DNA of 64,000 nt from Pseudofrankia saprophytica (GTDB taxonomy: Bacteria; Actinomycetota; Actinomycetes; Frankiales; Frankiaceae), in assembly GCF_000235425.2 (NCBI RefSeq), contig NZ_KI912266.1, positions 550,273 to 614,272 on the forward strand, given 5' to 3'. The translations under genes were made by a program, and so were the position numbers. The notes below the pieces were generated by a model. That model saw only the letters and a list, made by a program, of their open reading frames with translations, was not told the DNA's origin and did no database searches. This document shows, in pieces, positions 1-64,000 of the stretch (within the stretch, counting starts at the first letter, position 1; the number at the start of each line of letters is the position of its first letter).

Positions 1-2
1 CC

Positions 3-77
3 GCCGCGGGCGGGCCCGGCGGTGTAGGCGAGGAATCCTCGGGGAAGGCCTCGCCGACGACGGCCCCCCAGCCGTAG
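3..77 (+). other. possible 3' end of an upstream gene
   Basis: A 24-codon open frame enters from the left edge and stops at a TAG at 75-77. Its third positions are mostly G or C, as in real genes here, but no domain is recognisable and a minus-strand frame looks equally plausible. Nothing else is seen before the gene at 223. Confidence 0.2.
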
Positions 78-222
78 CTCGGTGAGCGCCCGGCTCGCCG
101 ACGTCCGCCTTCAGATCACGGTGTGTCCCGACTGACCCCGAAAAGTGGTGCACCGCCCCTAGGACGACAACAGCAGACACATACGCGGCGGGACCACCGG
201 TCCTGCTCGCGGAGGAGGTCAG

Positions 223-873
223 ATGGCTACCGAACGGACCACGTCCACCACGTCCACGGCCAAGACCAGGCGCACCAGCACCGCGGCGTCGCCGAAGTCC
301 TCGGCCAGCGGCGGCGCGAGGAGCGCGGGCGGCACGACGCGCGGCACGGGCGCCGGCGCCTCCACCACGACGCGCGGCGCGGGCGCCTCCGCCACGACGA
401 CGGCCTCGAAGACCGCGCCGGACCAGCGCCGGGCCCAGCTGTCCGAGGTCCGCAAGCCGCTCTACGCGTACGTCGGCGCGGCGGACCTGGCCGTCGAGAA
501 GCTGCGCGCCCTGCCGGCCACGGCCAGCACGGAGGTGCGTCGGCTGTCCGACCGGGTCGGCGAGCTGACGATCGAGGCGGCGAAGGTCCCGACCCAGGTC
601 GGCACCACGGTCCGCGGTCTGCCGGAGACCGTCGGTGCCCAGCTGTCGGGTCTGCAGGGCCGGGCCACCCAGCTCTACAACGCGTGGGCGAACCGCGGCG
701 AGAAGCGGGTCACCGAGATCCGCCGCAACCCCACCACCGAGGAGGCGGTCACCCGGACGAAGACCGCGGTCAGCCGCACCAAGGCGGCCAGCACGTCGGC
801 TCGCCGGGCGGCGGACGCCGTCAGCAAGGCCGCCGTCAGCCAGGCCCCGCTTCCCCGCCGGACGACTCGCTAG
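223..873 (+). CDS. HbhA-like (heparin-binding hemagglutinin-like) protein
   Basis: The 216-residue product has a Thr/Ser/Ala/Arg-rich, low-complexity first ~65 residues. A helical, charged middle follows (about 75-170), with segments such as YVGAADLAVEKLR and TEVRRLSDRV, and then a basic Ala/Lys/Arg-rich tail. Helical core plus basic tail is the layout of mycobacterial HbhA-like proteins, which are surface or lipid-associated. In those proteins the basic repeats sit at the C-terminus; here both ends are basic. The ATG follows the purine-rich GGAGGAGG at about 210-217. A strong hairpin follows the stop, so the gene appears monocistronic. The family assignment rests on overall composition and the helical core, so the function is tentative. 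Confidence 0.7.
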   Translation: MATERTTSTTSTAKTRRTSTAASPKSSASGGARSAGGTTRGTGAGASTTTRGAGASATTTASKTAPDQRRAQLSEVRKPLYAYVGAADLAVEKLRALPATASTEVRRLSDRVGELTIEAAKVPTQVGTTVRGLPETVGAQLSGLQGRATQLYNAWANRGEKRVTEIRRNPTTEEAVTRTKTAVSRTKAASTSARRAADAVSKAAVSQAPLPRRTTR

Positions 874-878
874 GACGT

Positions 879-914
879 CCTTGGGGCGAGGCGCGGGAGC
901 GCCTCGCCCCAAGG
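879..914 (+). terminator. perfect 16-bp stem terminator-like hairpin
   Basis: Positions 879-894 and 899-914 are exact reverse complements around a GGGA loop. The hairpin starts five bases after the stop of the HbhA-like gene. There is no U-tract, which is usual in high-GC actinobacteria. Confidence 0.75.
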
Positions 915-1029
915 CTCGCCGGCCTCGTGGGCGGGCGGTGGGCACGTCTTGCCATCCCGAGGCGACGGACGATCGACCGGGGTGGGAATCGCCGGACCGG
1001 GCGCCAGGCGGTCGTGGTCCGGGTGTTGT

Positions 1030-1986
1030 ATGGCCGTCATGCGCTACCGTCCCTTGGGCAACTCGGGCCTGTTGGTCTCCGTCGTCGGTCTCGGCTGCAA
1101 CAACTTCGGGTCGAGAGTCGACCTCAACGGCACCCGCGCCGTCGTCGACGCCGCGATCGAGGCCGGCATCAACTTCTTCGACACTGCCGACACCTACGGC
1201 AACAAGGGCGGCTCGGAGACCCTGCTCGGGCACGTGCTGCGGTCCCGCCGGGACGAGGTCGTGCTCGCCACCAAGTTCGGCAACGACATGGCCGGCGTCT
1301 ACGGCCCGGACTATGGGGCACGCGCCTCGCGCCGTTACATCCGCAAGGCCGTCGAAGGTTCGCTCAGCAGGCTGCAGACCGACTACCTCGACCTCTACCA
1401 GCTGCACAACCTCGACGGCGTCACGCCGATCGAGGAGACGCTCGAAGCCCTCGACGAGCTGGTCAAGGAAGGCAAGATCCGCTATGTCGGGTCCTGCAAC
1501 CTCGACGGCTGGGAGGCCGCGGACGCCGAGTGGACGGCGCGAGCCTCGGGCCGCACCCGGTTCATCTCGGCGCAGAACCACTACAACCTGATGGAGCGTG
1601 GCGTCGAGGCCGAGCTGGTGCCGGCGGCGCTGAAGTACGGGATCGGCGTCCTGCCCTACTTCCCGCTCGCCAACGGAATCCTGACCGGCAAGTACACCCG
1701 CGACGAGCCGCCGGCGGCCGGTACCCGGATGGCCGGCCGGCAGGACGAGCTGACCGACGAGGTCTTCGACCAGGTCGAGGCCCTGGAGACGTTCGCCAGG
1801 GAACGGGACCGTTCGCTGCTCGACGTGGCGATCGGCGGCCTCGCCGCGCAGCCCGCCGTCGCCTCCGTCATCGCCGGGGCGACCAGCGCCGCCCAGGTCC
1901 GCGCGAACGCGACGGCCGGCGCGTGGCAGCCCCGCGCCGACGACCTGGCCGTCCTCGACAAGATCGCCCCCACCTACCGGGGGTGA
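1030..1986 (+). CDS. aldo/keto reductase
   Basis: NAD(P)H-dependent oxidoreductase of the AKR family with a TIM-barrel fold. The N-terminus RPLGNSGLLVSVVGLG is typical. The catalytic tetrad is visible: Asp51 and Tyr56 in DTADTYG, the Lys in ATKFGN near residue 78, and the His in YQLHNLDG near 120. The product is 318 residues, normal for the family. The frame is open upstream to 949, but the family starts at the MRYRPLG segment, so 1030 (or 1039) is chosen. Nothing in the neighbourhood identifies the substrate; the best guess is a general aldehyde or ketone reductase. Confidence 0.88.
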   Translation: MAVMRYRPLGNSGLLVSVVGLGCNNFGSRVDLNGTRAVVDAAIEAGINFFDTADTYGNKGGSETLLGHVLRSRRDEVVLATKFGNDMAGVYGPDYGARASRRYIRKAVEGSLSRLQTDYLDLYQLHNLDGVTPIEETLEALDELVKEGKIRYVGSCNLDGWEAADAEWTARASGRTRFISAQNHYNLMERGVEAELVPAALKYGIGVLPYFPLANGILTGKYTRDEPPAAGTRMAGRQDELTDEVFDQVEALETFARERDRSLLDVAIGGLAAQPAVASVIAGATSAAQVRANATAGAWQPRADDLAVLDKIAPTYRG

Positions 1987-2005
1987 CGCTGGTTCGCTCC
2001 GCTTC

Positions 2006-2029
2006 TGGTTCGCTCCGTGCGGGCACGGC
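2006..2029 (+). repeat. copy of the 24-bp repeat also found at 6901 and 6980
   Basis: The 24 bases starting TGGTTCGCTCCGTGCGGGCA recur identically at 6901-6924 and 6980-7003. A shorter partial copy (TGGTTCGCTCC) sits just upstream at 1990-2000. The rest of 1987-2293 contains no supportable gene. Confidence 0.8.
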
Positions 2030-2293
2030 GCTGAGCCGCATGGTCACCTCTCGTGTGACCGAGTGACATCGCGCGAGCGCCCGCCGGCTCGTCGGCGGAA
2101 AGGCACGCCGGTGGGCGCCGCGCACCACCCAGCCTGCCCACGCCCGGCGTCACGAAGCCGCGTCCACCGGGTGAACCGCCGCGGGCGGCCCCGCGGCGCC
2201 GGCCTCGCGACGCCACCCTCGCTGGCCTTGGCCACTCGGTCACGTGCGCGGCGAGAACAATCGAGCCAGGTCCTGATGGGAGGAGCGGCTCGG

Positions 2294-2851
2294 ATGAGCT
2301 CGTCGACGGCCAAGGTCACGTTCGTACACGGCGACATCACCCAGCAGCAGGTCGACGCGATCGTCAATGCGGCGAACTCGTCGCTGCTCGGCGGTGGTGG
2401 TGTGGACGGCGCGATCCACTGGGCCGGCGGCCCGGAGATCCTCGCGGCCTGCCGACGGCTGCGGGAGACCGAATACCCCAAAGGTCTGCCAGCGGGCGGC
2501 GCGGTGGCGACGACGGCCGGCCAGCTACCCGCCAGGCACGTCATCCACGTGGTCGGCCCGGTCTACTCGACGCGTGCGGACCGTTCGACGCTGCTGCGCT
2601 CCTGCTACGTCGAGGCGATCCGCGTCGCGGCGGCCCTGGAGGCCCGCACGATCGCGTTCCCGGCCGTGAGCACGGGCGCCTTCGCCTGGCCGTTGGCCGA
2701 CGCCGCCCGCATCGCGGTCGGGGCCGTTGTGGAAACCCCGTCGTCCCTCGAGGAGGTTCGTTTCGTCCTCTTCACCCGCGCCGCCCTCCGAGCCTTCGAG
2801 TCCGCCTACTCCCTGAGCCGGGCCCGGCCCCGGACCCAGACCGGTGAGTGA
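2294..2851 (+). CDS. macro-domain protein, likely O-acetyl-ADP-ribose deacetylase
   Basis: 185-residue single macro domain. It carries the family signatures GDITQQQVDAIVNAANSSL and the glycine-rich GGGGVDGAIH near the N-terminus, and AFPAVSTGAFAWP near residue 125. The family binds ADP-ribose and hydrolyses O-acetyl-ADP-ribose or mono-ADP-ribosyl adducts in the cytoplasm. GGGAGGAG lies about 8 bases before the ATG at 2294, which decides the start over the in-frame ATG at 2276. No ADP-ribosyltransferase gene is adjacent, so the link to a particular substrate is open. Confidence 0.9.
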   Translation: MSSSTAKVTFVHGDITQQQVDAIVNAANSSLLGGGGVDGAIHWAGGPEILAACRRLRETEYPKGLPAGGAVATTAGQLPARHVIHVVGPVYSTRADRSTLLRSCYVEAIRVAAALEARTIAFPAVSTGAFAWPLADAARIAVGAVVETPSSLEEVRFVLFTRAALRAFESAYSLSRARPRTQTGE

Positions 2852-2906
2852 CCTGCCGGTCGCCAAGATCGAGCCGCGGGCTGGCGCTGTCGTTCCCCGC
2901 GGCGGT

Positions 2907-3731
2907 TCAGGCGGCGGGCGGCGGCCAGGGAAGGGTCAGCTCGCCGAGGCGCCAGCGGCGGGGGGTTCGGTGGATCGCCCAGCCATCGGCGCGGAGTGTC
3001 GATACGGCCTGGGACCAACGGGTTCGAGGGCCGAACGGGGCATAGCTGGCGGCGCGGTCCCACGCGGCGTCGAGAGCGATGAGCAGCGCGTGGATGGGCT
3101 CGCCGGGGGTGTTGCGGGCGATCAGGGCCTTGGGGAGCCGCTCAGCCAGCTCGGACGGGCGTTCGAGGCTCGGCAGGTGCGCGGAGAGTGTCAACGTCCC
3201 CGGGCCTTCGGCGGGCAGCGCGAACCAGCAGGCGCGGCGGCCGATCTCGTCGCACGTGCCCTCGACGAGCAGGCCGCCGGGGGCGAGGCGGGACCGCATG
3301 GTCCGCCAGGCGGGCTCGACCTCGGGCTCGGCGTACTGGCGCAGCACGTTCATCGCCCGGATGACGAGCGGGCGCCGGCCGGCGAGCTCGAACCCGCCGC
3401 GGGCGAAGACGAGGCCGGGCGGACGGGCGGCGGTCTGGGCGGCGGCGACCCGTTCCGGGTCCAGCTCGAGGCCGAGCACCCGCACTGGTGGGCAGATGGC
3501 GCGTAGCCGGTCGTAGAGCTCGACGGCGGTGACCGGCGACGATCCGTACCCGAGGTCGACGACGAGTGGGTCGGCCGCGGCGCGCAGCCGCGGCGCCTGG
3601 GTTCCCGCCAGCCAACGGTCGACCCGGCGCAGCCGGTTCGGCGCGGTCGTGCCCCGGGTCGGCAGGCCGAGCGCGCGGGCCCGGCCCGCCGCCAGCCGCG
3701 GGGGCCGCTGCCCCGGCGCCGTCGCCGTCAC
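2907..3731 (-). CDS. class I SAM-dependent methyltransferase
   Basis: 274 residues. The SAM-binding motif I appears as VVDLGYGSSPVTA, followed about 25 residues later by an acidic strand end in VLGLELDPERV. A later SRLAPGGLLVEGTCDE segment matches the usual post-motif strand. The GTG start follows GGTGGGGAG. An in-frame extension upstream to 4268 is uncharacteristic, low-quality sequence and was trimmed. The gene diverges from mshA. The substrate cannot be predicted. Confidence 0.75.
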   Translation of the reverse strand: MTATAPGQRPPRLAAGRARALGLPTRGTTAPNRLRRVDRWLAGTQAPRLRAAADPLVVDLGYGSSPVTAVELYDRLRAICPPVRVLGLELDPERVAAAQTAARPPGLVFARGGFELAGRRPLVIRAMNVLRQYAEPEVEPAWRTMRSRLAPGGLLVEGTCDEIGRRACWFALPAEGPGTLTLSAHLPSLERPSELAERLPKALIARNTPGEPIHALLIALDAAWDRAASYAPFGPRTRWSQAVSTLRADGWAIHRTPRRWRLGELTLPWPPPAA

Positions 3732-4113
3732 CTCCCCACCTTGACAGACGGCACCGGCCCGGTTGGTCGGTACTGTCCTGCCTCCGCCCGCCCCGGGCCG
3801 GTACGGGGATGACCACCGGCGTTCAGGGGGATACAGGTTGCTGCTGGCGCCGCGGTCGGGCGATGGACATGCGCCAACGTGAGGAGGATCGCGCCGCCCA
3901 AACCAGCGGGAGTACCGGTACAACCCGCCTAAGGTGGGCAGTCGGCCTCGTGGGACGGTCACCGCGGCTGGTCGCCCCGGGCGCCGGGAAAGACCCGGGC
4001 ATGCCCGGCCAGACACGCACGTTGCAACTTCCGGGTCAGCAATATCCGAGTAACAAAGCGCCGAGACGGTCCTACAGCGGGGCGATGCCCGTCGGCCGGT
4101 TCGCGGTACGTGC
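3732..4113. other. 382-bp divergent intergenic region
   Basis: Lies between the divergent methyltransferase and mshA genes and must hold their promoters. No convincing gene, repeat or named operator was recognised. Short AT-richer patches such as GCAATATCC around 4038-4046 are candidate promoter elements only. Confidence 0.4.
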
Positions 4114-5502
4114 GTGGAGGTGGTCGTGCAGCTGGTCGCAGGCGGAGGCGAACCGTCCCCGGCCCACCAACGGCACGACCGGTGTCCCGTACCCCGCCGG
4201 GTCGCGATGCTGTCGATGCACACCTCGCCGCTCGAGCAGCCCGGCACGGGCGACGCCGGCGGGCTCAACGTCTACGTCGTCGAGCTCTCCCGCCAGCTCG
4301 CGGCGCTGGGCACCGAGGTCGAGGTGTTCACCAGGGCGACGAACAGCGGCCTGCCCCCGGTGGCGCAGCTCCATCCCGGCGTGACGGTCCGGCACGTGCC
4401 GGCCGGCCCCTTCGAGGAGATGCAACGGGCCGAGCTGCCCCCCTTGATATGTGCCTTCACCGCGGACGTGCTGCGCGCCGAGGCGGAGCGGGAGCCCGGC
4501 TGGTTCGACCTGGTCCACGCGCACTACTGGCTGTCCGGCCAGGTGGGGCTGACTGCGGCCCGCCGCTGGGGCGTCCCGCTCATCCACACCGCGCACACGC
4601 TCGCGAAGGTCAAGAACCGCTCGCTGGCCGCCGGGGACCTGCCAGAGCCGACGGCCCGGGTGCTCGGCGAGCAGGAGGTGGTCGCCGCCGCGACCCGGCT
4701 GGTGGCCTCGACCACGGAGGAGGCCCGCCATCTCGTCGAGCTCTACGGGGCGGACCCACACGCGGTCGACGTCGTCGCGCCCGGCGTCGATCTGGAGGTC
4801 TTCCGGCCCGGTGAGCAGGCCGCGGCACGCCGACGGATCGGGCTGCCGAAGGACGGTCACCTGTTGTTGTTCGTCGGACGCATCCAGCCGCTGAAGGCCC
4901 CCGACGTGCTGTTGCACGCCACGGCCGAGCTGCTGCGCCGCGACGGCCGGCTGCGTGAGTCGCTCACCGTCGCCGTGGTCGGCGGCCCGAGCGGCAGCGG
5001 GCTGGACCGGCCGGACGCGCTGGTCAAGCTCGCCGCCGACCTCGGCATCTCCGACGTCGTGCTGTTTCGCCCCCCGGTGCCACGTGCCGAGCTCGCCGAC
5101 TGGTTCCGCGCGGCCACCGCCGTCATCGTCCCGAGCCACAGCGAGAGCTTCGGGCTGGTCGCGATCGAGGCGCAGGCCTGCGGCACGCCGGTGGTCGCGG
5201 CCGCCGTCGGCGGGCTGCGCACCGCCGTCGCCGACGGGCAGTCGGGGGTACTCATCGGCGAGCGCGATCCGGCGGCCTACGCGGACGTGCTGGCGAGGCT
5301 GCTGGCCCAGCCCGGCTGGCGGCGCCAGCTGTCGACCGGCGCCCGGGCGCACGCGTCCAGCTTCGGCTGGTCGGCGACCGCGACGGGCGTCCTCGCCGCC
5401 TACGGCGCCGCCCTCTCCCCCGCGCCGGGCGTCCCGGCGCCGATGCCCATGCCGGTGACCCGGTCGCGCGGACGGCGCAGGCTGACGGGTAGCGCACACT
5501 GA
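4114..5502 (+). CDS. mshA: D-inositol-3-phosphate glycosyltransferase MshA (mycothiol synthesis, step 1)
   Basis: GT4-family retaining glycosyltransferase that joins UDP-GlcNAc to 1L-inositol-1-phosphate, committing carbon to mycothiol. The N-terminal [24 protein letters not shown] block is the MshA signature. [12 protein letters not shown] and [11 protein letters not shown] follow, and the nucleotide-binding E-x7-E region appears as [15 protein letters not shown] near residue 345. The product is 462 residues with the GTG start at 4114. The first 30 residues are poorly conserved, which is usual in MshA. The next gene is a YbjN-like protein, the same pairing as in mycobacteria. Confidence 0.95.
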
Positions 5503-5623
5503 GCGGCCGGCGGCGCACACTGAGCAACACGCCGAACGTCGAGTGGCTCACGTCCGGCGAAGCACGCCGCTGGCAACGAGGACCGGCAGTATGAGCGGTC
5601 GAAACCAGGGAAGGTTCTCGGTC

Positions 5624-6139
5624 ATGACCGTGACATCTGTGGGCACAGTGGGGCGGATCGACGAGGCGGAGCGCGCCCGGCTGGACGGAGTGATCAGAGA
5701 CGCGCTCGACGATCTGGGGCTGGCCTACGAGCACCCCGGGGTCGGAACGTTCCTGGTCACGCTCGAAGGCGAACACAAGCTGCGGACGATGACCTGGCTC
5801 GTCGTCCAGGACCACACGCTGCTCGTCGAGGCGTTCTTCATGCGCAAGCCGGCGGAGAACGTCGCCGGGACGTACGGGTTCCTGCTCAGCCGGAACGCCA
5901 AGACCTACGGCGTGCACTTCTCGATCGACCGGATCGGCGACATCTTCCTCACCGGCCAGGTGCCGCTGACGGCGGTCAACGCCGACGAGATCGACCGGCT
6001 GCTCGGCTGCGCCGGCACCTACGCCGACGACAACTTCGACCCGGCGATCGCGCTCGGCTTCACCCAGGCGATCGCCCGCGAGAAGGCCTGGCGCGCCAAG
6101 GTGGCCGCCGAGGCCCGCGCCGCCCGCGCCCAGGAGTAG
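5624..6139 (+). CDS. YbjN-domain protein (mshA-linked)
   Basis: 171 residues, a compact YbjN / sensory-transduction-regulator-like fold. Conserved-looking segments are FLVTLEGEHKLRTMTWL and NVAGTYGFLLSRNAKTYGVHFSID. The family is structurally related to type III secretion chaperones, but its biochemical role is not established. GGGAAGG about 9 bases before the ATG supports this start over the ATG at 5591. Position directly after mshA matches the mycobacterial Rv0486-Rv0487 order, which strengthens the call but does not show a mycothiol role. Confidence 0.85.
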   Translation: MTVTSVGTVGRIDEAERARLDGVIRDALDDLGLAYEHPGVGTFLVTLEGEHKLRTMTWLVVQDHTLLVEAFFMRKPAENVAGTYGFLLSRNAKTYGVHFSIDRIGDIFLTGQVPLTAVNADEIDRLLGCAGTYADDNFDPAIALGFTQAIAREKAWRAKVAAEARAARAQE

Positions 6140-6152
6140 AGCGGTCCCGCGG

Positions 6153-6707
6153 TCAGACCTCGACCTTTTGCAGGCGGGCGGAGAGGTGAGGCTGAAGCGG
6201 CTTGCCGCCGGCCTCCATGTCGATCGCGTAGGCGAGGTCGCCGCCCTCGACGATGCCGTAGAGCCGGACCGAACGGGTGACCTCGCGGGCGGTGGCGGTT
6301 CGCACGACGACGTTCGAGTCGAGCTCGATCCTGGTGCCGCTCAGCGTGCCGACGTAGATCTCGGCGATGCCGAACGGGTGAGCGAGGGACACCTCGACGA
6401 TCTTGCTTCCGGGCTTGTCCGGGTCGTCCTGCAGCCGCCAGAAGCCGGTCTCGGTGGCCAGCGGGCTCCCCGGCTCACGGCCGTCCCGCGGCTCGTCGGC
6501 CCACCAGGTCGTCGACGCGTAGGCGAGCGCCGGCCGGCCGGTCGACAGGAAGGTGATCTCCTGCTCGTAGCGGAAGTCCGGCAGGTCCTCGTAGCCCCCG
6601 ACACCCGAGCCGTGCCAGGTCCCAATCAGAAACGCCAACGGCGCGAGGCTGGGATGCAGGTCGGGGACCGACGTCCCGCTCGGCGCCGGGCCGGTCGTGC
6701 TCGCCAC
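6153..6707 (-). CDS. nitrobindin family heme-binding beta-barrel protein
   Basis: 184 residues of the THAP4-C / DUF1794 / FABP-like barrel. The hallmark GTWHGSGVGGY is at about residues 29-39. The C-terminal LQPHLSARLQKV carries the likely proximal heme His. Actinobacterial nitrobindins hold ferric heme and bind or scavenge NO and isomerise peroxynitrite. The gene converges on the YbjN-like gene with a 13-bp gap. A 32-residue membrane peptide is encoded just upstream on the same strand. Confidence 0.9.
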   Translation of the reverse strand: MASTTGPAPSGTSVPDLHPSLAPLAFLIGTWHGSGVGGYEDLPDFRYEQEITFLSTGRPALAYASTTWWADEPRDGREPGSPLATETGFWRLQDDPDKPGSKIVEVSLAHPFGIAEIYVGTLSGTRIELDSNVVVRTATAREVTRSVRLYGIVEGGDLAYAIDMEAGGKPLQPHLSARLQKVEV

Positions 6708-6789
6708 CTGGTTCTCCTCGCGTCACGGCGCCTGTTGGCGGCATTTCCTGGCCTGCCCTACGGGCAGGATTGCATCCTGTTCGGGCAGG

Positions 6790-6888
6790 TCAGCGTTGGC
6801 CCTGGTAGAGCCGGTAGGCCGCGTACATCGAGCACCACCCGATCAGCAACGCGACCGCCGCCAACAACCCTGTGAACACGTACTGCAC
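6790..6888 (-). CDS. 32-residue single-pass membrane peptide
   Basis: A GTG-initiated frame encodes 32 residues: a short polar start (MQYVFTG), a hydrophobic helix LLAAVALLIGWCSMYAAY, and a basic end RLYQGQR. It is too clean a TM peptide (hydrophobic core, positive inside end) to look accidental, and it sits in an otherwise gene-free gap upstream of the nitrobindin gene. The ribosome site is weak. Function unknown; it could be a small regulatory or assembly subunit. Confidence 0.55.
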   Translation of the reverse strand: MQYVFTGLLAAVALLIGWCSMYAAYRLYQGQR

Positions 6889-6900
6889 CGCTCTACTTTA

Positions 6901-6924
6901 TGGTTCGCTCCGTGCGGGCACGGC
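6901..6924 (+). repeat. 24-bp direct repeat, copy 2
   Basis: Identical to 2006-2029 and 6980-7003; outer edge of the composite element. Confidence 0.8.
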
Positions 6925-6979
6925 ACTCCGGCCCCGTACTCGCTTCGCAAGCCCCGGGGTCGGTGCAGAAGGTTGTTCC

Positions 6980-7003
6980 TGGTTCGCTCCGTGCGGGCAC
7001 GGC
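6980..7003 (+). repeat. 24-bp direct repeat, copy 3
   Basis: Identical to 2006-2029 and 6901-6924; its first 18 bases recur inverted at 7461-7478. Confidence 0.8.
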
Positions 7004-7582
7004 CCTCCGGCAGCCCGCTCGCCTGGCGGCTCGCGGGCTACCTCCGGGCCGTGTCCTCCTGCGCTCACGGGCGCTCCGGCGACCTCGCTGCGGCTTCCCC
7101 ACTTCGCTTCGCTCGTGGGGAAGCCTCCGCGAGGTGCGCCTCCGCGCCAGCTCGGTTGCGATCCGCTGTACCTCGCCAACCCGAAACCACGGCGCTCGTA
7201 GGGGCACTTCGCTTCGCTCGTGCGGTCTTCGCCTCCACGAGCGCAGCGACGTGGCCCCTACAGATGGGCCTGTTGCGGTTTGGTGACGTTCAGCGGCGGG
7301 TGACCGTGTGGGCGCGGAGGCGCGCCTCGCGGAGGCCCGGCCCCGGAGCGGAGCGACCGGGGCCGGGCCGCAGCGAGGTCGCCGGAGCGCCCGTGAGCGC
7401 AGGAGGACGGCGCGCGGAGGTCCCGTGGGAGCGAAGCGAGTACGGGGCCGGAGCGCGCCGCCCGCACGGAGCGAACCAATGTCACAGCGAACCAGCAACA
7501 ACCTTCCGCACCGACCCCCGCTGGACCATGTCGACCGGGAACGACGCTCGTACGGGCGTTGCCGGGAATTCGGGTGGGACCG

Positions 7583-8212
7583 GTGGTCATTGTGGGTGTC
7601 GTGACGGGACTGTGGGTGCTGGCGGCGGCTGTGGTCGTCGCGACCGCGATCGGAGTGACGTTGCGGCGCCGCGATGGCCGCTTCCGCTCGTCTCATGCCG
7701 CGCGGGTCGACGCGCCGGCGCCGGGTGGGGCGGGTGATCTGGCTATGCCCGGTGGCTCGGAGCGGGACGGGACCGCCCCGGAGCCGGTCGGCCTCGATGC
7801 CGGCTCCGCTGTGACGGCGCCTGGCGGGACTGCCGCGGTCGAGGATCAGCCGGTGGAGCCTTCGTCGGGGTCGCTCGCGGCGGAGCTGGCGGCGCTCGGA
7901 GGGCGGGCCGGGCAGCGGGCGACGCTGCTGCAGTTCTCCACCGCGTTCTGCGCGCCCTGCCGGACGACCCGGGCCGTGCTGGCCGACGTGGCCCGGATCG
8001 TGCCGGGCGTGGCGCACGTCGAGGTCGACGCGGAGGCCAACCTCGAGCTGGTCCGCCAGCTGGGGATTCGCCGGACGCCGACCGTGCTGGTGCTCGACGC
8101 CGCCGCACGGGAGATCAGCAGGGCGAGTGGTGCGCCGCCGGGCCGAGCGGCCGTGATCGCCGCCCTGGGCCCGCTCACGACCGGGACCGAGGCCGACACC
8201 GCCGGGTGGTGA
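7583..8212 (+). CDS. membrane-anchored thioredoxin-fold protein (ThiX-like)
   Basis: 209 residues. An N-terminal membrane helix (about residues 2-24, VIVGVVTGLWVLAAAVVV) is followed by an Arg-rich stop and a ~70-residue Ala/Gly/Pro linker. A thioredoxin domain follows with active site FCAPCRTT near residues 121-128 and the cis-Pro in RRTPTVLV. The CxxC should face the outside, so a role as extracytoplasmic thiol reductase is likely. It precedes DUF4395-sseA-sseC, as Rv0816c (thiX) neighbours that set in mycobacteria. The start is uncertain: GTG at 7583 is chosen, with TTG at 7559 also possible. Its promoter must lie in or next to the inverted-repeat element. Confidence 0.82.
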   Translation: MVIVGVVTGLWVLAAAVVVATAIGVTLRRRDGRFRSSHAARVDAPAPGGAGDLAMPGGSERDGTAPEPVGLDAGSAVTAPGGTAAVEDQPVEPSSGSLAAELAALGGRAGQRATLLQFSTAFCAPCRTTRAVLADVARIVPGVAHVEVDAEANLELVRQLGIRRTPTVLVLDAAAREISRASGAPPGRAAVIAALGPLTTGTEADTAGW

Positions 8213-8309
8213 CGACCTCACCCCACCCCCGTGCGATCGCCGCGGTGGTCTTCTGGAAAAATCACTCGATTCGGGCCGCAACCGTTAACACCTGCGTGAC
8301 GTTCGCTGC

Positions 8310-8315
8310 TAACGT
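8310..8315 (+). promoter_or_regulatory. candidate -10 box of the sulfur operon leader
   Basis: TAACGT ends nine bases before the ATG of the leader peptide at 8325, so the transcript may be leaderless or nearly so. No good -35 was found. Inference from spacing only. Confidence 0.4.
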
Positions 8316-8324
8316 GGCACCGTT

Positions 8325-8402
8325 ATGTTCTCGACACATCTGATCAAGCGCCGCGCGGTCGACCTGTGCCGCGTGGGCAGCTGCTTGTGTCGACTTTCCT
8401 GA
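8325..8402 (+). CDS. 25-residue cysteine-rich leader peptide (cis-acting attenuator type)
   Basis: ATG at 8325, TGA at 8400-8402. The peptide contains LIKRRAVDLCRV and ends GSCLCRLS, with Cys at positions 15, 20 and 22. Short peptides with an (R)-R-x-V/I-D-L-C-R-V core and clustered cysteines lie upstream of sulfur-assimilation genes in actinobacteria. There, slow translation at Cys codons during cysteine shortage is thought to release the downstream genes. Here it sits 117 bp ahead of DUF4395-sseA-sseC, exactly the context expected. Recognition is by pattern, not by search. Confidence 0.75.
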   Translation: MFSTHLIKRRAVDLCRVGSCLCRLS

Positions 8403-8518
8403 TTGGGCGTTAGCCCGGGCATGTCCGCGATCGGCCGACTGGCCGGGCGGGCACTCGCCACCGCGCCGGCTGATCTGGCCTCACCCGCCTCTGCCCCGCC
8501 TATCAGGAGAAGATCCCT
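8403..8518 (+). promoter_or_regulatory. leader segment likely mediating cysteine-responsive control
   Basis: The 116 bases between the leader peptide and DUF4395 are GC-rich and can form competing hairpins, for example the CCCGGGC / GCCGGGCGGG region at 8414-8450. AGGAGAAG at about 8505-8512 is the ribosome site of DUF4395 and could be masked by upstream pairing. The mechanism (attenuation or ribosome-site masking) was not resolved by eye. Confidence 0.45.
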
Positions 8519-8938
8519 GTGGTTGATCCCAGAGGTCTGCGGTTCGCCGCGACCATCACCGCGCTCGTGCTCGCCGTCGCCCTCATCACCGGCAGTCCGT
8601 GGGTGTTGCTCGCTCAGCTGGTCGTCTTCGCCATCGGCGCGGTCGGCGGCGTGCGCCGCGCGCCGTACGCCCTGGTCTTCCGGCACCTGATCCGGCCGCG
8701 GCTGGGGCCCCCGGCCACCACCGAGGACCCCGCTCCGCCCCGGTTCGCCCAGGCCGTCGGGGCCGTCTTCGCCGCGGTCGGCGTCGTCGGATTCCTGACC
8801 GGGCTCGACGCGCTGGGATATGTGGCGACGGCCTTCGCCTTCGCCGCCGCGTTCCTGAACGCCGCGTTCGAGTTCTGTCTCGGCTGTCATCTTTTCTTGT
8901 TCATCCGATCCATCAACGCGAGAGGAGCCCGCGCATGA
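8519..8938 (+). CDS. DUF4395 membrane protein
   Basis: 139 residues with about four hydrophobic segments (roughly 8-28, 28-45, 75-95, 97-125). The C-terminal part carries AFEFCLGCHLFLF, a CxxC within a membrane segment, typical of DUF4395. The family sits with thioredoxins and rhodaneses in actinobacteria and may pass electrons or sulfane sulfur across the membrane, but this is unproven. The GTG start at 8519 follows AGGAGAAG. The gene overlaps sseA by four bases (ATGA), so translation is coupled. Confidence 0.88.
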   Translation: MVDPRGLRFAATITALVLAVALITGSPWVLLAQLVVFAIGAVGGVRRAPYALVFRHLIRPRLGPPATTEDPAPPRFAQAVGAVFAAVGVVGFLTGLDALGYVATAFAFAAAFLNAAFEFCLGCHLFLFIRSINARGARA

Positions 8939-9768
8939 GCCGCGAGCAGGCGCTGGTTGACGCGACGTGGGCCGAGGCGCACCTGACCGACCCGTCGGTC
9001 GTGTTCGTCGAGGTCGACGAGGACGTGTCCGCCTACGACAAGGGCCACATTCCGGGCGCCGTCCGGCTGGACTGGAAGTCCGAGCTGCAGGACCCGATCA
9101 TCCGTGACTTCGTCAACAAGGAGGCCTTCGAGGCCCTCCTGTCCGGCAAGGGCGTCTCGAACGACCAGACCGTCGTGCTTTACGGCGGCAACAACAACTG
9201 GTTCGCCGCATACGCCTACTGGTACTTCAGCCTGTACGGCCACGCCGACGTCCGGCTGCTCGACGGTGGCCGCAAGAAGTGGGAGCTCGACAGCCGCGAG
9301 CTGACCACCGAGGTCACGGCCCGGCCGGCGACCCAGTACAAGGCCAAGGAGGCGCGCACCGACATCCGCGCCTTCCGCGACGAGGTCATCGCCGCGATCG
9401 GTGAGAAGGCGCTCGTCGACGTACGGTCGCCTGACGAGTTCGCCGGCAAGCTGCTCGCCCCGGCGCACCTCCCGCAGGAGCAGTCGCAGAAGGCCGGGCA
9501 CATCCCGACGGCGAAGAACATCCCGTGGGCGAAGACCGCCAACGAGGACGGCACGTTCAAGAGCAACAACGAGCTCACCGAGCTCTACAGCGAGGCCGGT
9601 GTCGACCTCTCCAAGGAGATCATCGCCTACTGCCGGATCGGTGAGCGCTCCGCGCACAGCTGGTTCGCGCTGCACGAGCTGCTCGGCCTGCCGGGCGTGA
9701 AGAACTACGACGGCTCCTGGACCGAGTACGGCGCGCTCGTCGGCGTGCCGATCGAGAAGGGCGCCTGA
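8935..9768 (+). CDS. sseA: thiosulfate sulfurtransferase, two-domain rhodanese
   Basis: 277 residues with an inactive N-terminal rhodanese domain (about 8-125) and a catalytic C-terminal domain (about 140-275). Cys233 in the active-site loop CRIGERS carries the persulfide; CRIGER is the loop of CysA2/SseA-type actinobacterial enzymes. The enzyme moves sulfane sulfur from thiosulfate to a thiol or cyanide acceptor in the cytoplasm. ATG overlaps the DUF4395 stop. SseC follows two bases after the stop. The upstream Cys leader implies induction when cysteine is scarce. Confidence 0.95.
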   Translation: MSREQALVDATWAEAHLTDPSVVFVEVDEDVSAYDKGHIPGAVRLDWKSELQDPIIRDFVNKEAFEALLSGKGVSNDQTVVLYGGNNNWFAAYAYWYFSLYGHADVRLLDGGRKKWELDSRELTTEVTARPATQYKAKEARTDIRAFRDEVIAAIGEKALVDVRSPDEFAGKLLAPAHLPQEQSQKAGHIPTAKNIPWAKTANEDGTFKSNNELTELYSEAGVDLSKEIIAYCRIGERSAHSWFALHELLGLPGVKNYDGSWTEYGALVGVPIEKGA

Positions 9769-9770
9769 GC

Positions 9771-10070
9771 ATGTGTGGAGCTATCGCCGGCGGACCGTCG
9801 ACGGAAGGAATTGACGTGGCCAAGGAAACCGTGATCCAGGGAATCGTCGTCAAGGGCGGCGAGCCGGTGTCGTCCGGCTACGCGCGGCTGCTCGACGAGG
9901 GCGGCGACTTCACCGCCGAGGTTCCGCTCTCCGCGACCGGCCAGTTCCGGTTCTTCGCCCGCCCGGGCACCTGGACCGTGCGGGCGCTGGTGCCAGGCGG
10001 AAGCGGCGAGCAGAAGGTCTTCGCCCGTCAGGGCGAGCCGGTCGACGCCCGCGTCGAGGTAGCGGCATAA
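9771..10070 (+). CDS. sseC: DUF1416 protein SseC
   Basis: 99-residue small beta-rich protein, starting MCGAIAGGPS and containing IQGIVVKGGEPVSSGYARLLD, the DUF1416 pattern. It is always paired with the SseA/CysA2 sulfurtransferase in actinobacteria and is thought to help sulfur transfer, though its chemistry is unknown. The start is two bases after the sseA stop, so it is co-transcribed. A strong hairpin at 10149-10180 ends the operon. Confidence 0.92.
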   Translation: MCGAIAGGPSTEGIDVAKETVIQGIVVKGGEPVSSGYARLLDEGGDFTAEVPLSATGQFRFFARPGTWTVRALVPGGSGEQKVFARQGEPVDARVEVAA

Positions 10071-10148
10071 CGCCAGGCCGGGCATGAGGCGGCCAGGCCG
10101 GTCCTGATTCCGGGTCGGCCTCCTGGCCAGGTTTGTGACGAGAAGCGC

Positions 10149-10180
10149 GAAGGCGGCAGAGGGAGACCTCCGCCGCCTTC
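10149..10180 (+). terminator. terminator-like hairpin after sseC
   Basis: Stem 10149-10162 pairs with 10167-10180 (13 of 14 pairs) around GAGA. It lies between convergent sseC and the small gene at 10213, so it may serve both. Confidence 0.65.
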
Positions 10181-10212
10181 GTCGCGTTTCACGGAAAACC
10201 GGCGAAGTTTGC

Positions 10213-10425
10213 CTAGCTCGGGCGGCGTGGAGCGGGGATCGAGGGTGGGCCGGGCGGGGCGGCGAGAACCATCGGACGGACCGTGAAATGTCGCATCTCG
10301 TTGTCGACGGCGAACGTGGCGGCGGCGCCGCGATTGGGAAAGGGCGCGACCACCTGCCGGACGTCCTGGCGTCCGGCGCCGTCGTACTGAATAACCGCGT
10401 ACAGACTCTGCGCCTCGGACATCAT
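10213..10425 (-). CDS. small uncharacterised protein
   Basis: 70 residues starting MSEAQSLYAVIQYDGAGRQD (second Met), with a middle NRGAAATFAVDNEMRHFTVRP and a Pro-rich tail. The segment looks like a small beta-alpha domain with normal codon use; no family is recognised. Two adjacent ATGs (10425, 10422) follow AGG at short distance; an ATG at 10443 would add six residues. It is separated from the DsrE-like gene by a tandem-repeat gap. Confidence 0.5.
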   Translation of the reverse strand: MMSEAQSLYAVIQYDGAGRQDVRQVVAPFPNRGAAATFAVDNEMRHFTVRPMVLAAPPGPPSIPAPRRPS

Positions 10426-10565
10426 ATGATCATCTAACCTCATCCACACAAAGTCACGGGATGAGTACGGAGTGCCCCTGTAGTGGTCCGCGGTCCAGCA
10501 CGGCGCCGGTCCACGGACACTCGGCGCCCGCCGGTAGCCCAATGCCCACCAGCAGACGAGTGCCC

Positions 10566-10622
10566 GCCGGGTGCCCGATGCCCCGCCGGGTGCCCGATGC
10601 CCTGCCGGGTGCCCGATGCCCT
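10566..10622. repeat. 19-bp tandem repeat, three copies
   Basis: GCCGGGTGCCCGATGCCC plus one base recurs with period 19 at 10566, 10585 and 10604, with a partial fourth copy at 10623. It lies in the gap between the DsrE-like gene and the small protein gene. No function is apparent. Confidence 0.75.
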
Positions 10623-10640
10623 GCCGGTAGACGAGGGCCG

Positions 10641-11003
10641 TCAGTAGACGAGGGCCTGGGCGCCGTCCTCCATCACCTCGGCCACGAAGGTGGCCGCGCC
10701 CGCGATCCTGATCCCGTCGATGACGTCGTCTGGGCCGATCGAGCGGCGGGCCGCGCACTGCGTACACAGCGTCACCCGACCGGCCGCGAGCACCGCGTCG
10801 AGAAGGTCGGGCAGCGGTGCCGCTTCCGGCAGGCTGAACTCGGCCGCCCGGCCAGGCAGCGCGAACCAGGCCGACTCACCGGTCAGCCACAGCGACACGT
10901 CCACCCCGCTGCTGGCGGCCACGGAGGCGACGGTGAACGCCTGTGAGCAGCGCTCCGGCGCGTCCATCCCGGCGGTCACCTTGATGACGAGCGATCGAGT
11001 CAT
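10641..11003 (-). CDS. DsrE-family protein
   Basis: 120 residues with the DsrE/DsrF/YchN-like fold: MTRSLVIKVTAGMDAPERC at the start, a GVDVSLWLTGESAW strand-loop near residue 34, and VTLCTQCAARR near 80, where the two cysteines could carry sulfur. Family members act as sulfur-transfer carriers. It is last in the hydrolase-moaD-membrane-DUF2993-dsrE series on this strand, next to other sulfur genes. Whether it handles sulfur is inference from family and place. Confidence 0.8.
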   Translation of the reverse strand: MTRSLVIKVTAGMDAPERCSQAFTVASVAASSGVDVSLWLTGESAWFALPGRAAEFSLPEAAPLPDLLDAVLAAGRVTLCTQCAARRSIGPDDVIDGIRIAGAATFVAEVMEDGAQALVY

Positions 11004-11050
11004 GCGACCAGTTTCCACCGGCGTCGTCCTTGCACCGACGTCGCCGCGCA

Positions 11051-11815
11051 CTAACCCGCTGGCGACGGCGCCGTCGTCGGGGTACCGGTCGGGATCGTCG
11101 TCGTGTCGAGGATGACGTGCTCGCCCGCGGCGCTGAAGCGCATGCGGTCGGGCAGGACGTTGACCGCCGTCAGCTTCAGGTTGAAGGGCAGCCCCTCGAT
11201 CGGGACCCTGATGGTCAGCAGCTTGATGATCTCGTCGTGCCACGCGGGCGGGAGCGCCGAGGTGACGCTGTCGGCCAACTCTCGCGGGGTGAAGGTGAAG
11301 GCGGCCGGCTCCACGCCGATACTCGCCGTGCCCTCCACCGGGTAGTCCGTTCCGAACACGTTCGCCGTGCCCTTGATCCGGATTGCCGAGCCCGCCGGAG
11401 CGACCGTCAGCTTCATGCCCTGAGTGGCCAGATAGGCGTTGAGGTCGGGGTAGGTCACCTCTACGTCGGCGTCCAGGCTGTCGACCGGGATCTTCTTGAC
11501 GTCGCCACTGATGACGTCGGACAGCGGGATGTGCACGCCGTCCAGATGCGACCGCACCCGATCGACCCGCAGGCCGTTCTGGACACTGCCGCGCACGTCG
11601 ATGTCGATGTCCTGGTAGTCGCCGCGCAGGACCTGGGGCAGGAACAGCGCGCCGCCGATGGACACCGACGGTTTCGTCGGCAGGTTCTGGCTGCGTTGCG
11701 CCTCGGTCGCTATCTGGCCGGAAACCACCCGGGCCGCGACCCTGTCCCCAATGAACAACAGCACCAGGAGAACGACGACGACACCGACTGTGATCCGAAT
11801 TGCCCGACTGCCCAC
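11051..11815 (-). CDS. DUF2993 / LmeA-like envelope protein
   Basis: 254 residues. An N-terminal membrane anchor or signal (ITVGVVVVLLVLLFIGDRVAA, residues 8-28) precedes a DUF2993 domain with VRGSVQNGLRVDRVRSHLDGV and MKLTVAP segments, and a Thr/Pro-rich tail. Mycobacterial LmeA (Rv0817c) of this family binds phospholipids and is needed for lipomannan elongation. The same gene order near sseA and glnR supports orthology. It starts 10 bases after the upstream membrane-protein gene ends, so the two are co-transcribed. Confidence 0.82.
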   Translation of the reverse strand: MGSRAIRITVGVVVVLLVLLFIGDRVAARVVSGQIATEAQRSQNLPTKPSVSIGGALFLPQVLRGDYQDIDIDVRGSVQNGLRVDRVRSHLDGVHIPLSDVISGDVKKIPVDSLDADVEVTYPDLNAYLATQGMKLTVAPAGSAIRIKGTANVFGTDYPVEGTASIGVEPAAFTFTPRELADSVTSALPPAWHDEIIKLLTIRVPIEGLPFNLKLTAVNVLPDRMRFSAAGEHVILDTTTIPTGTPTTAPSPAG

Positions 11816-11825
11816 CGGATCATCC

Positions 11826-12980
11826 TTACAGATGCCGTCCGACCAGATAGATGAGCGGTGCCGCGATGGTCAGTGGAGCCACCGCCGCGAGCAGCGCGGT
11901 CGCGACTGGCTTGGTCGCGAGCGGGCCGACCCGAACCCCGCCCGACAGCAGCGGTGTGCCTGGTGAACGCAGGTCCGCGAGCGCTCCGACACCGACCCGC
12001 CGAGCCCATGCGCCCAAGCCCTCGGACGCCGTGGCCGACCGCGCGGGCGGGTCAGGCCGCGTCTTGTCCCTCGGCGCAACCGCTGCGTCGACCGGCACTG
12101 CCGCCGACTCGGATGAGGCGACGACCGCCGAGGGCGCGCCGGCCCGGGCGATCAGCACGCCCATCACCGCCGCGGCGAGCGCGCCGGCAGCGGCGAGCAG
12201 CGCGCCCGAGCCGGCCGCCAGCTCGTCCGTATACGCACCGTAGGCCGCGCCCAGCCCGGTACCGGCGGCGAGGCCAAGCCCGCCGGCCACCAGCGTCCCA
12301 GCGCCCAGCAGGCCGGTCAGCCACGCGACGAGCACCGCCCCGCCAGCGCCGGCCAGCCCGATGGCGACGAGCAGCTCACCCGGCGCGGGCGCCCCCGGCT
12401 GAGCCCGCAGCGCGAGCAGCCCGGCGAGAAACGCCACCAGGGTGCCGCCACCGAGCGCGGCCGCGAGCTCGGCCGTCACCCGGGCCCGGGCCGGCGCGTC
12501 CGCCGCCGGCGGCGTGGAGGCGTCCGACGTGGCGGGGATGGCACCGGCGCGGCGGCGGCGGACCAGCTGGTAGACGATCACTACGGCGATCCCGGCACCG
12601 ACGATGCCGGCGAGGCTGCCGAGGTCATGGTGGGCGGCGCCGAGCACCGCGCCGTCGGCGGTGAGCGCCGCCGCCGCGAGCAGCAGCACCGTCGGCCGGG
12701 AGGCCCGGAGCACGGCGACCCAGGCCCAGCCGAACACCAGCTGTTCGACGAGCAGCACGGCAGCCAGGGCCGGAGTGCCTGCCATCGCCGCAGCGGCCGG
12801 GAGGGCGGCGGCCAGCGCCGCGCCGAGCAGCGCGGCCGTCACCCACCATCCGCCGTCGCGGGCGGCCCGCTTCGGGGCCCGAGCTGGCAAGGCCGACGAG
12901 TCCGGGAGCGGTGGGTTCGATGAGGGCTCGACGCCCGCCGATCCGGCGGGCGCGCAGGTCCGTGGATCGCGGGCACGCAC
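11826..12980 (-). CDS. Ala-rich polytopic membrane protein
   Basis: 384 residues. A polar ~45-residue N-terminus is followed by membrane segments at about 48-68, 70-90, 94-112 and 120-140, a basic loop, four to five more segments (170-280), a polar loop, and a last segment near 360. The pattern recalls small phosphatidate-cytidylyltransferase-like membrane proteins, but no catalytic motif was found, so no function is assigned. The GTG start follows GAGGGG closely. The gene lies directly upstream of DUF2993 with a 10-base gap. Confidence 0.72.
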   Translation of the reverse strand: MRARDPRTCAPAGSAGVEPSSNPPLPDSSALPARAPKRAARDGGWWVTAALLGAALAAALPAAAAMAGTPALAAVLLVEQLVFGWAWVAVLRASRPTVLLLAAAALTADGAVLGAAHHDLGSLAGIVGAGIAVVIVYQLVRRRRAGAIPATSDASTPPAADAPARARVTAELAAALGGGTLVAFLAGLLALRAQPGAPAPGELLVAIGLAGAGGAVLVAWLTGLLGAGTLVAGGLGLAAGTGLGAAYGAYTDELAAGSGALLAAAGALAAAVMGVLIARAGAPSAVVASSESAAVPVDAAVAPRDKTRPDPPARSATASEGLGAWARRVGVGALADLRSPGTPLLSGGVRVGPLATKPVATALLAAVAPLTIAAPLIYLVGRHL

Positions 12981-13072
12981 CCCCTCATGCTGTCACGTCA
13001 CCCGCTGGCAGCCTGCCCGACATCCTCGATGATCATCAGCGGGCGGCGGTTGGCGGCGGCCGGCCGGTACCG

Positions 13073-13351
13073 TCAGCCACCGGCGAAGGGCGGAAGCGCC
13101 TCCACGACGCTGCCCGGGCGCAGGGCCACCGTCGCCGGGTCGCGCCGGCCCGCGGGCTGCTCGTCGACGAGGAACGAGCACCGGGTCAGCACATCGGCGA
13201 GCCGCTGGCCGTGCCGGGCGACGGCGGCCTCGATCACCGCGGCCAGCGTGTCGGCCATCAGGCACTCCTCGGTCACTCCAGCCGCGTCCCGCGCCGCCGC
13301 CCAGTACCGAACGGTAACTTCCGCCACACCCGACACGATTACCTCACCCAT
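13073..13351 (-). CDS. MoaD/ThiS-like sulfur carrier protein
   Basis: 92 residues, beta-grasp fold. VTVRYWAAARDAAGVTEE begins the domain, and the protein ends VVEALPPFAGG with the essential C-terminal Gly-Gly that is adenylated and thiocarboxylated in MoaD/ThiS carriers. It could serve molybdopterin synthesis or another sulfur-transfer route. No MoaE or MoeB is adjacent. The start overlaps the end of the hydrolase gene by eight bases. Confidence 0.9.
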   Translation of the reverse strand: MGEVIVSGVAEVTVRYWAAARDAAGVTEECLMADTLAAVIEAAVARHGQRLADVLTRCSFLVDEQPAGRRDPATVALRPGSVVEALPPFAGG

Positions 13352-14336
13352 CCGCCATAGGAACGACGCGGTGAGCCGCGCCGTGGTTGGACGGCGCCCC
13401 GGGCCGGTTGCCGATATGTTTCACAGGGGTTTCCCAGGGGTTATCGACGCTGAATACGGAGTCCTGCCGGTGGCCGTCCAGAAGATATGGGAGATACCTC
13501 CCGACCCGGTCGACGAGTCCTGGCACGGCCCCCGTTTCCGCGTGCCCGAAACCAGGAACGATCCAGAGCCGGGCCCGTGGCCCGGCGGCCGCGGCGAGCG
13601 CCCGCGGATGGTCCAGAGTGAAGTATCCGTCCAGATCGCCATGCACGATCAGTACCGGGACCGAGGCCGCCTGGCCGATCAGGTCGACGGGCGCCGACGG
13701 ACGCTCGGTGGCGAGCGTCGGCCAGGGCCGCGACGAGATCCGTACTCCGAAGACCGTCCTCGCGACCAACCGCCCGGCCCTGGTCTCCGCCATCCAGAGG
13801 ATGCGCCGAAGCGGAGCGGTGTCACGCACGAACCATCGGCTGGTCGCGCTGATCGTGACCACGGCGTCCGGACGATGGCGCAGTCGATGCCCGTACACGG
13901 GCGCTCGCGAGCTCGCGAGCGCCGCCTGCCGGACCACCGCCGCGCCGCCCATCGACCAGCCGACGGTCACGACCCGCTCGTACCCGAGCCGCCTGGCCTC
14001 ACCGACAGCCGCGTCCACGTCGAAGACCTCGCGGTCGCCGAACGTACAGGCACCCGTCGACCTGCCGTGACCACGCGTCTCGACCATGAGCACGCCCGCG
14101 TGCCACCGCAGGCCCTCCGCCACGGACCGTACGGCTGGTCGGCGGATCGTCCCGGAGAAGCCCGCGACCAGCACGACCGCTGTTGGCGGGGTGACGGACC
14201 CCACCAAAGAGCCCTGATCGAGAAATGCAGTGGCCAGGATCTCAGCATCGGCCGTCGGAAGAAGCCGGTAGACGGTGGGAGCGCGGTGGAGCACTCCGCT
14301 ATCCTCCTCACGTACCGATGTGCGTTTCATGCCCAT
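13344..14336 (-). CDS. alpha/beta hydrolase
   Basis: 330 residues. The nucleophile elbow GWSMGGAAV places the catalytic Ser near residue 143. An acid in LIVHGDLDGYF and a His in VPGFGHAETG complete the triad. VVLVAGFSGTIRRP supplies the oxyanion-hole strand. It resembles cytosolic serine-hydrolase family proteins of actinobacteria, often next to MoaD-type carriers; the substrate is unknown. ATG at 14336 is used, and ATG at 14330 is two codons in. It diverges from glnR with an 89-bp gap. Confidence 0.85.
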   Translation of the reverse strand: MGMKRTSVREEDSGVLHRAPTVYRLLPTADAEILATAFLDQGSLVGSVTPPTAVVLVAGFSGTIRRPAVRSVAEGLRWHAGVLMVETRGHGRSTGACTFGDREVFDVDAAVGEARRLGYERVVTVGWSMGGAAVVRQAALASSRAPVYGHRLRHRPDAVVTISATSRWFVRDTAPLRRILWMAETRAGRLVARTVFGVRISSRPWPTLATERPSAPVDLIGQAASVPVLIVHGDLDGYFTLDHPRALAAAAGPRARLWIVPGFGHAETGAVPGLVDRVGRYLPYLLDGHRQDSVFSVDNPWETPVKHIGNRPGAPSNHGAAHRVVPMADG

Positions 14337-14425
14337 GACGGTCGTGAGACGCCCGGGTTCGGTAACACCGCTCCACTTGGGTCGACGCTGCCCCACCACC
14401 ATCCGCCGCACATGGAGGAGTCGTC

Positions 14426-15172
14426 TTGAGCGTCGTCCTTTTGCTCACCAACGCCCCAGGTCCGTCCGCCGAGTCGTTCCCATCGCTGGGGCTGCTCACC
14501 CACACCGTGCGTGTCGCCCCGCTGGAGGCCAGCGCCCTGCTCGACGCCCCGCCGGTCGACGTTATCGCCGTCGACGGCCGCCGCGAGCTCGTCATCGCCC
14601 GTGGTCTCTGCCGCCTGCTGCGCACCACCGGCCTGACCACCCCACTGCTCGCCCTGGTCACCGAGGGCGGCCTGGCCGCCGTGTCCGCGGACTGGGGCGT
14701 CGACGACGTGGTACTCGACACGGCCGGCCCGGCGGAGGTCGAGGCCAGGCTGCGGCTCGCGATCGGCCGGGTGGCCGCCGCCGGCGGCACCGCGGAGGCC
14801 GGCGTCATCCGCTCGGGTGACCTCTCCGTGGACGAGACGACCTACTCGGCGAAACTGCGCGGCCGGCCCCTCGAGCTCACCTTCAAGGAGTTCGAGCTGC
14901 TCAAGTACCTCGCCCAGCACCCCGGCCGGGTCTTCACCCGCGCCCAGCTGCTGCAGGAAGTCTGGGGCTACGACTACTACGGCGGTACCCGCACGGTGGA
15001 CGTCCACGTCCGCCGGCTGCGCGCCAAGCTGGGCGCCGAGCACGAGTCGATGATCGGCACCGTGCGGCACGTCGGCTACAAGTTCGTCGCCCCGCCGATC
15101 ACTCCGTTGCCCGACTCGAACGCCGCCGGGCGCGTCGAGCGCGACGAGCTGCGCACCCCCGAGCGTGTCTGA
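14426..15172 (+). CDS. glnR: GlnR, orphan OmpR-type nitrogen regulator
   Basis: 248 residues. The receiver-like domain (1-120) keeps Asp50 in VDGRR and the GlnR signature [21 protein letters not shown]. The winged-helix domain (about 135-232) has [18 protein letters not shown] and [17 protein letters not shown], near identical to known GlnR. GlnR controls amtB, glnK, glnA and other nitrogen genes without a partner kinase. The TTG start follows GGAGGAG at 14414-14420. A GlnR-box array is visible upstream of amtB at 44096-44133. The gene is followed by a strong hairpin and then mshD. Confidence 0.95.
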
Positions 15173-15197
15173 GCCAGTCTGAGAAAGCTCGCTTCGC

Positions 15198-15246
15198 GAC
15201 CGTGGTTTTGGGGCGCGCGGACGTCGCGCGCCCCAAAAGCACGGTC
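15198..15246 (+). terminator. 22-bp stem terminator hairpin after glnR
   Basis: 15198-15219 pairs with 15225-15246 with a single mismatch around GACGT. The stem includes TTTTGGGGCGCGCG. It is 25 bp after the glnR stop and 58 bp before mshD. Confidence 0.8.
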
Positions 15247-15292
15247 GTCTTAGGTTGCTTGCTCGACGGGTGCGCGGCGCCATCCGGGTGGT

Positions 15293-15298
15293 TACCGT
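15293..15298 (+). promoter_or_regulatory. candidate -10 box, leaderless mshD promoter
   Basis: TACCGT ends six bases before the mshD GTG at 15305, which would place the transcript start on the start codon. No ribosome site is present upstream, which fits a leaderless mRNA. Inference from spacing. Confidence 0.45.
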
Positions 15299-15304
15299 CT
15301 GCCT

Positions 15305-16357
15305 GTGACGTCTTTGGGCTGGTCGGACAGTTTGACGGCGGCCGAGTCCGCCGAGGTGAACTCGGTCGTCGCGGCCGCGCACGCCGCCGATGGTGTCGGG
15401 CCGGTCTCCGATGACGTCGCCCTGACGGTCCGGCCAGGGGCGGGCCCGACGCCAGGCCGGTTCCACCTGCTCGCCACCGATCCGGCCGCTGGCGGGTCGG
15501 CCGCGAGCTCGGCCGCGAGCGACGTGACCGGTTATGCGCACCTCGCCCACGCTGGTGACGGCGCGTGGGAGGCGGAGCTGGTCGTCCGCCCGGACCGGCG
15601 GCGCCGGGGAGTCGGGTCCGCCCTCGTCGAGGCCCTCCTCCAGCGTGCGGCCGGCGAGTCATCGGCCGAGGTCGCGGCGCCCGCGAGCCCGGCGACCCTG
15701 AGCCTCTGGGCGCACGGCGACTCGGCGGCCGCGGCCGCGCTCGCGGCGCGCGTGGGGTTCGAGCGTGGCCGAGTGCTGCTGCAGCTGCGCCGTCCGCTCG
15801 TCGCCGACGCGGGGTCCGCCCAGGACGAGCCCGCCAAGGACGAGCTACCCGAGCCGACGTGGCCCGCGGGCGTGACCGTGCGGGAGTTCGAGCCGGGCCG
15901 CGACGAGCAGGCCTGGCTCGCGCTCAACGCCCGCGCGTTCGCCAGCCACCCTGAGCAGGGCCGCTGGACCGAGCAGGACCTGCTGCCGCGCGAGGCGGAG
16001 CCCTGGTTCGATCCGGCGGGCTTCTTCCTGGCCGAGCGGGACGGCGAGCTGATCGGGTTCCACTGGACGAAGGTGCACGCCGAGGATCCGGCCCCGCCCG
16101 GCGGTCGGCCCGGACAGGGCCAGGCGCCTGCGGTCGGAGAGGTCTACGTCGTCGGGGTCGACCCGGCGGGCGCCGGCGGAGGGCTGGGCCGCGCGCTGAC
16201 CCTGGCCGGGCTGCGCTACCTGCGCGGCCGCGGCCTCGCCACGGTGATGCTCTACGCCGACGAGGACAACGCCCACGCGGTCCGGATGTACGAACGCCTT
16301 GGCTTCACCCGTTACGCCGTCGACGCGCAGTACCGCCGGCACGTCGCCGTCAGCTGA
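15305..16357 (+). CDS. mshD: mycothiol synthase MshD
   Basis: 350 residues with two GNAT domains. The N-terminal one has the acetyl-CoA loop RPDRRRRGVGSALVEALL near residue 100. The C-terminal catalytic one has VYVVGVDPAGAGGGLGRALT near 285 and DNAHAVRMYERLGFTRY near 325. MshD acetylates the cysteinyl-glucosaminyl-inositol precursor, the last step of mycothiol synthesis. The GTG start lacks a ribosome site and is probably leaderless. The place next to glnR matches mycobacteria (Rv0818-Rv0819). Confidence 0.95.
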   Translation: MTSLGWSDSLTAAESAEVNSVVAAAHAADGVGPVSDDVALTVRPGAGPTPGRFHLLATDPAAGGSAASSAASDVTGYAHLAHAGDGAWEAELVVRPDRRRRGVGSALVEALLQRAAGESSAEVAAPASPATLSLWAHGDSAAAAALAARVGFERGRVLLQLRRPLVADAGSAQDEPAKDELPEPTWPAGVTVREFEPGRDEQAWLALNARAFASHPEQGRWTEQDLLPREAEPWFDPAGFFLAERDGELIGFHWTKVHAEDPAPPGGRPGQGQAPAVGEVYVVGVDPAGAGGGLGRALTLAGLRYLRGRGLATVMLYADEDNAHAVRMYERLGFTRYAVDAQYRRHVAVS

Positions 16358-16484
16358 CCTCCCGGCCGGCCGCCACCAGCCGCGGCGTCACGCCAGCCAC
16401 GCGACCCACGCAGGCCACGCCAGCCCGGGACGCATGCCAGTCAGGCATGACGGCGGGGCCTTCCCGCGGCGGCGTCCGTTCGGG

Positions 16485-16865
16485 TTACTCGTCGCGGAAG
16501 GCCGCGCGCGACGCGGCGGCCGCGGCCGCTGCCGTCGGCCGCTCGCCCACGCCGCCCTCGACGTCGAGCACCGTGGTCAGGTTCGTCACGTGCAACAGGC
16601 GCCGGGCCATGTCGTTGAGGTTGCGCAGGATCAGGCGACCGCCGGTGGAGCGCTGCCGCCGGTGGGCGTAAAGGATGACAGCCAGGCCCTGCGAGTCCAG
16701 GAACCCCACTTCGGTGAAATCAACGACGATCTCGCTGACGCCCGCCATCCGGGCATCCATAAGGGCTTCCCGTAGTGGATCGAGGGAGGAGTAATCGACG
16801 TCCCCCTCGGGCCAGATCACGATTGCATGCGGACCCGTAACTTCGACTCGCACTCTCAGGATCAT
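16485..16865 (-). CDS. STAS-domain anti-sigma factor antagonist
   Basis: 126 residues, single STAS domain. The phosphorylatable Ser lies in FTEVGFLDSQGLAVIL near residue 67, and VIWPEGDVDYSSLDPLR gives the first strands. Such proteins bind an anti-sigma kinase to release an alternative sigma factor. No kinase or sigma gene is adjacent, so its partner is elsewhere. The ATG at 16865 is chosen, with GGGAG just upstream; ATG at 16886 would add seven residues. Confidence 0.88.
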   Translation of the reverse strand: MILRVRVEVTGPHAIVIWPEGDVDYSSLDPLREALMDARMAGVSEIVVDFTEVGFLDSQGLAVILYAHRRQRSTGGRLILRNLNDMARRLLHVTNLTTVLDVEGGVGERPTAAAAAAASRAAFRDE

Positions 16866-17332
16866 TGCTCCCGCCTTAACGTCCATCCGGGACGTCCCGG
16901 CGGACACGCGGCCTCGTCCTGGCGGCGCGGGGAGCGGCCGAAACAGCCTCGCGTCGTGCACGCCCGAACAGGCGCGATCCAGCTACCCGCCTCATCAGCT
17001 CATCGCCAAGGAACAACGCTGACTTGGCGATAGCAGATCGGCAGAGCTCCTGGCCCGGGTCACCGTAGTCGTGACGGTGATCAGGTTCGGATACCTCGGT
17101 CGGTGACGTAGCGGGATGCAAGGCCCGTCACCGAGCAGCGTCGTACCCCTCCTCGACAGGACTCACACCCCGTCAGCGGAGTTCACCCTTCGTTTTGACG
17201 CTCGGTGCACGACAGAAGACCAACCGTCAATCCTCCGCGCCCCGGTTTCGTTTCGGCCGGGCGCGGCCGAGCGCGAAAAGCTCCCCGCCGCGCGGGGTGG
17301 GATCAGGCGAGCGCGGGTGCGACCTTGGGGCC
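16866..17332. other. 467-bp gene-free region
   Basis: Divergent gap between the STAS gene and the unknown gene at 17333. Short frames exist but show neither conserved-looking sequence nor ribosome sites. No hairpin or operator was recognised beyond GC-rich pairing near 17280-17300. Confidence 0.4.
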
Positions 17333-17926
17333 ATGTGCGATGAACAGGCCCTTGCCCCCCGGCCGGGCGCGCCCACGAAGCCGCTCACGCTCGTGAGCGA
17401 GCTCGACGGGAGCGCCGTCACGGTCGGCACCCAGCCGGGCATCGACGACGCGACCCGCGTCGTCGTCCTGCGACTGCAGTCGTCGTTGCTGGATGTCCTC
17501 AACGCGGTGTACCTGCTACCCGTGGAGGCCCGGCGACTGGCGGAGGCGCTGTCGTCCGCCGCCGTGCTGGCCGTCACCGCCACCCCCGCGCACCCGGACG
17601 GCGGCTCGGACCGTCTCCCGGGAGGGAAGCCGGGTCGGCCCAATCTGGCTGGCACCGAGCCCGCGGACCCGGCGGCCGCGACGGCGAGCGGGGACGGCGT
17701 CATTCCGGACGAGAACGACAAGAACTACAAGATCGGCGAGGACGGCGAGGACGGCGAGGACGACGGCCTGGCGATGATGCACACGGTCACGGCCAGCGAA
17801 GGGGCGAGCGCCGCCGAGCTGCGCGACGCGCTCGGCACGCTGCCGTCATCCGCGGAGCTGGTCGACTTCGGCGCCGACGCCGACGTCGTCCTGATCTTCG
17901 CGACGACGCCACGCGCGAACGCATAG
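17333..17926 (+). CDS. uncharacterised acidic protein
   Basis: 197 residues. Two likely folded parts are joined by a low-complexity acidic linker around 125-150 containing DENDKNYKIGEDGEDGEDDG. The first part has VVVLRLQSSLLDVLNAVYLLP (about 45-65) and the last part AELVDFGADADVVLIFATTP. The internal GEDGED repeat is encoded by tandem GGCGAGGAC units. No family is recognised. The ATG at 17333 lacks a strong ribosome site. It converges on the gene at 18039. Confidence 0.55.
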   Translation: MCDEQALAPRPGAPTKPLTLVSELDGSAVTVGTQPGIDDATRVVVLRLQSSLLDVLNAVYLLPVEARRLAEALSSAAVLAVTATPAHPDGGSDRLPGGKPGRPNLAGTEPADPAAATASGDGVIPDENDKNYKIGEDGEDGEDDGLAMMHTVTASEGASAAELRDALGTLPSSAELVDFGADADVVLIFATTPRANA

Positions 17927-18038
17927 CGAGCCCGCGGGATCCCGAGCGTCACCGAGCGGGAACCCCACAGAAGGATCCCGGGTGCCGGACGGATCCCGAG
18001 TGCCAAGGACCGGGGGCCGGGGCCGGGCTGGCGAGTTC

Positions 18039-18446
18039 CTACGCGGGCTTGGCGGACCCGCGGTCCGGCCCCGCCTGGCTCGCGGCGAGCCGGGCGTCGA
18101 GCTCCGCGCGGTCGTCGACCCAGTACGGCCCCTCGTCCTCGACGACGTCCGCCATGATCACATGGTGGCGGCCGGCGTGCCCAGCGGGAAGCAGGCAGGT
18201 CAGCCCATCCGCCCGACAGCTCGGGTTCACGACGGTCTTCGGCACCGCCCAGAGCAGCCACACCTCGTCGTCGCCCCAGCCCTGCAGCACGGCCGTGTGG
18301 TTGCCCTCGTGACCGCCCTCCAACGCGCAGGTCACCTCATCGGGCACCTCATAGGCGGCACCCGGCACGTCACCCAGCCGCTGCACGATCTCCTCCGGCA
18401 CCCGCTGCCACTCGCCGCAGGCCCCATCGTCCACGGTCTCACCCAT
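18039..18446 (-). CDS. protein with two C-x5-G-H-x-G-x-H motifs
   Basis: 135 residues, starting MGETVDDGACGEWQ. Two similar motifs, CALEGGHEGNH near residue 41 and CLLPAGHAGRHH near 83, suggest a repeated Cys/His metal-binding unit, probably zinc. The C-terminus has EGPYWVDDRAELDARL. Proteins with this motif are common but uncharacterised in actinobacteria. GGGAG six bases before the ATG supports the start. Function unknown. Confidence 0.65.
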   Translation of the reverse strand: MGETVDDGACGEWQRVPEEIVQRLGDVPGAAYEVPDEVTCALEGGHEGNHTAVLQGWGDDEVWLLWAVPKTVVNPSCRADGLTCLLPAGHAGRHHVIMADVVEDEGPYWVDDRAELDARLAASQAGPDRGSAKPA

Positions 18447-18652
18447 GTCCCGGCTCCCTCGCCCTTCCCGGCGACCTCCGTCGGCCCGGCCGTGCGGCCT
18501 CGCAACCTCGATGCCCAGCACCGCCGACCCACTCGACGCACCGATATAAGCACGGGGGCCCTGAGGCCTGGACACCGGGTCGAAACGCTCCGTATGGATA
18601 AAGTCACCCATCGAACACAAGAAGGACTTTCCGACCGGACGGCGAGCCAGGC

Positions 18653-19360
18653 CTAGGCCCGGGACGTCGCCGGGTCCGCGAGGACGGTGATGCCGAGGGC
18701 AACGGCGAGCGACGGCGCCAGACCCATGAGGCCGCCGGCGTCGATCTCGGCGCCGGCGAGGCCACTCGCGCCCGTCAGCCGGTCGAACCGGCAGTCGGCA
18801 AAGCGGGCCGCGGCGACGGTCGCGCCGGTGAAGTCGGCGCCCGTCAGATCGCAGCGGACGAACTCGACATGGTCGAGCCGGGCACGCGTCAGGTCCAGGC
18901 CGGTCAGGTCGCAGCCCTCGAACCGGGAGCGGTGCAACCGGCAGAACCGCAGGGTCAGGCCGTCCGCGCGCACGTCGGTCAGCCGCGCGTCGCGGATCTC
19001 GCCGTCCACCCAGACGGCCCCCGAAAGCCGGCCGCCGTCGACCGTCACCCTGGTCGCCGCGCCGCCGTCGACGACGGTGCCGGCCAGCGCGACGTCCCGC
19101 ACCGCCACGTCCCGCAGAGTCACGCCGGCAAGCTGCCCGCCGACCACCCGCAGCGCGGCCACCCGGACGCCAACCAGCCGGAGGTCACGCCCGTCGCCGT
19201 CGCCGGCCTCGGCAAGCAGCTCCGCCAACTCGATCGTCTCCGCCAGCCCCCGACCACCACCACCGCCGCCGTCGCCGCCGCCGGCCGGCCGGGTTGGCTC
19301 AGGCGGCAGGTCAGGTACCACCGGAGTCCACGGGTCACTGCGTCGCCGCGTGGTCGCCAT
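18653..19360 (-). CDS. pentapeptide-repeat-like protein
   Basis: 235 residues. A polar, Gly-rich N-terminus (to about 45) is followed by a right-handed beta-helix-like region with repeated A(D/N)LxG-style units: CDLTGLDLTRARLDHVEF and CDLTGADFTGATVAAARF. A short hydrophobic C-terminus (APSLAVALGITVLA) follows. Pentapeptide-repeat proteins are structural and often bind other proteins; some protect gyrase. No such role is evident here. ATG at 19360. Confidence 0.82.
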   Translation of the reverse strand: MATTRRRSDPWTPVVPDLPPEPTRPAGGGDGGGGGGRGLAETIELAELLAEAGDGDGRDLRLVGVRVAALRVVGGQLAGVTLRDVAVRDVALAGTVVDGGAATRVTVDGGRLSGAVWVDGEIRDARLTDVRADGLTLRFCRLHRSRFEGCDLTGLDLTRARLDHVEFVRCDLTGADFTGATVAAARFADCRFDRLTGASGLAGAEIDAGGLMGLAPSLAVALGITVLADPATSRA

Positions 19361-19416
19361 GGCATCAGCATCCCGGACGCCGCCGACACGTCTCGGTCTG
19401 GCCTCCGCCCCGCGAC

Positions 19417-20112
19417 TCAGCCGCGGATCACGTCGATGAGGCTGAGGATCGCCAGGATCACGAAGGCAGCCGCCGCGATCCTCGTGATGACCTTTACCGG
19501 AACGACCCGCAGCAGGCCGCGACCACCGGCGATGGCGATCGCCGCCACCGACCACAGCGCGAGCAACGCGCCAAGCCAGACCGTCACCGGCGAACCGAAC
19601 CGGGCGGCCAGGTTCGCCGTGGAAATCTGAGTCAGGTCGCCCATCTCGGCCAGGAAGATGACGGTGAACGAGGTCGCCGCCACTCGCCAGAAGCCACGAG
19701 ATGCCGGGCTTTCCCGCTCCTCGGAAGCGACCGCGGCCTCGGTGGGTGCCGGTTCACCGGCCGACGGGCGGACGTCGACGGCGCGGCTCTCCTGGATCGA
19801 GCCGGCCCCACTGGTCTGGCCGATCTCGTCGGTCTCGTCGGTCTCGGCGCGGCCCTCGCGGTAGACGAGCACGGCGCCGACGGCGAACAGGACCAGCGAG
19901 ATCGCGTCGACGACGCGGTGCGGCAGCAGCGTGAGCACGCTGCCGGCGGCGACGGCCAGCGTGACGTGCACGAGGAATGCCGCGGCCACCCCGGCCCAGA
20001 CGTAGAGAGGCCGGTAGCGGCTGCCCATCACAAGGCTCGCGACCATCGTCTTGTCGGGCAGTTCGGCGACAAAAATGATGCCGAAAGTAACGAACGCGGC
20101 GGTAAGGCTCAC
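19417..20112 (-). CDS. TMEM165/GDT1 (UPF0016) family cation transporter
   Basis: 231 residues with six predicted membrane segments in two halves. The paired acidic motifs are VAELPDKTMVAS (about 15-26) and LAEMGDLTQIS (about 153-163), divided by a ~60-residue hydrophilic loop. The family exports Mn2+ or Ca2+ across the membrane. The upstream yybP-ykoY riboswitch, which senses Mn2+, argues for a manganese exporter switched on by excess manganese. ATG at 20112. Confidence 0.92.
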   Translation of the reverse strand: MSLTAAFVTFGIIFVAELPDKTMVASLVMGSRYRPLYVWAGVAAAFLVHVTLAVAAGSVLTLLPHRVVDAISLVLFAVGAVLVYREGRAETDETDEIGQTSGAGSIQESRAVDVRPSAGEPAPTEAAVASEERESPASRGFWRVAATSFTVIFLAEMGDLTQISTANLAARFGSPVTVWLGALLALWSVAAIAIAGGRGLLRVVPVKVITRIAAAAFVILAILSLIDVIRG

Positions 20113-20169
20113 GGCCTGGTCTCTCTTCTCAGGCCGGGCCGGGGGCGCGAGTCCCTTCGACCCGGCACG

Positions 20170-20355
20170 TGAACCGGATCGAAGGTCTCGTCCACCCGGT
20201 CGACCTCAAGATCGACCGGGCCCGACCGCCGGGCCTGCGTCGCCGAGCCTCAGCCGATCAAGATCGGCCTGGCCCGCGACGCCGCCAGTATGTCGACGGC
20301 CGGACTGCCTAGCGCCTTGGCGCCAGGCAGTAGGGCTACTCCCCTTCGCCAGCCA
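20170..20355 (-). promoter_or_regulatory. yybP-ykoY (manganese) riboswitch
   Basis: Read on the minus strand, the region has the conserved aptamer pieces in order: AGGGGAGTAGCCC (about 20346-20334), CCGTCGACATACTGG (about 20299-20285), and GACGAGACCTTCGATCC (about 20193-20177). These match the yybP-ykoY consensus (GGGGAGUAGC, CGUCAACAxAC, GACGAGACCUU). It ends about 60 bases before the UPF0016 start, the commonest gene downstream of this riboswitch. Recognised by eye. Confidence 0.85.
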
Positions 20356-20696
20356 CCTTACCGGAGGAGCGGAACCAACACTCCGGATCCACGCTTCCGC
20401 CGCGGGTCGCCACCTCCGCCGCCAGGCGTTGGGCCCCGCCGCGTCCGACCGCCGGTCCCGCCCACCGCGGCTCGGCAGGCCCGGCCCGGGCCGCCCAGGA
20501 CCACCCAAGACCGGCGACAGGTGACAGAACCACCGACCCGGACGAAGGATCTCCGCTTTGGCATCCCGTGCCGGTTCGCCGACAACCGGCTGACAGGACC
20601 GCTGGCCGCTATGACATCATCGCTCGGCCGAGCCTGCGCGAATATCGCACGGGGGCGCAGCGAGCGGCGTACAGCCCGTCCGTCGAGGAGAGGCGC
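20356..20696. other. 341-bp divergent gap
   Basis: Must contain the promoter of the riboswitch transcript (minus strand) and that of the TylF-like gene (plus strand). No further gene or named site was recognised. Confidence 0.35.
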
Positions 20697-21551
20697 ATGG
20701 CTTCCAAGAAACAAGTAAAGGCGTACGCCGACCAGGCTAAGACGACCCTGCGTAAGGCGGTACAGCAGACTGGCTTCGACGTCGTCCGCCGCCGTCCGGG
20801 GTTCGACGCCGCCGGCATGGATGCCCTGGCAGTCGCGACCATCCGCGAGACGTCCCCCTACACGATGACCGACCCGTCGAAGGTCTTCGGTCTCATCCAG
20901 GCCGTCCGCTACCTGGTGACGAACAAGATTCCCGGCAACATCGTCGAGTGCGGCGTGTGGGCCGGCGGCTCGTCGATGGCGGCCGCGCGCACGCTGCTGC
21001 AGCTCGGGGACACCTCGCGCCATCTCTACCTGTTCGACACCTTCGAAGGCATGACGCCGCCGACCGGTGCCGACGTAGCGCCGGACGGGCAGACCGCCGA
21101 GCACCTGCTCGCCAACTCCGACCCGGACGACCCGGCGTCAGCCTGGTCGATCGTGCCGCTGGAGCAGGTCAAGGAGAACATCGCACGGATCGGCTACCCC
21201 GCCGACAAGATCCATTTTGTCAAGGGCATGGTCGAGGACACGGTGCCTGCCGGCGCCCCGGAGCAGATCGCGCTGCTGCGCCTGGACACCGACTGGTTCG
21301 AGTCGACCCGGCACGAGATGGAGCACCTGTTCCCGCGGATCAGCCCGAGCGGGGTGCTGATCATCGATGACTACGGCTGGTGGAAGGGCTCCCAGCAGGC
21401 CGTCGACGCCTACATCGCGACCCACCAGATCCCGCTGCTGCTCACCCGCCTCGGCCCGGAGGGCGGCGCGATCGGCGTGGTCCCAGCGACCGGTGCGCTC
21501 CCCGCGCTGGCGAAGCCCACTCCGTCATCCGTTGGCGCCCGGGCCTCCTGA
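20697..21551 (+). CDS. TylF/MycF-type O-methyltransferase
   Basis: 284 residues. SAM site NIVECGVWAGGSSMAAART near residue 80; LYLFDTFEGMTPPT near 110; the metal-binding acidic cluster LRLDTDWFEST near 197 and LIIDDYGWWKGSQ near 220. The TylF (macrocin O-methyltransferase) family is Mg2+-dependent and acts on sugars or polyols of antibiotics and glycans. No biosynthetic cluster surrounds it, so a cell-wall or glycolipid sugar is as likely a substrate. GAGGAGAGG precedes the ATG. Confidence 0.88.
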   Translation: MASKKQVKAYADQAKTTLRKAVQQTGFDVVRRRPGFDAAGMDALAVATIRETSPYTMTDPSKVFGLIQAVRYLVTNKIPGNIVECGVWAGGSSMAAARTLLQLGDTSRHLYLFDTFEGMTPPTGADVAPDGQTAEHLLANSDPDDPASAWSIVPLEQVKENIARIGYPADKIHFVKGMVEDTVPAGAPEQIALLRLDTDWFESTRHEMEHLFPRISPSGVLIIDDYGWWKGSQQAVDAYIATHQIPLLLTRLGPEGGAIGVVPATGALPALAKPTPSSVGARAS

Positions 21552-21561
21552 CGCCGCGCGC

Positions 21562-21597
21562 CGGCCCGTCCTCGCCGCGCGAAGGGAGGACGGGCCG
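21562..21597. terminator. bidirectional terminator-like hairpin
   Basis: CGGCCCGTCCTC at 21562-21573 pairs exactly with 21586-21597. It lies between the convergent TylF-like and efeB genes. Confidence 0.7.
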
Positions 21598-21644
21598 CTC
21601 CGGCGGCGACGCACCAGCGCAGCGCCCACCGCACCGGACACCGC

Positions 21645-22928
21645 TCAGGTGAACAGGCCGCGCCCCCAGTAGTCGCCGCCGGTGGCGGCGACGCCGGGCG
21701 GGACGGCGAAGATCGCGCTGCCCGTGTGCTCGATGTACTCGTTGAGCGCGTCCGAGTTCGCCAGCCGCGTCTGGAGCGGGATGAACTGTTTGCGCGGGTC
21801 TCTTTGGAAGGCGATGAAGAACAGGCCGGCGTCCAGGTGGCCGAGGCCATCGCTGCCATCGGTGAACGAGTAGCCGCGGCGCAGGATCGCATGGCCGCCG
21901 TTGGTGTCCGGCGAGGCCAGGCGGATGTGCGCGTCCGCCGGGATGACCAGCTCGCCGTCCGCCGTGTGGCCCTTGAGGTCCACGGCGTCGAACTCACCGG
22001 TGCGGCCGAACGGCGCGCCGACGACCTTGGTGCGACCGAAGGTGGTCTCCTGCTCGGCGAGTGAGGTGCGGTCCCAGCGCTCGATGAGCATCTGGATCCG
22101 GCGGGTCACCATGTACGACCCGCCGGCCATCCACGCGGCGGCGCTCTTCTCATCGTTGGGGGCGACCCAGACGTGCTCGTCGAGCTTGGCCGGCTGCTCG
22201 GCGTGGATGTTGTTCGTGCCGTCCTTGAACCCCATCAGGTTGCGCGGCGTCGCCTGGCTGGAGCTGGTCGACGCCGTGCGGCCGAACCCGAGCTGGGACC
22301 AGCGGACCGCGACGACGCCCCGGCCGATCCGGGCCAGGTTGCGCACGGCGTGCACGGCGATCTGCGGGTCGTCGGCGCAGGCCTGGACGGCGAGGTCCCC
22401 GCCGCAGCGCGCCGGCTCGAGGGCGTCGAGCGGGAAGGCGGGCAGGTCGACCAGCGCGGCCGGCCGGCGGCTGGCGAGTCCGAACCGGTCGACGCCAGCA
22501 GCCGTGGTGAACAGGGTCGGCCCGACGCCGAAGGTCAGGGTGAGGTGGCCGGACGCGAGCCCTTCGGCCTCGCCGGTGTCGTCGGGCGGCGCGTCCTGGG
22601 CGCCAGCGACGCCGTCGCCGACCGCCTTACCCGCGGCCATGGCGGCCGCGGCCGCCGTCCATTCCTTGAGTACCTCGACCAGATCGGCGCGGCTGTCGGT
22701 GACGACGTCGAACGCGGCGAAGTGCAGCCGGTCCTGCGCTGGGGTGGCGATCCCTGCCTGGTGGGCGCCGTGGAACTCCACGAGCTGTTTCCCCGAGGCG
22801 GGGACGGCCCCGGTCCCTCCGCTCTTGTCGTCCGAGCAGGCGGTCAGGCCACCGGCAGTGGCGGCGCCTGCGGCCGCGACTCCAGCCAGCCCGAACAGCC
22901 CTCGCCGCGACACCCGTGTCCCAGCCAC
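21645..22928 (-). CDS. efeB: EfeB, Tat-exported DyP-type heme peroxidase
   Basis: 427 residues. Tat signal with twin Arg in VSRRGLFGLAGVAAAG followed by a lipobox-like LTACS near residue 30. The DyP motif GFKDGTNN is near residue 230, and the proximal heme His lies in DAHIRLASP near 340. EfeB is the periplasmic or extracellular partner of EfeUO in ferrous iron uptake and may oxidise Fe2+. The GTG at 22928, with AGGGG eight bases upstream, is chosen over longer open frames. It lies 161 bp downstream of efeUO on the same strand. Confidence 0.93.
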   Translation of the reverse strand: MAGTRVSRRGLFGLAGVAAAGAATAGGLTACSDDKSGGTGAVPASGKQLVEFHGAHQAGIATPAQDRLHFAAFDVVTDSRADLVEVLKEWTAAAAAMAAGKAVGDGVAGAQDAPPDDTGEAEGLASGHLTLTFGVGPTLFTTAAGVDRFGLASRRPAALVDLPAFPLDALEPARCGGDLAVQACADDPQIAVHAVRNLARIGRGVVAVRWSQLGFGRTASTSSSQATPRNLMGFKDGTNNIHAEQPAKLDEHVWVAPNDEKSAAAWMAGGSYMVTRRIQMLIERWDRTSLAEQETTFGRTKVVGAPFGRTGEFDAVDLKGHTADGELVIPADAHIRLASPDTNGGHAILRRGYSFTDGSDGLGHLDAGLFFIAFQRDPRKQFIPLQTRLANSDALNEYIEHTGSAIFAVPPGVAATGGDYWGRGLFT

Positions 22929-23089
22929 GTTCTTTACCCCTGCTTCCTGTTCCTGCGTCCTCCCGGACGGTGGCACCGCCCGACTTCTGACTAGGCCGCC
23001 AGACGGCGCCTTTGTTACGACTGGTCCAGAAAACGCGGTTGGCCGGACCGGCCGCGGATGCCCACTGGCGGGCCGGTCCGGCCGCCCCG

Positions 23090-25318
23090 CTAGGCCGCGA
23101 CCGCCCCGGTCAGCTTGGACAGCGGCTCGGCCAGGCCGTCGACCTTGTCGGACAGTGCTCGGACCTGGGTGTCGCTCAGCGAGGTGTAGTCCGCGTAGCC
23201 GTCGCCCGACTTGTACGGCTCCAGCGCCTTCTCGACATCGGTCAGGCGGGCGTCGATGGTCTTCGCCAGCTCCGGGTCGGTGTCCTTCAGAACTGGCAGC
23301 AGCGGCTCGTACGCGGCCCGGGCACCCTCGACGTTGGCGGCGAAGTCGATCAGGTCGGTGTGCGAGTACCGCTCCTCCTCGCCGGTGACCTTGCTGGTGG
23401 CGACCTCGTTGAGCAGCTCGGCCGCGCCGTTGCCGAGCTGGCTCGGGGTGAGCTTCACGTCGGTGACCAGCGTCTGCAGCTTCTTCACGTCGGCGAGCAA
23501 CTTGTCGGCGACGGCCGGGTCGGAGGTCTTCCCGTTGACCCAGAGATCCTTCTCGATCACGTGGAAGCCGGTCCACTCGTCCGCTGGGACGTCGCCGTCC
23601 CGGGCGTCGATCGCCGGATCGAGGTCGCCGAAGCTTTCCGCGACCGGCTCGATCCGCTCGTAGAAGACCCGGGTCGGTGCGTAGAGGCGCTTGGCCGCCT
23701 CCACGTCGCCGCTCTTGACCGCCGCGACGAACGTCTCGGTGGCGGTGACCAGCTGACTGGTCTGGCCCTCCACGTAGACGCGGTACTCGCCGACGGCCTC
23801 GTACAGCCGCGGGTCGTAGGCGGCGCCCGGGGCGGACGCACCGGGCGCGGCGATGGTGAGCTTCGAGGTCACGCCGTCGCCAGTGGTACTGGTCGGCCGG
23901 CAGCGCAGGGTGTAGTCGCCCTCGGCCAGGTCGACGGTCAGGTTGCGCGACGTCCCCGGGCCGACGTTCTCCACCTCGCCGACGGCTTGGTCGTTCGCGC
24001 CGATGAAGTAGAGCTCGATCGCCTTGCCGGTGGTGTTCGAGACCTTGAAGGTGTGGGCGCCCGCGGACAGGGCCGGCCCCGAGTAGGCGCATGTGTCGTC
24101 GCCGGCGGTGACCACCGAGGCGCCGGCCGCGGTGCCGCCCGTGCCGCCGTCCGAGCCGCCGTTCAGCGCGAAACCGATCGCCCCACCAGCCACGAGCATG
24201 CCCACGACCGAGACGCTCAGGACCGGAACCGTCGTGAGCGTCCTACGCCAACCCATGACCTCGTCCTCCTTGGGAGCTGCTTCCTCGCCGCCGTCGGCGG
24301 GCTTGCTGGTGTCGTCGTTGCCGGCGGGCGCCGGGATGTCGCGGTGCTGGCCGCTGGGCGAGTCGGTGCTCTGGGTCGGGATGGCGGCCTCGGCGGCCGG
24401 GGCGGCGTCTGTCTGGGCCGTGCCCGGCCCGGCCGGAACCGCGCCTGCCTCGGCCGTCGCCTCGGCCGTGGCGGGGGCCGGGGCGGCCGCCGGCTCGGGG
24501 GACCTGAACAGGTAGCGGTAGCAGACGTAGATCGCCATGACCGGGACGAGGTAGCCGAGCCAGACGCCCAGCTGCGCCCACGACCACACCGGGCTGATGT
24601 TGAAGATGCCCTTGAGCAGCGCGCCGTACCAGCTGCTCTCCGAGATGTGGTCGGAGAGGTCGAACGCGAGCGCCTCGTGGCCCGGCAGCAGGTCGGCCTC
24701 CTGCAGGTCACCGACGCCGTAGGCGGCGACACCGGCGGCGACAACGATCAGCGCGCCACCCGTCCAGGTGAAGAACCTGCCGAGGTTGAACGTGAGCACG
24801 CGGTTGTAGAGCAGGTAGCCGAGCAGGATGGCGATCAGGATGCCGACGAGCGCGCCCAGCATCGGGCCGACGGTCGAGCCGTTCGTCGAGTCGATCGTCG
24901 CCCACAGGAACAGCGCTGTCTCCAGGCCCTCGCGGGCGACCGCGAGAAACGCGGTGAAGACGACGGCGCCCGCACCGACAGACAGTGCGGCGTCCATCTT
25001 GCCGCGCAGTTCGCCGGACAGGTTGCGCGCCGTCTTGCGCATCCAGAAGACCATCCAGGTCACCAGCACGACGGCGACCAGCGACAGGATCCCGCCCAGT
25101 CCCTCCTGCGCCTTGGTCGACAAGTTCGCGGAGGTGAACGTGAGCGCGGCACCGAAAGCCAGGCTGAGCGCGACCGCCGCCCCAACCCCGAAGGAGAGGT
25201 GGGCCATCCGGTCACGCCGGTCGATCTTGACCAGGTAGGCGGCAAGGATGCTGACGATCAGCGTTGCCTCGAGCCCTTCACGCAACCCGATCAGTAGGTT
25301 CGGAACGAAGTTGTCCAC
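23090..25318 (-). CDS. efeUO: EfeU-EfeO fusion: iron permease joined to cupredoxin/M75 iron-binding protein
   Basis: 742 residues in one frame. Residues 1-275 are an FTR1/EfeU permease with the two REGLE iron motifs (13-17 and 129-133). A Pro/Ala/Asp-rich linker runs 275-350. Residues 361-384 form another membrane segment or signal anchor, 403-490 a cupredoxin-like domain (CAYSG), and 500-742 an M75/imelysin domain with HVIE at 586-589. In most bacteria efeU and efeO are separate genes. Here no stop divides them, but an in-frame ATG at 24256 with a strong ribosome site could also start free EfeO. The gene starts at GTG 25318 after GGAGAG; DtxR-like boxes lie upstream and efeB downstream. Confidence 0.93.
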   Translation of the reverse strand: MDNFVPNLLIGLREGLEATLIVSILAAYLVKIDRRDRMAHLSFGVGAAVALSLAFGAALTFTSANLSTKAQEGLGGILSLVAVVLVTWMVFWMRKTARNLSGELRGKMDAALSVGAGAVVFTAFLAVAREGLETALFLWATIDSTNGSTVGPMLGALVGILIAILLGYLLYNRVLTFNLGRFFTWTGGALIVVAAGVAAYGVGDLQEADLLPGHEALAFDLSDHISESSWYGALLKGIFNISPVWSWAQLGVWLGYLVPVMAIYVCYRYLFRSPEPAAAPAPATAEATAEAGAVPAGPGTAQTDAAPAAEAAIPTQSTDSPSGQHRDIPAPAGNDDTSKPADGGEEAAPKEDEVMGWRRTLTTVPVLSVSVVGMLVAGGAIGFALNGGSDGGTGGTAAGASVVTAGDDTCAYSGPALSAGAHTFKVSNTTGKAIELYFIGANDQAVGEVENVGPGTSRNLTVDLAEGDYTLRCRPTSTTGDGVTSKLTIAAPGASAPGAAYDPRLYEAVGEYRVYVEGQTSQLVTATETFVAAVKSGDVEAAKRLYAPTRVFYERIEPVAESFGDLDPAIDARDGDVPADEWTGFHVIEKDLWVNGKTSDPAVADKLLADVKKLQTLVTDVKLTPSQLGNGAAELLNEVATSKVTGEEERYSHTDLIDFAANVEGARAAYEPLLPVLKDTDPELAKTIDARLTDVEKALEPYKSGDGYADYTSLSDTQVRALSDKVDGLAEPLSKLTGAVAA
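24265..24271 (-). promoter_or_regulatory. internal ribosome-binding site for free EfeO
   Basis: AAGGAGG on the minus strand lies eight bases before the in-frame ATG at 24256, which begins MGWRRTLTTVPVLSVSV, a natural signal-anchor start. It sits inside the fused efeUO frame. Confidence 0.65.
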
Positions 25319-25349
25319 GCACTCTCCACTGGGCCCAGGTCCCATCCAG

Positions 25350-25399
25350 TTAGGACCACCTAACTTAAGGCAGGCCGACCTAACTTAGGACTACCTAAG
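25350..25399 (-). promoter_or_regulatory. two DtxR/IdeR-like operators upstream of efeUO
   Basis: TTAGGACCACCTAACTTAA (25350-25368) matches the 19-bp IdeR box at 13 positions. A second palindrome, TTAGGACTACCTAA, is at 25385-25398 with CCTAA just before it. Both share the TTAGG-n4-CCTAA core and lie 32-81 bp before the efeUO start. A DtxR-family regulator gene is at 46018. Iron-dependent repression is inferred. Confidence 0.75.
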
Positions 25400-25646
25400 A
25401 CCTACACGCAAGGGTCCTCCGAACGAGTGCCCACGAGCACCTCGACCAAGACTCACAACAGCTCGACCAGCGCAGGAACGAAAGGCGCGCGGGCGTCCCC
25501 ACACCCCCACCTCCAGGCGAAGATCGCCTCCGCCAACGGCTAGCGGCCGCACCCCTCCAGGACAGTCGGAACTCACCGCCGACACGCGACCCGAACGGGC
25601 GACCACAGCGTTGCCCTCGTCGAACGCATGTGCGAATGTTGGACGC

Positions 25647-25901
25647 GTGGAAGTGCGGATCGTGATCGACGGCGAGACGTTCGAGCTGCCGGCCGACACG
25701 GACCCGGACGGGCTTCGCCGACGCGTCGCCCAGGCGGTCTTCCGCGGCGAGGTCGAGCAGCTGTACCTGGCCGACGGCCACACGATGCTCGTCAACTGGC
25801 GCACGGTCAGGTTCGTCCAGATCCGCACCGGCCCGGCCGTGCCCGACCACTCCGGCATCGACACCGCGCCCGCGGCGACCGGTGACCCGCCGGCCCCCTA
25901 G
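25647..25901 (+). CDS. small uncharacterised protein
   Basis: 84 residues. MEVRIVIDGETFELPADTDPDGLRRR looks like a short beta-hairpin plus helix, with LADGHTMLVNWRTVRFVQIR following and a Pro/Ala tail. Codon use fits a real gene. No family is recognised. GTG at 25647 without an obvious ribosome site; GTG 25653 is an alternative. A cruciform-like hairpin follows the stop. Confidence 0.6.
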   Translation: MEVRIVIDGETFELPADTDPDGLRRRVAQAVFRGEVEQLYLADGHTMLVNWRTVRFVQIRTGPAVPDHSGIDTAPAATGDPPAP

Positions 25902-25903
25902 AC

Positions 25904-25968
25904 GGACCACGGTCGTGTGGTGGCCGGGGCGGGACCTACGGCCACCTTCCCCCGCACGGCCGTGGTCC
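25904..25968. terminator. branched terminator-like hairpin between convergent genes
   Basis: Outer stem 25904-25917 pairs with 25955-25968 (13 of 14), and an inner GTGGCCG / CGGCCAC stem sits within it. It starts two bases after the stop of the small gene and lies before the convergent hydantoinase end. Confidence 0.65.
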
Positions 25969-26031
25969 CCACTCTCACTCTGATGTCAAAGAAGCGGCCG
26001 TGGCGTCATGCCTCCCGGGCCGGGTTGTCTC

Positions 26032-27729
26032 TCAGGTGGAAGCTGGCTTTCCCCAGCCGCCGCCGCCTGGGGTGTGGACCGTGATCACGGCGCCGGCAGG
26101 CAGCGGTCGGCTGGCCTTGGGCGGGAGCGGGTCGCCGTCGACGTCGGCGCGGCCGACGACGCCGGGGCCGCCGCCGGCCGCGCCCTGCGGAGCGTGGCGA
26201 CGGCGATCGGCCAGCACCGACAGGGTCGCCGGCTCCAGCACCCGGATCGCGCGGACCAGGCCGGCGCCGCCGGCGTGCAGGCCGGCGCCGGCCGTCGTCT
26301 CGTCGAGCTCGTAGCGCTCCACCCGCATCGGGTACTCGAGCTCGAGTGCCTCGATCGGGGTGTTGAGCGTGTTCGTCATCCCGACGTGCACCCCGGACGG
26401 GCCCGGCCCGCGCGCCGAGCCCCCTGCCCCACCCGCCAGCGTCTCGTAGTACGTCCAGCCGTCGCCGCCGATCACCAGGTTGTTCATCGTCCCCTGGCCC
26501 TGCGCGGGCAGGACCGGCAGCGTCGCCGGGTCCTCTCCCGTCTCGGTCGCCGCCGCCGCCGCGCCCGCGGCGGCGGCGGTAGCGGTAGCGGTAGCGGCGG
26601 CGACCGCCTGGCCCAGGGCGGCGAGCACGGTGTCGGCGATCCGCTGTGACGTCTCGACGTTGCCGGCGACGACGGCCGACGGACGACGGGCGTCGACCAG
26701 CGAGCCAGGCTCGGTGACGACCGTGAGCGGCGCGTACGTGCCGTCGTTCGCCGGCACGTCGTCGGGCAGCAGCACCCGCAACGCGAAGCAGCACGCCGAG
26801 CGGGTCACCGCGCGCGGGCAGTTGACGTTGCCCCGGACGGCCGGCGAGGTGCCGGTGAAGTCCACCGTGAGGCCGTCCCCGGCGATCGTCACCGCGACCC
26901 GCAGCGGGATGTCGACGTCGTCCGCGCCGTCGCCCTCCAGCTCGCTGGCCGCCTCGTACCGGCCGTCTGGCAGCAGCGCGACCAGCGCCCGGCCGCGCCG
27001 CTCGCCGTAGCGCAGCACCTCGGCGAAGGCGGTGAGCACGGTCGCCAGGCCGTGCCGCGCGGCGAGCTCGGCCAGGCGGGTGCCGGCGAGCCGGTTCGCG
27101 GCCGCCTGCGCGCGCAGGTCGCCACGGCGCAGGTCGGGGGTGCGCGAGTTCGCGCAGATGAGGTCGAGGATGTCGTCCTGCCATCCGCCCGCCCGGACCA
27201 GCCGGACCGGCGGGATGATCAGCCCCTCGGCGAAGATCTCGCGCGAGTCGGCCGGCATCGAGCCGGGCCGCATGCCGCCCATGTCGGAGTGGTGCGCCCT
27301 CGTGGCCGCGTAGCCGATGATCTCGCCACCCGGTCCACCCGGCCCACTCGGCCCACCCGGTCCTTCCGACCCGCCCGCGGAGGCGATCGGCGGGATGGTC
27401 AGGGGGCTGACGAGGGTGACGTCCGGCAGGTGGTTGCCACCGGTGAACGGGTCGTTGAGCACCCACACGTCCCCTGGCGCCGCGCCGCGCTCGGCGACCA
27501 CCCGTACCGACTCGTAGAGCGCCCCCAGGTGCACGGGCACGTGCGCCGCCTGCGCGACCATCCGGCCGTCCGCGTCGAACAGCGCCGCCGAGCAGTCCCG
27601 CCGCTCCTTGATGTTCGACGAGTACGCGCTGCGGACCAGCAGCGTCCCCATCTCCTCGGCGATCCCGGCGAGCCCGCTCGCGAGCACCGACAGGGTCACC
27701 GGGTCCAGCCCGGCCGGCACCGCGTCCAT
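26032..27729 (-). CDS. hydantoinase B / oxoprolinase-family subunit
   Basis: 565 residues. Family features: DPVTLSVLASGLAGIAEEMG at the start, IKERRDCSAALFDADGR near 47, VWVLNDPFTGGNHLPDV near 97, RAHHSDMGGMRPGS near 150, DFTGTSPAVRGNVNCP near 300, and HTPGGGGWGKP at the end. HyuB usually works with HyuA to open hydantoins or 5-oxoproline in an ATP-dependent way, but no HyuA gene is nearby. There is a Gly/Pro insertion near 135 and an Ala/Thr run near 375. ATG at 27729; it diverges from the M20 peptidase by 61 bp. Confidence 0.88.
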   Translation of the reverse strand: MDAVPAGLDPVTLSVLASGLAGIAEEMGTLLVRSAYSSNIKERRDCSAALFDADGRMVAQAAHVPVHLGALYESVRVVAERGAAPGDVWVLNDPFTGGNHLPDVTLVSPLTIPPIASAGGSEGPGGPSGPGGPGGEIIGYAATRAHHSDMGGMRPGSMPADSREIFAEGLIIPPVRLVRAGGWQDDILDLICANSRTPDLRRGDLRAQAAANRLAGTRLAELAARHGLATVLTAFAEVLRYGERRGRALVALLPDGRYEAASELEGDGADDVDIPLRVAVTIAGDGLTVDFTGTSPAVRGNVNCPRAVTRSACCFALRVLLPDDVPANDGTYAPLTVVTEPGSLVDARRPSAVVAGNVETSQRIADTVLAALGQAVAAATATATAAAAGAAAAATETGEDPATLPVLPAQGQGTMNNLVIGGDGWTYYETLAGGAGGSARGPGPSGVHVGMTNTLNTPIEALELEYPMRVERYELDETTAGAGLHAGGAGLVRAIRVLEPATLSVLADRRRHAPQGAAGGGPGVVGRADVDGDPLPPKASRPLPAGAVITVHTPGGGGWGKPAST

Positions 27730-27790
27730 CTCCCCAGCGTGGCAGCTCCCCGCCCGGCGCGGGCCGTGAGGGCCGTGGTCAGATGAGGCC

Positions 27791-29242
27791 ATGCCAGCCG
27801 CCACCCCCGGCGTGCCCGCCGGCCCGTCCACCGGTAGGTCGAACGGTCTGTCCACCCGTGAGCCTCCGGGCGGCGTCTCGGCCGAGCTCGCCGCCGACGT
27901 CGCCGGGCGGGTGCGGGCGCTCATGCCGCGTGCCCGCCAGGAGCTCGCCGAGCTCGTCGCCATCCCGACCGTCTTCGACCCCCGGCTCGGGCCGTCGGCC
28001 GACTGCGTGCGCGGCGCCGACCTGGTCGCGGACGCGCTGCGCAACGCCGGGCTGCCGGACGTGCGGCTGGTCGAGACGCCGGACGGCTCGACGGCGGCGA
28101 TCGGCCACCGACCAGCGCCTGCCGGCGCGCCGACGGTGCTGCTCTATGCCCACTACGACGTCCAGCCCCCGGGCGACGAGGCGAGCTGGGACAGCCCGCC
28201 GTTCACGCTGACCGAGCGGGACGGTCGCTGGTACGGCCGGGGCGCCGCCGACTGCAAGGGCAACCTGATGGCCCATCTCACCGCCCTGCGGGCGGTCGGG
28301 GATGCCCCGCCCGTCGGGATCAAGGTCGTCGTCGAGGGCTCCGAGGAGCAGGGCACCGGGGGGCTCGAGCGGTTCGTCGACCAGAACCCGGACCTGCTGA
28401 CCGCGGACACGATCGTGATCTGCGACTCGGGCAACGTCGCCGTGGGCGTGCCGACGCTGACGACGGCGCTGCGCGGCCTGGTGAGCGCCGTCGTCCGGGT
28501 GACCACCGGCACCAGCGGCATGCACAGCGGCATGTTCGGCGGCCCGACGCCGGACGCCCTGCTGGCGCTGGTCGCGATGCTCGCGACGCTGCACGACGAG
28601 GCGGGCGACGTCACCATCCCCGGGCTCGCGACCGACGGGGTGTGGAGCGGCGAGCCCTACCCCGAGGAACGGCTGCGCGCCGACGCGCACGTGCTGCCCG
28701 GGGTCGGCCTGCTCGGAAGCGGGACCGTCGCCGACCAGCTGTGGGCCCGGCCGGCGCTGACGGTCATCGGCATGGAGGTTCCGCCGCTGACCGGCGCGCC
28801 GTCGGCGGTTCAGCCGGCCGCCGCGGCCCGGCTGAACCTGCGGGTTCCGCCGGGCGTCGATCCGGAGGCCGCCTATGGGCTGCTCGCCGAGCATCTGCGC
28901 GCGGTCGCGCCGTGGCGTGTCCAGGTGGAGGTCGAGTTGGAGGGATCCGGCGCGTCGTTCCGCGCCGCGACCGACGGGCCCGGCTACCGGGCGATGACGG
29001 CGGCGCTGGCGACGGCCTACGGGCGGCCGGTCACCACGGCGGGGCAGGGCGGCGGGATACCGCTGTGCAACACGTTCGCGCGGACCTACCCGGACGCTGA
29101 GATCATGCTGGTCGGCGTCTCCGAGCCAGCCTGCCTCATCCACGCCCCCAATGAGAGCGTCGCCCCCAGCGAGATCGAGCAGATCGCCCTGGCCGAGGCG
29201 CTCTTCCTGCTCGGCCATCCAGCGAAAGCAGGGAGATCATGA
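27791..29242 (+). CDS. M20 family metallopeptidase (dipeptidase)
   Basis: 483 residues. The di-zinc ligands are all seen: HYDVQ near 121, GRGAADCKGN (Asp) near 152, EGSEEQG near 182 (catalytic and ligand Glu), CDSGN near 213, and LIHAPNES near 456. SGMHSGMFGGP belongs to the dimerisation insert. The family cleaves dipeptides or N-acyl amino acids in the cytoplasm. The divergent hydantoinase B gene suggests that N-carbamoyl or peptide-like amino acid derivatives are the shared substrates, but this is only inference. Confidence 0.92.
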   Translation: MPAATPGVPAGPSTGRSNGLSTREPPGGVSAELAADVAGRVRALMPRARQELAELVAIPTVFDPRLGPSADCVRGADLVADALRNAGLPDVRLVETPDGSTAAIGHRPAPAGAPTVLLYAHYDVQPPGDEASWDSPPFTLTERDGRWYGRGAADCKGNLMAHLTALRAVGDAPPVGIKVVVEGSEEQGTGGLERFVDQNPDLLTADTIVICDSGNVAVGVPTLTTALRGLVSAVVRVTTGTSGMHSGMFGGPTPDALLALVAMLATLHDEAGDVTIPGLATDGVWSGEPYPEERLRADAHVLPGVGLLGSGTVADQLWARPALTVIGMEVPPLTGAPSAVQPAAAARLNLRVPPGVDPEAAYGLLAEHLRAVAPWRVQVEVELEGSGASFRAATDGPGYRAMTAALATAYGRPVTTAGQGGGIPLCNTFARTYPDAEIMLVGVSEPACLIHAPNESVAPSEIEQIALAEALFLLGHPAKAGRS

Positions 29243-29329
29243 TCGGGGCGGGGCGAATAGCACGATCACCCCGTAAAATGAGCAACCCAGCTCCGCGCCT
29301 GGCATCGCACGGTGCCATTCTTGGGGGTC

Positions 29330-32300
29330 ATGGAATCGCGGGGGGATGAGGCCACGTTGGCCATGCCCTCGGAACCCCCGCCGGTGACGGCCCCGTCCGG
29401 GGAGCCACAGTCCGCGAATCCCGCGCCCGTCGACCAGTTGTCCGCCCAGCCCGTGCCGCCCGCGCTCGCGCCGGCCACTTCCCCTGAACCCGTGGTGACC
29501 GAGACCCCGACGACCGCGACCCCGGCGCCCACGACCGAGCCCGCGACGACCGAGGCCCGGCCCGGCCCGCCGACCCCGCCGGCCGGAACCGAGACCGGAA
29601 CCGAGACTGAGACCACGCCCGCGGCGCCAGCCCGCCAGCGGGCCCCCCGGCGCGCGCCGGCCAAAACGGCGGCCGCCAAGGGCCCGACCGTCTCGCAGAC
29701 CGCGTCCACAGGCGCCACGACCACAGGCGCCACGACCACGGACGCCACGACCACGGACGCCACGACCACGGACGCCACGACCACGGAACCGTCGAGGCCG
29801 AAGACGACCCGCACCCGGTCGACGCGTAGCCGGACCAAGGCCACACCCGCCGCGACGGCCAGGCAGTTGCCGCTGCCGGACCCCACGGCGGCCGATCCCA
29901 CGGCGGCGGACCCCACCGCCGCTCCCGCGCCGGACAGACCCGCCCAACAGGCCGGCCCGGGCATGACGAGGTTCGCCGACTCGACGCCGGAGCCGGCCGA
30001 GACGCGGGTCTCCCCCCAGCTCGGTCCGACGGGCACGGGGGATCTCAGCGAGCTGATCCGGCTGCTGATCCCGGATGACCCGACGACCGGCCCGGTCCCG
30101 ATCCCGGCGCCGGCCCCGGACACCGGCCCGCTGATCCTGCCCCCGATCTACGGCCCGTTCCTGATGCCGATGGCCGGCGAGACGGGGTCACACACCATTC
30201 CGCTCGCGTACCGGGGATGGGACGCCGAGGACACGTCTGGCTACGCGCCGGACGACGCCACCGCGCCGGTGAACCCGGAAGGCGCGGACCAGGGCAGCCG
30301 GGGCACGGCGCCAACCGGTGGGAGCGCCACCGGCGAAACCACCACCGCGGCCGCGGAACGGCCCACCGCCCCAGCCGCCGCGACGCGGGCGGACGGGGCC
30401 GCCGAGCCCCGCGGCGTCGCCGAGCCGGACGGGGCCACTGAGCCGGACGGGGCCGCCGAGCCGGACGAGGACGGGTTCACGGTCGTCGGGGTGTTGGCGC
30501 ACCGGCGGCGCGGATGGCGCTGGATGCGCTGGCTGTTGGCGTTCCTGCCGCTGCCCGCGCGCCGTTCACCGGCGGGGCGGGGGCCGTTCTCGCGGCACTG
30601 GCCACGGGCGTTGCGCTGGTCGCTGGACATGAGCTGGGAGCGGGCGTTGCGCCGGCCGGGGCTCCGGCGCTGGCTCCCCGCCGTGGACTGGGAGGAGACC
30701 ATGGGCCGGCCGCCGGCCCGGCACCTGCTGCCCGCGCTGATCTGGCCATCGGCTCCGCCTGGGCCAGCGGTGCGGCGCTGGCCGACGGTCGAGCGCTCGC
30801 CGTCCCGGCCGGGCTGGGCCAGGGGTGACGTCGACCGACGGTTCACGCCGGTATACGCGGTGGCGTTCTCACCGGACGGGCGGCGGCTGGCGACGGCGAG
30901 CGGCGACGGCCGCGTCCGGCTGTGGAACGTCGACGACCCGGGCGCGCCCACGCGGCTGTGGGAGGTCTCGACGAGGTTCGCGGCCGGGCCGGTCGTGGCG
31001 TTCTCCCCCGACGGCGCGTGGCTGGCCACCGGCCACGACAGCACCAACGCGGTGCTCTGGGAGATGAGCGAGCTGGCCGGGCCCGTCCCGCGCGCGTTGC
31101 TCACCCATCCCGGCGGCCTGACCGGGGTGCACTTCTCGGCGGACGGGCGACGGCTGGTCGCCACCTTCGCCGCGGAGGCCGCCCGGATCTGGGACATCAC
31201 GGACCCCACTCATCCGCGCCCGCTGGGCCGCGCGGGCGACTCGCGCCTGGTGCGCGCCGCCGCGATCTTCCCGGACGGGCGCTGGCTCGCGACCGCGGGC
31301 GAACGGGTCGAGTTCTGGGAGGTCTCGGCCACGCCGGTGCGCCGGATGCACCTGGCGGCCGGCGAGGGCCCGCTGTTCGACGTGGCGGTGGCGCCGGACG
31401 GCCGGACGATGGCGGTGGGACGCCTCGACGGCACCGTCGACCTCTGGCACACGATCGACCCGTCGGCGCCGGCGCCGCGGGCCTCGATCGACGCGCACGC
31501 CGGCTGGATCACCTCTGTCACCTTCGGCGCGGACAGCCGGTGGCTGGCCACCGTGAGCGCGGAGCACGTCGCGCTGTGGGACCTACGGGACCCGACCGCC
31601 GCGGTCGGGCGGACGCGCGCGCGCCTGCCGGTGACCGCCGTCGCGTTCGCTCCCGGGCGCGGCCTGCTCGCCGTCGCGAGCCTCGACGGGTCGGTGGCCC
31701 TGCTGCGCCCGACGACGCCGGTCTCACTGGAGCGGGACACACGGCCGGCCCAGGCTCATGAGCCGGGCGGCGCGAACGGCCACGCGGCGGTGCGCCCTGA
31801 CGAGGCATGGGCCGTCGAGGCGACCGACACCGAGAAGACGGAGATCACGGCCGATGTCCGGCCGCTGACGACCCTCGGGCCGACCGGGGACGCGCCGGTC
31901 GACGCCGGCATCGACCTGCCGGGCACGCGCCGCCGTGGGCGCCGGACGAACGGCGGGGCGGTGGTGGTCGGGGGGGCCACGATCGGCCTGAGCTGTCTGC
32001 TCGTCTTCGGTCACCAGCTTGGGCTGCCTCCGGCGCTGCTGTTGATCGTCGGACTGATCGTCGTGTTGGCGCTGGTCGCTGCGCTGGGGGTGGCGCTGGC
32101 GGCGGCCGTCTGGGCGCCGATGGCTGCCGGGCCGCGCCGGGCCGCCGGCGCGGACGGGTCGGTCAGCCGGTCAGCCGGCCGGCGAACACGCGGTGCGCAT
32201 ACCCGCTCGGCGAGCCGGCCGCGCCGACCGGGGTCGCGGACGGCGGTCGACGGCCCAACGACGGCGACGGCGACGGCGACGGCGACGCGAACGAATCCGA

Positions 32301-32512
32301 CGGAGCTGACCGAGCCGACCGAGCAGCGGCCGAGCGCGGGCACGGATCCGCTGAACGCCACGCTTCCGCTCGACCTCGCCGGCCTGGATGACATCGACAT
32401 GGATGTCGTCGGGACCGAGGACGACGGCCTCGGTGGCCGGGTGGGCGCCGGGTCCGAGGGTGCCGCGACGGCCCCCCAGCCCGTACCCGAACCGACGCGT
32501 CCGACGTCATAG
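29330..32512 (+). CDS. large WD40 protein with disordered N-terminus and C-terminal membrane segments
   Basis: 1060 residues. Residues 1-230 are Pro/Thr/Ala-rich and disordered, with Thr-Thr-x-Ala repeats. About 230-500 is mixed, basic and Trp-rich. About 500-800 holds six to seven WD-type blades such as VAFSPDGRRLATASGDGRVRLW and VAPDGRTMAVGRLDGTVDLW. Two close membrane segments follow at about 873-935, then a charged tail. Actinobacterial WD40 proteins of this kind act as scaffolds, but the partners here are unknown. ATG at 29330 is chosen; the frame is open 18 bases earlier. Confidence 0.8.
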   Translation: MESRGDEATLAMPSEPPPVTAPSGEPQSANPAPVDQLSAQPVPPALAPATSPEPVVTETPTTATPAPTTEPATTEARPGPPTPPAGTETGTETETTPAAPARQRAPRRAPAKTAAAKGPTVSQTASTGATTTGATTTDATTTDATTTDATTTEPSRPKTTRTRSTRSRTKATPAATARQLPLPDPTAADPTAADPTAAPAPDRPAQQAGPGMTRFADSTPEPAETRVSPQLGPTGTGDLSELIRLLIPDDPTTGPVPIPAPAPDTGPLILPPIYGPFLMPMAGETGSHTIPLAYRGWDAEDTSGYAPDDATAPVNPEGADQGSRGTAPTGGSATGETTTAAAERPTAPAAATRADGAAEPRGVAEPDGATEPDGAAEPDEDGFTVVGVLAHRRRGWRWMRWLLAFLPLPARRSPAGRGPFSRHWPRALRWSLDMSWERALRRPGLRRWLPAVDWEETMGRPPARHLLPALIWPSAPPGPAVRRWPTVERSPSRPGWARGDVDRRFTPVYAVAFSPDGRRLATASGDGRVRLWNVDDPGAPTRLWEVSTRFAAGPVVAFSPDGAWLATGHDSTNAVLWEMSELAGPVPRALLTHPGGLTGVHFSADGRRLVATFAAEAARIWDITDPTHPRPLGRAGDSRLVRAAAIFPDGRWLATAGERVEFWEVSATPVRRMHLAAGEGPLFDVAVAPDGRTMAVGRLDGTVDLWHTIDPSAPAPRASIDAHAGWITSVTFGADSRWLATVSAEHVALWDLRDPTAAVGRTRARLPVTAVAFAPGRGLLAVASLDGSVALLRPTTPVSLERDTRPAQAHEPGGANGHAAVRPDEAWAVEATDTEKTEITADVRPLTTLGPTGDAPVDAGIDLPGTRRRGRRTNGGAVVVGGATIGLSCLLVFGHQLGLPPALLLIVGLIVVLALVAALGVALAAAVWAPMAAGPRRAAGADGSVSRSAGRRTRGAHTRSASRPRRPGSRTAVDGPTTATATATATRTNPTELTEPTEQRPSAGTDPLNATLPLDLAGLDDIDMDVVGTEDDGLGGRVGAGSEGAATAPQPVPEPTRPTS
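29708..29782 (+). repeat. 15-bp coding tandem repeat, five units
   Basis: Units of AC(A/G)G(G/A)CGCCACGACC run head to tail from 29708 to 29782 inside the WD40 gene and encode the Ala-Thr-Thr-Thr repeats. Unit number is likely variable between strains. Confidence 0.75.
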
Positions 32513-32668
32513 GCAACGTTCCCATCACCCAAAGAACCCGGGCCGGCTATCCGGGTCACCTACGCTGCGTGGCTCCGGCGGTTCCTGGCCGGCGGAGCGG
32601 CCCGAAGAACCGTTTCGACCTGGCGCGGCCGATGTGCCCGAGCTGAGCCAACTGCCGTAAAGTCACCG

Positions 32669-33460
32669 GTGAGACCACCGGTCTTCGGCATTCGGATACT
32701 CGACAGTGAGGTGGTGGCAGCCTTGTTCACCGCCCGGCGGGATCCGGATGCGTCCGCGAAGGGCACGGCCCAGCGGGCCACAGCGCCCACGGAGGCCACG
32801 GCACTCACAGAGGTCGGGACGCCGGCGGAGGCCACGGCGGCCCCGGTCACCGTCCTCCAGATCGGGGACGTCGCTCGGCAGGTAGGTCTGTCCCTGCGCA
32901 CGGTCCGCTTCTACGAGGAGGCCGGGCTGCTCACCCCGGTCGGTCGGACCCAGGGTGGCTTCCGTCTCTACGACGAGGACGCCCTGGACCGGTTGCTTCT
33001 GATCAAGCGTATGAAGCCGCTCGGCTTCACGCTGGAGGAGATGCGCTCCCTGCTCGCGGTACGTGACGAGCTTCGCGTGCCGGACCTGACGGCGGACCGC
33101 CAGCACGAACTGCGGGAGCGGCTGAAGACCTGGGCCGTGCTGGCGGAGGAGAAGCTCGCCGATCTGCGGGCGCGTGCCGGGATCGCCGCGGACTTCGTCG
33201 CCGGCCTGCACGACGACGCGTCCCGGCTGCCCGAAGTCACGGACGACTCCGATGTCACAGACGACCCCGATGTCACGGACGATCTCACGGACATCGTCAC
33301 GCGCTCCGGCGCCGTCGACACCGCCCCCATCACCGGGGACAGTGCCACGACCTGCGACGATGGCGGTAGTGGCGGCGCGGCGCGCGCCGTCACCGCCCAC
33401 CGCTCAACCGCACCCGAGCACGACGCGCCTTCGACCGAGACGAGCCCCGACCGGACCTGA
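32669..33460 (+). CDS. MerR-family transcriptional regulator (long form)
   Basis: 263 residues. After a ~65-residue low-complexity N-terminus comes the MerR winged helix: LQIGDVARQVGLSLRTVRFYEEAGLL (about 68-95) and FRLYDEDALDRLLLIKRMKPLGFTLEEM. A coiled-coil linker follows to about residue 180, then an Asp/Thr-rich tail with repeated VTDD units. No metal or drug ligand-binding motif is obvious. It is paralogous to the gene at 33593. GTG start at 32669. Confidence 0.87.
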   Translation: MRPPVFGIRILDSEVVAALFTARRDPDASAKGTAQRATAPTEATALTEVGTPAEATAAPVTVLQIGDVARQVGLSLRTVRFYEEAGLLTPVGRTQGGFRLYDEDALDRLLLIKRMKPLGFTLEEMRSLLAVRDELRVPDLTADRQHELRERLKTWAVLAEEKLADLRARAGIAADFVAGLHDDASRLPEVTDDSDVTDDPDVTDDLTDIVTRSGAVDTAPITGDSATTCDDGGSGGAARAVTAHRSTAPEHDAPSTETSPDRT

Positions 33461-33592
33461 CCGTCCGCGCCGCCGGCGCGCCGCCGCGAGCGGTCGCCGA
33501 TCGACGCGGAACGGACGCCGAGTGCCCGCGCGCTCGGCCAGCGGCACCCGCCGAGCCCACCCGTCCCGCCTCCAGCATCGATAAGGGTTCAG

Positions 33593-34039
33593 TTGTCCAG
33601 CACGCATAGCATCCCGTCCGCCGCCAACGCCGGACGCGAGGTTTACCCGATCGGCGACGTAGCGGACAAGGTCACCCTGTCGTTGCGCACGACGCGCTTC
33701 TACGCCGAAGCCGGCCTGCTCGCCGCCGTCGCCGAGGACGGGGCCGGGGCACCGCTGTACGACGAGGAGGCCGTCGACCGTCTCCTCCTGGTCAAGAAGA
33801 TGAAGCCGCTCGGCTTCGCCCTCGAGGAGATGCGCGCCCTCATCGACCTGCGCGACGAGGCGACGAGCGCCGGCACTCCTCCCGAGCGGCGGGAGGAGCT
33901 GCTCGACCGGCTTCACACCTGGGTCACCCTCGGCGAGGAGAAGCTGCGCTCGCTCGAGGAGCAGGTCCGCATCGCGGAGTCGTTCCTGCACGGCCTGCAC
34001 GACGACGCTCACCGCGCCCGCCGCGCGGCCGGCGAGTAG
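33593..34039 (+). CDS. MerR-family transcriptional regulator (short form)
   Basis: 148 residues. YPIGDVADKVTLSLRTTRFYAEAGLL and LLLVKKMKPLGFALEEMRALIDLRDE are close to those of the preceding MerR protein, so the pair arose by duplication. It lacks the long ends of the first copy and ends after the dimerisation helix (FLHGLHDDAHRARR). TTG start after AAGGG. Its stop is five bases before the cupin gene, so the two are co-transcribed. Confidence 0.87.
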   Translation: MSSTHSIPSAANAGREVYPIGDVADKVTLSLRTTRFYAEAGLLAAVAEDGAGAPLYDEEAVDRLLLVKKMKPLGFALEEMRALIDLRDEATSAGTPPERREELLDRLHTWVTLGEEKLRSLEEQVRIAESFLHGLHDDAHRARRAAGE

Positions 34040-34044
34040 TCCGC

Positions 34045-34407
34045 ATGCCGACCTTCATTCAGAAGCCGACCATCGTCGAGGCGGCGGGCACCCTACCGAA
34101 GATCATCCGGGAGTACGTCGGCAAGGTGAACACCGGTTCGTCCGGTGTGAGCATCGCGCACATGACCAGCCCGGGGGGCTGGGAGGAGCCGGGCCAGCGG
34201 CCCGAGTTCGACGAGTACACGCTGGTGCTGCGCGGCACGCTCACCGTGGAGCACTCCGGTGGCGTGATCGAGGTCGGTGCCGGTGAGGCCGTCCACACGG
34301 CGGCCGGTGAATGGGTGCGGTACAGCACTCGCGGCGCCGACGGCGCCGACTACATCTCGGTCTGCCTGCCCGCCTTCGCCCCCGACACCGTCCACCGCGA
34401 CGCCTGA
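34045..34407 (+). CDS. cupin-domain protein
   Basis: 120 residues, one small beta-barrel. A partial cupin motif 1 region is PEFDEYTLVLRGTLTVEHSGG (about 53-73) and motif 2 is VGAGEAVHTAAGEWVRYS. The usual metal-binding His pair of motif 1 is not present, so it may be a ligand-binding or non-metal cupin. The closely spaced MerR gene suggests the cupin is the regulated or sensing partner. Confidence 0.82.
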   Translation: MPTFIQKPTIVEAAGTLPKIIREYVGKVNTGSSGVSIAHMTSPGGWEEPGQRPEFDEYTLVLRGTLTVEHSGGVIEVGAGEAVHTAAGEWVRYSTRGADGADYISVCLPAFAPDTVHRDA

Positions 34408-34755
34408 GGCGGCCCCGCGGCAGACGCTTTGCGCCCGCCGCCGGGTACCGCCTGTCGGGCGCTGAGCGCCCTCCCACGTGGTTCCGGGTCGAGGCCTGTG
34501 ACGGTGGCTGGACCGAGTCGGGGCTGGCGAGGTGGCTTGTTTGGCGCTGCGCTGATGCGCCGTCACCTCCGGTAGCAAGTTGCGCTTACTGGTCTGGAGT
34601 GTCGGCGTCGGGGCCGCGGCGGGCAGGGCGCCGACTACGATCGGGGGGAACCGCCGCGGCGCCCTCCGGCCGACCGACTGAACAGCTGGCCGACCGACTG
34701 GTTGGATGGCTCCGAAGGGCGAGCAAGACGGGCTGGCGGCGGCGGGAGGCGACGG
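34408..34755. other. 348-bp gene-free region upstream of the ClgR-like gene
   Basis: No supportable gene. It contains the promoter of the XRE regulator and a GCGCTGATGCGCC partial palindrome near 34551-34563 that may be an operator, but no regulator can be assigned. Confidence 0.35.
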
Positions 34756-35484
34756 ATGACGGAATCGAGCGAGTCACCGCCACTGCTGCGCCGACTCGTC
34801 GGAGACGTGCTGCGCGACTACCGGATGGGCCAGGGTCGGACGCTGCGTGATGTGGCGGTCGCCGCGCGGGTATCCGTCCCGTACCTGTCCGAGGTGGAGC
34901 GGGGCCGCAAGGAGGCCTCCTCCGAGGTGCTCGCCGCGGTATGCCGCGGCCTGGACATCCGGCTGAGTGACCTGCTCGAGCAGGTGCGCCGCGAGCTGGT
35001 GGAGCGCGAGCCCAGCGCGGAGTCCCGGCAGGAGTCCCGCCAGGAGCCGTCGCGGGTGCCGGTTCGGCCGCTGGCCGGTTCGAAGGCGCCCACTCGCCCG
35101 TTGGCGGGCGCGAAGGCGCCGGCCGCCAGGCCGGCCGCGCCGGCGCGGCCGGTGTCCCCCACGGTCCCCAGCCGTCTCGTCCGCGCCGCCGACCAGGCCA
35201 TCCCGACTCCGCCATCCCCGTCGGGCCCGACCTGCCAGCTCGGTGCCGCCTACACCCCACCGGCCCGGGCGGTCCGCCCGCTTCGGCGTCGTGGCCGCTA
35301 CGGGCCGCCGGGCGGTCTCGGTCCCCGCCGGGCCCTGGCACCGATCGTTCCCGCGCCGCCGGGCCGGCCGCCCGCCCGGGCGGCCCTGTCCGGACGCGGG
35401 CATGCTGCTCGGCCGGCGGGTCTACGCGGTGTCGTCCCGGTCCGCGTGCCCGCCCGCGTCGTGGGGCACCGCGTCTGGCTTTGA
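34756..35484 (+). CDS. ClgR-like XRE-family regulator
   Basis: 242 residues. The HTH domain (about 9-75) reads LLRRLVGDVLRDYRMGQGRT, ARVSVPYLSEVERGRKEASSEV, then LDIRLSDLL. This is the pattern of actinobacterial ClgR/PopR-type activators of clp protease genes. The 160-residue Pro/Arg/Ala-rich tail is much longer than in ClgR and looks disordered. Its last 63 bases overlap the convergent DUF6328 gene end, so the tail may be partly non-functional. GGGAGGCG precedes the ATG. Confidence 0.78.
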   Translation: MTESSESPPLLRRLVGDVLRDYRMGQGRTLRDVAVAARVSVPYLSEVERGRKEASSEVLAAVCRGLDIRLSDLLEQVRRELVEREPSAESRQESRQEPSRVPVRPLAGSKAPTRPLAGAKAPAARPAAPARPVSPTVPSRLVRAADQAIPTPPSPSGPTCQLGAAYTPPARAVRPLRRRGRYGPPGGLGPRRALAPIVPAPPGRPPARAALSGRGHAARPAGLRGVVPVRVPARVVGHRVWL

Positions 35485-36057
35485 CGCCGTCTGCATCCGC
35501 GTGTCCGCCTGTTTTCTGATGATCCCGGGGATGACGGCCCAGAGCAGGACAAGGACCAGAAACGTCAACGCACCGGCGATGATCCCGGCAAGCGAGCCGA
35601 TGACGACGTCGAAGATGAGGGTGACGACGCCGGCGACGGCGAGCGCGAGCAGCGCCAGTCCCGCCTGCGCCATTGCGTTCGCCGCCTGGATGAGCAGTTC
35701 CTTCTGATGGCGGCGGAACACCGCCCGATGCAGGCTGACCGGCATCAGCAGAAGGCCCGTCGCCGCGACCGCGAGCAGCACGACGACCAGGTAGAGCGTC
35801 CGCTGGACCGAGCTGAGATCCGAGAATCTCGGCTGGAACGGAAGCGCCAGCAGGAAGGCCGTCAGCAGCTGCACGCCCGTCTGCGCGACGCGGAGCTCCT
35901 GTAGCAGCTCCGTCCAGTTCCGGTCCCGCCGCTGATCCAGCGTCTCGCCGGGGCGGAGACCCACGTCGTCGATCGACGGGGTGTCCTGACCGCTCGCCGC
36001 CGGGTCTCCGGCCCGACCGGCGGCCGTGGGCGACCGGCCGGCTGATCGCTCGTTCAT
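35422..36057 (-). CDS. DUF6328 membrane protein
   Basis: 211 residues. The conserved block DQRRDRNWTELLQELRVAQTGVQLLTAFLLALPF (about 41-74) is the DUF6328 signature. Four membrane helices follow to about 190 (LYLVVVLLAVAATGLL, AGLALLALAVAGVVTLIF, and others), with polar ends. Function unknown. It overlaps the convergent ClgR-like gene by 63 bases. The ATG follows GGGGATGAC. Confidence 0.85.
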   Translation of the reverse strand: MNERSAGRSPTAAGRAGDPAASGQDTPSIDDVGLRPGETLDQRRDRNWTELLQELRVAQTGVQLLTAFLLALPFQPRFSDLSSVQRTLYLVVVLLAVAATGLLLMPVSLHRAVFRRHQKELLIQAANAMAQAGLALLALAVAGVVTLIFDVVIGSLAGIIAGALTFLVLVLLWAVIPGIIRKQADTRMQTASKPDAVPHDAGGHADRDDTA

Positions 36058-36096
36058 GTCATCCCCTCTTTCCCGCCGCCGGCCGGAGGCGAATCC

Positions 36097-36624
36097 TTGG
36101 CGCCGAACCGCCCCGTCTGCCCGGCTTGCGAGCATGGGAACGTGACGCACACACCGGACACCGCGGGCGCCAGCTCGCCGCCGCACAACGGCAAGACTCA
36201 TCCCAAGGTCGTTAACGAGCGAATGCTGCTCGCTGTGGGGCGGACCGGCCAGGAACGGTTCGCCGACGCCGTCACCGCCTTCGCCGGCTCGATGTCCTTT
36301 GTCTACCTCCATGTCGGCTGGTTCACCGCCTGGATCCTGCTCAACCAGGGCGCTTTCGGCGAGCGGATCATCTTTGATCCGTTTCCATACGGCCTGCTGA
36401 CGATGATCGTCAGCCTGGAAGCGATTTTCCTGTCGACGTTCGTCATGATCAGCCAGAATCGGGACACCCGCCGTCAGAACGTGCGCGCGGATCTGGACTA
36501 CGAGACCAACGTGCGGTCCGAGGTCTGGTCGGCGCACATCGGCCGGCAGCTGGGCATCGACCCGGTCATGGTCGAGACCCGCGTCCAGGAGATCCTCCGC
36601 CGAAGCGACGCCCCCTCGCCCTGA
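36097..36624 (+). CDS. DUF1003 membrane protein
   Basis: 175 residues. The N-terminal CPACEHG (Cys8, Cys11) is a possible metal site, as in many DUF1003 proteins. Two membrane helices follow in FVYLHVGWFTAWILLNQ and PFPYGLLTMIVSLEAIFLSTFVMI, then SQNRDTRRQNVRADLDYETN, the family signature. Function unknown. The TTG start after GGAGGCG is chosen because it keeps the CxxC motif. It is divergent from DUF6328 with a short gap. Confidence 0.87.
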   Translation: MAPNRPVCPACEHGNVTHTPDTAGASSPPHNGKTHPKVVNERMLLAVGRTGQERFADAVTAFAGSMSFVYLHVGWFTAWILLNQGAFGERIIFDPFPYGLLTMIVSLEAIFLSTFVMISQNRDTRRQNVRADLDYETNVRSEVWSAHIGRQLGIDPVMVETRVQEILRRSDAPSP

Positions 36625-36836
36625 CGCCCCGGGACACCCGGACACCCGCACCCGCACCCGCATCAGATATCCGGACGCCCACCGAAGCCGGCCGGGCGGC
36701 GATTCGCCATACCTGGCGCAACCGCGCGTCCGCGGCCAGCTCCGGTCGCTTGCTTCGGGCATTTCGGGCTGGCAGGCTGGCATCTTGATCACCGGATTGT
36801 GACGTCGGCCATGCCAGGAAGCGAGGGGACGACACG

Positions 36837-37670
36837 ATGAGCGGTCAGACCGAGGGGAACGGACGGGTCGCGGGCAAGGTGGCCCTGGTGACCGGCGCCG
36901 CGTCCGGGATCGGCCGGGCGGTGACCCGGCAGCTCGCCGCCGAAGGCGCGCGGATCGTCGCGGCGGACATCGACGAGACGGGCTTAGGCAAGCTGACGGC
37001 GGAGCTCGGCGAAGAGGTGGTCGCCGCCATCCGGTGCGACGTCACCGCCGAGGAGGACGTCGCCGCGGCCGTCCAGCTCGCGGCCAGCCGGTTCGGCGGT
37101 CTCGACATCGCGGTCGCGAACGCGGGCGGGGGCACGGTCGGGGAGATCCCCGACCACGACTACGCCGAATGGCGCCGGATCGTCGATCTCTGCCTGAACA
37201 GCGCCTTCCTCACCATCAAGCACGCGGGTGCCGCGCTGCGCGCGGGCGGCCGCGGCGGCTCGATCGTCGCGATGGCGAGCCTCAACGCGGTCCAGCCCGG
37301 CCGGGGCATGGGCGCCTACTGCGCGGCGAAGGCCGGCGTCGTCGCGCTCACCGAGGTCGCGGCGCTGGAGCTGGGGCGGCACGGAATCCGGGTGAACGCG
37401 GTCGCGCCGGGCCTCGTGCGCACCTCGCTCACGACGCCGCTCTGGGACGTCCCCGGGGTCGTCGAGGAGTACGTCGAGAACGCCCCGCTCGGCCGGTTCG
37501 CCGAGCCCGAGGAGATCGCGAACGTCGTGCTCTTCCTCGCCTCGAGCGAGGCCTCCTATGTCTCCGGCAGCCTCTACAGCGTCGACGGCGGCGCCCGCAC
37601 CCGCCGCTATCCGGATGTCATCGCCGCCTTCGAACGGCTGCAGGCTCCGTCGCCCTCGCCCGCCAACTAG
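36837..37670 (+). CDS. SDR family oxidoreductase
   Basis: 277 residues, classical SDR. The cofactor loop is VTGAASGIGRA (about 19-29), with AADIDE for NAD(H) preference near 40. NAG appears in VANAGGG, the catalytic Ser in VAMASLNAVQ, and Tyr/Lys in AYCAAKAG near 160. The C-terminus YVSGSLYSVDGGART is typical. Similar to 3-oxoacyl-ACP reductase-like dehydrogenases; the substrate is unknown. It stands alone before glnD. Confidence 0.9.
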   Translation: MSGQTEGNGRVAGKVALVTGAASGIGRAVTRQLAAEGARIVAADIDETGLGKLTAELGEEVVAAIRCDVTAEEDVAAAVQLAASRFGGLDIAVANAGGGTVGEIPDHDYAEWRRIVDLCLNSAFLTIKHAGAALRAGGRGGSIVAMASLNAVQPGRGMGAYCAAKAGVVALTEVAALELGRHGIRVNAVAPGLVRTSLTTPLWDVPGVVEEYVENAPLGRFAEPEEIANVVLFLASSEASYVSGSLYSVDGGARTRRYPDVIAAFERLQAPSPSPAN

Positions 37671-37734
37671 TTCGCCGGTCCGCCAGCCGGCTACGCCGGT
37701 CGACGAGCCGGCTCCGCCGGTCCGCCCGCCGGCC

Positions 37735-40200
37735 TCAGGCCTGCGCGGGCGGCGCGGTGGAGTCGGTGGCCAGTGCGGTCAGCACGGCGTCGGCGACCTC
37801 GCGGCGGCGGGTCTCGCCGACGACGTCGGCGCCGTCGGATTCCTGGATGTAGAAGGCGTCGACGACGTCGAGACCGATCGTCGCGACGATCGCCGTGCGC
37901 ACGTCGACGCCGACCTCGGCGAGCGCCAACACGATCCGGAACAGCACCCCGGCCCGGTCCGGGGCGCGCACCTCCAGCACCGTCCTCGTCCCGGAGTCGT
38001 CGAACGTCGCCCGCGGCGCCCCCGGGGTGTACCACGGGCGGCGGGTCGCGTAGGCCTCCTCACGAGCCGCGAGCTGGCCGCCCACGTCGAGCCGGCCCTC
38101 GAGCCCGCGGCGCACGTCGGCGAGCAGCCGGCTCGCGTCCGGCTCGCGTCCGTGCCGCCCGGCGACGGCGGCCTGCAGCAGCGCCCGGCCGTTCGCGCCC
38201 CGGGCCGAGGCGCGCCGGACGTCGAGGCGGTTGAGCGCGAGCACCCCGGCCGTGACGGCGAGCAGGCCCACATGGTCCGGCGCGAGCACGACGATCTCGT
38301 ACATGCCTTCGTCGGGCAGGCCATTGACCTGGACGAGGTGCTCGTCGGGCAGCTCGAGCAGGGCACGCTGCCGGTCGGTCAGCTCGCCGGGGTACGGCAC
38401 CGGCCCACCGCCGAGGACGGCCAGCGCGCGGGTGACCAGGTCACCGATGAGGCGGGCCTTCCAGGCGCTCCACGCCGTGGCGCCGGTCGCCTGGGAGTCG
38501 GCCTCGGTCAGCTTCTGCAGCAGGATGAGCACCTGGGCGCTGCCGGCCGCGGCCGCGACCGCCTCGATCGTGGCCGGGTCGTCGATGTCGCGGTGGGTCG
38601 CAGCGTCCGGCAACAGCAGGTGATGGCGAACCATCGCGATCAGCACGTCCACGTCGGCCGGCGGCAGGCCGAGGCGCGGCCCCAGCTTCTCGACGATGAC
38701 GATGCCGGCATCGGTGTGGTCGCCGGGGTAGCCCTTGCCGATGTCGTGCAGGAGGGCGCCGAGCAGCAGCAGGTCGGGCCGGTCGACGTCGCGGGTGTGC
38801 TCGGCCGCCCGCGCCGCCGCCTCCATCAGGTGCCTGTCCACGGTGTAGCGGTGGTACGGGTTGCGCTGGGGCCGGCTGCGTACCGCCGCCCACTCCGGCA
38901 GGATCCGGGTGAGCAGGCCGACCTGGTCGAGGGACTCCAGCACCGGCACGGCCTTGTCGCCGGCGGCGAGCAGCGCGACGAAGGCGTCCCGGGCGGCGTC
39001 CGGCCACGGGTCCGGCAGCGGGGGGGTCTCGCGGGCGAACCGGTCGACGGCGAACCGGCCCAGGGGGATGCCGGCTCGGGCGGCAGCGGCCGCGGCCCGC
39101 AGCACCAGCGTCGGGTCGGCGGCGGGGTCCGCGTCCCTGGCCAGCAGGACCTCGCCGTCCTGCTCCACGACGCCGGCGGCGAGCGGGCGGCGTATCGGCT
39201 TGTGTGAGCGCCAGCGCGACCGGGAGCGCAGCGCCGCGGACACCCGGTCCCAGGTGCTGTCCCACGTCCAGGAGACCGTCCGGCCGGCATCGGCGATGGC
39301 GTGCGCGAGAGCGAACGAGTCCGGCTCCCCGAGCGCGCCCGGCCTGCCCAAGTCGGCCAGCTCGCCGGGCTGGGTGGTCTGGGCGGGTTCGCGATCGTCG
39401 CCGGCCTCGGCCTCGGCTGGGCTGGCTCGGTAGCCGAGTGCCTCGGCGACCGAGGTGCCGTCCTGGAGCAGCAGCCGGTCCTGGTCGCGGCCGGCGGCGA
39501 GGCGGCGGACCTCGCCGCGGACGTCGAGCAGCAGCCGCTGGGCCGCGAGCACCCGTTCGCCCGGGGTCTCGGCGACCCAGGCGGCGGCGAGCGCGCGCAG
39601 CGCCTGCACGTCGCGCAGCCCGCCGCGGGACTCCTTGAGGTCGGGTTCCAGCAGGAACGCGACCTCTCCGCACCGGCGGGCGCGTTCGGCGTGCAGTTCG
39701 GCGAGCTCGGGCAGCCGGCGGCTGGCCTTGGCGCGCCAGCGGGTCCGCACGGCCTCGGCGAGCCTGGCCGTGAGTGCCTCGTCACCGGCGACCAGGCGGG
39801 CGTCGAGCAGGCCGAGGGCCGCCTTCAGGTCGCCGTCGGCGACGGCGACGGCCTGCTCGACCGTGCGGACGCTGTGGTCGAGGCCGACACCGGCGTCCCA
39901 GACCGGGTACCAGATCCCGTCCGCGACGGCGGCGACGGCCCGGTCGCCGCGCCGGCCGTCGTGCAGCAGCACGAGGTCGAGGTCGGTGCCGAAGGCCGGT
40001 TCGCCGCGGCCATAGCCACCCACGGCGAGCAGGGCGACGCCGGTGCCCGGCTCGCCGAACAGGGCGCGCAGCGCGGCGTCGGCGCTCTCGGTGAGCGCGG
40101 CCCGCAGCGGCGCTCCGGTCAGATCCGGGAACGCACCGTCCCGCCCGCGCAACGCCGCGAACCCGGCAGCCACGTCCACCCCGTACTCCCCGTGCTCCAC
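37735..40200 (-). CDS. glnD: GlnD, PII uridylyl/adenylyl-transferase
   Basis: 821 residues. The nucleotidyltransferase motif GGYGRGEPAFGTDLDLVLL is near residue 75. The HD domain LLLGALLHDIGKGYPGDHTDAG is near 490. Two C-terminal ACT domains (VLAPDHVGLLAVTAGVL near 650; VRAPDRAGVLFRIVLALAEVG near 755) sense glutamine. The enzyme modifies and demodifies GlnK according to nitrogen state. GTG at 40200 after GGAGGTGG is preferred to the longer frame. It is last in amtB-amtB-glnK-glnD, 231 bp after glnK. Confidence 0.95.
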   Translation of the reverse strand: MEHGEYGVDVAAGFAALRGRDGAFPDLTGAPLRAALTESADAALRALFGEPGTGVALLAVGGYGRGEPAFGTDLDLVLLHDGRRGDRAVAAVADGIWYPVWDAGVGLDHSVRTVEQAVAVADGDLKAALGLLDARLVAGDEALTARLAEAVRTRWRAKASRRLPELAELHAERARRCGEVAFLLEPDLKESRGGLRDVQALRALAAAWVAETPGERVLAAQRLLLDVRGEVRRLAAGRDQDRLLLQDGTSVAEALGYRASPAEAEAGDDREPAQTTQPGELADLGRPGALGEPDSFALAHAIADAGRTVSWTWDSTWDRVSAALRSRSRWRSHKPIRRPLAAGVVEQDGEVLLARDADPAADPTLVLRAAAAAARAGIPLGRFAVDRFARETPPLPDPWPDAARDAFVALLAAGDKAVPVLESLDQVGLLTRILPEWAAVRSRPQRNPYHRYTVDRHLMEAAARAAEHTRDVDRPDLLLLGALLHDIGKGYPGDHTDAGIVIVEKLGPRLGLPPADVDVLIAMVRHHLLLPDAATHRDIDDPATIEAVAAAAGSAQVLILLQKLTEADSQATGATAWSAWKARLIGDLVTRALAVLGGGPVPYPGELTDRQRALLELPDEHLVQVNGLPDEGMYEIVVLAPDHVGLLAVTAGVLALNRLDVRRASARGANGRALLQAAVAGRHGREPDASRLLADVRRGLEGRLDVGGQLAAREEAYATRRPWYTPGAPRATFDDSGTRTVLEVRAPDRAGVLFRIVLALAEVGVDVRTAIVATIGLDVVDAFYIQESDGADVVGETRRREVADAVLTALATDSTAPPAQA

Positions 40201-40431
40201 CGCGCGCCCACCTCCAGATCCGTCATACAAGTCAGATCCTTGCGCGACGGACGCCTGTGCCGCTCGTCAACGGGGACGGCGGTGGGCGCCGTCGCATCGC
40301 GACGAGCGGACAAGGCGGGGGCAGGCCGGTCCCGGCCCGCCCCCGCCCATCACGGTCGCACTACCGAAGCAGAGGAGGAGCGATCAGACGTCTCGCGATG
40401 TCACATCCGGAGGCTCCGGCGCTCCCCGGTG

Positions 40432-40809
<378 letters not shown>

Positions 40810-40813
40810 TCAC

Positions 40814-42370
40814 TCAGGCCTGCGTCCTCTCGGGTATCTTGACCGAGTTGACGGCGGCGACGCTACCGTCATCGCCAGACAAAGTGAACCAGTTCGCGTC
40901 TTCTTTTCGCCACGAACGATCAGTCTCGGTCGACTTCCCCTCCCCGTCGTTTCGGGAGGGCCGAAGGATTGACTTGAACCGCGCGACGAGCGAACGTTCC
41001 GAGCGCCGGGTCCGAACGGCGGCGAGCGCACGGCCGACCTGCCCGCCAGGATTCCCCTGACGTTCGCCTGGGCCGGCCACGGCCTTCCTGACCGCCAGCG
41101 CGAGAACCAGCGTGACGGCCGCCGAGTAGCCGACCGTGGACACGACCGCCAGCGCCTGCCTGCCGAGCAGCCCCCACGACCCCCCGTAGACGAGGCCCTC
41201 GTTGATCGAGCCGCCGGTGTCCGCCGTGGCGAACACGCCGACGAGCAGGGTACCCAGCACGCCGCCGACGAGATGCACGGCGCCGACGTCGAACACGTCG
41301 TCGATCCCGGCCCTGCCCGTGAGGGCCGTGGTGAGAGCGCAGGCGACCCCGCCGAGCGCCCCGATCGCCAGGGCCCCCAAAGGTGACACGAAACCGCTCG
41401 CGGGGGTGATGGCGACCAGCCCGGCGATGGCGCCGGACGCCGCGCCGACCGGGGTCGGCAGGCCGTCCCTGAACCATTCGACGAGCACCCAGCAGGTCAT
41501 CGCGGCGGCCGCGGCGAGCTGGGTGTTCAGGAACGCCCAGCCGGCGAGCTGGCCCGAGCCGAGCGCCGAACCGGCGGTGACCCCGAACCAGCCGACCCAG
41601 ACGATGCCGGCGCCGACCAGGGCCAGCGGCACGTTGTGCGGCAGTCCGCTGGAGACGCCCAGCCGACGCCTGGGTGCCGCGGGTCGCGCTGTGGCCGCGT
41701 CGGCCGCGTCGGCCGCGAGACGCCTTCTGCCCCGCCACAGACGTCGCCAGCCGGGGGGCGGGCCGAGCACGGCCGCGAGCACGACGCCGGCGGCGCCGGC
41801 GCTCGCGTGGATGGTGGTGCCGCCCGCGAAGTCCAGCGCACCGAGCCGGAACAGCCAGCCGTGCGGGCTCCACACCCAGTGCGCGACCGGCGCGTAGACC
41901 AACGCCAGCCACAGCGTGACGAGGACGGCGAGCGCGCCGAGCCGGAGGCGGCCGGCCGTCGCGCCGGTGACCAGCGTGGCGGCGATGAGCGCCAGCATCA
42001 GGTGGAAGGTGAGGACGACCACCGTCGGGGTGCCGCCGCCCTCGGCGGTGTAGGGCGCCGTCACCGGGTCGCCGAGGTGGCGCAGCGCGAACGCGCCGAG
42101 GCCGCCCCATATCCCGTTGTCAGCGGGCCCGAACGCGATCGTGTAGCCGACCAGTACCCACAGCACCGTGCCGACCCCGACGCAGATCAGGCTCTGCGTC
42201 AGAACGCTCAGGATGTGGTGGACCCGGGCCAGGCCGCCGTGGAAAAGAGCGAGGCCGAATACCGCGAACATCGCCAGCGCGCAGCTCACGAGCAGCCAGG
42301 CGCCGTTCGCGGCCAGGTGCGCATCGACGATCGCTCCGTGCAGCCGCGGATCAACGATCTGCGCGTTCAT
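40814..42370 (-). CDS. amtB: ammonium transporter (Amt), second copy
   Basis: 518 residues and 11 membrane helices. The twin pore His residues lie in GGTTIHASAGAAG near 185 and DVGAVHLVGGVLG near 365. Conserved Asp is kept in ALDFAGG. It differs from the first copy by a ~35-residue basic loop (about 200-235) and a long ~75-residue cytoplasmic tail ending VKIPERTQA. The tail end matches the other copy (VKVPEEAQA) and suggests a shared function, perhaps GlnK contact. GGGGAGG precedes the ATG at 42370. It is separated from the first amt by a hairpin. Confidence 0.93.
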   Translation of the reverse strand: MNAQIVDPRLHGAIVDAHLAANGAWLLVSCALAMFAVFGLALFHGGLARVHHILSVLTQSLICVGVGTVLWVLVGYTIAFGPADNGIWGGLGAFALRHLGDPVTAPYTAEGGGTPTVVVLTFHLMLALIAATLVTGATAGRLRLGALAVLVTLWLALVYAPVAHWVWSPHGWLFRLGALDFAGGTTIHASAGAAGVVLAAVLGPPPGWRRLWRGRRRLAADAADAATARPAAPRRRLGVSSGLPHNVPLALVGAGIVWVGWFGVTAGSALGSGQLAGWAFLNTQLAAAAAMTCWVLVEWFRDGLPTPVGAASGAIAGLVAITPASGFVSPLGALAIGALGGVACALTTALTGRAGIDDVFDVGAVHLVGGVLGTLLVGVFATADTGGSINEGLVYGGSWGLLGRQALAVVSTVGYSAAVTLVLALAVRKAVAGPGERQGNPGGQVGRALAAVRTRRSERSLVARFKSILRPSRNDGEGKSTETDRSWRKEDANWFTLSGDDGSVAAVNSVKIPERTQA

Positions 42371-42523
42371 GTGCCTCCCCCGGTCCCGCGCCAGCTCCGG
42401 CAGCATGCCCGGGGGTGTGCGCGACCCCCTCACCGGGTACCCAAAGGACATGCGGCCAGGTATCGGGACGCGCCGGGCAGTCGGCGCGAATCATGCCTGG
42501 ACGCGACCAGGTCGCCACAAGAA

Positions 42524-42561
42524 GGTGGGGGTGTGCCGGCCGCAACCGACACACCCCCACC
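42524..42561 (-). terminator. perfect 12-bp hairpin between the two amt genes
   Basis: GGTGGGGGTGTG at 42524-42535 pairs exactly with 42550-42561. It may attenuate or process the transcript so that the second amt, glnK and glnD are made at a different level. Confidence 0.65.
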
Positions 42562-42638
42562 CTCCGTGCTGTGTACCTACCGGGGCTGCGAGCTGGACTC
42601 CTTCACCCCGGTCAGGCTCGCGACGCCGGCCCGTGGGT

Positions 42639-43982
42639 TCAGGCCTGCGCCTCTTCAGGCACCTTGACCGGCGCGACGGTCGTCGAGGCGGAACCCGCCC
42701 CACCGATCGAGCTGAACCGGTACGCGGTCTCGCCGTGCTGCGCCTCGTCGAGGCCGATCTCCTCGTGCTCGTCACTGAGACGACCGTTCAGGACGTACTT
42801 GACGAACAGGGCGAGGATCGCGGTACCGGCGGCCGAGTAACCGACCGTGGCACCGACGGTCAGCGCCTGGTAGCCGAGAACGCTCCATGGACCGCCGTAG
42901 AAGATGCCGTCCTTGCCGGCCGCGTTCACGTCGACGGTGCCGAAGAAGCCGATCAGCAGGGCGCCGAGAACACCACCGACCAGGTGGACGGCACCGACGT
43001 CGAGCGCGTCGTCGATCCCGACCTTGCCCTTGATGGAGGTGGCCAGGGCGCAGATGGCACCGGCGATGGCGCCCACCGCGATGGCGCCCATCGGCGAGAC
43101 GAAACCACAGGCCGGGGTGATGGCGACCAGACCGGCGACGGCACCGGAGGCAGCACCCAGGGTGGTCGGCTTGCCGTCACGCAGCCACTCGACCGCGACC
43201 CATGCGAGCAGGGCCACACCGGTGGCGATCTGCGTGTTCAGGAACGCCCACGCGGCCAGCGAGCCGGAGCCCAGGGCCGAACCGGCGTTGAACCCGAACC
43301 AGCCGAACCACAGGATGCTCGCGCCGAGGACGACGTACGGCACGTTGTGCGGACGGAAGTCCCCACCCGGCCAGCCCTTGCGGCGACCGAGCACGAGTGC
43401 CAGGACGACACCCGCGGCACCGGCGTTCGCGTGGACGACCGTGCCGCCGGCGAAGTCGAGCGCGCCCTTCTTGAACAGCCAGCCGTTCACGTTCCAGACC
43501 CAGTACGCGACCGGCGAGTAGATCAGGATCGACCACAGGGCGATGAAGACGACGAACGCGCCGAACTTCAGACGGTCCGCGCTCGCGCCGGTGATCAGCG
43601 CCGGCGTGATAATCGCGAACATCATCTGGAAGACGATGAAGACGACGGTGTGTACGCCGCCACCCTCGGGGTTGTACACGGCCGTGACGTGGTCGCCGAT
43701 GCTCTGCAGCGCCGCGAAGTCGAAGCCGCCGAAGAAGCCGTTCGTCGCCGGCCCGAAGGCGATGCTGTAGCCGACCAGCGTCCACAGCAGCGTCACGATG
43801 CCGATGCAGAAGAAGTTCTGCATCAGCATGCCAAGGACGTGCTTGGTGCGGACCATGCCACCGTAGAAGAACGCGAGACCCGGCGTCATGAAGAGCACCA
43901 TCGCCGCGCTGGCGAGCAGCCAGGCGTCGTTGGCAGACAGCCCCGCGTTAGTGACAGCGTCCGTTAGTTCCTGTTGGGACAT
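42639..43982 (-). CDS. amtB: ammonium transporter AmtB
   Basis: 447 residues, canonical Amt. The N-terminal NDAWLLASAAMVLFMTPGLAFFYGGMV is classic. The pore His residues lie in FAGGTVVHANAGAAG near 180 and LDVGAVHLVGGVLG near 335. The C-terminus ends VKVPEEAQA. It conducts NH3/NH4+ and is regulated by GlnK. ATG at 43982 after GGGAGAG. A full GlnR operator is 114 bp upstream. It heads the amtB-amtB-glnK-glnD cluster. Confidence 0.96.
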   Translation of the reverse strand: MSQQELTDAVTNAGLSANDAWLLASAAMVLFMTPGLAFFYGGMVRTKHVLGMLMQNFFCIGIVTLLWTLVGYSIAFGPATNGFFGGFDFAALQSIGDHVTAVYNPEGGGVHTVVFIVFQMMFAIITPALITGASADRLKFGAFVVFIALWSILIYSPVAYWVWNVNGWLFKKGALDFAGGTVVHANAGAAGVVLALVLGRRKGWPGGDFRPHNVPYVVLGASILWFGWFGFNAGSALGSGSLAAWAFLNTQIATGVALLAWVAVEWLRDGKPTTLGAASGAVAGLVAITPACGFVSPMGAIAVGAIAGAICALATSIKGKVGIDDALDVGAVHLVGGVLGALLIGFFGTVDVNAAGKDGIFYGGPWSVLGYQALTVGATVGYSAAGTAILALFVKYVLNGRLSDEHEEIGLDEAQHGETAYRFSSIGGAGSASTTVAPVKVPEEAQA

Positions 43983-44095
43983 ATCTCTCCCGTCGTTCTT
44001 CCCCCCGCGCGAGCGGCCGCGCGGACTACGTCCACCGGTTCGCTGCCCGCGGCACTCGTCCCGGATCCTCCGGTGTCGAAGGTTCTTCACGGCGT

Positions 44096-44133
44096 GTTCC
44101 AGGCCAGTGACTGCCCTGTTTCTTGTGTGTGAA
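44096..44133 (-). promoter_or_regulatory. GlnR operator with four half-sites
   Basis: On the minus strand the order is TTCAC-n6-GAAAC-n6-GTCAC-n6-GGAAC, each element five bases with exact six-base spacing. This is the double-box consensus gTnAC-n6-GaAAC known for GlnR targets such as amtB in Streptomyces. It lies 114 bp before the amtB start, a plausible activator position. Confidence 0.88.
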
Positions 44134-44255
44134 TTCGCCAAATTGGGCGGTTCGTGGTCGACTCGGGTGTGCCAACTGTGGGTACCTCGGAACCCTCCGT
44201 GTCCCCCGGCGCGGATGCGTGACCACACAACTTCAGACAGTTACTGTGACGCGCC

Positions 44256-45542
44256 GTGCGCACCACGCCGTCGGAGGGCTCCCATAGGGGCAGTGGTCTG
44301 TCTCGGAGTTCACCGAGGACAAAGAATTGGCTCGAACGCGCCGGGTATCCGCCCACTCGGCGCGGCCGATCGTCCGGCGCCCGGGTGTCGCTGGGTTTCC
44401 TGATCTCCGGATGGCTGATCCTTGCTCCCGGTGTGGCCCCGGTGTGGGCTAATCCCGTCGCTCCGGCGCCCGGCGGGGGTGCCTCGGTGGGAGGCTCCTC
44501 GACGGGGGACGACGACGGCGGCTCGTCCGAGACGATCGACGGGATCATGGCCCAGATCGCGGCGGCCCGCGGCGAGCTGGCGGATCTCGACGCCAAGCTG
44601 ACGGAAGCCACCGAGGCGTTCGACGCGGGTCGGATCCGGCTCGGCAAGGCGAGGGCCGCGGTCGACGACGCCGAAGCCCGCGTCGACCGGGCCGATACCG
44701 CGGTGCGGGACGCCGTCGCGGAAAGGCGGGGGCTCGCGGCATCCGCGTACCGCGCCGGCGGACTGGACACGCTCTCGGCGATCCTCACCGGCGACCCGGG
44801 CAGCGTGCTGGACCGGGTCGGCGCGCTGAACGCGCTGGGCCGCCGGGCCCACACCGCCGAGAGCCGGGAACGGCTCGCCCGCGTCGACCTGACCGAGGCC
44901 CGCACCACCGCCCGCACGACGCTCGCGGACGCGCAGAGCGCCTTCGACGCCGTCACCGACCAGAAACGGATCATCCAGGCATCGGCGGGCCGGCAGCGCA
45001 CCCTGCTCGACGGTCTGGTGGCCAAGCAGGCCGACCTGGAGCGTCAGGCCAGGGAACGGGAGGCCGCGGCGCAGCGGGCGCGGCAGCAGGCCGCCGCCGC
45101 CGAGGCGGCGCGGATCGCCCAGGCCGCCGCCGCCGAGCAGGCGAGGCTGCGTCAGCAGTCCGGCCTGGTCCAGCAGGCGAGCGACGCCTTCGCCGCCGCG
45201 CCGGTCGCCGTCGCCGAGGCGTACCGGCAGATCGGCAAGCCGTACGTGTGGGGGGCCGAGGGGCCGGACGCGTTCGACTGCTCGGGCCTGACGCAGTGGG
45301 TGTGGGCCAAGGCCGGTGCCCAGCTCCCGCACTACACCGGTGACCAGTGGAACGCGGGCCGGCACGTGTCCCGCGACCAGCTCATCCCCGGTGACCTGGT
45401 CTTCTTCAACGCGGCGCTGGACCACGTCGGCGTCTACATCGGCAACGGCCAGATGATCCACGCGCCCCACACCGGCGCCGTCGTCCGCGTCGAGAACGTC
45501 TGGTGGTCCAGTTTCCAGGGGGCCGTCCGCCCCGCCGGCTGA
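44256..45542 (+). CDS. secreted NlpC/P60 peptidoglycan endopeptidase (RipA-like)
   Basis: 428 residues. A basic N-terminus plus signal helix (SLGFLISGWLILAPGVAPVWA, about 45-65) is followed by a long coiled coil (about 90-300, Ala/Arg/Glu-rich). The NlpC/P60 domain has catalytic Cys in DAFDCSGLTQW near 347 and His in DHVGVYIGNG near 388, with a third polar residue in MIHAPHTG. It cuts stem peptides during wall growth or division. GTG at 44256 is the longest supported start; GTG at 44385 would also keep the signal helix. It is divergent from amtB. Confidence 0.9.
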   Translation: MRTTPSEGSHRGSGLSRSSPRTKNWLERAGYPPTRRGRSSGARVSLGFLISGWLILAPGVAPVWANPVAPAPGGGASVGGSSTGDDDGGSSETIDGIMAQIAAARGELADLDAKLTEATEAFDAGRIRLGKARAAVDDAEARVDRADTAVRDAVAERRGLAASAYRAGGLDTLSAILTGDPGSVLDRVGALNALGRRAHTAESRERLARVDLTEARTTARTTLADAQSAFDAVTDQKRIIQASAGRQRTLLDGLVAKQADLERQAREREAAAQRARQQAAAAEAARIAQAAAAEQARLRQQSGLVQQASDAFAAAPVAVAEAYRQIGKPYVWGAEGPDAFDCSGLTQWVWAKAGAQLPHYTGDQWNAGRHVSRDQLIPGDLVFFNAALDHVGVYIGNGQMIHAPHTGAVVRVENVWWSSFQGAVRPAG

Positions 45543-45623
45543 GCCAGCCTGGCCCAGCCCAGCCTGGCGCCAGCTCGGCCCGACGGCGGGCGGAGCTCGC
45601 GACAGCCCCTACGAACTACCCGA

Positions 45624-45848
45624 CTACCCGAACTCCTCGGCCAGGTCGACGAGCTCCTTGCAGCGCGGGCAGACCGGGAATCGCTGGGGGTCCCGGACTG
45701 GTTCGAACTTGTACCCGCACAGAGCGGTCACCCGACCGCCCTCGATGGACGCGCGGACGATCTCCTCGCGGCGGGCGAAGTGGGCGTGGTCGTCCCCCTC
45801 GCCGGTACGCGTGTCGGACGTCTCTGGCCGGATCTGCGTCGTGCTCAC
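45624..45848 (-). CDS. DUF3039 zinc-ribbon-like protein
   Basis: 74 residues. HFARREEIVRASIEGGRVTALCGYKFEP and FPVCPRCKELVDL place one Cys in CGYKF and a CPRC pair, likely a zinc site. This is the DUF3039 pattern, widespread in actinobacteria and of unknown function. GTG start at 45848. It converges on the NlpC/P60 gene. Confidence 0.88.
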   Translation of the reverse strand: MSTTQIRPETSDTRTGEGDDHAHFARREEIVRASIEGGRVTALCGYKFEPVRDPQRFPVCPRCKELVDLAEEFG

Positions 45849-45989
45849 CCGTCGAGTGTAGGTCGCGACGGCTGGTTGGCCACCCTCTGGGCGGCCGGGG
45901 CCGGAGCACGGGCAGGACACCCGCACCCGGGGGACCGATCGGCACCCTCGACGCGGCCCACACGGCTCTTGCCCCGGCCGATGGCGGCG

Positions 45990-45995
45990 TACTCT
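45990..45995 (+). promoter_or_regulatory. candidate -10 box of the DtxR/IdeR-type gene
   Basis: TACTCT lies within GGCGGCGTACTCT, a 13-mer that recurs before the tRNA gene at 46818-46830, suggesting a shared promoter type. A TTGCCC lies 15 bases upstream. Confidence 0.45.
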
Positions 45996-46017
45996 TAGGA
46001 GCGGACGAAGGAGACCG

Positions 46018-46707
46018 GTGACTGCACTGATCGACAGTACCGAGATGTACCTCCGTACCCTGTATGAGCTACGGGAAGAGGGCATCCCGCCGCTACGCGC
46101 GCGCCTGGTGGAGCGGTTGCACGTCAGTGCTCCGGCCGCCAGCGAGTCGACGGCCCGGCTGGCGCATGAGGGGCTCGTCTCCCTCGCCGAGGACCGGACG
46201 GTTCAGTTCACCGAGAAGGGGCTCCTCCGGGCCACCGCGGTGATGCGCAAGCATCGGCTCGCCGAGCTGCTACTCACGAAGATCATCGGTCTCGACTGGG
46301 CCCTGGTCCACAACGAGGCCTGCCGCTGGGAGCACGTGATCTCCGACGAGGTCGAGGCCCGGCTGACGGTGATCCTCGGCGATCCCAAGCGATGCCCGTT
46401 CGGGAACGAGATCCCACCGCCCACCGACCAGCTCACGGGCGGCAACGGCAACCCGACCAGCCTCCTCGCCAGCGCGGACCTCGCCGGTGGCAAGAGCAGG
46501 CCGGTCACCGTCGGCTGGATCTCCGAACGGCTCCAGGCTCATGAGGGCACGATGAGGCGACTGCACGAAAACGGGATCATCCCCGGCGCCCCGATCGTCG
46601 TCGAGTCCCACGGCGACCTCGTCAGCATCCGCCAGGAGACCGACGCGCCCTCCGAGATCGACCGCCGCACCGCGTCCCTCGTCTACGTCGACCCGCTCCT
46701 GACCTGA
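46018..46707 (+). CDS. DtxR/IdeR-family metal-dependent repressor
   Basis: 229 residues, the length of IdeR. The winged helix has STEMYLRTLYELREEGI and a recognition region VSAPAASESTARLAHEGLV that differs from the IdeR/DtxR one. Metal-site residues are kept: Met in TEMYL, His in MRKHRLAE, and His, Cys, Glu, His in VHNEACRWEHV. An SH3-like C-domain ends it. It should repress iron-uptake genes when iron is plentiful, and efeUO has matching boxes. GTG start after GAAGGAGA. The altered recognition helix leaves open whether this is the main iron regulator. Confidence 0.9.
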   Translation: MTALIDSTEMYLRTLYELREEGIPPLRARLVERLHVSAPAASESTARLAHEGLVSLAEDRTVQFTEKGLLRATAVMRKHRLAELLLTKIIGLDWALVHNEACRWEHVISDEVEARLTVILGDPKRCPFGNEIPPPTDQLTGGNGNPTSLLASADLAGGKSRPVTVGWISERLQAHEGTMRRLHENGIIPGAPIVVESHGDLVSIRQETDAPSEIDRRTASLVYVDPLLT

Positions 46708-46895
46708 CCTCCGCCGGCGAGGCACGAGCCCCACGGCCGGCCCGTGCTTCCCGAGGTCGCGTACGGAACGACCGTAGAGTCCGGCGTGGAACGACCTTGC
46801 CCGCGAGTCGCCGCCCAGGCGGCGTACTCTAGTTTGGTCGCTGCGGACCTGTGATCATCCCACCCCGGATGATCTGCGGCCGCGGAGACCGCCAA

Positions 46896-46971
46896 GCCCT
46901 CGTAGCTCAGTGGATAGAGCGACCGCCTCCTAAGCGGTAGGCCGCAGGTCCGATTCCTGCCGGGGGCACCA
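46896..46971 (+). tRNA. tRNA-Arg (anticodon CCT)
   Basis: 76 nt including encoded CCA. The acceptor stem GCCCTCG pairs with CGGGGGC, and the D arm is GCTC/GAGC. The anticodon arm ACCGC-CTCCTAA-GCGGT gives CCT, and the T arm is GCAGG-TCCGATT-CCTGC. The T-loop has C where T55 is expected. It reads the rare AGG codon. Confidence 0.92.
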
Positions 46972-47163
46972 AAGAACGATCTTCATCGCGCTATTCGCGT
47001 TATTCGTGCTGGTCACACTAGGTGAGCAATATTGCGTCCTAACCCTGCCGCTCACCCTCAGGCGCGCCGACCGGCGCCTCTACCAGCGGTTTCGCACATC
47101 GCAAGCCGCCGTAGGTCCGAGCCCTCCGGGGTAACAGCCCCGTCAGTCCAATCGCGCCAGCTT

Positions 47164-47206
47164 CGGGTTCGAGCCCCAACCGGACCACCATATTGCCGAT
47201 CATGCG
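47164..47206 (+). repeat. tRNA-3'-end-like degenerate unit A
   Basis: GGGTTCGAGCCCC, then ACCGGACCACCA and TATTGCCGATCATGCG. It matches unit B at 47288-47329 in order and spacing. The TTCGA core and terminal ACCA resemble a tRNA T arm and CCA end without a complete tRNA. Confidence 0.5.
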
Positions 47207-47287
47207 TCCGACCTACACAAATGCGGCTTACGATCTATCGCTTTGAACCCCCGACGAATGGATCGGTACTGGTCAGGGCTGCGGTGG

Positions 47288-47329
47288 CCGGTTCGAGCCT
47301 CGCCCGGACGACCATGTTGCGGCCATGCG
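47288..47329 (+). repeat. tRNA-3'-end-like degenerate unit B
   Basis: CGGTTCGAGCCTCG, then CCCGGACGACCA and TGTTGCGGCCATGCG. Similar to unit A about 124 bp upstream. A weaker third unit (GGTCCGAGCCCTCCGGGG) begins near 47114. Confidence 0.5.
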
Positions 47330-47610
47330 AACCCTCCGCCTCGCCGAGGTGCCGGCGGCTGCGACGTCGGAGGACACCCGCGGTCGCCACACGGCGGGCC
47401 GCCGGGCCAGGATCGAGAACGTGCCGGGGCAACCTGTTCGTTGATGGCTTGCGTAGGGGTGATGGGGACGGTCACCCCAGAGGCCACCGATCGTTGTCGT
47501 GGCCCTGGGCCGGAGCCACCGGTTGGCGTGAGCCGGCAGCCCCGGTCGAAGGCCTCTGAGCGGCCGGCGCGACGCGCCGTCTCTCGCGCCGCGTCCTGGC
47601 CGCGATGCGG

Positions 47611-48048
47611 TCAGGAAAGATCGACGTGCAGGCGGTGCAGGCGCACCTCCTGGATGCGCCAGCGGCCGTCAGACCCGCGGCGGTACTTCTCGTGATAGTG
47701 GCCGTAGCCTCGCAGCGTGGCCTTCAGGTCGGTGCGTGAGGCGTCGGTGAACATCTGGACGTAGTCCTCCATCGCCCAGATTCCGGTGGCCGTTTCCGGT
47801 CCGGTGACCGCGATCTCCGGCATGTGGCCGTGGTGGGCGCTGATGCACTTGTCCAGCTGTCGGCTCATCGTTCCGACGAAGTTGTCGCGTCCGGCGAAGG
47901 TCACGTCTGGCACGTCGGCTACCCAGACAGTGACGTCCTCGGTGAAGACGTCACGCCACTCGTCCCACATCTTGGTGTCCATCAGCCGGAAGTACCGCGC
48001 CTTGAGCTGCTTGATCTGTTCGATGTCGGCCATCTCTGCGAGGTCCAT
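47611..48048 (-). CDS. SnoaL/NTF2-like protein
   Basis: 145 residues, cone-shaped NTF2 fold. IEQIKQLKARYFRLMDTKMWDEW, DVTVWVAD, FVGTMSR and the C-terminal GRWRIQEVRLHRLHVDL are typical of SnoaL_4-type proteins in catabolic clusters. Related proteins include isomerases, dehydratases and hydrolases with a Tyr/Asp/His pocket. ATG at 48048; 13 bp downstream of the SDR gene on the same strand. Confidence 0.87.
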   Translation of the reverse strand: MDLAEMADIEQIKQLKARYFRLMDTKMWDEWRDVFTEDVTVWVADVPDVTFAGRDNFVGTMSRQLDKCISAHHGHMPEIAVTGPETATGIWAMEDYVQMFTDASRTDLKATLRGYGHYHEKYRRGSDGRWRIQEVRLHRLHVDLS

Positions 48049-48061
48049 GCCTGCGCTCCTC

Positions 48062-48802
48062 TCAACGAGCCGTGTAACCGCCGTCGACGGCCATGGCCGT
48101 GCCGGTGACGAAGGAGGACTCGTCGCTGGCCAGGAAGAGTGCCGCGGCGGCCAGCTCGTCCGGCATTCCCCACCGGCCGACCGGGGCTGGTGGCACCAGA
48201 TCCGCGGGCGGGGCCGAGTCGTCCGTCGCTCCTGCCTGGCCCGTCCAGGTAAGCCCGGGGCAGAGCGCGTTGATCCGGATACCCTTCTTGGCGTAGTCGA
48301 GGGCTGCGGACTTCGTCATCTGCACGACGGCGCCCTTCGACGCGGAATACAGAGAAAGGCCTTTCCACCCGACGAGGCCGCTCGCCGACGCCGTATTTAT
48401 GATCGAACCGCCACCCGTCGCCAACATGGCCGGGATAGCCTTCTTCATTCCGAGATATACACCCTTGACGTTCACGGCCATGATGGCGTCGAAATAGTCG
48501 TCGGTCGTCTCGGCCAGTGGGAGGACCGGGCTCGATACTCCCGCGTTGTTGAAGATGACGTCGAGCCGGCCGAAGCGTTCCACCGCAATCTTCACCATGG
48601 CCTCCACCTCGGCGGCGGACGTCACGTCGACATGGGCCGCGACGGCCGCCTCGCCCATCGCCTTGGCCGTCAGCGCCTCCCGCCCGCTCACGTCCGCGCA
48701 CACGACGCGCGCGCCTTCCCGCGCGAAGAGGAATGCCGCCGATCGGCCGATACCGGAACCGGCGCCGGTGACGATGGCGACTTTGCCGGATAACTTGCCC
48801 AT
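48062..48802 (-). CDS. SDR family dehydrogenase
   Basis: 246 residues. VTGAGSGIGRS (11-21), NNAG near 87, catalytic Ser in INTASASGLVG near 140, and Tyr/Lys in YSASKGAV near 155. The C-terminal VTGTAMAVDGGYTAR is standard. Probably NAD+-linked oxidation of an alcohol or a 3-hydroxyacyl group in the cluster pathway. It forms a two-gene unit with the downstream NTF2-like gene. Confidence 0.92.
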   Translation of the reverse strand: MGKLSGKVAIVTGAGSGIGRSAAFLFAREGARVVCADVSGREALTAKAMGEAAVAAHVDVTSAAEVEAMVKIAVERFGRLDVIFNNAGVSSPVLPLAETTDDYFDAIMAVNVKGVYLGMKKAIPAMLATGGGSIINTASASGLVGWKGLSLYSASKGAVVQMTKSAALDYAKKGIRINALCPGLTWTGQAGATDDSAPPADLVPPAPVGRWGMPDELAAAALFLASDESSFVTGTAMAVDGGYTAR

Positions 48803-49180
48803 GCTTCTACTCCGATTTCCTCTTCCGGCGGCGCCGGCGACACGCCCGGAGGCGCGCCGCCGTGCGCCGGCCTGATTGGAATGCCGTCTTGATCTGTCGG
48901 AACAGGCACGCTCACTGTCCCGCAGGCGTGCGTCCGGCCCCGTCCGCTTCCGTTCTCCTGGACATCCGGCTCCTTCATCGGAGCCCAGCAGTCGCTCGGG
49001 GCGAGCGATAGCGTCGCCGCGAGCCCACCGTCCTGGCCAGCCCCGGGATGTGGCCCGGGCAGTGGAGGTCAGCGCCTCGTGCCGGTCGGTGCATCGTGAC
49101 GAGACAGGAGGCGGTGGTTGGCAGGTCGGCGTACGTCGCGACGCCGGGGCGTGCCGCGGCCCGCCAACTGGCGACCGCCC
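48803..49180. other. 378-bp gene-free region
   Basis: Lies between the amidohydrolase 3' end and the SDR gene start, both on the minus strand. It should hold the SDR promoter; no gene, hairpin or operator was recognised. Confidence 0.4.
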
Positions 49181-50473
49181 TCAGCGTCCAGCGGCCATCG
49201 AGTCCCGCTGGGCCGTGTAGGCGGCGAGGCGTTCGGCCGGGTCGATCTGATGGTGGCTGAGGGCGCGGATGGAGACGTCGTGGCCGTCGGCGTGCGCGCG
49301 GAGCGCGCCGACGGTGGCCTGTTCGCGTGGGATGTGGGCGAACGGGTCGAACGAGTACCAGCGCATGGCGTTCTCGTGGGTCATCTTGTTGATCTCGTGA
49401 TCGGGTACGCCGAACGTCTCCATCGTGGCGTGGAGTTCCTCGGGGGCGCCGGGCCACATGGAGTCGCTGTGGGGGTAGTCGCACTCCCAGGCGATGTTGT
49501 CGATGCCGATCTGGTCGCGCATCTGGACGCCGGCGGGGTCGGAGATGAAGCACGTCAGGAAGTGCTGCCGGAAGATCTCCGAGGGGAGCTTGCCGCCGAA
49601 GTCCTGCAGCGTCCAGGTGGCGTGCATGTCGAAGGTCCGGTCGACGCGCTGCAGGAAGTAGGGAATCCAGCCGGTTCCGCCCTCGGACAGGGCGATCCGG
49701 ATGTCCGGGAAGTCCTTGAGCACCCGGGACCAGAGAAGGTCGGCCGCGGCGGAGACGATGTTCATCGGCTGCAGGGTGATCAGGACGTCCGGCGGCGAGT
49801 CGGGCGCGGGCACGGCGAGTTTGCCGGAGGAGCCGATGTGGATCGACAGGACGGTGCCGGTGTCGCAGCAGGCCCGCCACAGCGGGTTCCAGTAGGGGTC
49901 GTGGAAGCTGGGGTAGCCGAGCGTCGCCGGGTTCTCGGTGAAGGTGAGCGAGTGGCAGCCCTTGGCGGCGACCCGGCGGACCTCGGCGGCGCAGAGCTCC
50001 GGGTCCCAGATGGCCGGGATCGCCATGGGGATGAACCGGCCGGGGTGGGCGCCGCACCATTCGTCGATGTGCCAGTCGTTGTAGGCCTGGACGAGGGCGA
50101 GGGAGAACTGCGGGTCGTCGGTCGCGAACAGGCGGGCGGCGAAGCCGGGGAACGACGGGAAGTTCATCGAGGCGAGGATCCCGCCGGCGTTCATGTCCTT
50201 GACCCGTTCGGCGGCGTCGTAACAGCCGGGGCGGATCTCGTCGAGCCCCTGCGGTTCGAGTCCGTATTCGGACTTCGGCCGGCCGGCGACCGCGTTGAGC
50301 GCGACGTTGGGGATCATGGTGTCGCGGAACTTCCACATGTCTGCGCCGCCCTCCAGGCGCACGATCCGCGGGGCGTCGTCGGTGTACTTCGCCGGGAGCC
50401 GGCCCGTGAACATGTCCGGGGGCTCGATGACGTGGTCGTCGACGCTGATCAGAATCAGGTCGTCCTTGTTCAT
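49181..50473 (-). CDS. amidohydrolase-family (amidohydrolase_2) protein
   Basis: 430 residues, TIM-barrel metal hydrolase/decarboxylase type. The metal site starts in ISVDDHVIEPPDMF (near 8-21). LSIHIGSSG near 222 supplies a further His, and IAWECDYPHSDSMWPG near 340 the catalytic Asp region. This subfamily (related to ACMSD decarboxylases) is common beside P450, ACAD and CoA-transferase genes in actinobacteria. It may hydrolyse or decarboxylate a ring-cleavage product. ATG at 50473. Confidence 0.88.
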   Translation of the reverse strand: MNKDDLILISVDDHVIEPPDMFTGRLPAKYTDDAPRIVRLEGGADMWKFRDTMIPNVALNAVAGRPKSEYGLEPQGLDEIRPGCYDAAERVKDMNAGGILASMNFPSFPGFAARLFATDDPQFSLALVQAYNDWHIDEWCGAHPGRFIPMAIPAIWDPELCAAEVRRVAAKGCHSLTFTENPATLGYPSFHDPYWNPLWRACCDTGTVLSIHIGSSGKLAVPAPDSPPDVLITLQPMNIVSAAADLLWSRVLKDFPDIRIALSEGGTGWIPYFLQRVDRTFDMHATWTLQDFGGKLPSEIFRQHFLTCFISDPAGVQMRDQIGIDNIAWECDYPHSDSMWPGAPEELHATMETFGVPDHEINKMTHENAMRWYSFDPFAHIPREQATVGALRAHADGHDVSIRALSHHQIDPAERLAAYTAQRDSMAAGR

Positions 50474-50598
50474 GGCGGTCCTCTCCGTCGTGGGTCGCCC
50501 GGGCCCGTGGGTCGCCGTCCGCGATGTCCCGGGATCGCGAAGCCCTGGAGATGTCGGGGCGGCGGCCCGCGGGCCGTGCGTCGTTCTTTCGGCCGTGC

Positions 50599-51816
50599 TC
50601 AGGCGACGACTCCGCGGACCTTCAGGTCGATGACGGTGTCCCAGTCGAGGCCGAGCGCGGCGAGGAGGTCGTCGCCGTGCTCGTTGAACTGGGGTGCCCG
50701 CTTCGCGGGTGTGGGCTGTTCGTCGAAGTGGACGGGCGCGGCGACGAGCCGGAACGGCGCGCCGGCCGCCGTGTGGCACTCCTGGATGTAGCCGTTGGCG
50801 ACGGTCTGTGGGTCGTCGACCGCCTGCAGGGTGTCCTGGACGACCGTCCACTGGCCCGCGAAGTCGGCGAGTGCGACCCGCCACTCGTCTAGCGTGCGGC
50901 TGGCGAACGCCTCGGTGAGGATGTCGATCGCCGCGCCGCTGTTGGCCGCCAGGGACTCGTGGTCGGCGAACCGGGGGTCCGCCGCGAGTTCCGGTCGGCC
51001 GATGACGTCGCACAGCGGCGGCCAGTACCTGGTCGCCTGCAGGCAGCACAAGGCCAGCCAGGTGCCGTCCTTGGTCCGGTAGTTCATCACCAGCGGGTTG
51101 GCGCGGGTGGCCGCGACCGGTGGCGGCTTCCACGGCATGTTCAGTTGCATGGACAGCGCGATCGCGGCGCCCATGGCCCACATCCCGGTGCCCAGCAGGG
51201 AGACGTCGACGACGGTGGCCTCACCGGTGCGTTCCCGGTGGTACAGCGCGCCCATGATGCCGCCGGCGATGGTCATCGCGCCGAGCGAGTCCCCGAACGC
51301 CGGTCCCGGTGGCACCGGAACGTGGCCGTACTCCGGCTGCATGACGCCGACGGCGAGGCCGGCGCGGGACCAGAAAGCCAGCGAGTCGTACGAGCCCTTG
51401 TCCGCGTCCGGTCCGCGCTCGCCCTGACCGGTCCCACGGACGTAGATGATGTTCGGGTTGGCCGCGCGGATGTCCTCAAGGTCGATCTTCAGCTTGGCTC
51501 GGACGCCCGGCAGCTTGTTGGTCAGGAACACATCCGACTGCGCCGCCAGCCGGTAGAGGACATCCAGGCCCTCCTGGGAGGTGAGGTCGAGACCCAGGCT
51601 GCGCTTGCCCCGGTTCGAGTGCTCGAGCAGCACATGGACGTCGGAGGAGATGGTCGCGACGCCGGTGGACCCGAGGGCGCGCATCGCGTCACCCCGCTCG
51701 ACGTGCTCGATCTTGACGACGTCCGCGCCCCAGTCGGCCAGCAGCGCGGACGCCGCCGGGACGAACGTGTGCTCGGCTACCTCCAGGACGCGGACGCCCT
51801 GCATCACCGCGGTCAT
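50599..51816 (-). CDS. class III CoA-transferase (CaiB/BaiF family)
   Basis: 405 residues. GVRVLEVAEHTFVPAASALLADWGADVVKIE opens the fold. The catalytic Asp lies in KGSYDSLAFWSRAG near 167. GEATVVDVSLLGTGMW is a family block. It transfers CoA between acids, activating a pathway substrate. The ATG at 51816 follows GGAG. Divergent from the first P450, with the palindromic operator in between. Confidence 0.9.
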   Translation of the reverse strand: MTAVMQGVRVLEVAEHTFVPAASALLADWGADVVKIEHVERGDAMRALGSTGVATISSDVHVLLEHSNRGKRSLGLDLTSQEGLDVLYRLAAQSDVFLTNKLPGVRAKLKIDLEDIRAANPNIIYVRGTGQGERGPDADKGSYDSLAFWSRAGLAVGVMQPEYGHVPVPPGPAFGDSLGAMTIAGGIMGALYHRERTGEATVVDVSLLGTGMWAMGAAIALSMQLNMPWKPPPVAATRANPLVMNYRTKDGTWLALCCLQATRYWPPLCDVIGRPELAADPRFADHESLAANSGAAIDILTEAFASRTLDEWRVALADFAGQWTVVQDTLQAVDDPQTVANGYIQECHTAAGAPFRLVAAPVHFDEQPTPAKRAPQFNEHGDDLLAALGLDWDTVIDLKVRGVVA

Positions 51817-52011
51817 CGCGATTTCTCCGCTCTGCGACTGATGAGATCCCGCTCGGGTGAGCTCGGCTACCGGCGGTCGGGAGCCGTCGTGGACGCGTGT
51901 GCGCGCTGTGCTCGGGTGGTGGCGTCAAGCAAAACGGAGCTTCCCCAGCCCATGGGCCTCCTCCGCCCTTGAGGAGCGGGCGAAGGTCCGCTTGCTCCTC
52001 GGAACTCCGAC

Positions 52012-52050
52012 CTGTACGAACGTAGGGCACGATGCTATACGTTCGTACAG
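52012..52050. promoter_or_regulatory. perfect 13-bp inverted-repeat operator in the divergent promoter
   Basis: CTGTACGAACGTA (52012-52024) and TACGTTCGTACAG (52038-52050) are exact reverse complements 13 bp apart. Each arm is itself nearly palindromic (ACGAACGT). The spacer edge overlaps GCTATAC, a possible -10 box. It sits between the CoA-transferase start (51816) and the P450 start (52073). A TetR-type regulator, perhaps that at 62613, is the likely ligand; this is inference. Confidence 0.85.
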
Positions 52051-52072
52051 AGATGTCCAGGGAGGCCAGGCA

Positions 52073-53272
52073 GTGGGCGCAGGCGACCTCTACTACGACC
52101 CGTACGACGTCGAGATCGACGCGGATCCGTACCCCGTCTACCGGCGGCTGCGCGACGAGGCGCCGCTGTACCACAACGAGCGCCTCGGCTTCTGGGGCCT
52201 CAGCCGCTACGAGGACGTCGTCGCGGCCCTCAAAGACCTCAAACGCCTGACCTCGACGAAGGGCGACATCCTCGAGGTCGTCATGGCCGCGCCCGTCATG
52301 CCGCCGGGAATCTTCATCAACGAGGACCCGCCGCTGCACACGATCCACCGCGCCCTGGTCTCCCGGATGTTCACGCCGAAGAAGATCAAGGCGCTGGAGG
52401 AGAAGATCCGGGCTTTCTGCGCGGCCTGCCTGGACCCGTTGGTGGGTGGGGACAGGTTCGACTTCGTGCTCGACCTCGGTGCCGAGCTGCCGATGCGCAC
52501 GATCGGAATGCTGTTCGGCATTCCCGACTCGGAGCAGCCGTCGCTACGGTCGACCGCCCAGCGGGCCCTGCGCAACCAGCCGGGCAAGCCGCTGCCGGTC
52601 ACCAAGGAGAAGTACTTCGACGGCGGGAACTACGGCGAGTACGTGAAGTGGCGGGTCGACAACCCGTCGGACGACATCATCACGGAGCTGCTCACGCTGG
52701 AGTTCACCGACCTGTCGGGGACGGTGCGCACGCTGACCCGGAAGGAGGTTCAGATCTTCGTCGGCGTCATCGCGGGGGCTGGCGTCGAGACGACCGGCCG
52801 CCTGTTCGGCTGGATAGGCAAGGTGCTGGCCGAGCATCCCGACCAGCGCGCCGAACTGGTCGCCGACCCGACGCTCATCCCGCGCGCGGTCGAGGAGCTG
52901 CTGCGCTACGAGCCGCCCGGTCCGCATGTGGCCCGCTACGTCACCGAGGACGCCGAATTCCACGGGCAGACGGTCCCGGCAGGCAGCGCGCTGCTGCTCA
53001 TGCTCTCGTCGGCCAACCACGACGAGCGGCAGTTCCCCGACTCCGAGCGGTTCGACATCCATCGCGACTTCGGTCAGCACGTGACGTTCGGCCACGGCGC
53101 GCATTTCTGCCTCGGTTCGGGGCTGGCTCGCTTGGAGGGGCGCATCGCCCTCGAGGAGGTCCTCAAGCGGTGGCCTGACTGGGAGGTCGACCTGTCCGCC
53201 GCCCGCCGCGCGCCCACCTCGACGGTCCGGGGCTGGGACTCCATGCCCGCCCTCATCGGCAGATCAGTGTGA
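52073..53272 (+). CDS. cytochrome P450 (first of two paralogues)
   Basis: 399 residues. The I-helix GAGVETTGR is near 236, the K-helix ExxR in EELLRYE near 274, and the heme motif FGHGAHFCLGSG has Cys346. The soluble bacterial class needs separate ferredoxin partners, and none is encoded nearby. It is closely related to the P450 at 55961. GTG at 52073 with AGGGAGG about nine bases upstream sets the start. Probable role: hydroxylation of the pathway substrate. Confidence 0.94.
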   Translation: MGAGDLYYDPYDVEIDADPYPVYRRLRDEAPLYHNERLGFWGLSRYEDVVAALKDLKRLTSTKGDILEVVMAAPVMPPGIFINEDPPLHTIHRALVSRMFTPKKIKALEEKIRAFCAACLDPLVGGDRFDFVLDLGAELPMRTIGMLFGIPDSEQPSLRSTAQRALRNQPGKPLPVTKEKYFDGGNYGEYVKWRVDNPSDDIITELLTLEFTDLSGTVRTLTRKEVQIFVGVIAGAGVETTGRLFGWIGKVLAEHPDQRAELVADPTLIPRAVEELLRYEPPGPHVARYVTEDAEFHGQTVPAGSALLLMLSSANHDERQFPDSERFDIHRDFGQHVTFGHGAHFCLGSGLARLEGRIALEEVLKRWPDWEVDLSAARRAPTSTVRGWDSMPALIGRSV

Positions 53273-53405
53273 TCAGGGTCCACCGCCCGAACTCGTCGGC
53301 GCGCCTGCTACCGGAGCGGCGCGTGCCGGCGGATGACTTTGCGATCGCTGATCCTGCTGCCTACGCGGGCCGGCGGGAAGCCCTGTACTGAAAGGGAACG
53401 GTTAC

Positions 53406-54149
53406 ATGACACGAGTGGCTGTCGTCACCGGCGGCGGATCGGGGCTTGGCCTGGCGATCTGCCAGCACCTGGCGAATGCCGGGCACCGGGTGGCGGTCCT
53501 TGACCTGGACGGCGCCGCTGCCAAGGAGGTGGCGGAACGACTGCGCGCCGTGGGAGCGTCGGCGACCGCGGTCGAGGTCGACGTCGCGGACCGCGCGTCG
53601 GTCGACGCGGCGTTCGACCGGGTGCGCGCCAAGCTCGGGCCTGTCGGGGTCCTCGTGACCAGCGCGGCGATCTCCGGGTTCACCCCGTTCGAGGAGATCT
53701 CCCTCGAGCTGTGGGACCGGTTCGTGGCGGTGAACCTCACCGGCACCTTCCACTGCATCCAGTCCGCGATCCCGGACATGGCGGCGGCCTCCTGGGGCCG
53801 CATCGTGACGATCTCGTCGGCGGCGGGCCAGACGGGCACCGCCCGACAGGGCCACTACTCGGCCACCAAGGGCGGCGTGATCGCCCTCACCAAGACCGTC
53901 GCACTTGAGTACGCGGCCAAGGGGATCACAGTGAACACGATTCCGCCGTTCGCCGTGGACACCCCGCTGCTGCGCGGCCAGCAAAGTGGTCGGAATCTGC
54001 CGAAGACCGAGGTCATCGCCCGGATGATCCCAGCGGGCCGGGTGGGGACGCCTGACGACATCGGCGCGACGTGCGCCTTCCTGTGCTCGGAGGCCGCTGG
54101 CTACATCACCGGCCAGGTCATCGCCGCCAATGGAGGTGCGGTCCTGTGA
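53406..54149 (+). CDS. SDR family oxidoreductase
   Basis: 247 residues. VTGGGSGLGLA (8-18), VTSAAI in place of the usual NNAG, catalytic Ser in ISSAAGQTG near 140, and HYSATKGGV near 155 (Tyr/Lys). NAD(P)-dependent oxidoreductase, similar to 3-oxoacyl-ACP reductase types. The last four bases overlap the next SDR gene (GTGA), so the two are translationally coupled. AAAGGGAA precedes the ATG. Confidence 0.92.
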   Translation: MTRVAVVTGGGSGLGLAICQHLANAGHRVAVLDLDGAAAKEVAERLRAVGASATAVEVDVADRASVDAAFDRVRAKLGPVGVLVTSAAISGFTPFEEISLELWDRFVAVNLTGTFHCIQSAIPDMAAASWGRIVTISSAAGQTGTARQGHYSATKGGVIALTKTVALEYAAKGITVNTIPPFAVDTPLLRGQQSGRNLPKTEVIARMIPAGRVGTPDDIGATCAFLCSEAAGYITGQVIAANGGAVL

Positions 54150-54916
54150 ACGACAGGTTCTCGCTGGCGGGAAAGGTCGCCGTCGTGACCGGCGGCGGCA
54201 CCGGGATCGGCCGCGGCTCGGCGCTGGCGCTGGCCGAGCACGGCGCGGACGTCGTGCTGTCCGCCCGCCGCCTGGAACCGTTGGAGTCGACCGCGAAGGA
54301 GATCGAAGCACTGGGCCGGCGCGCCATCGCCCTGCCGGCCGACGTGACGAGCGCCGAGGAGTGCCAGCGGATCGTCGACGCCACCGTCGCCGAGTTCGGC
54401 CGGCTCGACATCCTCGTCAACTGCGCCGGCGGCGCGGAGACCAAATCGATCAGAAAGTGGACCGAGGACGAGTGGCACCAAGTCCTGGCGCTCAACCTCG
54501 GCTCCGTCTGGTTCCTGTCCCGCGCCGCGTCCGTCCCGATGCTCGCGGCCGGTAGGGGCGCGATCGTGAACATCTCCTCAGGTGCGAGCCTGCTCGGCAT
54601 GCCGCAGGCCGCGCCCTACGGCGCGGCCAAGGCCGGGGTGAACAACCTGACGGCCTCGATGGCCGCCGCCTGGACCCGCAAGGGCATCCGCGTCAACTGC
54701 ATCGCCGTCGGAGCGGTCCGGGCCGCGACACTGACCGACGACGCGGCCCGCTACGGGCTGGACCCGGAGGCGATCGGCCTGATGAACGGCTCCGGCCGGC
54801 TCGGTGAACCCGAGGAGATCGGCAGCGCCGTGCTGTTCTTCGCCTCCGACGCCGCCAGCTTCTGCTCCGGCCAGACCCTCTACGTCCACGGCGGCCCCGG
54901 ACCCGCAGGCATCTGA
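54146..54916 (+). CDS. SDR family oxidoreductase
   Basis: 256 residues. VTGGGTGIGRG (14-24), VNCAGGAE near 92, catalytic Ser in VNISSGASLLG near 142, and APYGAAKAG with Tyr/Lys near 158. It ends TLYVHGGPGPAGI. The start overlaps the preceding SDR stop. Two SDRs back to back suggest successive oxidations or heterodimeric pairs; which step each takes is unknown. Confidence 0.92.
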   Translation: MNDRFSLAGKVAVVTGGGTGIGRGSALALAEHGADVVLSARRLEPLESTAKEIEALGRRAIALPADVTSAEECQRIVDATVAEFGRLDILVNCAGGAETKSIRKWTEDEWHQVLALNLGSVWFLSRAASVPMLAAGRGAIVNISSGASLLGMPQAAPYGAAKAGVNNLTASMAAAWTRKGIRVNCIAVGAVRAATLTDDAARYGLDPEAIGLMNGSGRLGEPEEIGSAVLFFASDAASFCSGQTLYVHGGPGPAGI

Positions 54917-54995
54917 CACGACCGTCCGGCACACACCGCGCCGAGCCGGAGAGCGACGGCCTCCGGCCCATGGGGCGACCACCCAGGTGAGGGCA

Positions 54996-55961
54996 ATGAC
55001 CACAAGACCGTTTCGTTTCGCCGTCCAGGGGACGCGGGCGACGTCCGCGCGCGAGTGGTACGACCTCGCCCGCAAGATCGAGGACCTCGGATACTCGACG
55101 CTGTTCGTCGCCGACCACTACGTCGGGCCCGGCCCGGCGGCCCGAGCGTGCAGCCTGCCACCTCAGCACCTCGCGCCGATCGCGGCGATGGCGGGGGCCG
55201 CGGCGGTCACGTCGACCTTGCGGATCGGGTGCCGGGTGTTCTGCATCGACTACCACGTGCCCGCGGCCCTGGTGAAGGAGGCCGCGACCATCGACCTGCT
55301 CTCCGAGGGCCGGCTCGAGATGGGCATCGGCGCCGGTCTGCAGGAGAACGAGTACAAGGCTCTCGGCCTCCCCTTCGCACCCGGCAGGACGCGGGTCGAC
55401 AAGCTGGAGGAGGTGATCGCACTGCTGAAGGCCCACTGGTCGGGCGAGCCGATCGACCTGCACGGCGAGCACGTGAACGTCAGCGGCTACCGAGGGCTGC
55501 CGCTGCCCGCGCAGAAGCCGCGACCGCCGCTGATGATCGGCGGGAACCGGAAGCGGATGCTCTCGCTGGCGGCCAGGGAGGCCGAGATCGTCAGCATCTC
55601 GAACGTGCCGTTCGACCCAGTCAACGCGGCCGGGCTCACCCCCAAGCAGGAGGCCGCCCACCGGTACGGGCTCGTGCGGGCGGCGGCGGGCGGGCGGCTG
55701 CCCGATCTGGAGATCGAGGGCTCGCCCTACTTCACGATTCTCACTGACAACCCGGCGGCGGCCTACAAGGACATCGCCGGCTGGATCTCCGTTGACGCGG
55801 ACGTCCTGCCCGACCATCCCAACGTGCTGGTGGGAACGCTCGACGAGATGGAACAGCGGCTGCGGGACAACCGCGAGAACTTCGGCACCAGCTACGTCAC
55901 GGTGCCCCAAAACGCGATGGACACCTTCGCGCCTCTCGTCGGCCGGTTACAGGGCAAGTGA
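54996..55961 (+). CDS. LLM-class F420-dependent oxidoreductase
   Basis: 321 residues, luciferase-like barrel. RFAVQGTRATSAREWYDLARKIEDLGYSTLFVADHY is the typical N-terminus, LEMGIGAGLQENEYKALG lies near 110, and PPLMIGGNRKRMLSLAAREAE near 175. The F420-specific subfamily is close to TIGR03621-type proteins. The ATG follows GAGGGC. Its stop overlaps the start of the second P450 by one base, so the two are coupled. Confidence 0.9.
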   Translation: MTTRPFRFAVQGTRATSAREWYDLARKIEDLGYSTLFVADHYVGPGPAARACSLPPQHLAPIAAMAGAAAVTSTLRIGCRVFCIDYHVPAALVKEAATIDLLSEGRLEMGIGAGLQENEYKALGLPFAPGRTRVDKLEEVIALLKAHWSGEPIDLHGEHVNVSGYRGLPLPAQKPRPPLMIGGNRKRMLSLAAREAEIVSISNVPFDPVNAAGLTPKQEAAHRYGLVRAAAGGRLPDLEIEGSPYFTILTDNPAAAYKDIAGWISVDADVLPDHPNVLVGTLDEMEQRLRDNRENFGTSYVTVPQNAMDTFAPLVGRLQGK

Positions 55962-57148
55962 TGACCGACGCGCTGTACTTCGACCCGTACGACCAGGAGA
56001 TCGCGAAGGATCCCTATCCCGTCTACCAGCGGCTTCGGGACGAGGCACCGCTGTACTACAACGAGCGCCACGACTTTTACGCGCTGAGCCGGTTCGACGA
56101 CGTCGAGGCCGCGGTGCGCGACCACCGGCGGCTCATCTCGGGCAAGGGCAACATCCTCGAGGTCATCAAGGCGGACCCGACAATGCCGCACGGCGTGTTC
56201 ATCAATGAGGATCCGCCCCTGCACACCGTGCACCGCGCGCTGGTCTCCCGGGCATTCACCCCGCGGAAGATGAAGGCGCTCGAAAACCGGGTGCGCGCCT
56301 TCTGCCAGGCCTGCCTGGACCCGTTGGTCGGCGGCGACCGGTTCGACTTCTTCCTCGACCTCGGCGCCCAACTGCCAATGCGGGTCATCGGCATGCTGGT
56401 CGGCATTCCCGACTCCGACCAGCCGGTCGTGCGGGACAAGGCCCACCGCTCGCTGCGCAACACCCCCGGCGAGCCGCTGGCCGTGCGGAAGGACCGGTAC
56501 TTCTCCGGCGGCGGCTTCGCGGAGTATGTGTCGTGGCGGGAGAAGAACCCGTCGGACGACCTGATCACCGAGCTGCTCCAGGTCGAGTTCGAGAACGTCG
56601 ACGGCCGGGTCCGCCGCCTGCACCGCGACGAGCTGCAGATCTTCCTCGCGGTCATCTCCGCAGCCGGCGTGGACACGACCGGACGTCTGTTCGGCTGGAT
56701 GGGGAAGGTCCTCGGCGAGCATCCCGGCGCGCGCCGCGAGCTCGTCGCCGACCGTTCCCTCATTCCGAACGCGATCGAGGAGCTCCTGCGTTTCGAGACC
56801 TCCTCGCCGAACGTCGCGCGCTACGTCACCGAGGACCTCACCTTCCATGGCCGGAAGGTTCCCGCCGGCAGCCGGCTGCTGCTCATGCTGTCCGCCGCGA
56901 ACCGCGACGAGCGGCACTTCGACGATCCCGGTCGCTACGACATCCACCGTGCCATCGACAAGCACCTCGCCTTCAGCCAGGGCGCGCACTACTGCCTCGG
57001 CGCGGCACTCGCCCGGCTCGAGGCCCGTATCGCGCTCGACGAGGTGCTCAACCGCTGGCCCGACTGGGAGATCGATCTCGACAGCGCCGTCCGGTCCCCG
57101 GCATCGACCGTACGCGGCTGGGACAGCATGCCGGCCGTCGTCGGCTGA
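55961..57148 (+). CDS. cytochrome P450 (second of two paralogues)
   Basis: 395 residues. I-helix AAGVDTTGR near 230, EELLRFE near 270, and heme motif FSQGAHYCLGAA with Cys345. It aligns with the P450 at 52073 almost without gaps, for instance in FINEDPPLHT and ACLDPLVGGDRFDF, so the pair is a local duplication. Differences in the B-C loop region suggest different substrates or positions of attack. ATG overlaps the LLM stop. Confidence 0.94.
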   Translation: MTDALYFDPYDQEIAKDPYPVYQRLRDEAPLYYNERHDFYALSRFDDVEAAVRDHRRLISGKGNILEVIKADPTMPHGVFINEDPPLHTVHRALVSRAFTPRKMKALENRVRAFCQACLDPLVGGDRFDFFLDLGAQLPMRVIGMLVGIPDSDQPVVRDKAHRSLRNTPGEPLAVRKDRYFSGGGFAEYVSWREKNPSDDLITELLQVEFENVDGRVRRLHRDELQIFLAVISAAGVDTTGRLFGWMGKVLGEHPGARRELVADRSLIPNAIEELLRFETSSPNVARYVTEDLTFHGRKVPAGSRLLLMLSAANRDERHFDDPGRYDIHRAIDKHLAFSQGAHYCLGAALARLEARIALDEVLNRWPDWEIDLDSAVRSPASTVRGWDSMPAVVG

Positions 57149-57181
57149 GCGCCCCCACCCCAGCGAACCGAGGAGTCAGCA

Positions 57182-57652
57182 ATGGCCGTGATCGACGGCG
57201 CTGTGTTCTCCCACGTCGGCATCTGCGTGTCCGACTACGAGAAGTCACTGCGCTTCTACACCGAAGGGCTCGGATTCGAGCTCGCCGAGGGATGGCCGGT
57301 GGGCGACGTATTCGCCCCGCTCGCCGAGGTCAGCCCGCCGATGAAGGCCCGGACCCAGATCAGCCGGAAGGGGGCGACCCGGCTGGAGATCATCGGCTGG
57401 ACGACCCCGGCCGCGGGTGGAACGCCACTGCAGCGCAGGAACCAGAACGGGCTCACGCACCTCTCGTTCTACGTCGACGACCTGGCGGCCGTCGCGGGGC
57501 ATCTGGTCTCACTCGGCGCCACGTTGCCGGAGGACACCCGGGTCCACATCGACGTGCCCGGCGGGGCGATGGACATGGTGTTTCTCGCCGACCCCGACGG
57601 CACCCGCATCGAACTGGTCCAGGACACCACCAAACCGTTCCCACCGTTCTAA
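57182..57652 (+). CDS. VOC-family (glyoxalase-like) protein
   Basis: 156 residues, two beta-alpha-beta-beta-beta units. FSHVGICVSDYEKSLRFYTEGLGFEL (about 9-34) carries a metal-ligand His. THLSFYVDDLAAV gives the second and LADPDGTRIELVQ the third ligand (Glu). Such proteins act as lyases, dioxygenases or epimerases on CoA esters or catechols. AACCGAGGAG precedes the ATG. Role in the pathway uncertain. Confidence 0.9.
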   Translation: MAVIDGAVFSHVGICVSDYEKSLRFYTEGLGFELAEGWPVGDVFAPLAEVSPPMKARTQISRKGATRLEIIGWTTPAAGGTPLQRRNQNGLTHLSFYVDDLAAVAGHLVSLGATLPEDTRVHIDVPGGAMDMVFLADPDGTRIELVQDTTKPFPPF

Positions 57653-57765
57653 GCCCGCGCGTACTTCGCTCTAAGCCCGCGCGCGGGCGCTGCCGCCCTG
57701 GGGTCCCGGCCTCGGCCTCGTGCCCGGTCCGAGGTGCCCGGGCACGCCGGAGAGAGGAGCGGCCC

Positions 57766-58899
57766 ATGCTGCTGGAGCGCAGCTCCGAGCAGGAGGTCCT
57801 TCGTGACACCACCGCTCGGTTCCTCGCGAGCGAGGTTCCTGTCGACAAGATTCGCTGTCTCCGGGACGACGACGCCGGGTTCGACCTGGATTTGTGGCGT
57901 CGCGGCGCCGAGCTCGGCTGGACATCGCTGCTCGCGCCGGAGGCGTCCGGAGGCGGTGCCGTGAGCGAGTCCGGGCTGGCGGACCTGTCGCTGCTCGCCC
58001 ATGAGTTCGGCGCGCACGCGGCACCCGGGCCACTCGCGGTCACCAACGTCGTCGCCGCCGCGCTCGGCGCCGCCGGCGACGACACCCATGCGCCGGTGCT
58101 GGAGTCCCTGCTCGCCGGCGACGCTCTCGCCTCCTGGTGCTTCGCGGAGCCGCCCCCGGCCGACGGCCTGGGCCAGGTCGACCTGCGCTGCGCGACCGAC
58201 GGCGGCGACGTCGTGCTGACCGGTGTCAAACGCCCGGTGGAGTCCGCCGCCCAGGCAGGCCATCTGCTAGTCACCGGGCGAACCGGGGATGGGCTGACAC
58301 AGGTCCTAGTCCCCGCCGACGCCGCCGGCCTGTCAATCGAGCCCATGCGGAGTCTCGACCTGACCCGCCGGTTCGCCACGGTCCGCTTCGACAAGGTCAG
58401 GGTCCCGGCCGGCGCCGTCGTGGGGGAGCTGGGCGGTGCCGCCGAGCAGGTGGAGCATCAGCTGCGTCTCGCAGCGGTCCTGGCGGGCGCGGACACGGTG
58501 GGCGCGATGCAGGCCGCGTTCGACCTCACGCTGCGCTGGACGTTCGACCGCTACTCCTTCGGCCGGCCGCTTGCCTCCTACCAGGAGATCAAGCACCGGG
58601 TCGCGGACCTGTTGTCGTGGCTGGAGGCCGCACACGCGATCAACGACGCGGCCGTCGTCGCCGTCGCCTCGGGCTCGTCCGACGCGGCGAGGCTGGTGAG
58701 CGCCGCGAAGGCCTTCACCGGTGAGTACGGCTCCGAGCTGGCTCAGGACTGCGTGCAGCTGCACGGCGGGATCGGCCTGACCTTCGAGCACGACCTGCAC
58801 CTCTACCTGCGCCGGATCGCGCTGAACCGGACGCTGTTCGGCACGCCGGTCGAGCACCGCCGCCGCCTCGCGGACCTCGTCGAGAAGGAGCGTTCATGA
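57766..58899 (+). CDS. acyl-CoA dehydrogenase
   Basis: 377 residues. FAD/substrate-binding N-domain with LGWTSLLAPEASGGGAVSES, C-terminal helical domain with RYSFGRPLASYQEIKHR near 265 and QLHGGIGLTFEHDLHLYLRR near 330. The usual catalytic Glu segment is not obvious, so it may pair with the next ACAD as a heteromer, as in steroid-degrading FadE pairs. GAGAGGAG precedes the ATG; the stop overlaps the next gene by four bases. Confidence 0.93.
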   Translation: MLLERSSEQEVLRDTTARFLASEVPVDKIRCLRDDDAGFDLDLWRRGAELGWTSLLAPEASGGGAVSESGLADLSLLAHEFGAHAAPGPLAVTNVVAAALGAAGDDTHAPVLESLLAGDALASWCFAEPPPADGLGQVDLRCATDGGDVVLTGVKRPVESAAQAGHLLVTGRTGDGLTQVLVPADAAGLSIEPMRSLDLTRRFATVRFDKVRVPAGAVVGELGGAAEQVEHQLRLAAVLAGADTVGAMQAAFDLTLRWTFDRYSFGRPLASYQEIKHRVADLLSWLEAAHAINDAAVVAVASGSSDAARLVSAAKAFTGEYGSELAQDCVQLHGGIGLTFEHDLHLYLRRIALNRTLFGTPVEHRRRLADLVEKERS

Positions 58900-60164
58900 C
58901 GGCCGACGCCGGCGTCGAAGACGTCGAGAGCTTCCGGCGGCGCGCCGCCGCCTGGATGCGGGGGAACCTCCGCGCTGTCAGCGGGCCGCCGACCCACAAC
59001 CTCGACGGGCTCGGGCGCAGCGAGGACGAGGAACTGGCCGAGATCACCCGTCAGCGCCAGCTCCAGCGCGTGTTCTTCGACGGCGGGTTCGCGGGTATCT
59101 GTGTGCCCCGTGAGTACGGCGGGCAGGGCCTCACGCCGGCGCACCAGCGGGCGTTCAACGAGGAGATCGCCGGCTACGAGTTCCCGATGGACCTGCAGTC
59201 GCCGACGTTCAACCCGTGCCTCGCGGTGCTGCTGGAGTTCGGCACCGAGGAGCAGAAGCGCCAGCATGTCCCCGCCATCCTGCGCGGCGACGAGATCTGG
59301 ATGCAGTTCCTGTCCGAACCGTCCGGGGGCTCGGACGTGGCCGGGGCGCTGACCAGCGCTGTGCGCGACGGCGACGAGTGGGTGCTCAACGGCTCGAAGA
59401 TCTGGACGACCGGCGCCTGGTACTCCGACTGGGCGCTGTGCCTGGCGAGGACCAACTGGGACGTGCCCAAGCACCGCGGGCTGACGGTGTTCATCCTTCC
59501 GCTGCTGCGCGACGGCGTCGAGCTGACGCGTATCGAGATGGTCAACGGGAACCGGGAGTTCTGCCAGGAGTACCTGACCGACGTCCGGGTGCCGGACTCG
59601 GACCGGATCGGCGAGGTCGACGGCGGCTGGACCGTGGGTACCCGCTGGATGTTCCACGAGAAGATGCTCTACAACTCGCCCTACATCACGATGCCGGCCG
59701 GCCTGTCCGACGGTTTCGGTGCCGGCTGGGTGTCCGGCGTCGCCCGTGACGCTGCCCGGCTGGGCGACCCGCACGTGCGTGGCCTCGTCGGTGAGGCGCA
59801 CATGCTCGACCTGGCGGCCCACGCCCTGCAACGCCGGGTCGCGCTGGGCCTCGCCACGGGCCGGCTGTCCGACCAGGCCGCCGCCGTGGCCCGGCTGTTC
59901 ACCGGCGTCGCCACCAGCCGCCGCACCGAGATCGCCTTCGACATCGCCGGCCCCTTGGGCGGCACCTGGACCGAGCAGGACGGCGAGGCCGCCGGCAGCG
60001 GTCTGGCCTACCTGGTTCGCCAGGCGACCTGCATCGGCGGCGGCACCACGGAGATGGCCCGCAACGTCGTCAGCGAGCGGCTCCTCGGCATGCCCCGGGA
60101 ACCCGCCCTCGACCGCGACCGGCCCTTCCGTGACGTCCCCCGCGGCCCGGCCACCCGCACCTGA
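58896..60164 (+). CDS. acyl-CoA dehydrogenase (partner subunit)
   Basis: 422 residues. QFLSEPSGGSDVAGALTSAVRDGDEWVLNGSKIWTTGA near 145-182 is the FAD/substrate block, and AGPLGGTWTE and CIGGGTTEMARNVVSERLLGMPRE close the C-terminus. The pair with the preceding ACAD overlaps (ATGA). The FadE26/27-style arrangement forms alpha2beta2 enzymes in steroid side-chain oxidation, so a bulky acyl-CoA is likely here. Confidence 0.93.
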   Translation: MTADAGVEDVESFRRRAAAWMRGNLRAVSGPPTHNLDGLGRSEDEELAEITRQRQLQRVFFDGGFAGICVPREYGGQGLTPAHQRAFNEEIAGYEFPMDLQSPTFNPCLAVLLEFGTEEQKRQHVPAILRGDEIWMQFLSEPSGGSDVAGALTSAVRDGDEWVLNGSKIWTTGAWYSDWALCLARTNWDVPKHRGLTVFILPLLRDGVELTRIEMVNGNREFCQEYLTDVRVPDSDRIGEVDGGWTVGTRWMFHEKMLYNSPYITMPAGLSDGFGAGWVSGVARDAARLGDPHVRGLVGEAHMLDLAAHALQRRVALGLATGRLSDQAAAVARLFTGVATSRRTEIAFDIAGPLGGTWTEQDGEAAGSGLAYLVRQATCIGGGTTEMARNVVSERLLGMPREPALDRDRPFRDVPRGPATRT

Positions 60165-60203
60165 CACGCCATCCCATCCACACGTCGACCGCAGGAGACC
60201 AGC

Positions 60204-60761
60204 ATGACCGCCGAGACCGAGCTCGAGGAACTACGCCGCGAGATCCGGTACGTGAAGGACCGGATCGAGATCCTCGACTGCGTCAACAAGCAGTCCCGCG
60301 GCCACGACCGGCACGACGCGGACCTGATGGCGAGCGTCTACGCCGCCGACGGGATCGACGAGCACGGCCCCGACGTGAACCCCGGCGCCGCCTACGGGGA
60401 ATGGGCCAACGCGCGGCACTCCCTGGTGTTCGCCGACCACCTGCACAACATCACGACCCACACCTGCGAGATCGACGGCGACGAGGCGCACGCGGAGAGC
60501 TACGTCATCGGCACCATGGTCGGCAAGGACGGCAAGACGCTCGCCTTCATGGGCGGCCGCTACCTCGACCGCCTCGAACGCCGCGACGGCGCGTGGAAGA
60601 TCGTCCTGCGGCGCTGCACGATCGAGTGGGCCTTCACCGCCGACGCGTCCTTCCTGCACTCGGGCGCCTTCAAGGGATTCCTGAAGGGCACGTGGGACAC
60701 CAGCGACCTCTCGTATGCCCGTCCGCTGAACCTCGACACGGAGCCCGCCGTCCGCTGGTGA
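60204..60761 (+). CDS. SnoaL/NTF2-like protein
   Basis: 185 residues. EIRYVKDRIEILDCVNKQSRGHDRHDADLMASVYAADG opens the NTF2 cone, HNITTHTCEIDGDEAHAESYVIGTMVG is the central sheet, and GGRYLDRLERRDGAWKIVLRRCTIEW closes it. This subfamily sits with SDR, ACAD and P450 genes and may catalyse hydration or isomerisation. GCAGGAGACC precedes the ATG. A perfect palindrome follows the stop. Confidence 0.88.
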   Translation: MTAETELEELRREIRYVKDRIEILDCVNKQSRGHDRHDADLMASVYAADGIDEHGPDVNPGAAYGEWANARHSLVFADHLHNITTHTCEIDGDEAHAESYVIGTMVGKDGKTLAFMGGRYLDRLERRDGAWKIVLRRCTIEWAFTADASFLHSGAFKGFLKGTWDTSDLSYARPLNLDTEPAVRW

Positions 60762-60815
60762 CACCGCGCCGCCCACCCAGGCCGGCCAAGACCTCCGTCG
60801 GACGCCAGAAGATCT

Positions 60816-60857
60816 GCCGCCGCTGGCGGGCCGACGCGTCGGCCCGCCAGCGGCGGC
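60816..60857. terminator. perfect 42-bp palindrome between the NTF2-like and SDR genes
   Basis: 21-bp arms meet without a spacer at GACGCGTC (60833-60840). It probably terminates the upstream operon. It lies 54 bp after the NTF2-like stop. Confidence 0.7.
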
Positions 60858-60909
60858 GGCCAGAACACCCCGAGATGGGGAGCCCGTCAATGAAGGAGAG
60901 AGGACGCGC

Positions 60910-61761
60910 ATGGGCAAGCTAGGGGGCAAGGTCGCCTTCATCACCGGGGCCGCGCGCGGCCAGGGGCGCAGCCACGCGGTGCGGCTCGCGGCCGAAGGCG
61001 CCGACATCATCGCCGTCGACATCTGCCAGCAGATCGCCAGCGTGCCCTACCCGCTGGCCACCCCTGACGACCTTGCCGTGACGGTGAAGGAGGTCGAGGC
61101 CCTGGGCCGGCGCATCGTGGCGACGCCGGCCGACGTCCGCGACCGCGGGCAGTTGCGAGCCGCCCTCGACGCCGGCCTCACCGAACTCGGCCGGCTCGAC
61201 GTCGTCTGCGCCAACGCCGGCATCTGCCCGCTGACGGACGAGTCGCTGTGCAGCAGTTTCGTCGACGCCATGGACGTCGACCTCGGCGGCGTGCAGAACA
61301 CCGTGGCGGTGGCCCTGCCGCACCTGGGCGCCGGCGCCTCGATCATCGTGACCGGGTCGACCGCGGGCATGATCAAGGGGACGACGGACGCGATGGGCGC
61401 GCCGGGCGGGGTCGGCTACTCGCTGGCGAAGCAGCTGGTCGCCAGGTACGTCGAGGTGCTCGCGTTGCAGCTCGCCCCGCACTCCGTCCGGTTGAACGCG
61501 ATCCACCCGACGAACGTCAACACCACGCTGCTGCACAACGACAACGTGTACCGGGCGTTCCGGCCGGACCTGGAGAACCCGACCAGGGCAGACGCCGAAC
61601 TGGCCTTCCCCGTGATGCAGGCGATGCCAATCCCGTACATCGAGCCGGAGGATGTCTCGGCACTCGTCGTGTATCTGGCCAGCGATGAGTCCCGCTACAT
61701 GACGGGGCTCAACCTCCGGATCGACGCCGGCGCGATGCTCAAGGCTCCCCCCTCGTTCTGA
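60910..61761 (+). CDS. mycofactocin-type SDR oxidoreductase
   Basis: 283 residues. The glycine motif ITGAARGQGRSHAVRLAAEGADIIAVDIC (15-43) is diagnostic of the SDR subfamily that keeps NAD bound and needs mycofactocin for turnover. Catalytic Ser in IVTGSTAGMIKG near 157 and Tyr/Lys in GYSLAKQ near 177. It ends TGLNLRIDAGAMLK. It oxidises an alcohol while passing electrons to mycofactocin. The mft synthesis genes are not in this window. GAAGGAGAG precedes the ATG. Confidence 0.92.
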   Translation: MGKLGGKVAFITGAARGQGRSHAVRLAAEGADIIAVDICQQIASVPYPLATPDDLAVTVKEVEALGRRIVATPADVRDRGQLRAALDAGLTELGRLDVVCANAGICPLTDESLCSSFVDAMDVDLGGVQNTVAVALPHLGAGASIIVTGSTAGMIKGTTDAMGAPGGVGYSLAKQLVARYVEVLALQLAPHSVRLNAIHPTNVNTTLLHNDNVYRAFRPDLENPTRADAELAFPVMQAMPIPYIEPEDVSALVVYLASDESRYMTGLNLRIDAGAMLKAPPSF

Positions 61762-61898
61762 ACCGGAATCGCGGACATCACCGGACGAGAGGCATCACAT
61801 CCTGGCAGCCGGCCACCGGCCGGTTACCGGCCCCAACTCGGTATCCGGGGTGGCTGCGTCCCCGCCGACCGCGACACAACTCGTGAAGGAGCAGCTTG

Positions 61899-62492
61899 AT
61901 GGCGCGAATCCCACCTCTGCACCCGAAACAGTGGCCTGCCGAGGTGGTCGCGGCATTGTCCGCGATCGACCCGACCACCCGTGGCCTGCCCGCGCCCAAC
62001 AGGGACGGCCGCCCGTCCGGGCGGGACGCGATCGCCTCGCTCGCTCGCCACCCGGAGCTCGCGAAGGCCTTCCTGCCGTTCAACGGGTACGCCCTGCTGG
62101 ACACCGAACTGCCGATCCGCGAGGTGGAGATCCTCATCCTGCGCGTCGCGGCGCGACGCCAGTCCCGCTACCTGTGGGGCCAGCACATCTTCGCCGGGCG
62201 GGCAGCCGGACTCACCGACGAGGAGATCGCCCGCGTGGCCTATGGGCCGAACGCGCCGTTCCTCCCGCCGCTCGACAGCGTCCTGCTGCGGGCGGTCGAC
62301 GAACTGATCGACGACGGTGTCATCTCGGACGACACCTGGTCGGCGTTGGCGACCGAACTCGACGAGAGAAGACTGCTCGACATCCTGTTCGTCACCGGCT
62401 GCTACGAAACCATGGCCTGGGTAATGAACTCGCTCGACCTCGAGCCCGACCCGCGCATCCCGGAGTATCTGAAGATCTTGCCGTTGCCCTGA
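61899..62492 (+). CDS. carboxymuconolactone decarboxylase (CMD/AhpD-like) family protein
   Basis: 197 residues, all-helical. SLARHPELAKAFLPFNGYAL near 48 and REVEILILRVAARRQSRYLWGQHIFAGRAAGLTDEEIARV near 77-116 match the CMD family helices. The redox CxxC of AhpD is absent (RYLWGQH at that place), so a non-redox role is likelier. GAAGGAG eight bases before the ATG sets the start at 61899. Often found next to SDR and ACAD genes. Confidence 0.9.
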   Translation: MARIPPLHPKQWPAEVVAALSAIDPTTRGLPAPNRDGRPSGRDAIASLARHPELAKAFLPFNGYALLDTELPIREVEILILRVAARRQSRYLWGQHIFAGRAAGLTDEEIARVAYGPNAPFLPPLDSVLLRAVDELIDDGVISDDTWSALATELDERRLLDILFVTGCYETMAWVMNSLDLEPDPRIPEYLKILPLP

Positions 62493-62612
62493 CGGCCATG
62501 GATCGGGAGCCATACGCGACCGCCGCGTAGCATGGTGGATCGGGAATCATCCAGGGCTGGATCTCACAGCGGACGTGGCGATCTTCCGAAAGTCGCTCCT
62601 GAAAGGCGCCAG

Positions 62613-63245
62613 ATGACGACACCTCGCCGGGTCGGCGCGGAGACCTCGAAGACGCGCGCTCTCCTGTTGGAGAGCGCCGAACGGCTCATGCTCGACGAGG
62701 GGTACGCCGCCGTCACCTACCGTGGCCTCGCCGCGAAGGCCGGAGTGACGCCAGGGCTGGTCCAGTATTATTTCCCGACCCTGGACGACCTGTTCATCGC
62801 ACTGGTCCGGCACCGGACCGACCAGACCGTCGGCGCGCTCGTAGGAGCGCTCCGGACCGACCAGCCCCTGCGGGCGCTCTGGGAGTTCTCCAACAACCGG
62901 TACGCCGCGGTGCTCATAGCGGAGCTTACGGCACTCGCGAATCACCACAAAGCAATCAGAGCCGAGATCGCGGCGGTCGGCGAGAAGGTACGCGAACTGA
63001 CCATGGAGGCTCTGGCCAGGTCCTCGAACGACTATTCACGCCCCTTGGGTTCGGTTCCCGCGGAGGTGCTCGTCTTTCTCATGACAAGCACTCCCCGGAT
63101 GATTCACATCGAAGACGCCGTGGGCATGTCGACATCCCACGCGGAAGCGGCCGAATTCCTCGAGCACTACCTGGACCAGGTTGAGCCCCAGCACACATCT
63201 CCTGCTTCGTCTCCGTCCACGTCGCAGACGAAGCACGCCGACTGA
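62613..63245 (+). CDS. TetR-family transcriptional regulator
   Basis: 210 residues. The HTH (about 10-55) is SKTRALLLESAERLMLDEGYAAVTYRGLAAKAGVTPGLVQYYFPTLDDLF. The ligand domain is helical with a hydrophobic core (LWEFSNNRYAAVLIAELTALANH). It sits at the end of the catabolic operon and is the only regulator in the cluster, so it likely senses a pathway intermediate, perhaps a CoA ester, and could bind the palindrome at 52012. GAAAGG precedes the ATG. Confidence 0.92.
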   Translation: MTTPRRVGAETSKTRALLLESAERLMLDEGYAAVTYRGLAAKAGVTPGLVQYYFPTLDDLFIALVRHRTDQTVGALVGALRTDQPLRALWEFSNNRYAAVLIAELTALANHHKAIRAEIAAVGEKVRELTMEALARSSNDYSRPLGSVPAEVLVFLMTSTPRMIHIEDAVGMSTSHAEAAEFLEHYLDQVEPQHTSPASSPSTSQTKHAD

Positions 63246-63260
63246 CGACCTGCGCGGCGG

Positions 63261-64000
63261 TCAGCCCGTGAGAGAGGCCAACAGGTTCATGGTGCGCTGC
63301 CGGGAGGCCCGGCGGTCCGCCCCGACCGGCACGACGAACACCTGGATGTCCGTCGCCCCGGCGTCGAGCAGGCCCTGGAGCTGGCGGGTCACGCTCGCCT
63401 CGTCGCCGAGGACAGCGACGTCCGCCGGGCCCTCGGCGCCGCCGATCTCCATGATGCGGCGGTAGTTCGGCTGGCTCTCGTAGACGGCCGAGGTCGCCGC
63501 CACCGCCGCCCGGGCCTCGGCGAGGTCGTCATGCACCGCGACCGGCAGCCCGGCGACGACCCTCGGCTCCGGCCGCCCCGCCGCCACGGCGGCGGCATGA
63601 AGCCGGGGCACGACATGCGTCTCGATCGCCCGGGCCGAGGCCATGAACAGCACGACGCCGTCGGCGAGTTCACCGGCCACCCGCAGCAGCCGCGGGCCGA
63701 GCGCGGCGAGAAGCACCGGCACCGGCTGCGCCGTCGGCACTGTCGCGTCCTTCGCCGTCCAGTCCGTTCCCTCGAACGTCACGGTCTCGCCGCGCAGCAG
63801 GCCCGTCAGAATGCGGAGGTACTCCTCGGTGTTGCGGCCTGGGTGGTCGTAGGGCAGGCCGTACAGACCGGTGACGCGGGACGCGTGCGACGGCCCGATG
63901 CCCAGCGTGAAGCCGGGCCGTCCCATCGCCTCCGCGACGCCGGCGGCCCGGTTCGCCTGGAGAACCGGATGGCACGGGTACGTCTGGAGGACCGCCGTGC
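63261..64000 (-). CDS. LLM-class F420-dependent oxidoreductase (5' end beyond the window)
   Basis: Partial: 246 codons, reading off the right edge. TAVLQTYPCHPVLQANRAAG continues into VAEAMGRPGFTLGIGPSHASRVTG, then GPRLLRVAGELADGVVLF and VAGLPVAVHDDLAEARAAV. The pattern is that of F420-dependent LLM oxidoreductases (TIGR03564-like). It converges on tetR with a 15-bp gap. Confidence 0.9.
   Translation of the reverse strand, partial: TAVLQTYPCHPVLQANRAAGVAEAMGRPGFTLGIGPSHASRVTGLYGLPYDHPGRNTEEYLRILTGLLRGETVTFEGTDWTAKDATVPTAQPVPVLLAALGPRLLRVAGELADGVVLFMASARAIETHVVPRLHAAAVAAGRPEPRVVAGLPVAVHDDLAEARAAVAATSAVYESQPNYRRIMEIGGAEGPADVAVLGDEASVTRQLQGLLDAGATDIQVFVVPVGADRRASRQRTMNLLASLTG

Follow-up and report, generated by a model that had tools for sequence, protein, structure and literature searches.

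In many bacteria the iron permease EfeU and its iron-binding partner EfeO are encoded by neighboring genes, and a locus in Pseudofrankia saprophytica raises the question of whether the two are made there as a single polypeptide and, if so, whether the same gene also yields EfeO on its own. The gene lies in the window, that is, the whole 64-kb stretch of DNA that was analysed, and the initial annotation had proposed both a fusion protein and a free EfeO.

The frame joining EfeU and EfeO

The efeU-efeO fusion gene occupies 23090..25318 on the minus strand, begins with GTG at 25318 and comprises 742 codons before the stop codon TAG (23090-23092); an alternative ATG at 25345 would lengthen the product to 751 amino acids. 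The permease and the periplasmic protein had been placed in one frame with no stop between them, and the minus-strand frame is indeed open from 25318 to 23090, its 742-residue product passing the NCBIfam cut-offs for both EfeU (NF041756; 333.8 bits versus 255) and EfeO (NF041757; 424.2 bits versus 270). The boundaries first given for the frame are correct but came with no strand: translation of the plus strand of 23090-25318 does not give the fusion protein, and the coding strand is minus.

The EfeU part (24494..25318, minus strand; residues 1-275) has seven predicted membrane helices and matches Pfam FTR1 over residues 6-267 (E 1.1e-60), and its two REGLE motifs, at residues 13 and 129, are both kept. 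It is followed by a linker of Ala, Pro and acidic residues (24257..24493, minus; residues 276-354), which is predicted to be disordered (pLDDT about 30-35), and by a predicted eighth transmembrane helix (24167..24232, minus; residues 363-384). The EfeO part consists of a cupredoxin-like beta domain (23849..24115, minus; residues 402-490), in which C410 and C473 match E. coli EfeO, and an imelysin/M75 domain (23111..23791, minus; residues 510-736, matching Pfam Peptidase_M75), with GFHVIE, a GxHxxE motif, at 584. It matches the solved EfeO structure 7wgu over residues 403-740 (E 2.8e-66). As the REGLE pair, the GxHxxE motif and both cupredoxin cysteines are retained, nothing in the sequence suggests a dead system. 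The fusion gene is the sole efeU/efeO match found in the genome (9.98 Mb in two contigs), and therefore a working system would depend on this one gene for both functions.

Directly downstream, as the next gene of the operon, lies efeB for a DyP-type peroxidase (21645..22928, minus), which scores 515.5 bits against TIGR01412 (cut-off 428) and whose N-terminus carries an RR motif and then LTAC, judged by eye to be a Tat lipoprotein signal. The locus would represent an iron-uptake operon of the efeUOB type whose efeU and efeO have merged into one gene, with EfeB providing the peroxidase/deferrochelatase step. Two overlapping DtxR/IdeR-like boxes, to which no strand was assigned, lie upstream of the fusion gene at 25350..25383 and match TTAGGTTAGGCTAACCTAA at 14/19 positions; no other site of at least 14/19 occurs in the 64-kb window, and the corresponding operon of Parafrankia colletiae is also preceded by a 14/19 site. 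The operon is probably repressed by iron through these boxes.

The same three functions and conserved metal-site residues are found in E. coli efeUOB, B. subtilis ywbLMN, S. aureus fepABC and most Frankiaceae operons, and the separate efeUOB operons of Frankiaceae also share the gene order of the present one. Unlike the present gene, separate operons keep EfeU and EfeO apart, EfeO being periplasmic in E. coli and a lipoprotein in Gram-positives. For a few EfeO members, Xu et al. (2011, PMC3143127) reported fusion to an EfeU at the N-terminus; the domain order, EfeU followed by EfeO in a single chain, is that of the present gene, which thus belongs to an already known kind. The passage on fusions in that paper gives no accession, topology, internal start or lipobox comparison. 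In the literature searched, which was covered incompletely, no description was found of either the exchange of a lipobox for a helix or the internal start, and none of the literature on EfeUOB in Frankia was relevant as judged by title. A minimal complex formed by EfeO and EfeU has been reported for B. subtilis (Miethke et al. 2013, as cited in PMC9174327), a pairing that the fusion would enforce.

Conservation of the junction and two types of fusion

The full-length fusion is present in three of 35 Frankiaceae genomes: P. saprophytica, Pseudofrankia sp. BMG5.36 (96% identical) and Parafrankia colletiae Cc1.17 (74%). The junction is open, without stops, in all three, and the linker changes fast (25 of 58 aligned residues match) while its length changes by whole codons, so that the frame is kept. 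Whether relatives keep the fusion had been posed as a check on the proposal, a stop codon at this place and only separate EfeU and EfeO in relatives being taken to speak against it; two other species turn out to be fused. The same fusions dispose of the initial concern about a missed frameshift at the junction. An error of sequencing or assembly, by which a stop was lost or the frame shifted between two ordinary genes, would fit with the separate efeU and efeO of most other Frankiaceae, but the same open junction in three independently sequenced genomes, one of them at only 74% identity, makes such an error hardly credible. It is very likely that the fusion is translated as a single chain. A further genome, G072, looked fused from two matches with a shared frame length, and reading of the locus revealed separate genes.

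Six peptides were used to scan about 85,000 species genomes; no other close copy appeared among the best 80 loci, and no fusion was noticed among the matches listed in a plasmid search; the wider comparison at class and phylum level covered samples of 60 and 80 genomes. The three fusions of this first type form one clade with 100% support in both the EfeU and the EfeO tree, and efeB is the next gene in all three species. The gene neighborhood in Pseudofrankia sp. BMG5.36 is the same as in the window. Between the P. colletiae locus (L136) and the window at 14000-40000, only the fusion gene and efeB are common within about 4 kb, suggesting that these two genes moved as a module. The nearest unfused EfeU (loci L156, on G129:C29, and L155) is 64% identical and belongs to another class; beside it lies a lipobox-bearing cupredoxin domain that ends before any M75 domain.

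A second type of fusion occurs in five Frankiaceae genomes (G009, G011, G016, G021 and G024, all but G011 being Frankia), in G086 from another family and in Streptomyces sp. NBC_01306 (loci L028, L029, L126, L130, L134, L153 and L033:3998-6130). Like the first, it combines EfeU, a linker, an eighth helix and domains resembling EfeO within a single frame, and EfeB adjoins it wherever the locus is long enough to show. It differs in that its EfeO part is only 25-33% identical to that of the first type, and in having no comparable internal Shine-Dalgarno (SD) sequence and ATG. The Streptomyces fusion scores 185.9 bits with the EfeO model, below the cut-off of 270, and the copy at L130 is without the GxHxxE motif. 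Separate EfeO-like proteins at L117 (G006), L124 (G001) and L125 (G003) cluster with the EfeO portion of second-type fusions; no protein of this kind was found in the P. saprophytica genome. A single clade of all fusions is rejected by the EfeO data (p-AU 0.0003), whereas the EfeU tree weakly supports (76/81) a grouping of both types. Therefore, either two fusion events took place, or a single one was followed by exchange of the EfeO part.

Membrane topology and loss of the lipobox

EfeU has been described as a seven-helix protein (PMC9174327), and seven helices are predicted for the EfeU part of the fusion both by hydropathy and by an AlphaFold model. This full-length model, which is weak overall (pTM 0.47, mean pLDDT 76, 46 sequences), further contains a disordered linker from 276 to about 350, a helix at 363-384 and then two domains, one of beta type (402-490) and one helical (503-741). 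The initial annotation had reasoned that the second membrane segment would be needed to place EfeO outside, and the predicted helix at residues 363-384 supplies this extra segment. The seventh helix is followed by RYLFR, and WRR directly precedes the eighth; by the positive-inside rule, these residues suggest that the linker is cytoplasmic and EfeO is outside. An eight-helix topology with an external EfeO is quite probable. The C-terminus of EfeU would lead through the flexible cytoplasmic linker into helix 8, which would run outward, so that the cupredoxin and M75 domains would lie exposed at the outer surface. The iron-binding protein would be tethered beside the permease, presumably one to one.

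The EfeO of nearly all unfused actinobacterial relatives examined has a lipobox (LAAC, AVAC, IAGC and similar). Both types of fusion instead have a longer hydrophobic transmembrane helix in the lipobox position and no lipobox cysteine; this replacement in both types suggests that the seven-helix EfeU ends in the cytoplasm and that helix 8 takes EfeO outside. The tether would substitute for the lipid anchor of EfeO in unfused relatives, and the swap, made in both fusion types, is a neat answer to the topological problem. In one unfused relative (L017 on G023:C366), the N-terminus of EfeO is out of frame in comparison with L018 and L019 and the lipobox is lost, apparently owing to a frameshift or a draft error.

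That a natural EfeU-EfeO fusion is the only copy in its genome and persists in several species speaks for the two proteins acting as one complex, and bears on whether iron passes directly from EfeO to EfeU. The fusion is also a ready construct for structural and transport studies. Its interest is mainly for specialists in iron uptake: the picture of the EfeUOB system is unchanged, and the fusion makes a tidy example but not a surprising one.

A candidate internal start for EfeO

The EfeO part of the fusion has its own signal-like helix, without a lipobox, and a separate product would require an internal start. A candidate is the in-frame ATG at residue 355 (24254..24256, minus), from which an EfeO of 388 amino acids (23090-24256) would be made. 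The AAGGAGG reported eight bases upstream of this ATG is there, at 24265..24271 on the minus strand, and all three first-type fusions keep both elements. Of nine copies of AAGGAGG in the 64 kb, counting both strands, just two are followed by a start codon at a distance of 4-11 nt. With -11.2 kcal/mol, pairing with the anti-SD sequence is the strongest among 95 in-frame ATGs in 19 gene-like frames of the window, compared with -6.4 kcal/mol at the EfeU start, and it reaches -11.9 kcal/mol at the internal start of P. colletiae. The RNA around the internal start is also relatively open: opening costs 7.7, 10.0 and 6.4 kcal/mol across the three species versus gene means of about 15, values similar to those of the EfeO starts in unfused relatives (6-13 kcal/mol).

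An SD sequence so much stronger than that of EfeU, together with a disordered linker that would be accessible to proteases, could mean that the working proteins are separate, with EfeO made mainly from the internal start or released by cleavage of the chain within the linker or close to helix 8, and that the absence of a stop is incidental. This is unlikely, because the frame of the linker is kept in three species despite its fast change and the loss of the lipobox suits a tethered EfeO; moreover, no protease site was identified.

The opposite alternative is that only the fusion is produced, the internal SD sequence and ATG being a relic of a once-separate efeO start that has survived through conservation of the peptide KEDEVMGWRR, located where helix 8 enters the membrane. 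The conserved block does continue into helix 8, with 29 of 31 residues identical between P. saprophytica and P. colletiae, and in a GC-rich genome the peptide KEDE largely forces the SD sequence, which is kept in 86% of synonymous variants for P. saprophytica. Synonymous conservation is uninformative as proof of an internal ribosome-binding site, since, given the amino acids, the chance that the five codons of the SD region match is 0.50. On synonymous resampling, 14%, 23% and 2% of variants were as open as the natural sequence in the three species, a striking result only in P. colletiae (2%), where 0.3% of variants were as open and also had the SD sequence. Second-type fusions manage without an internal start; a fusion can thus persist in the absence of free EfeO. 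However, exclusive production of the fusion does not readily account for an internal SD sequence that is the strongest in the gene-like frames of the window, for low RNA structure at the site in all three species, or for conservation that begins, after the fast-changing linker, exactly at the AAG of AAGGAGG, and it is a possible but doubtful reading.

Of the proposal that one gene gives both the fusion and free EfeO, the strong, open and conserved start site stands, whereas evidence at the codon level is weak. On balance, these features of the sequence somewhat favor production of EfeO from the internal start in an appreciable amount. Such 'free' EfeO would probably still be anchored, since its N-terminus would be the same hydrophobic segment, again lacking a lipobox; helix 8 of the fusion would serve it as an N-terminal signal anchor, and internal initiation would supply EfeO in excess over the permease. 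As a whole, the locus is reasonably well explained as a fused efeUOB operon with a tethered EfeO and an internally started, anchored EfeO. For the further idea that this one gene sets the ratio of tethered to free EfeO, the weak start giving permease joined to EfeO through the eighth helix and the stronger start in the linker giving extra anchored EfeO, with the lipid anchor dropped in both, the case is evenly balanced.

An in-frame internal start is known from infB, in which it gives rise to a shorter second form of IF2. Like infB-type genes, the present gene has one frame, two starts, of which the second is a candidate, and a shared C-terminus; unlike in infB, the shorter product here would equal a partner protein that is normally separate.
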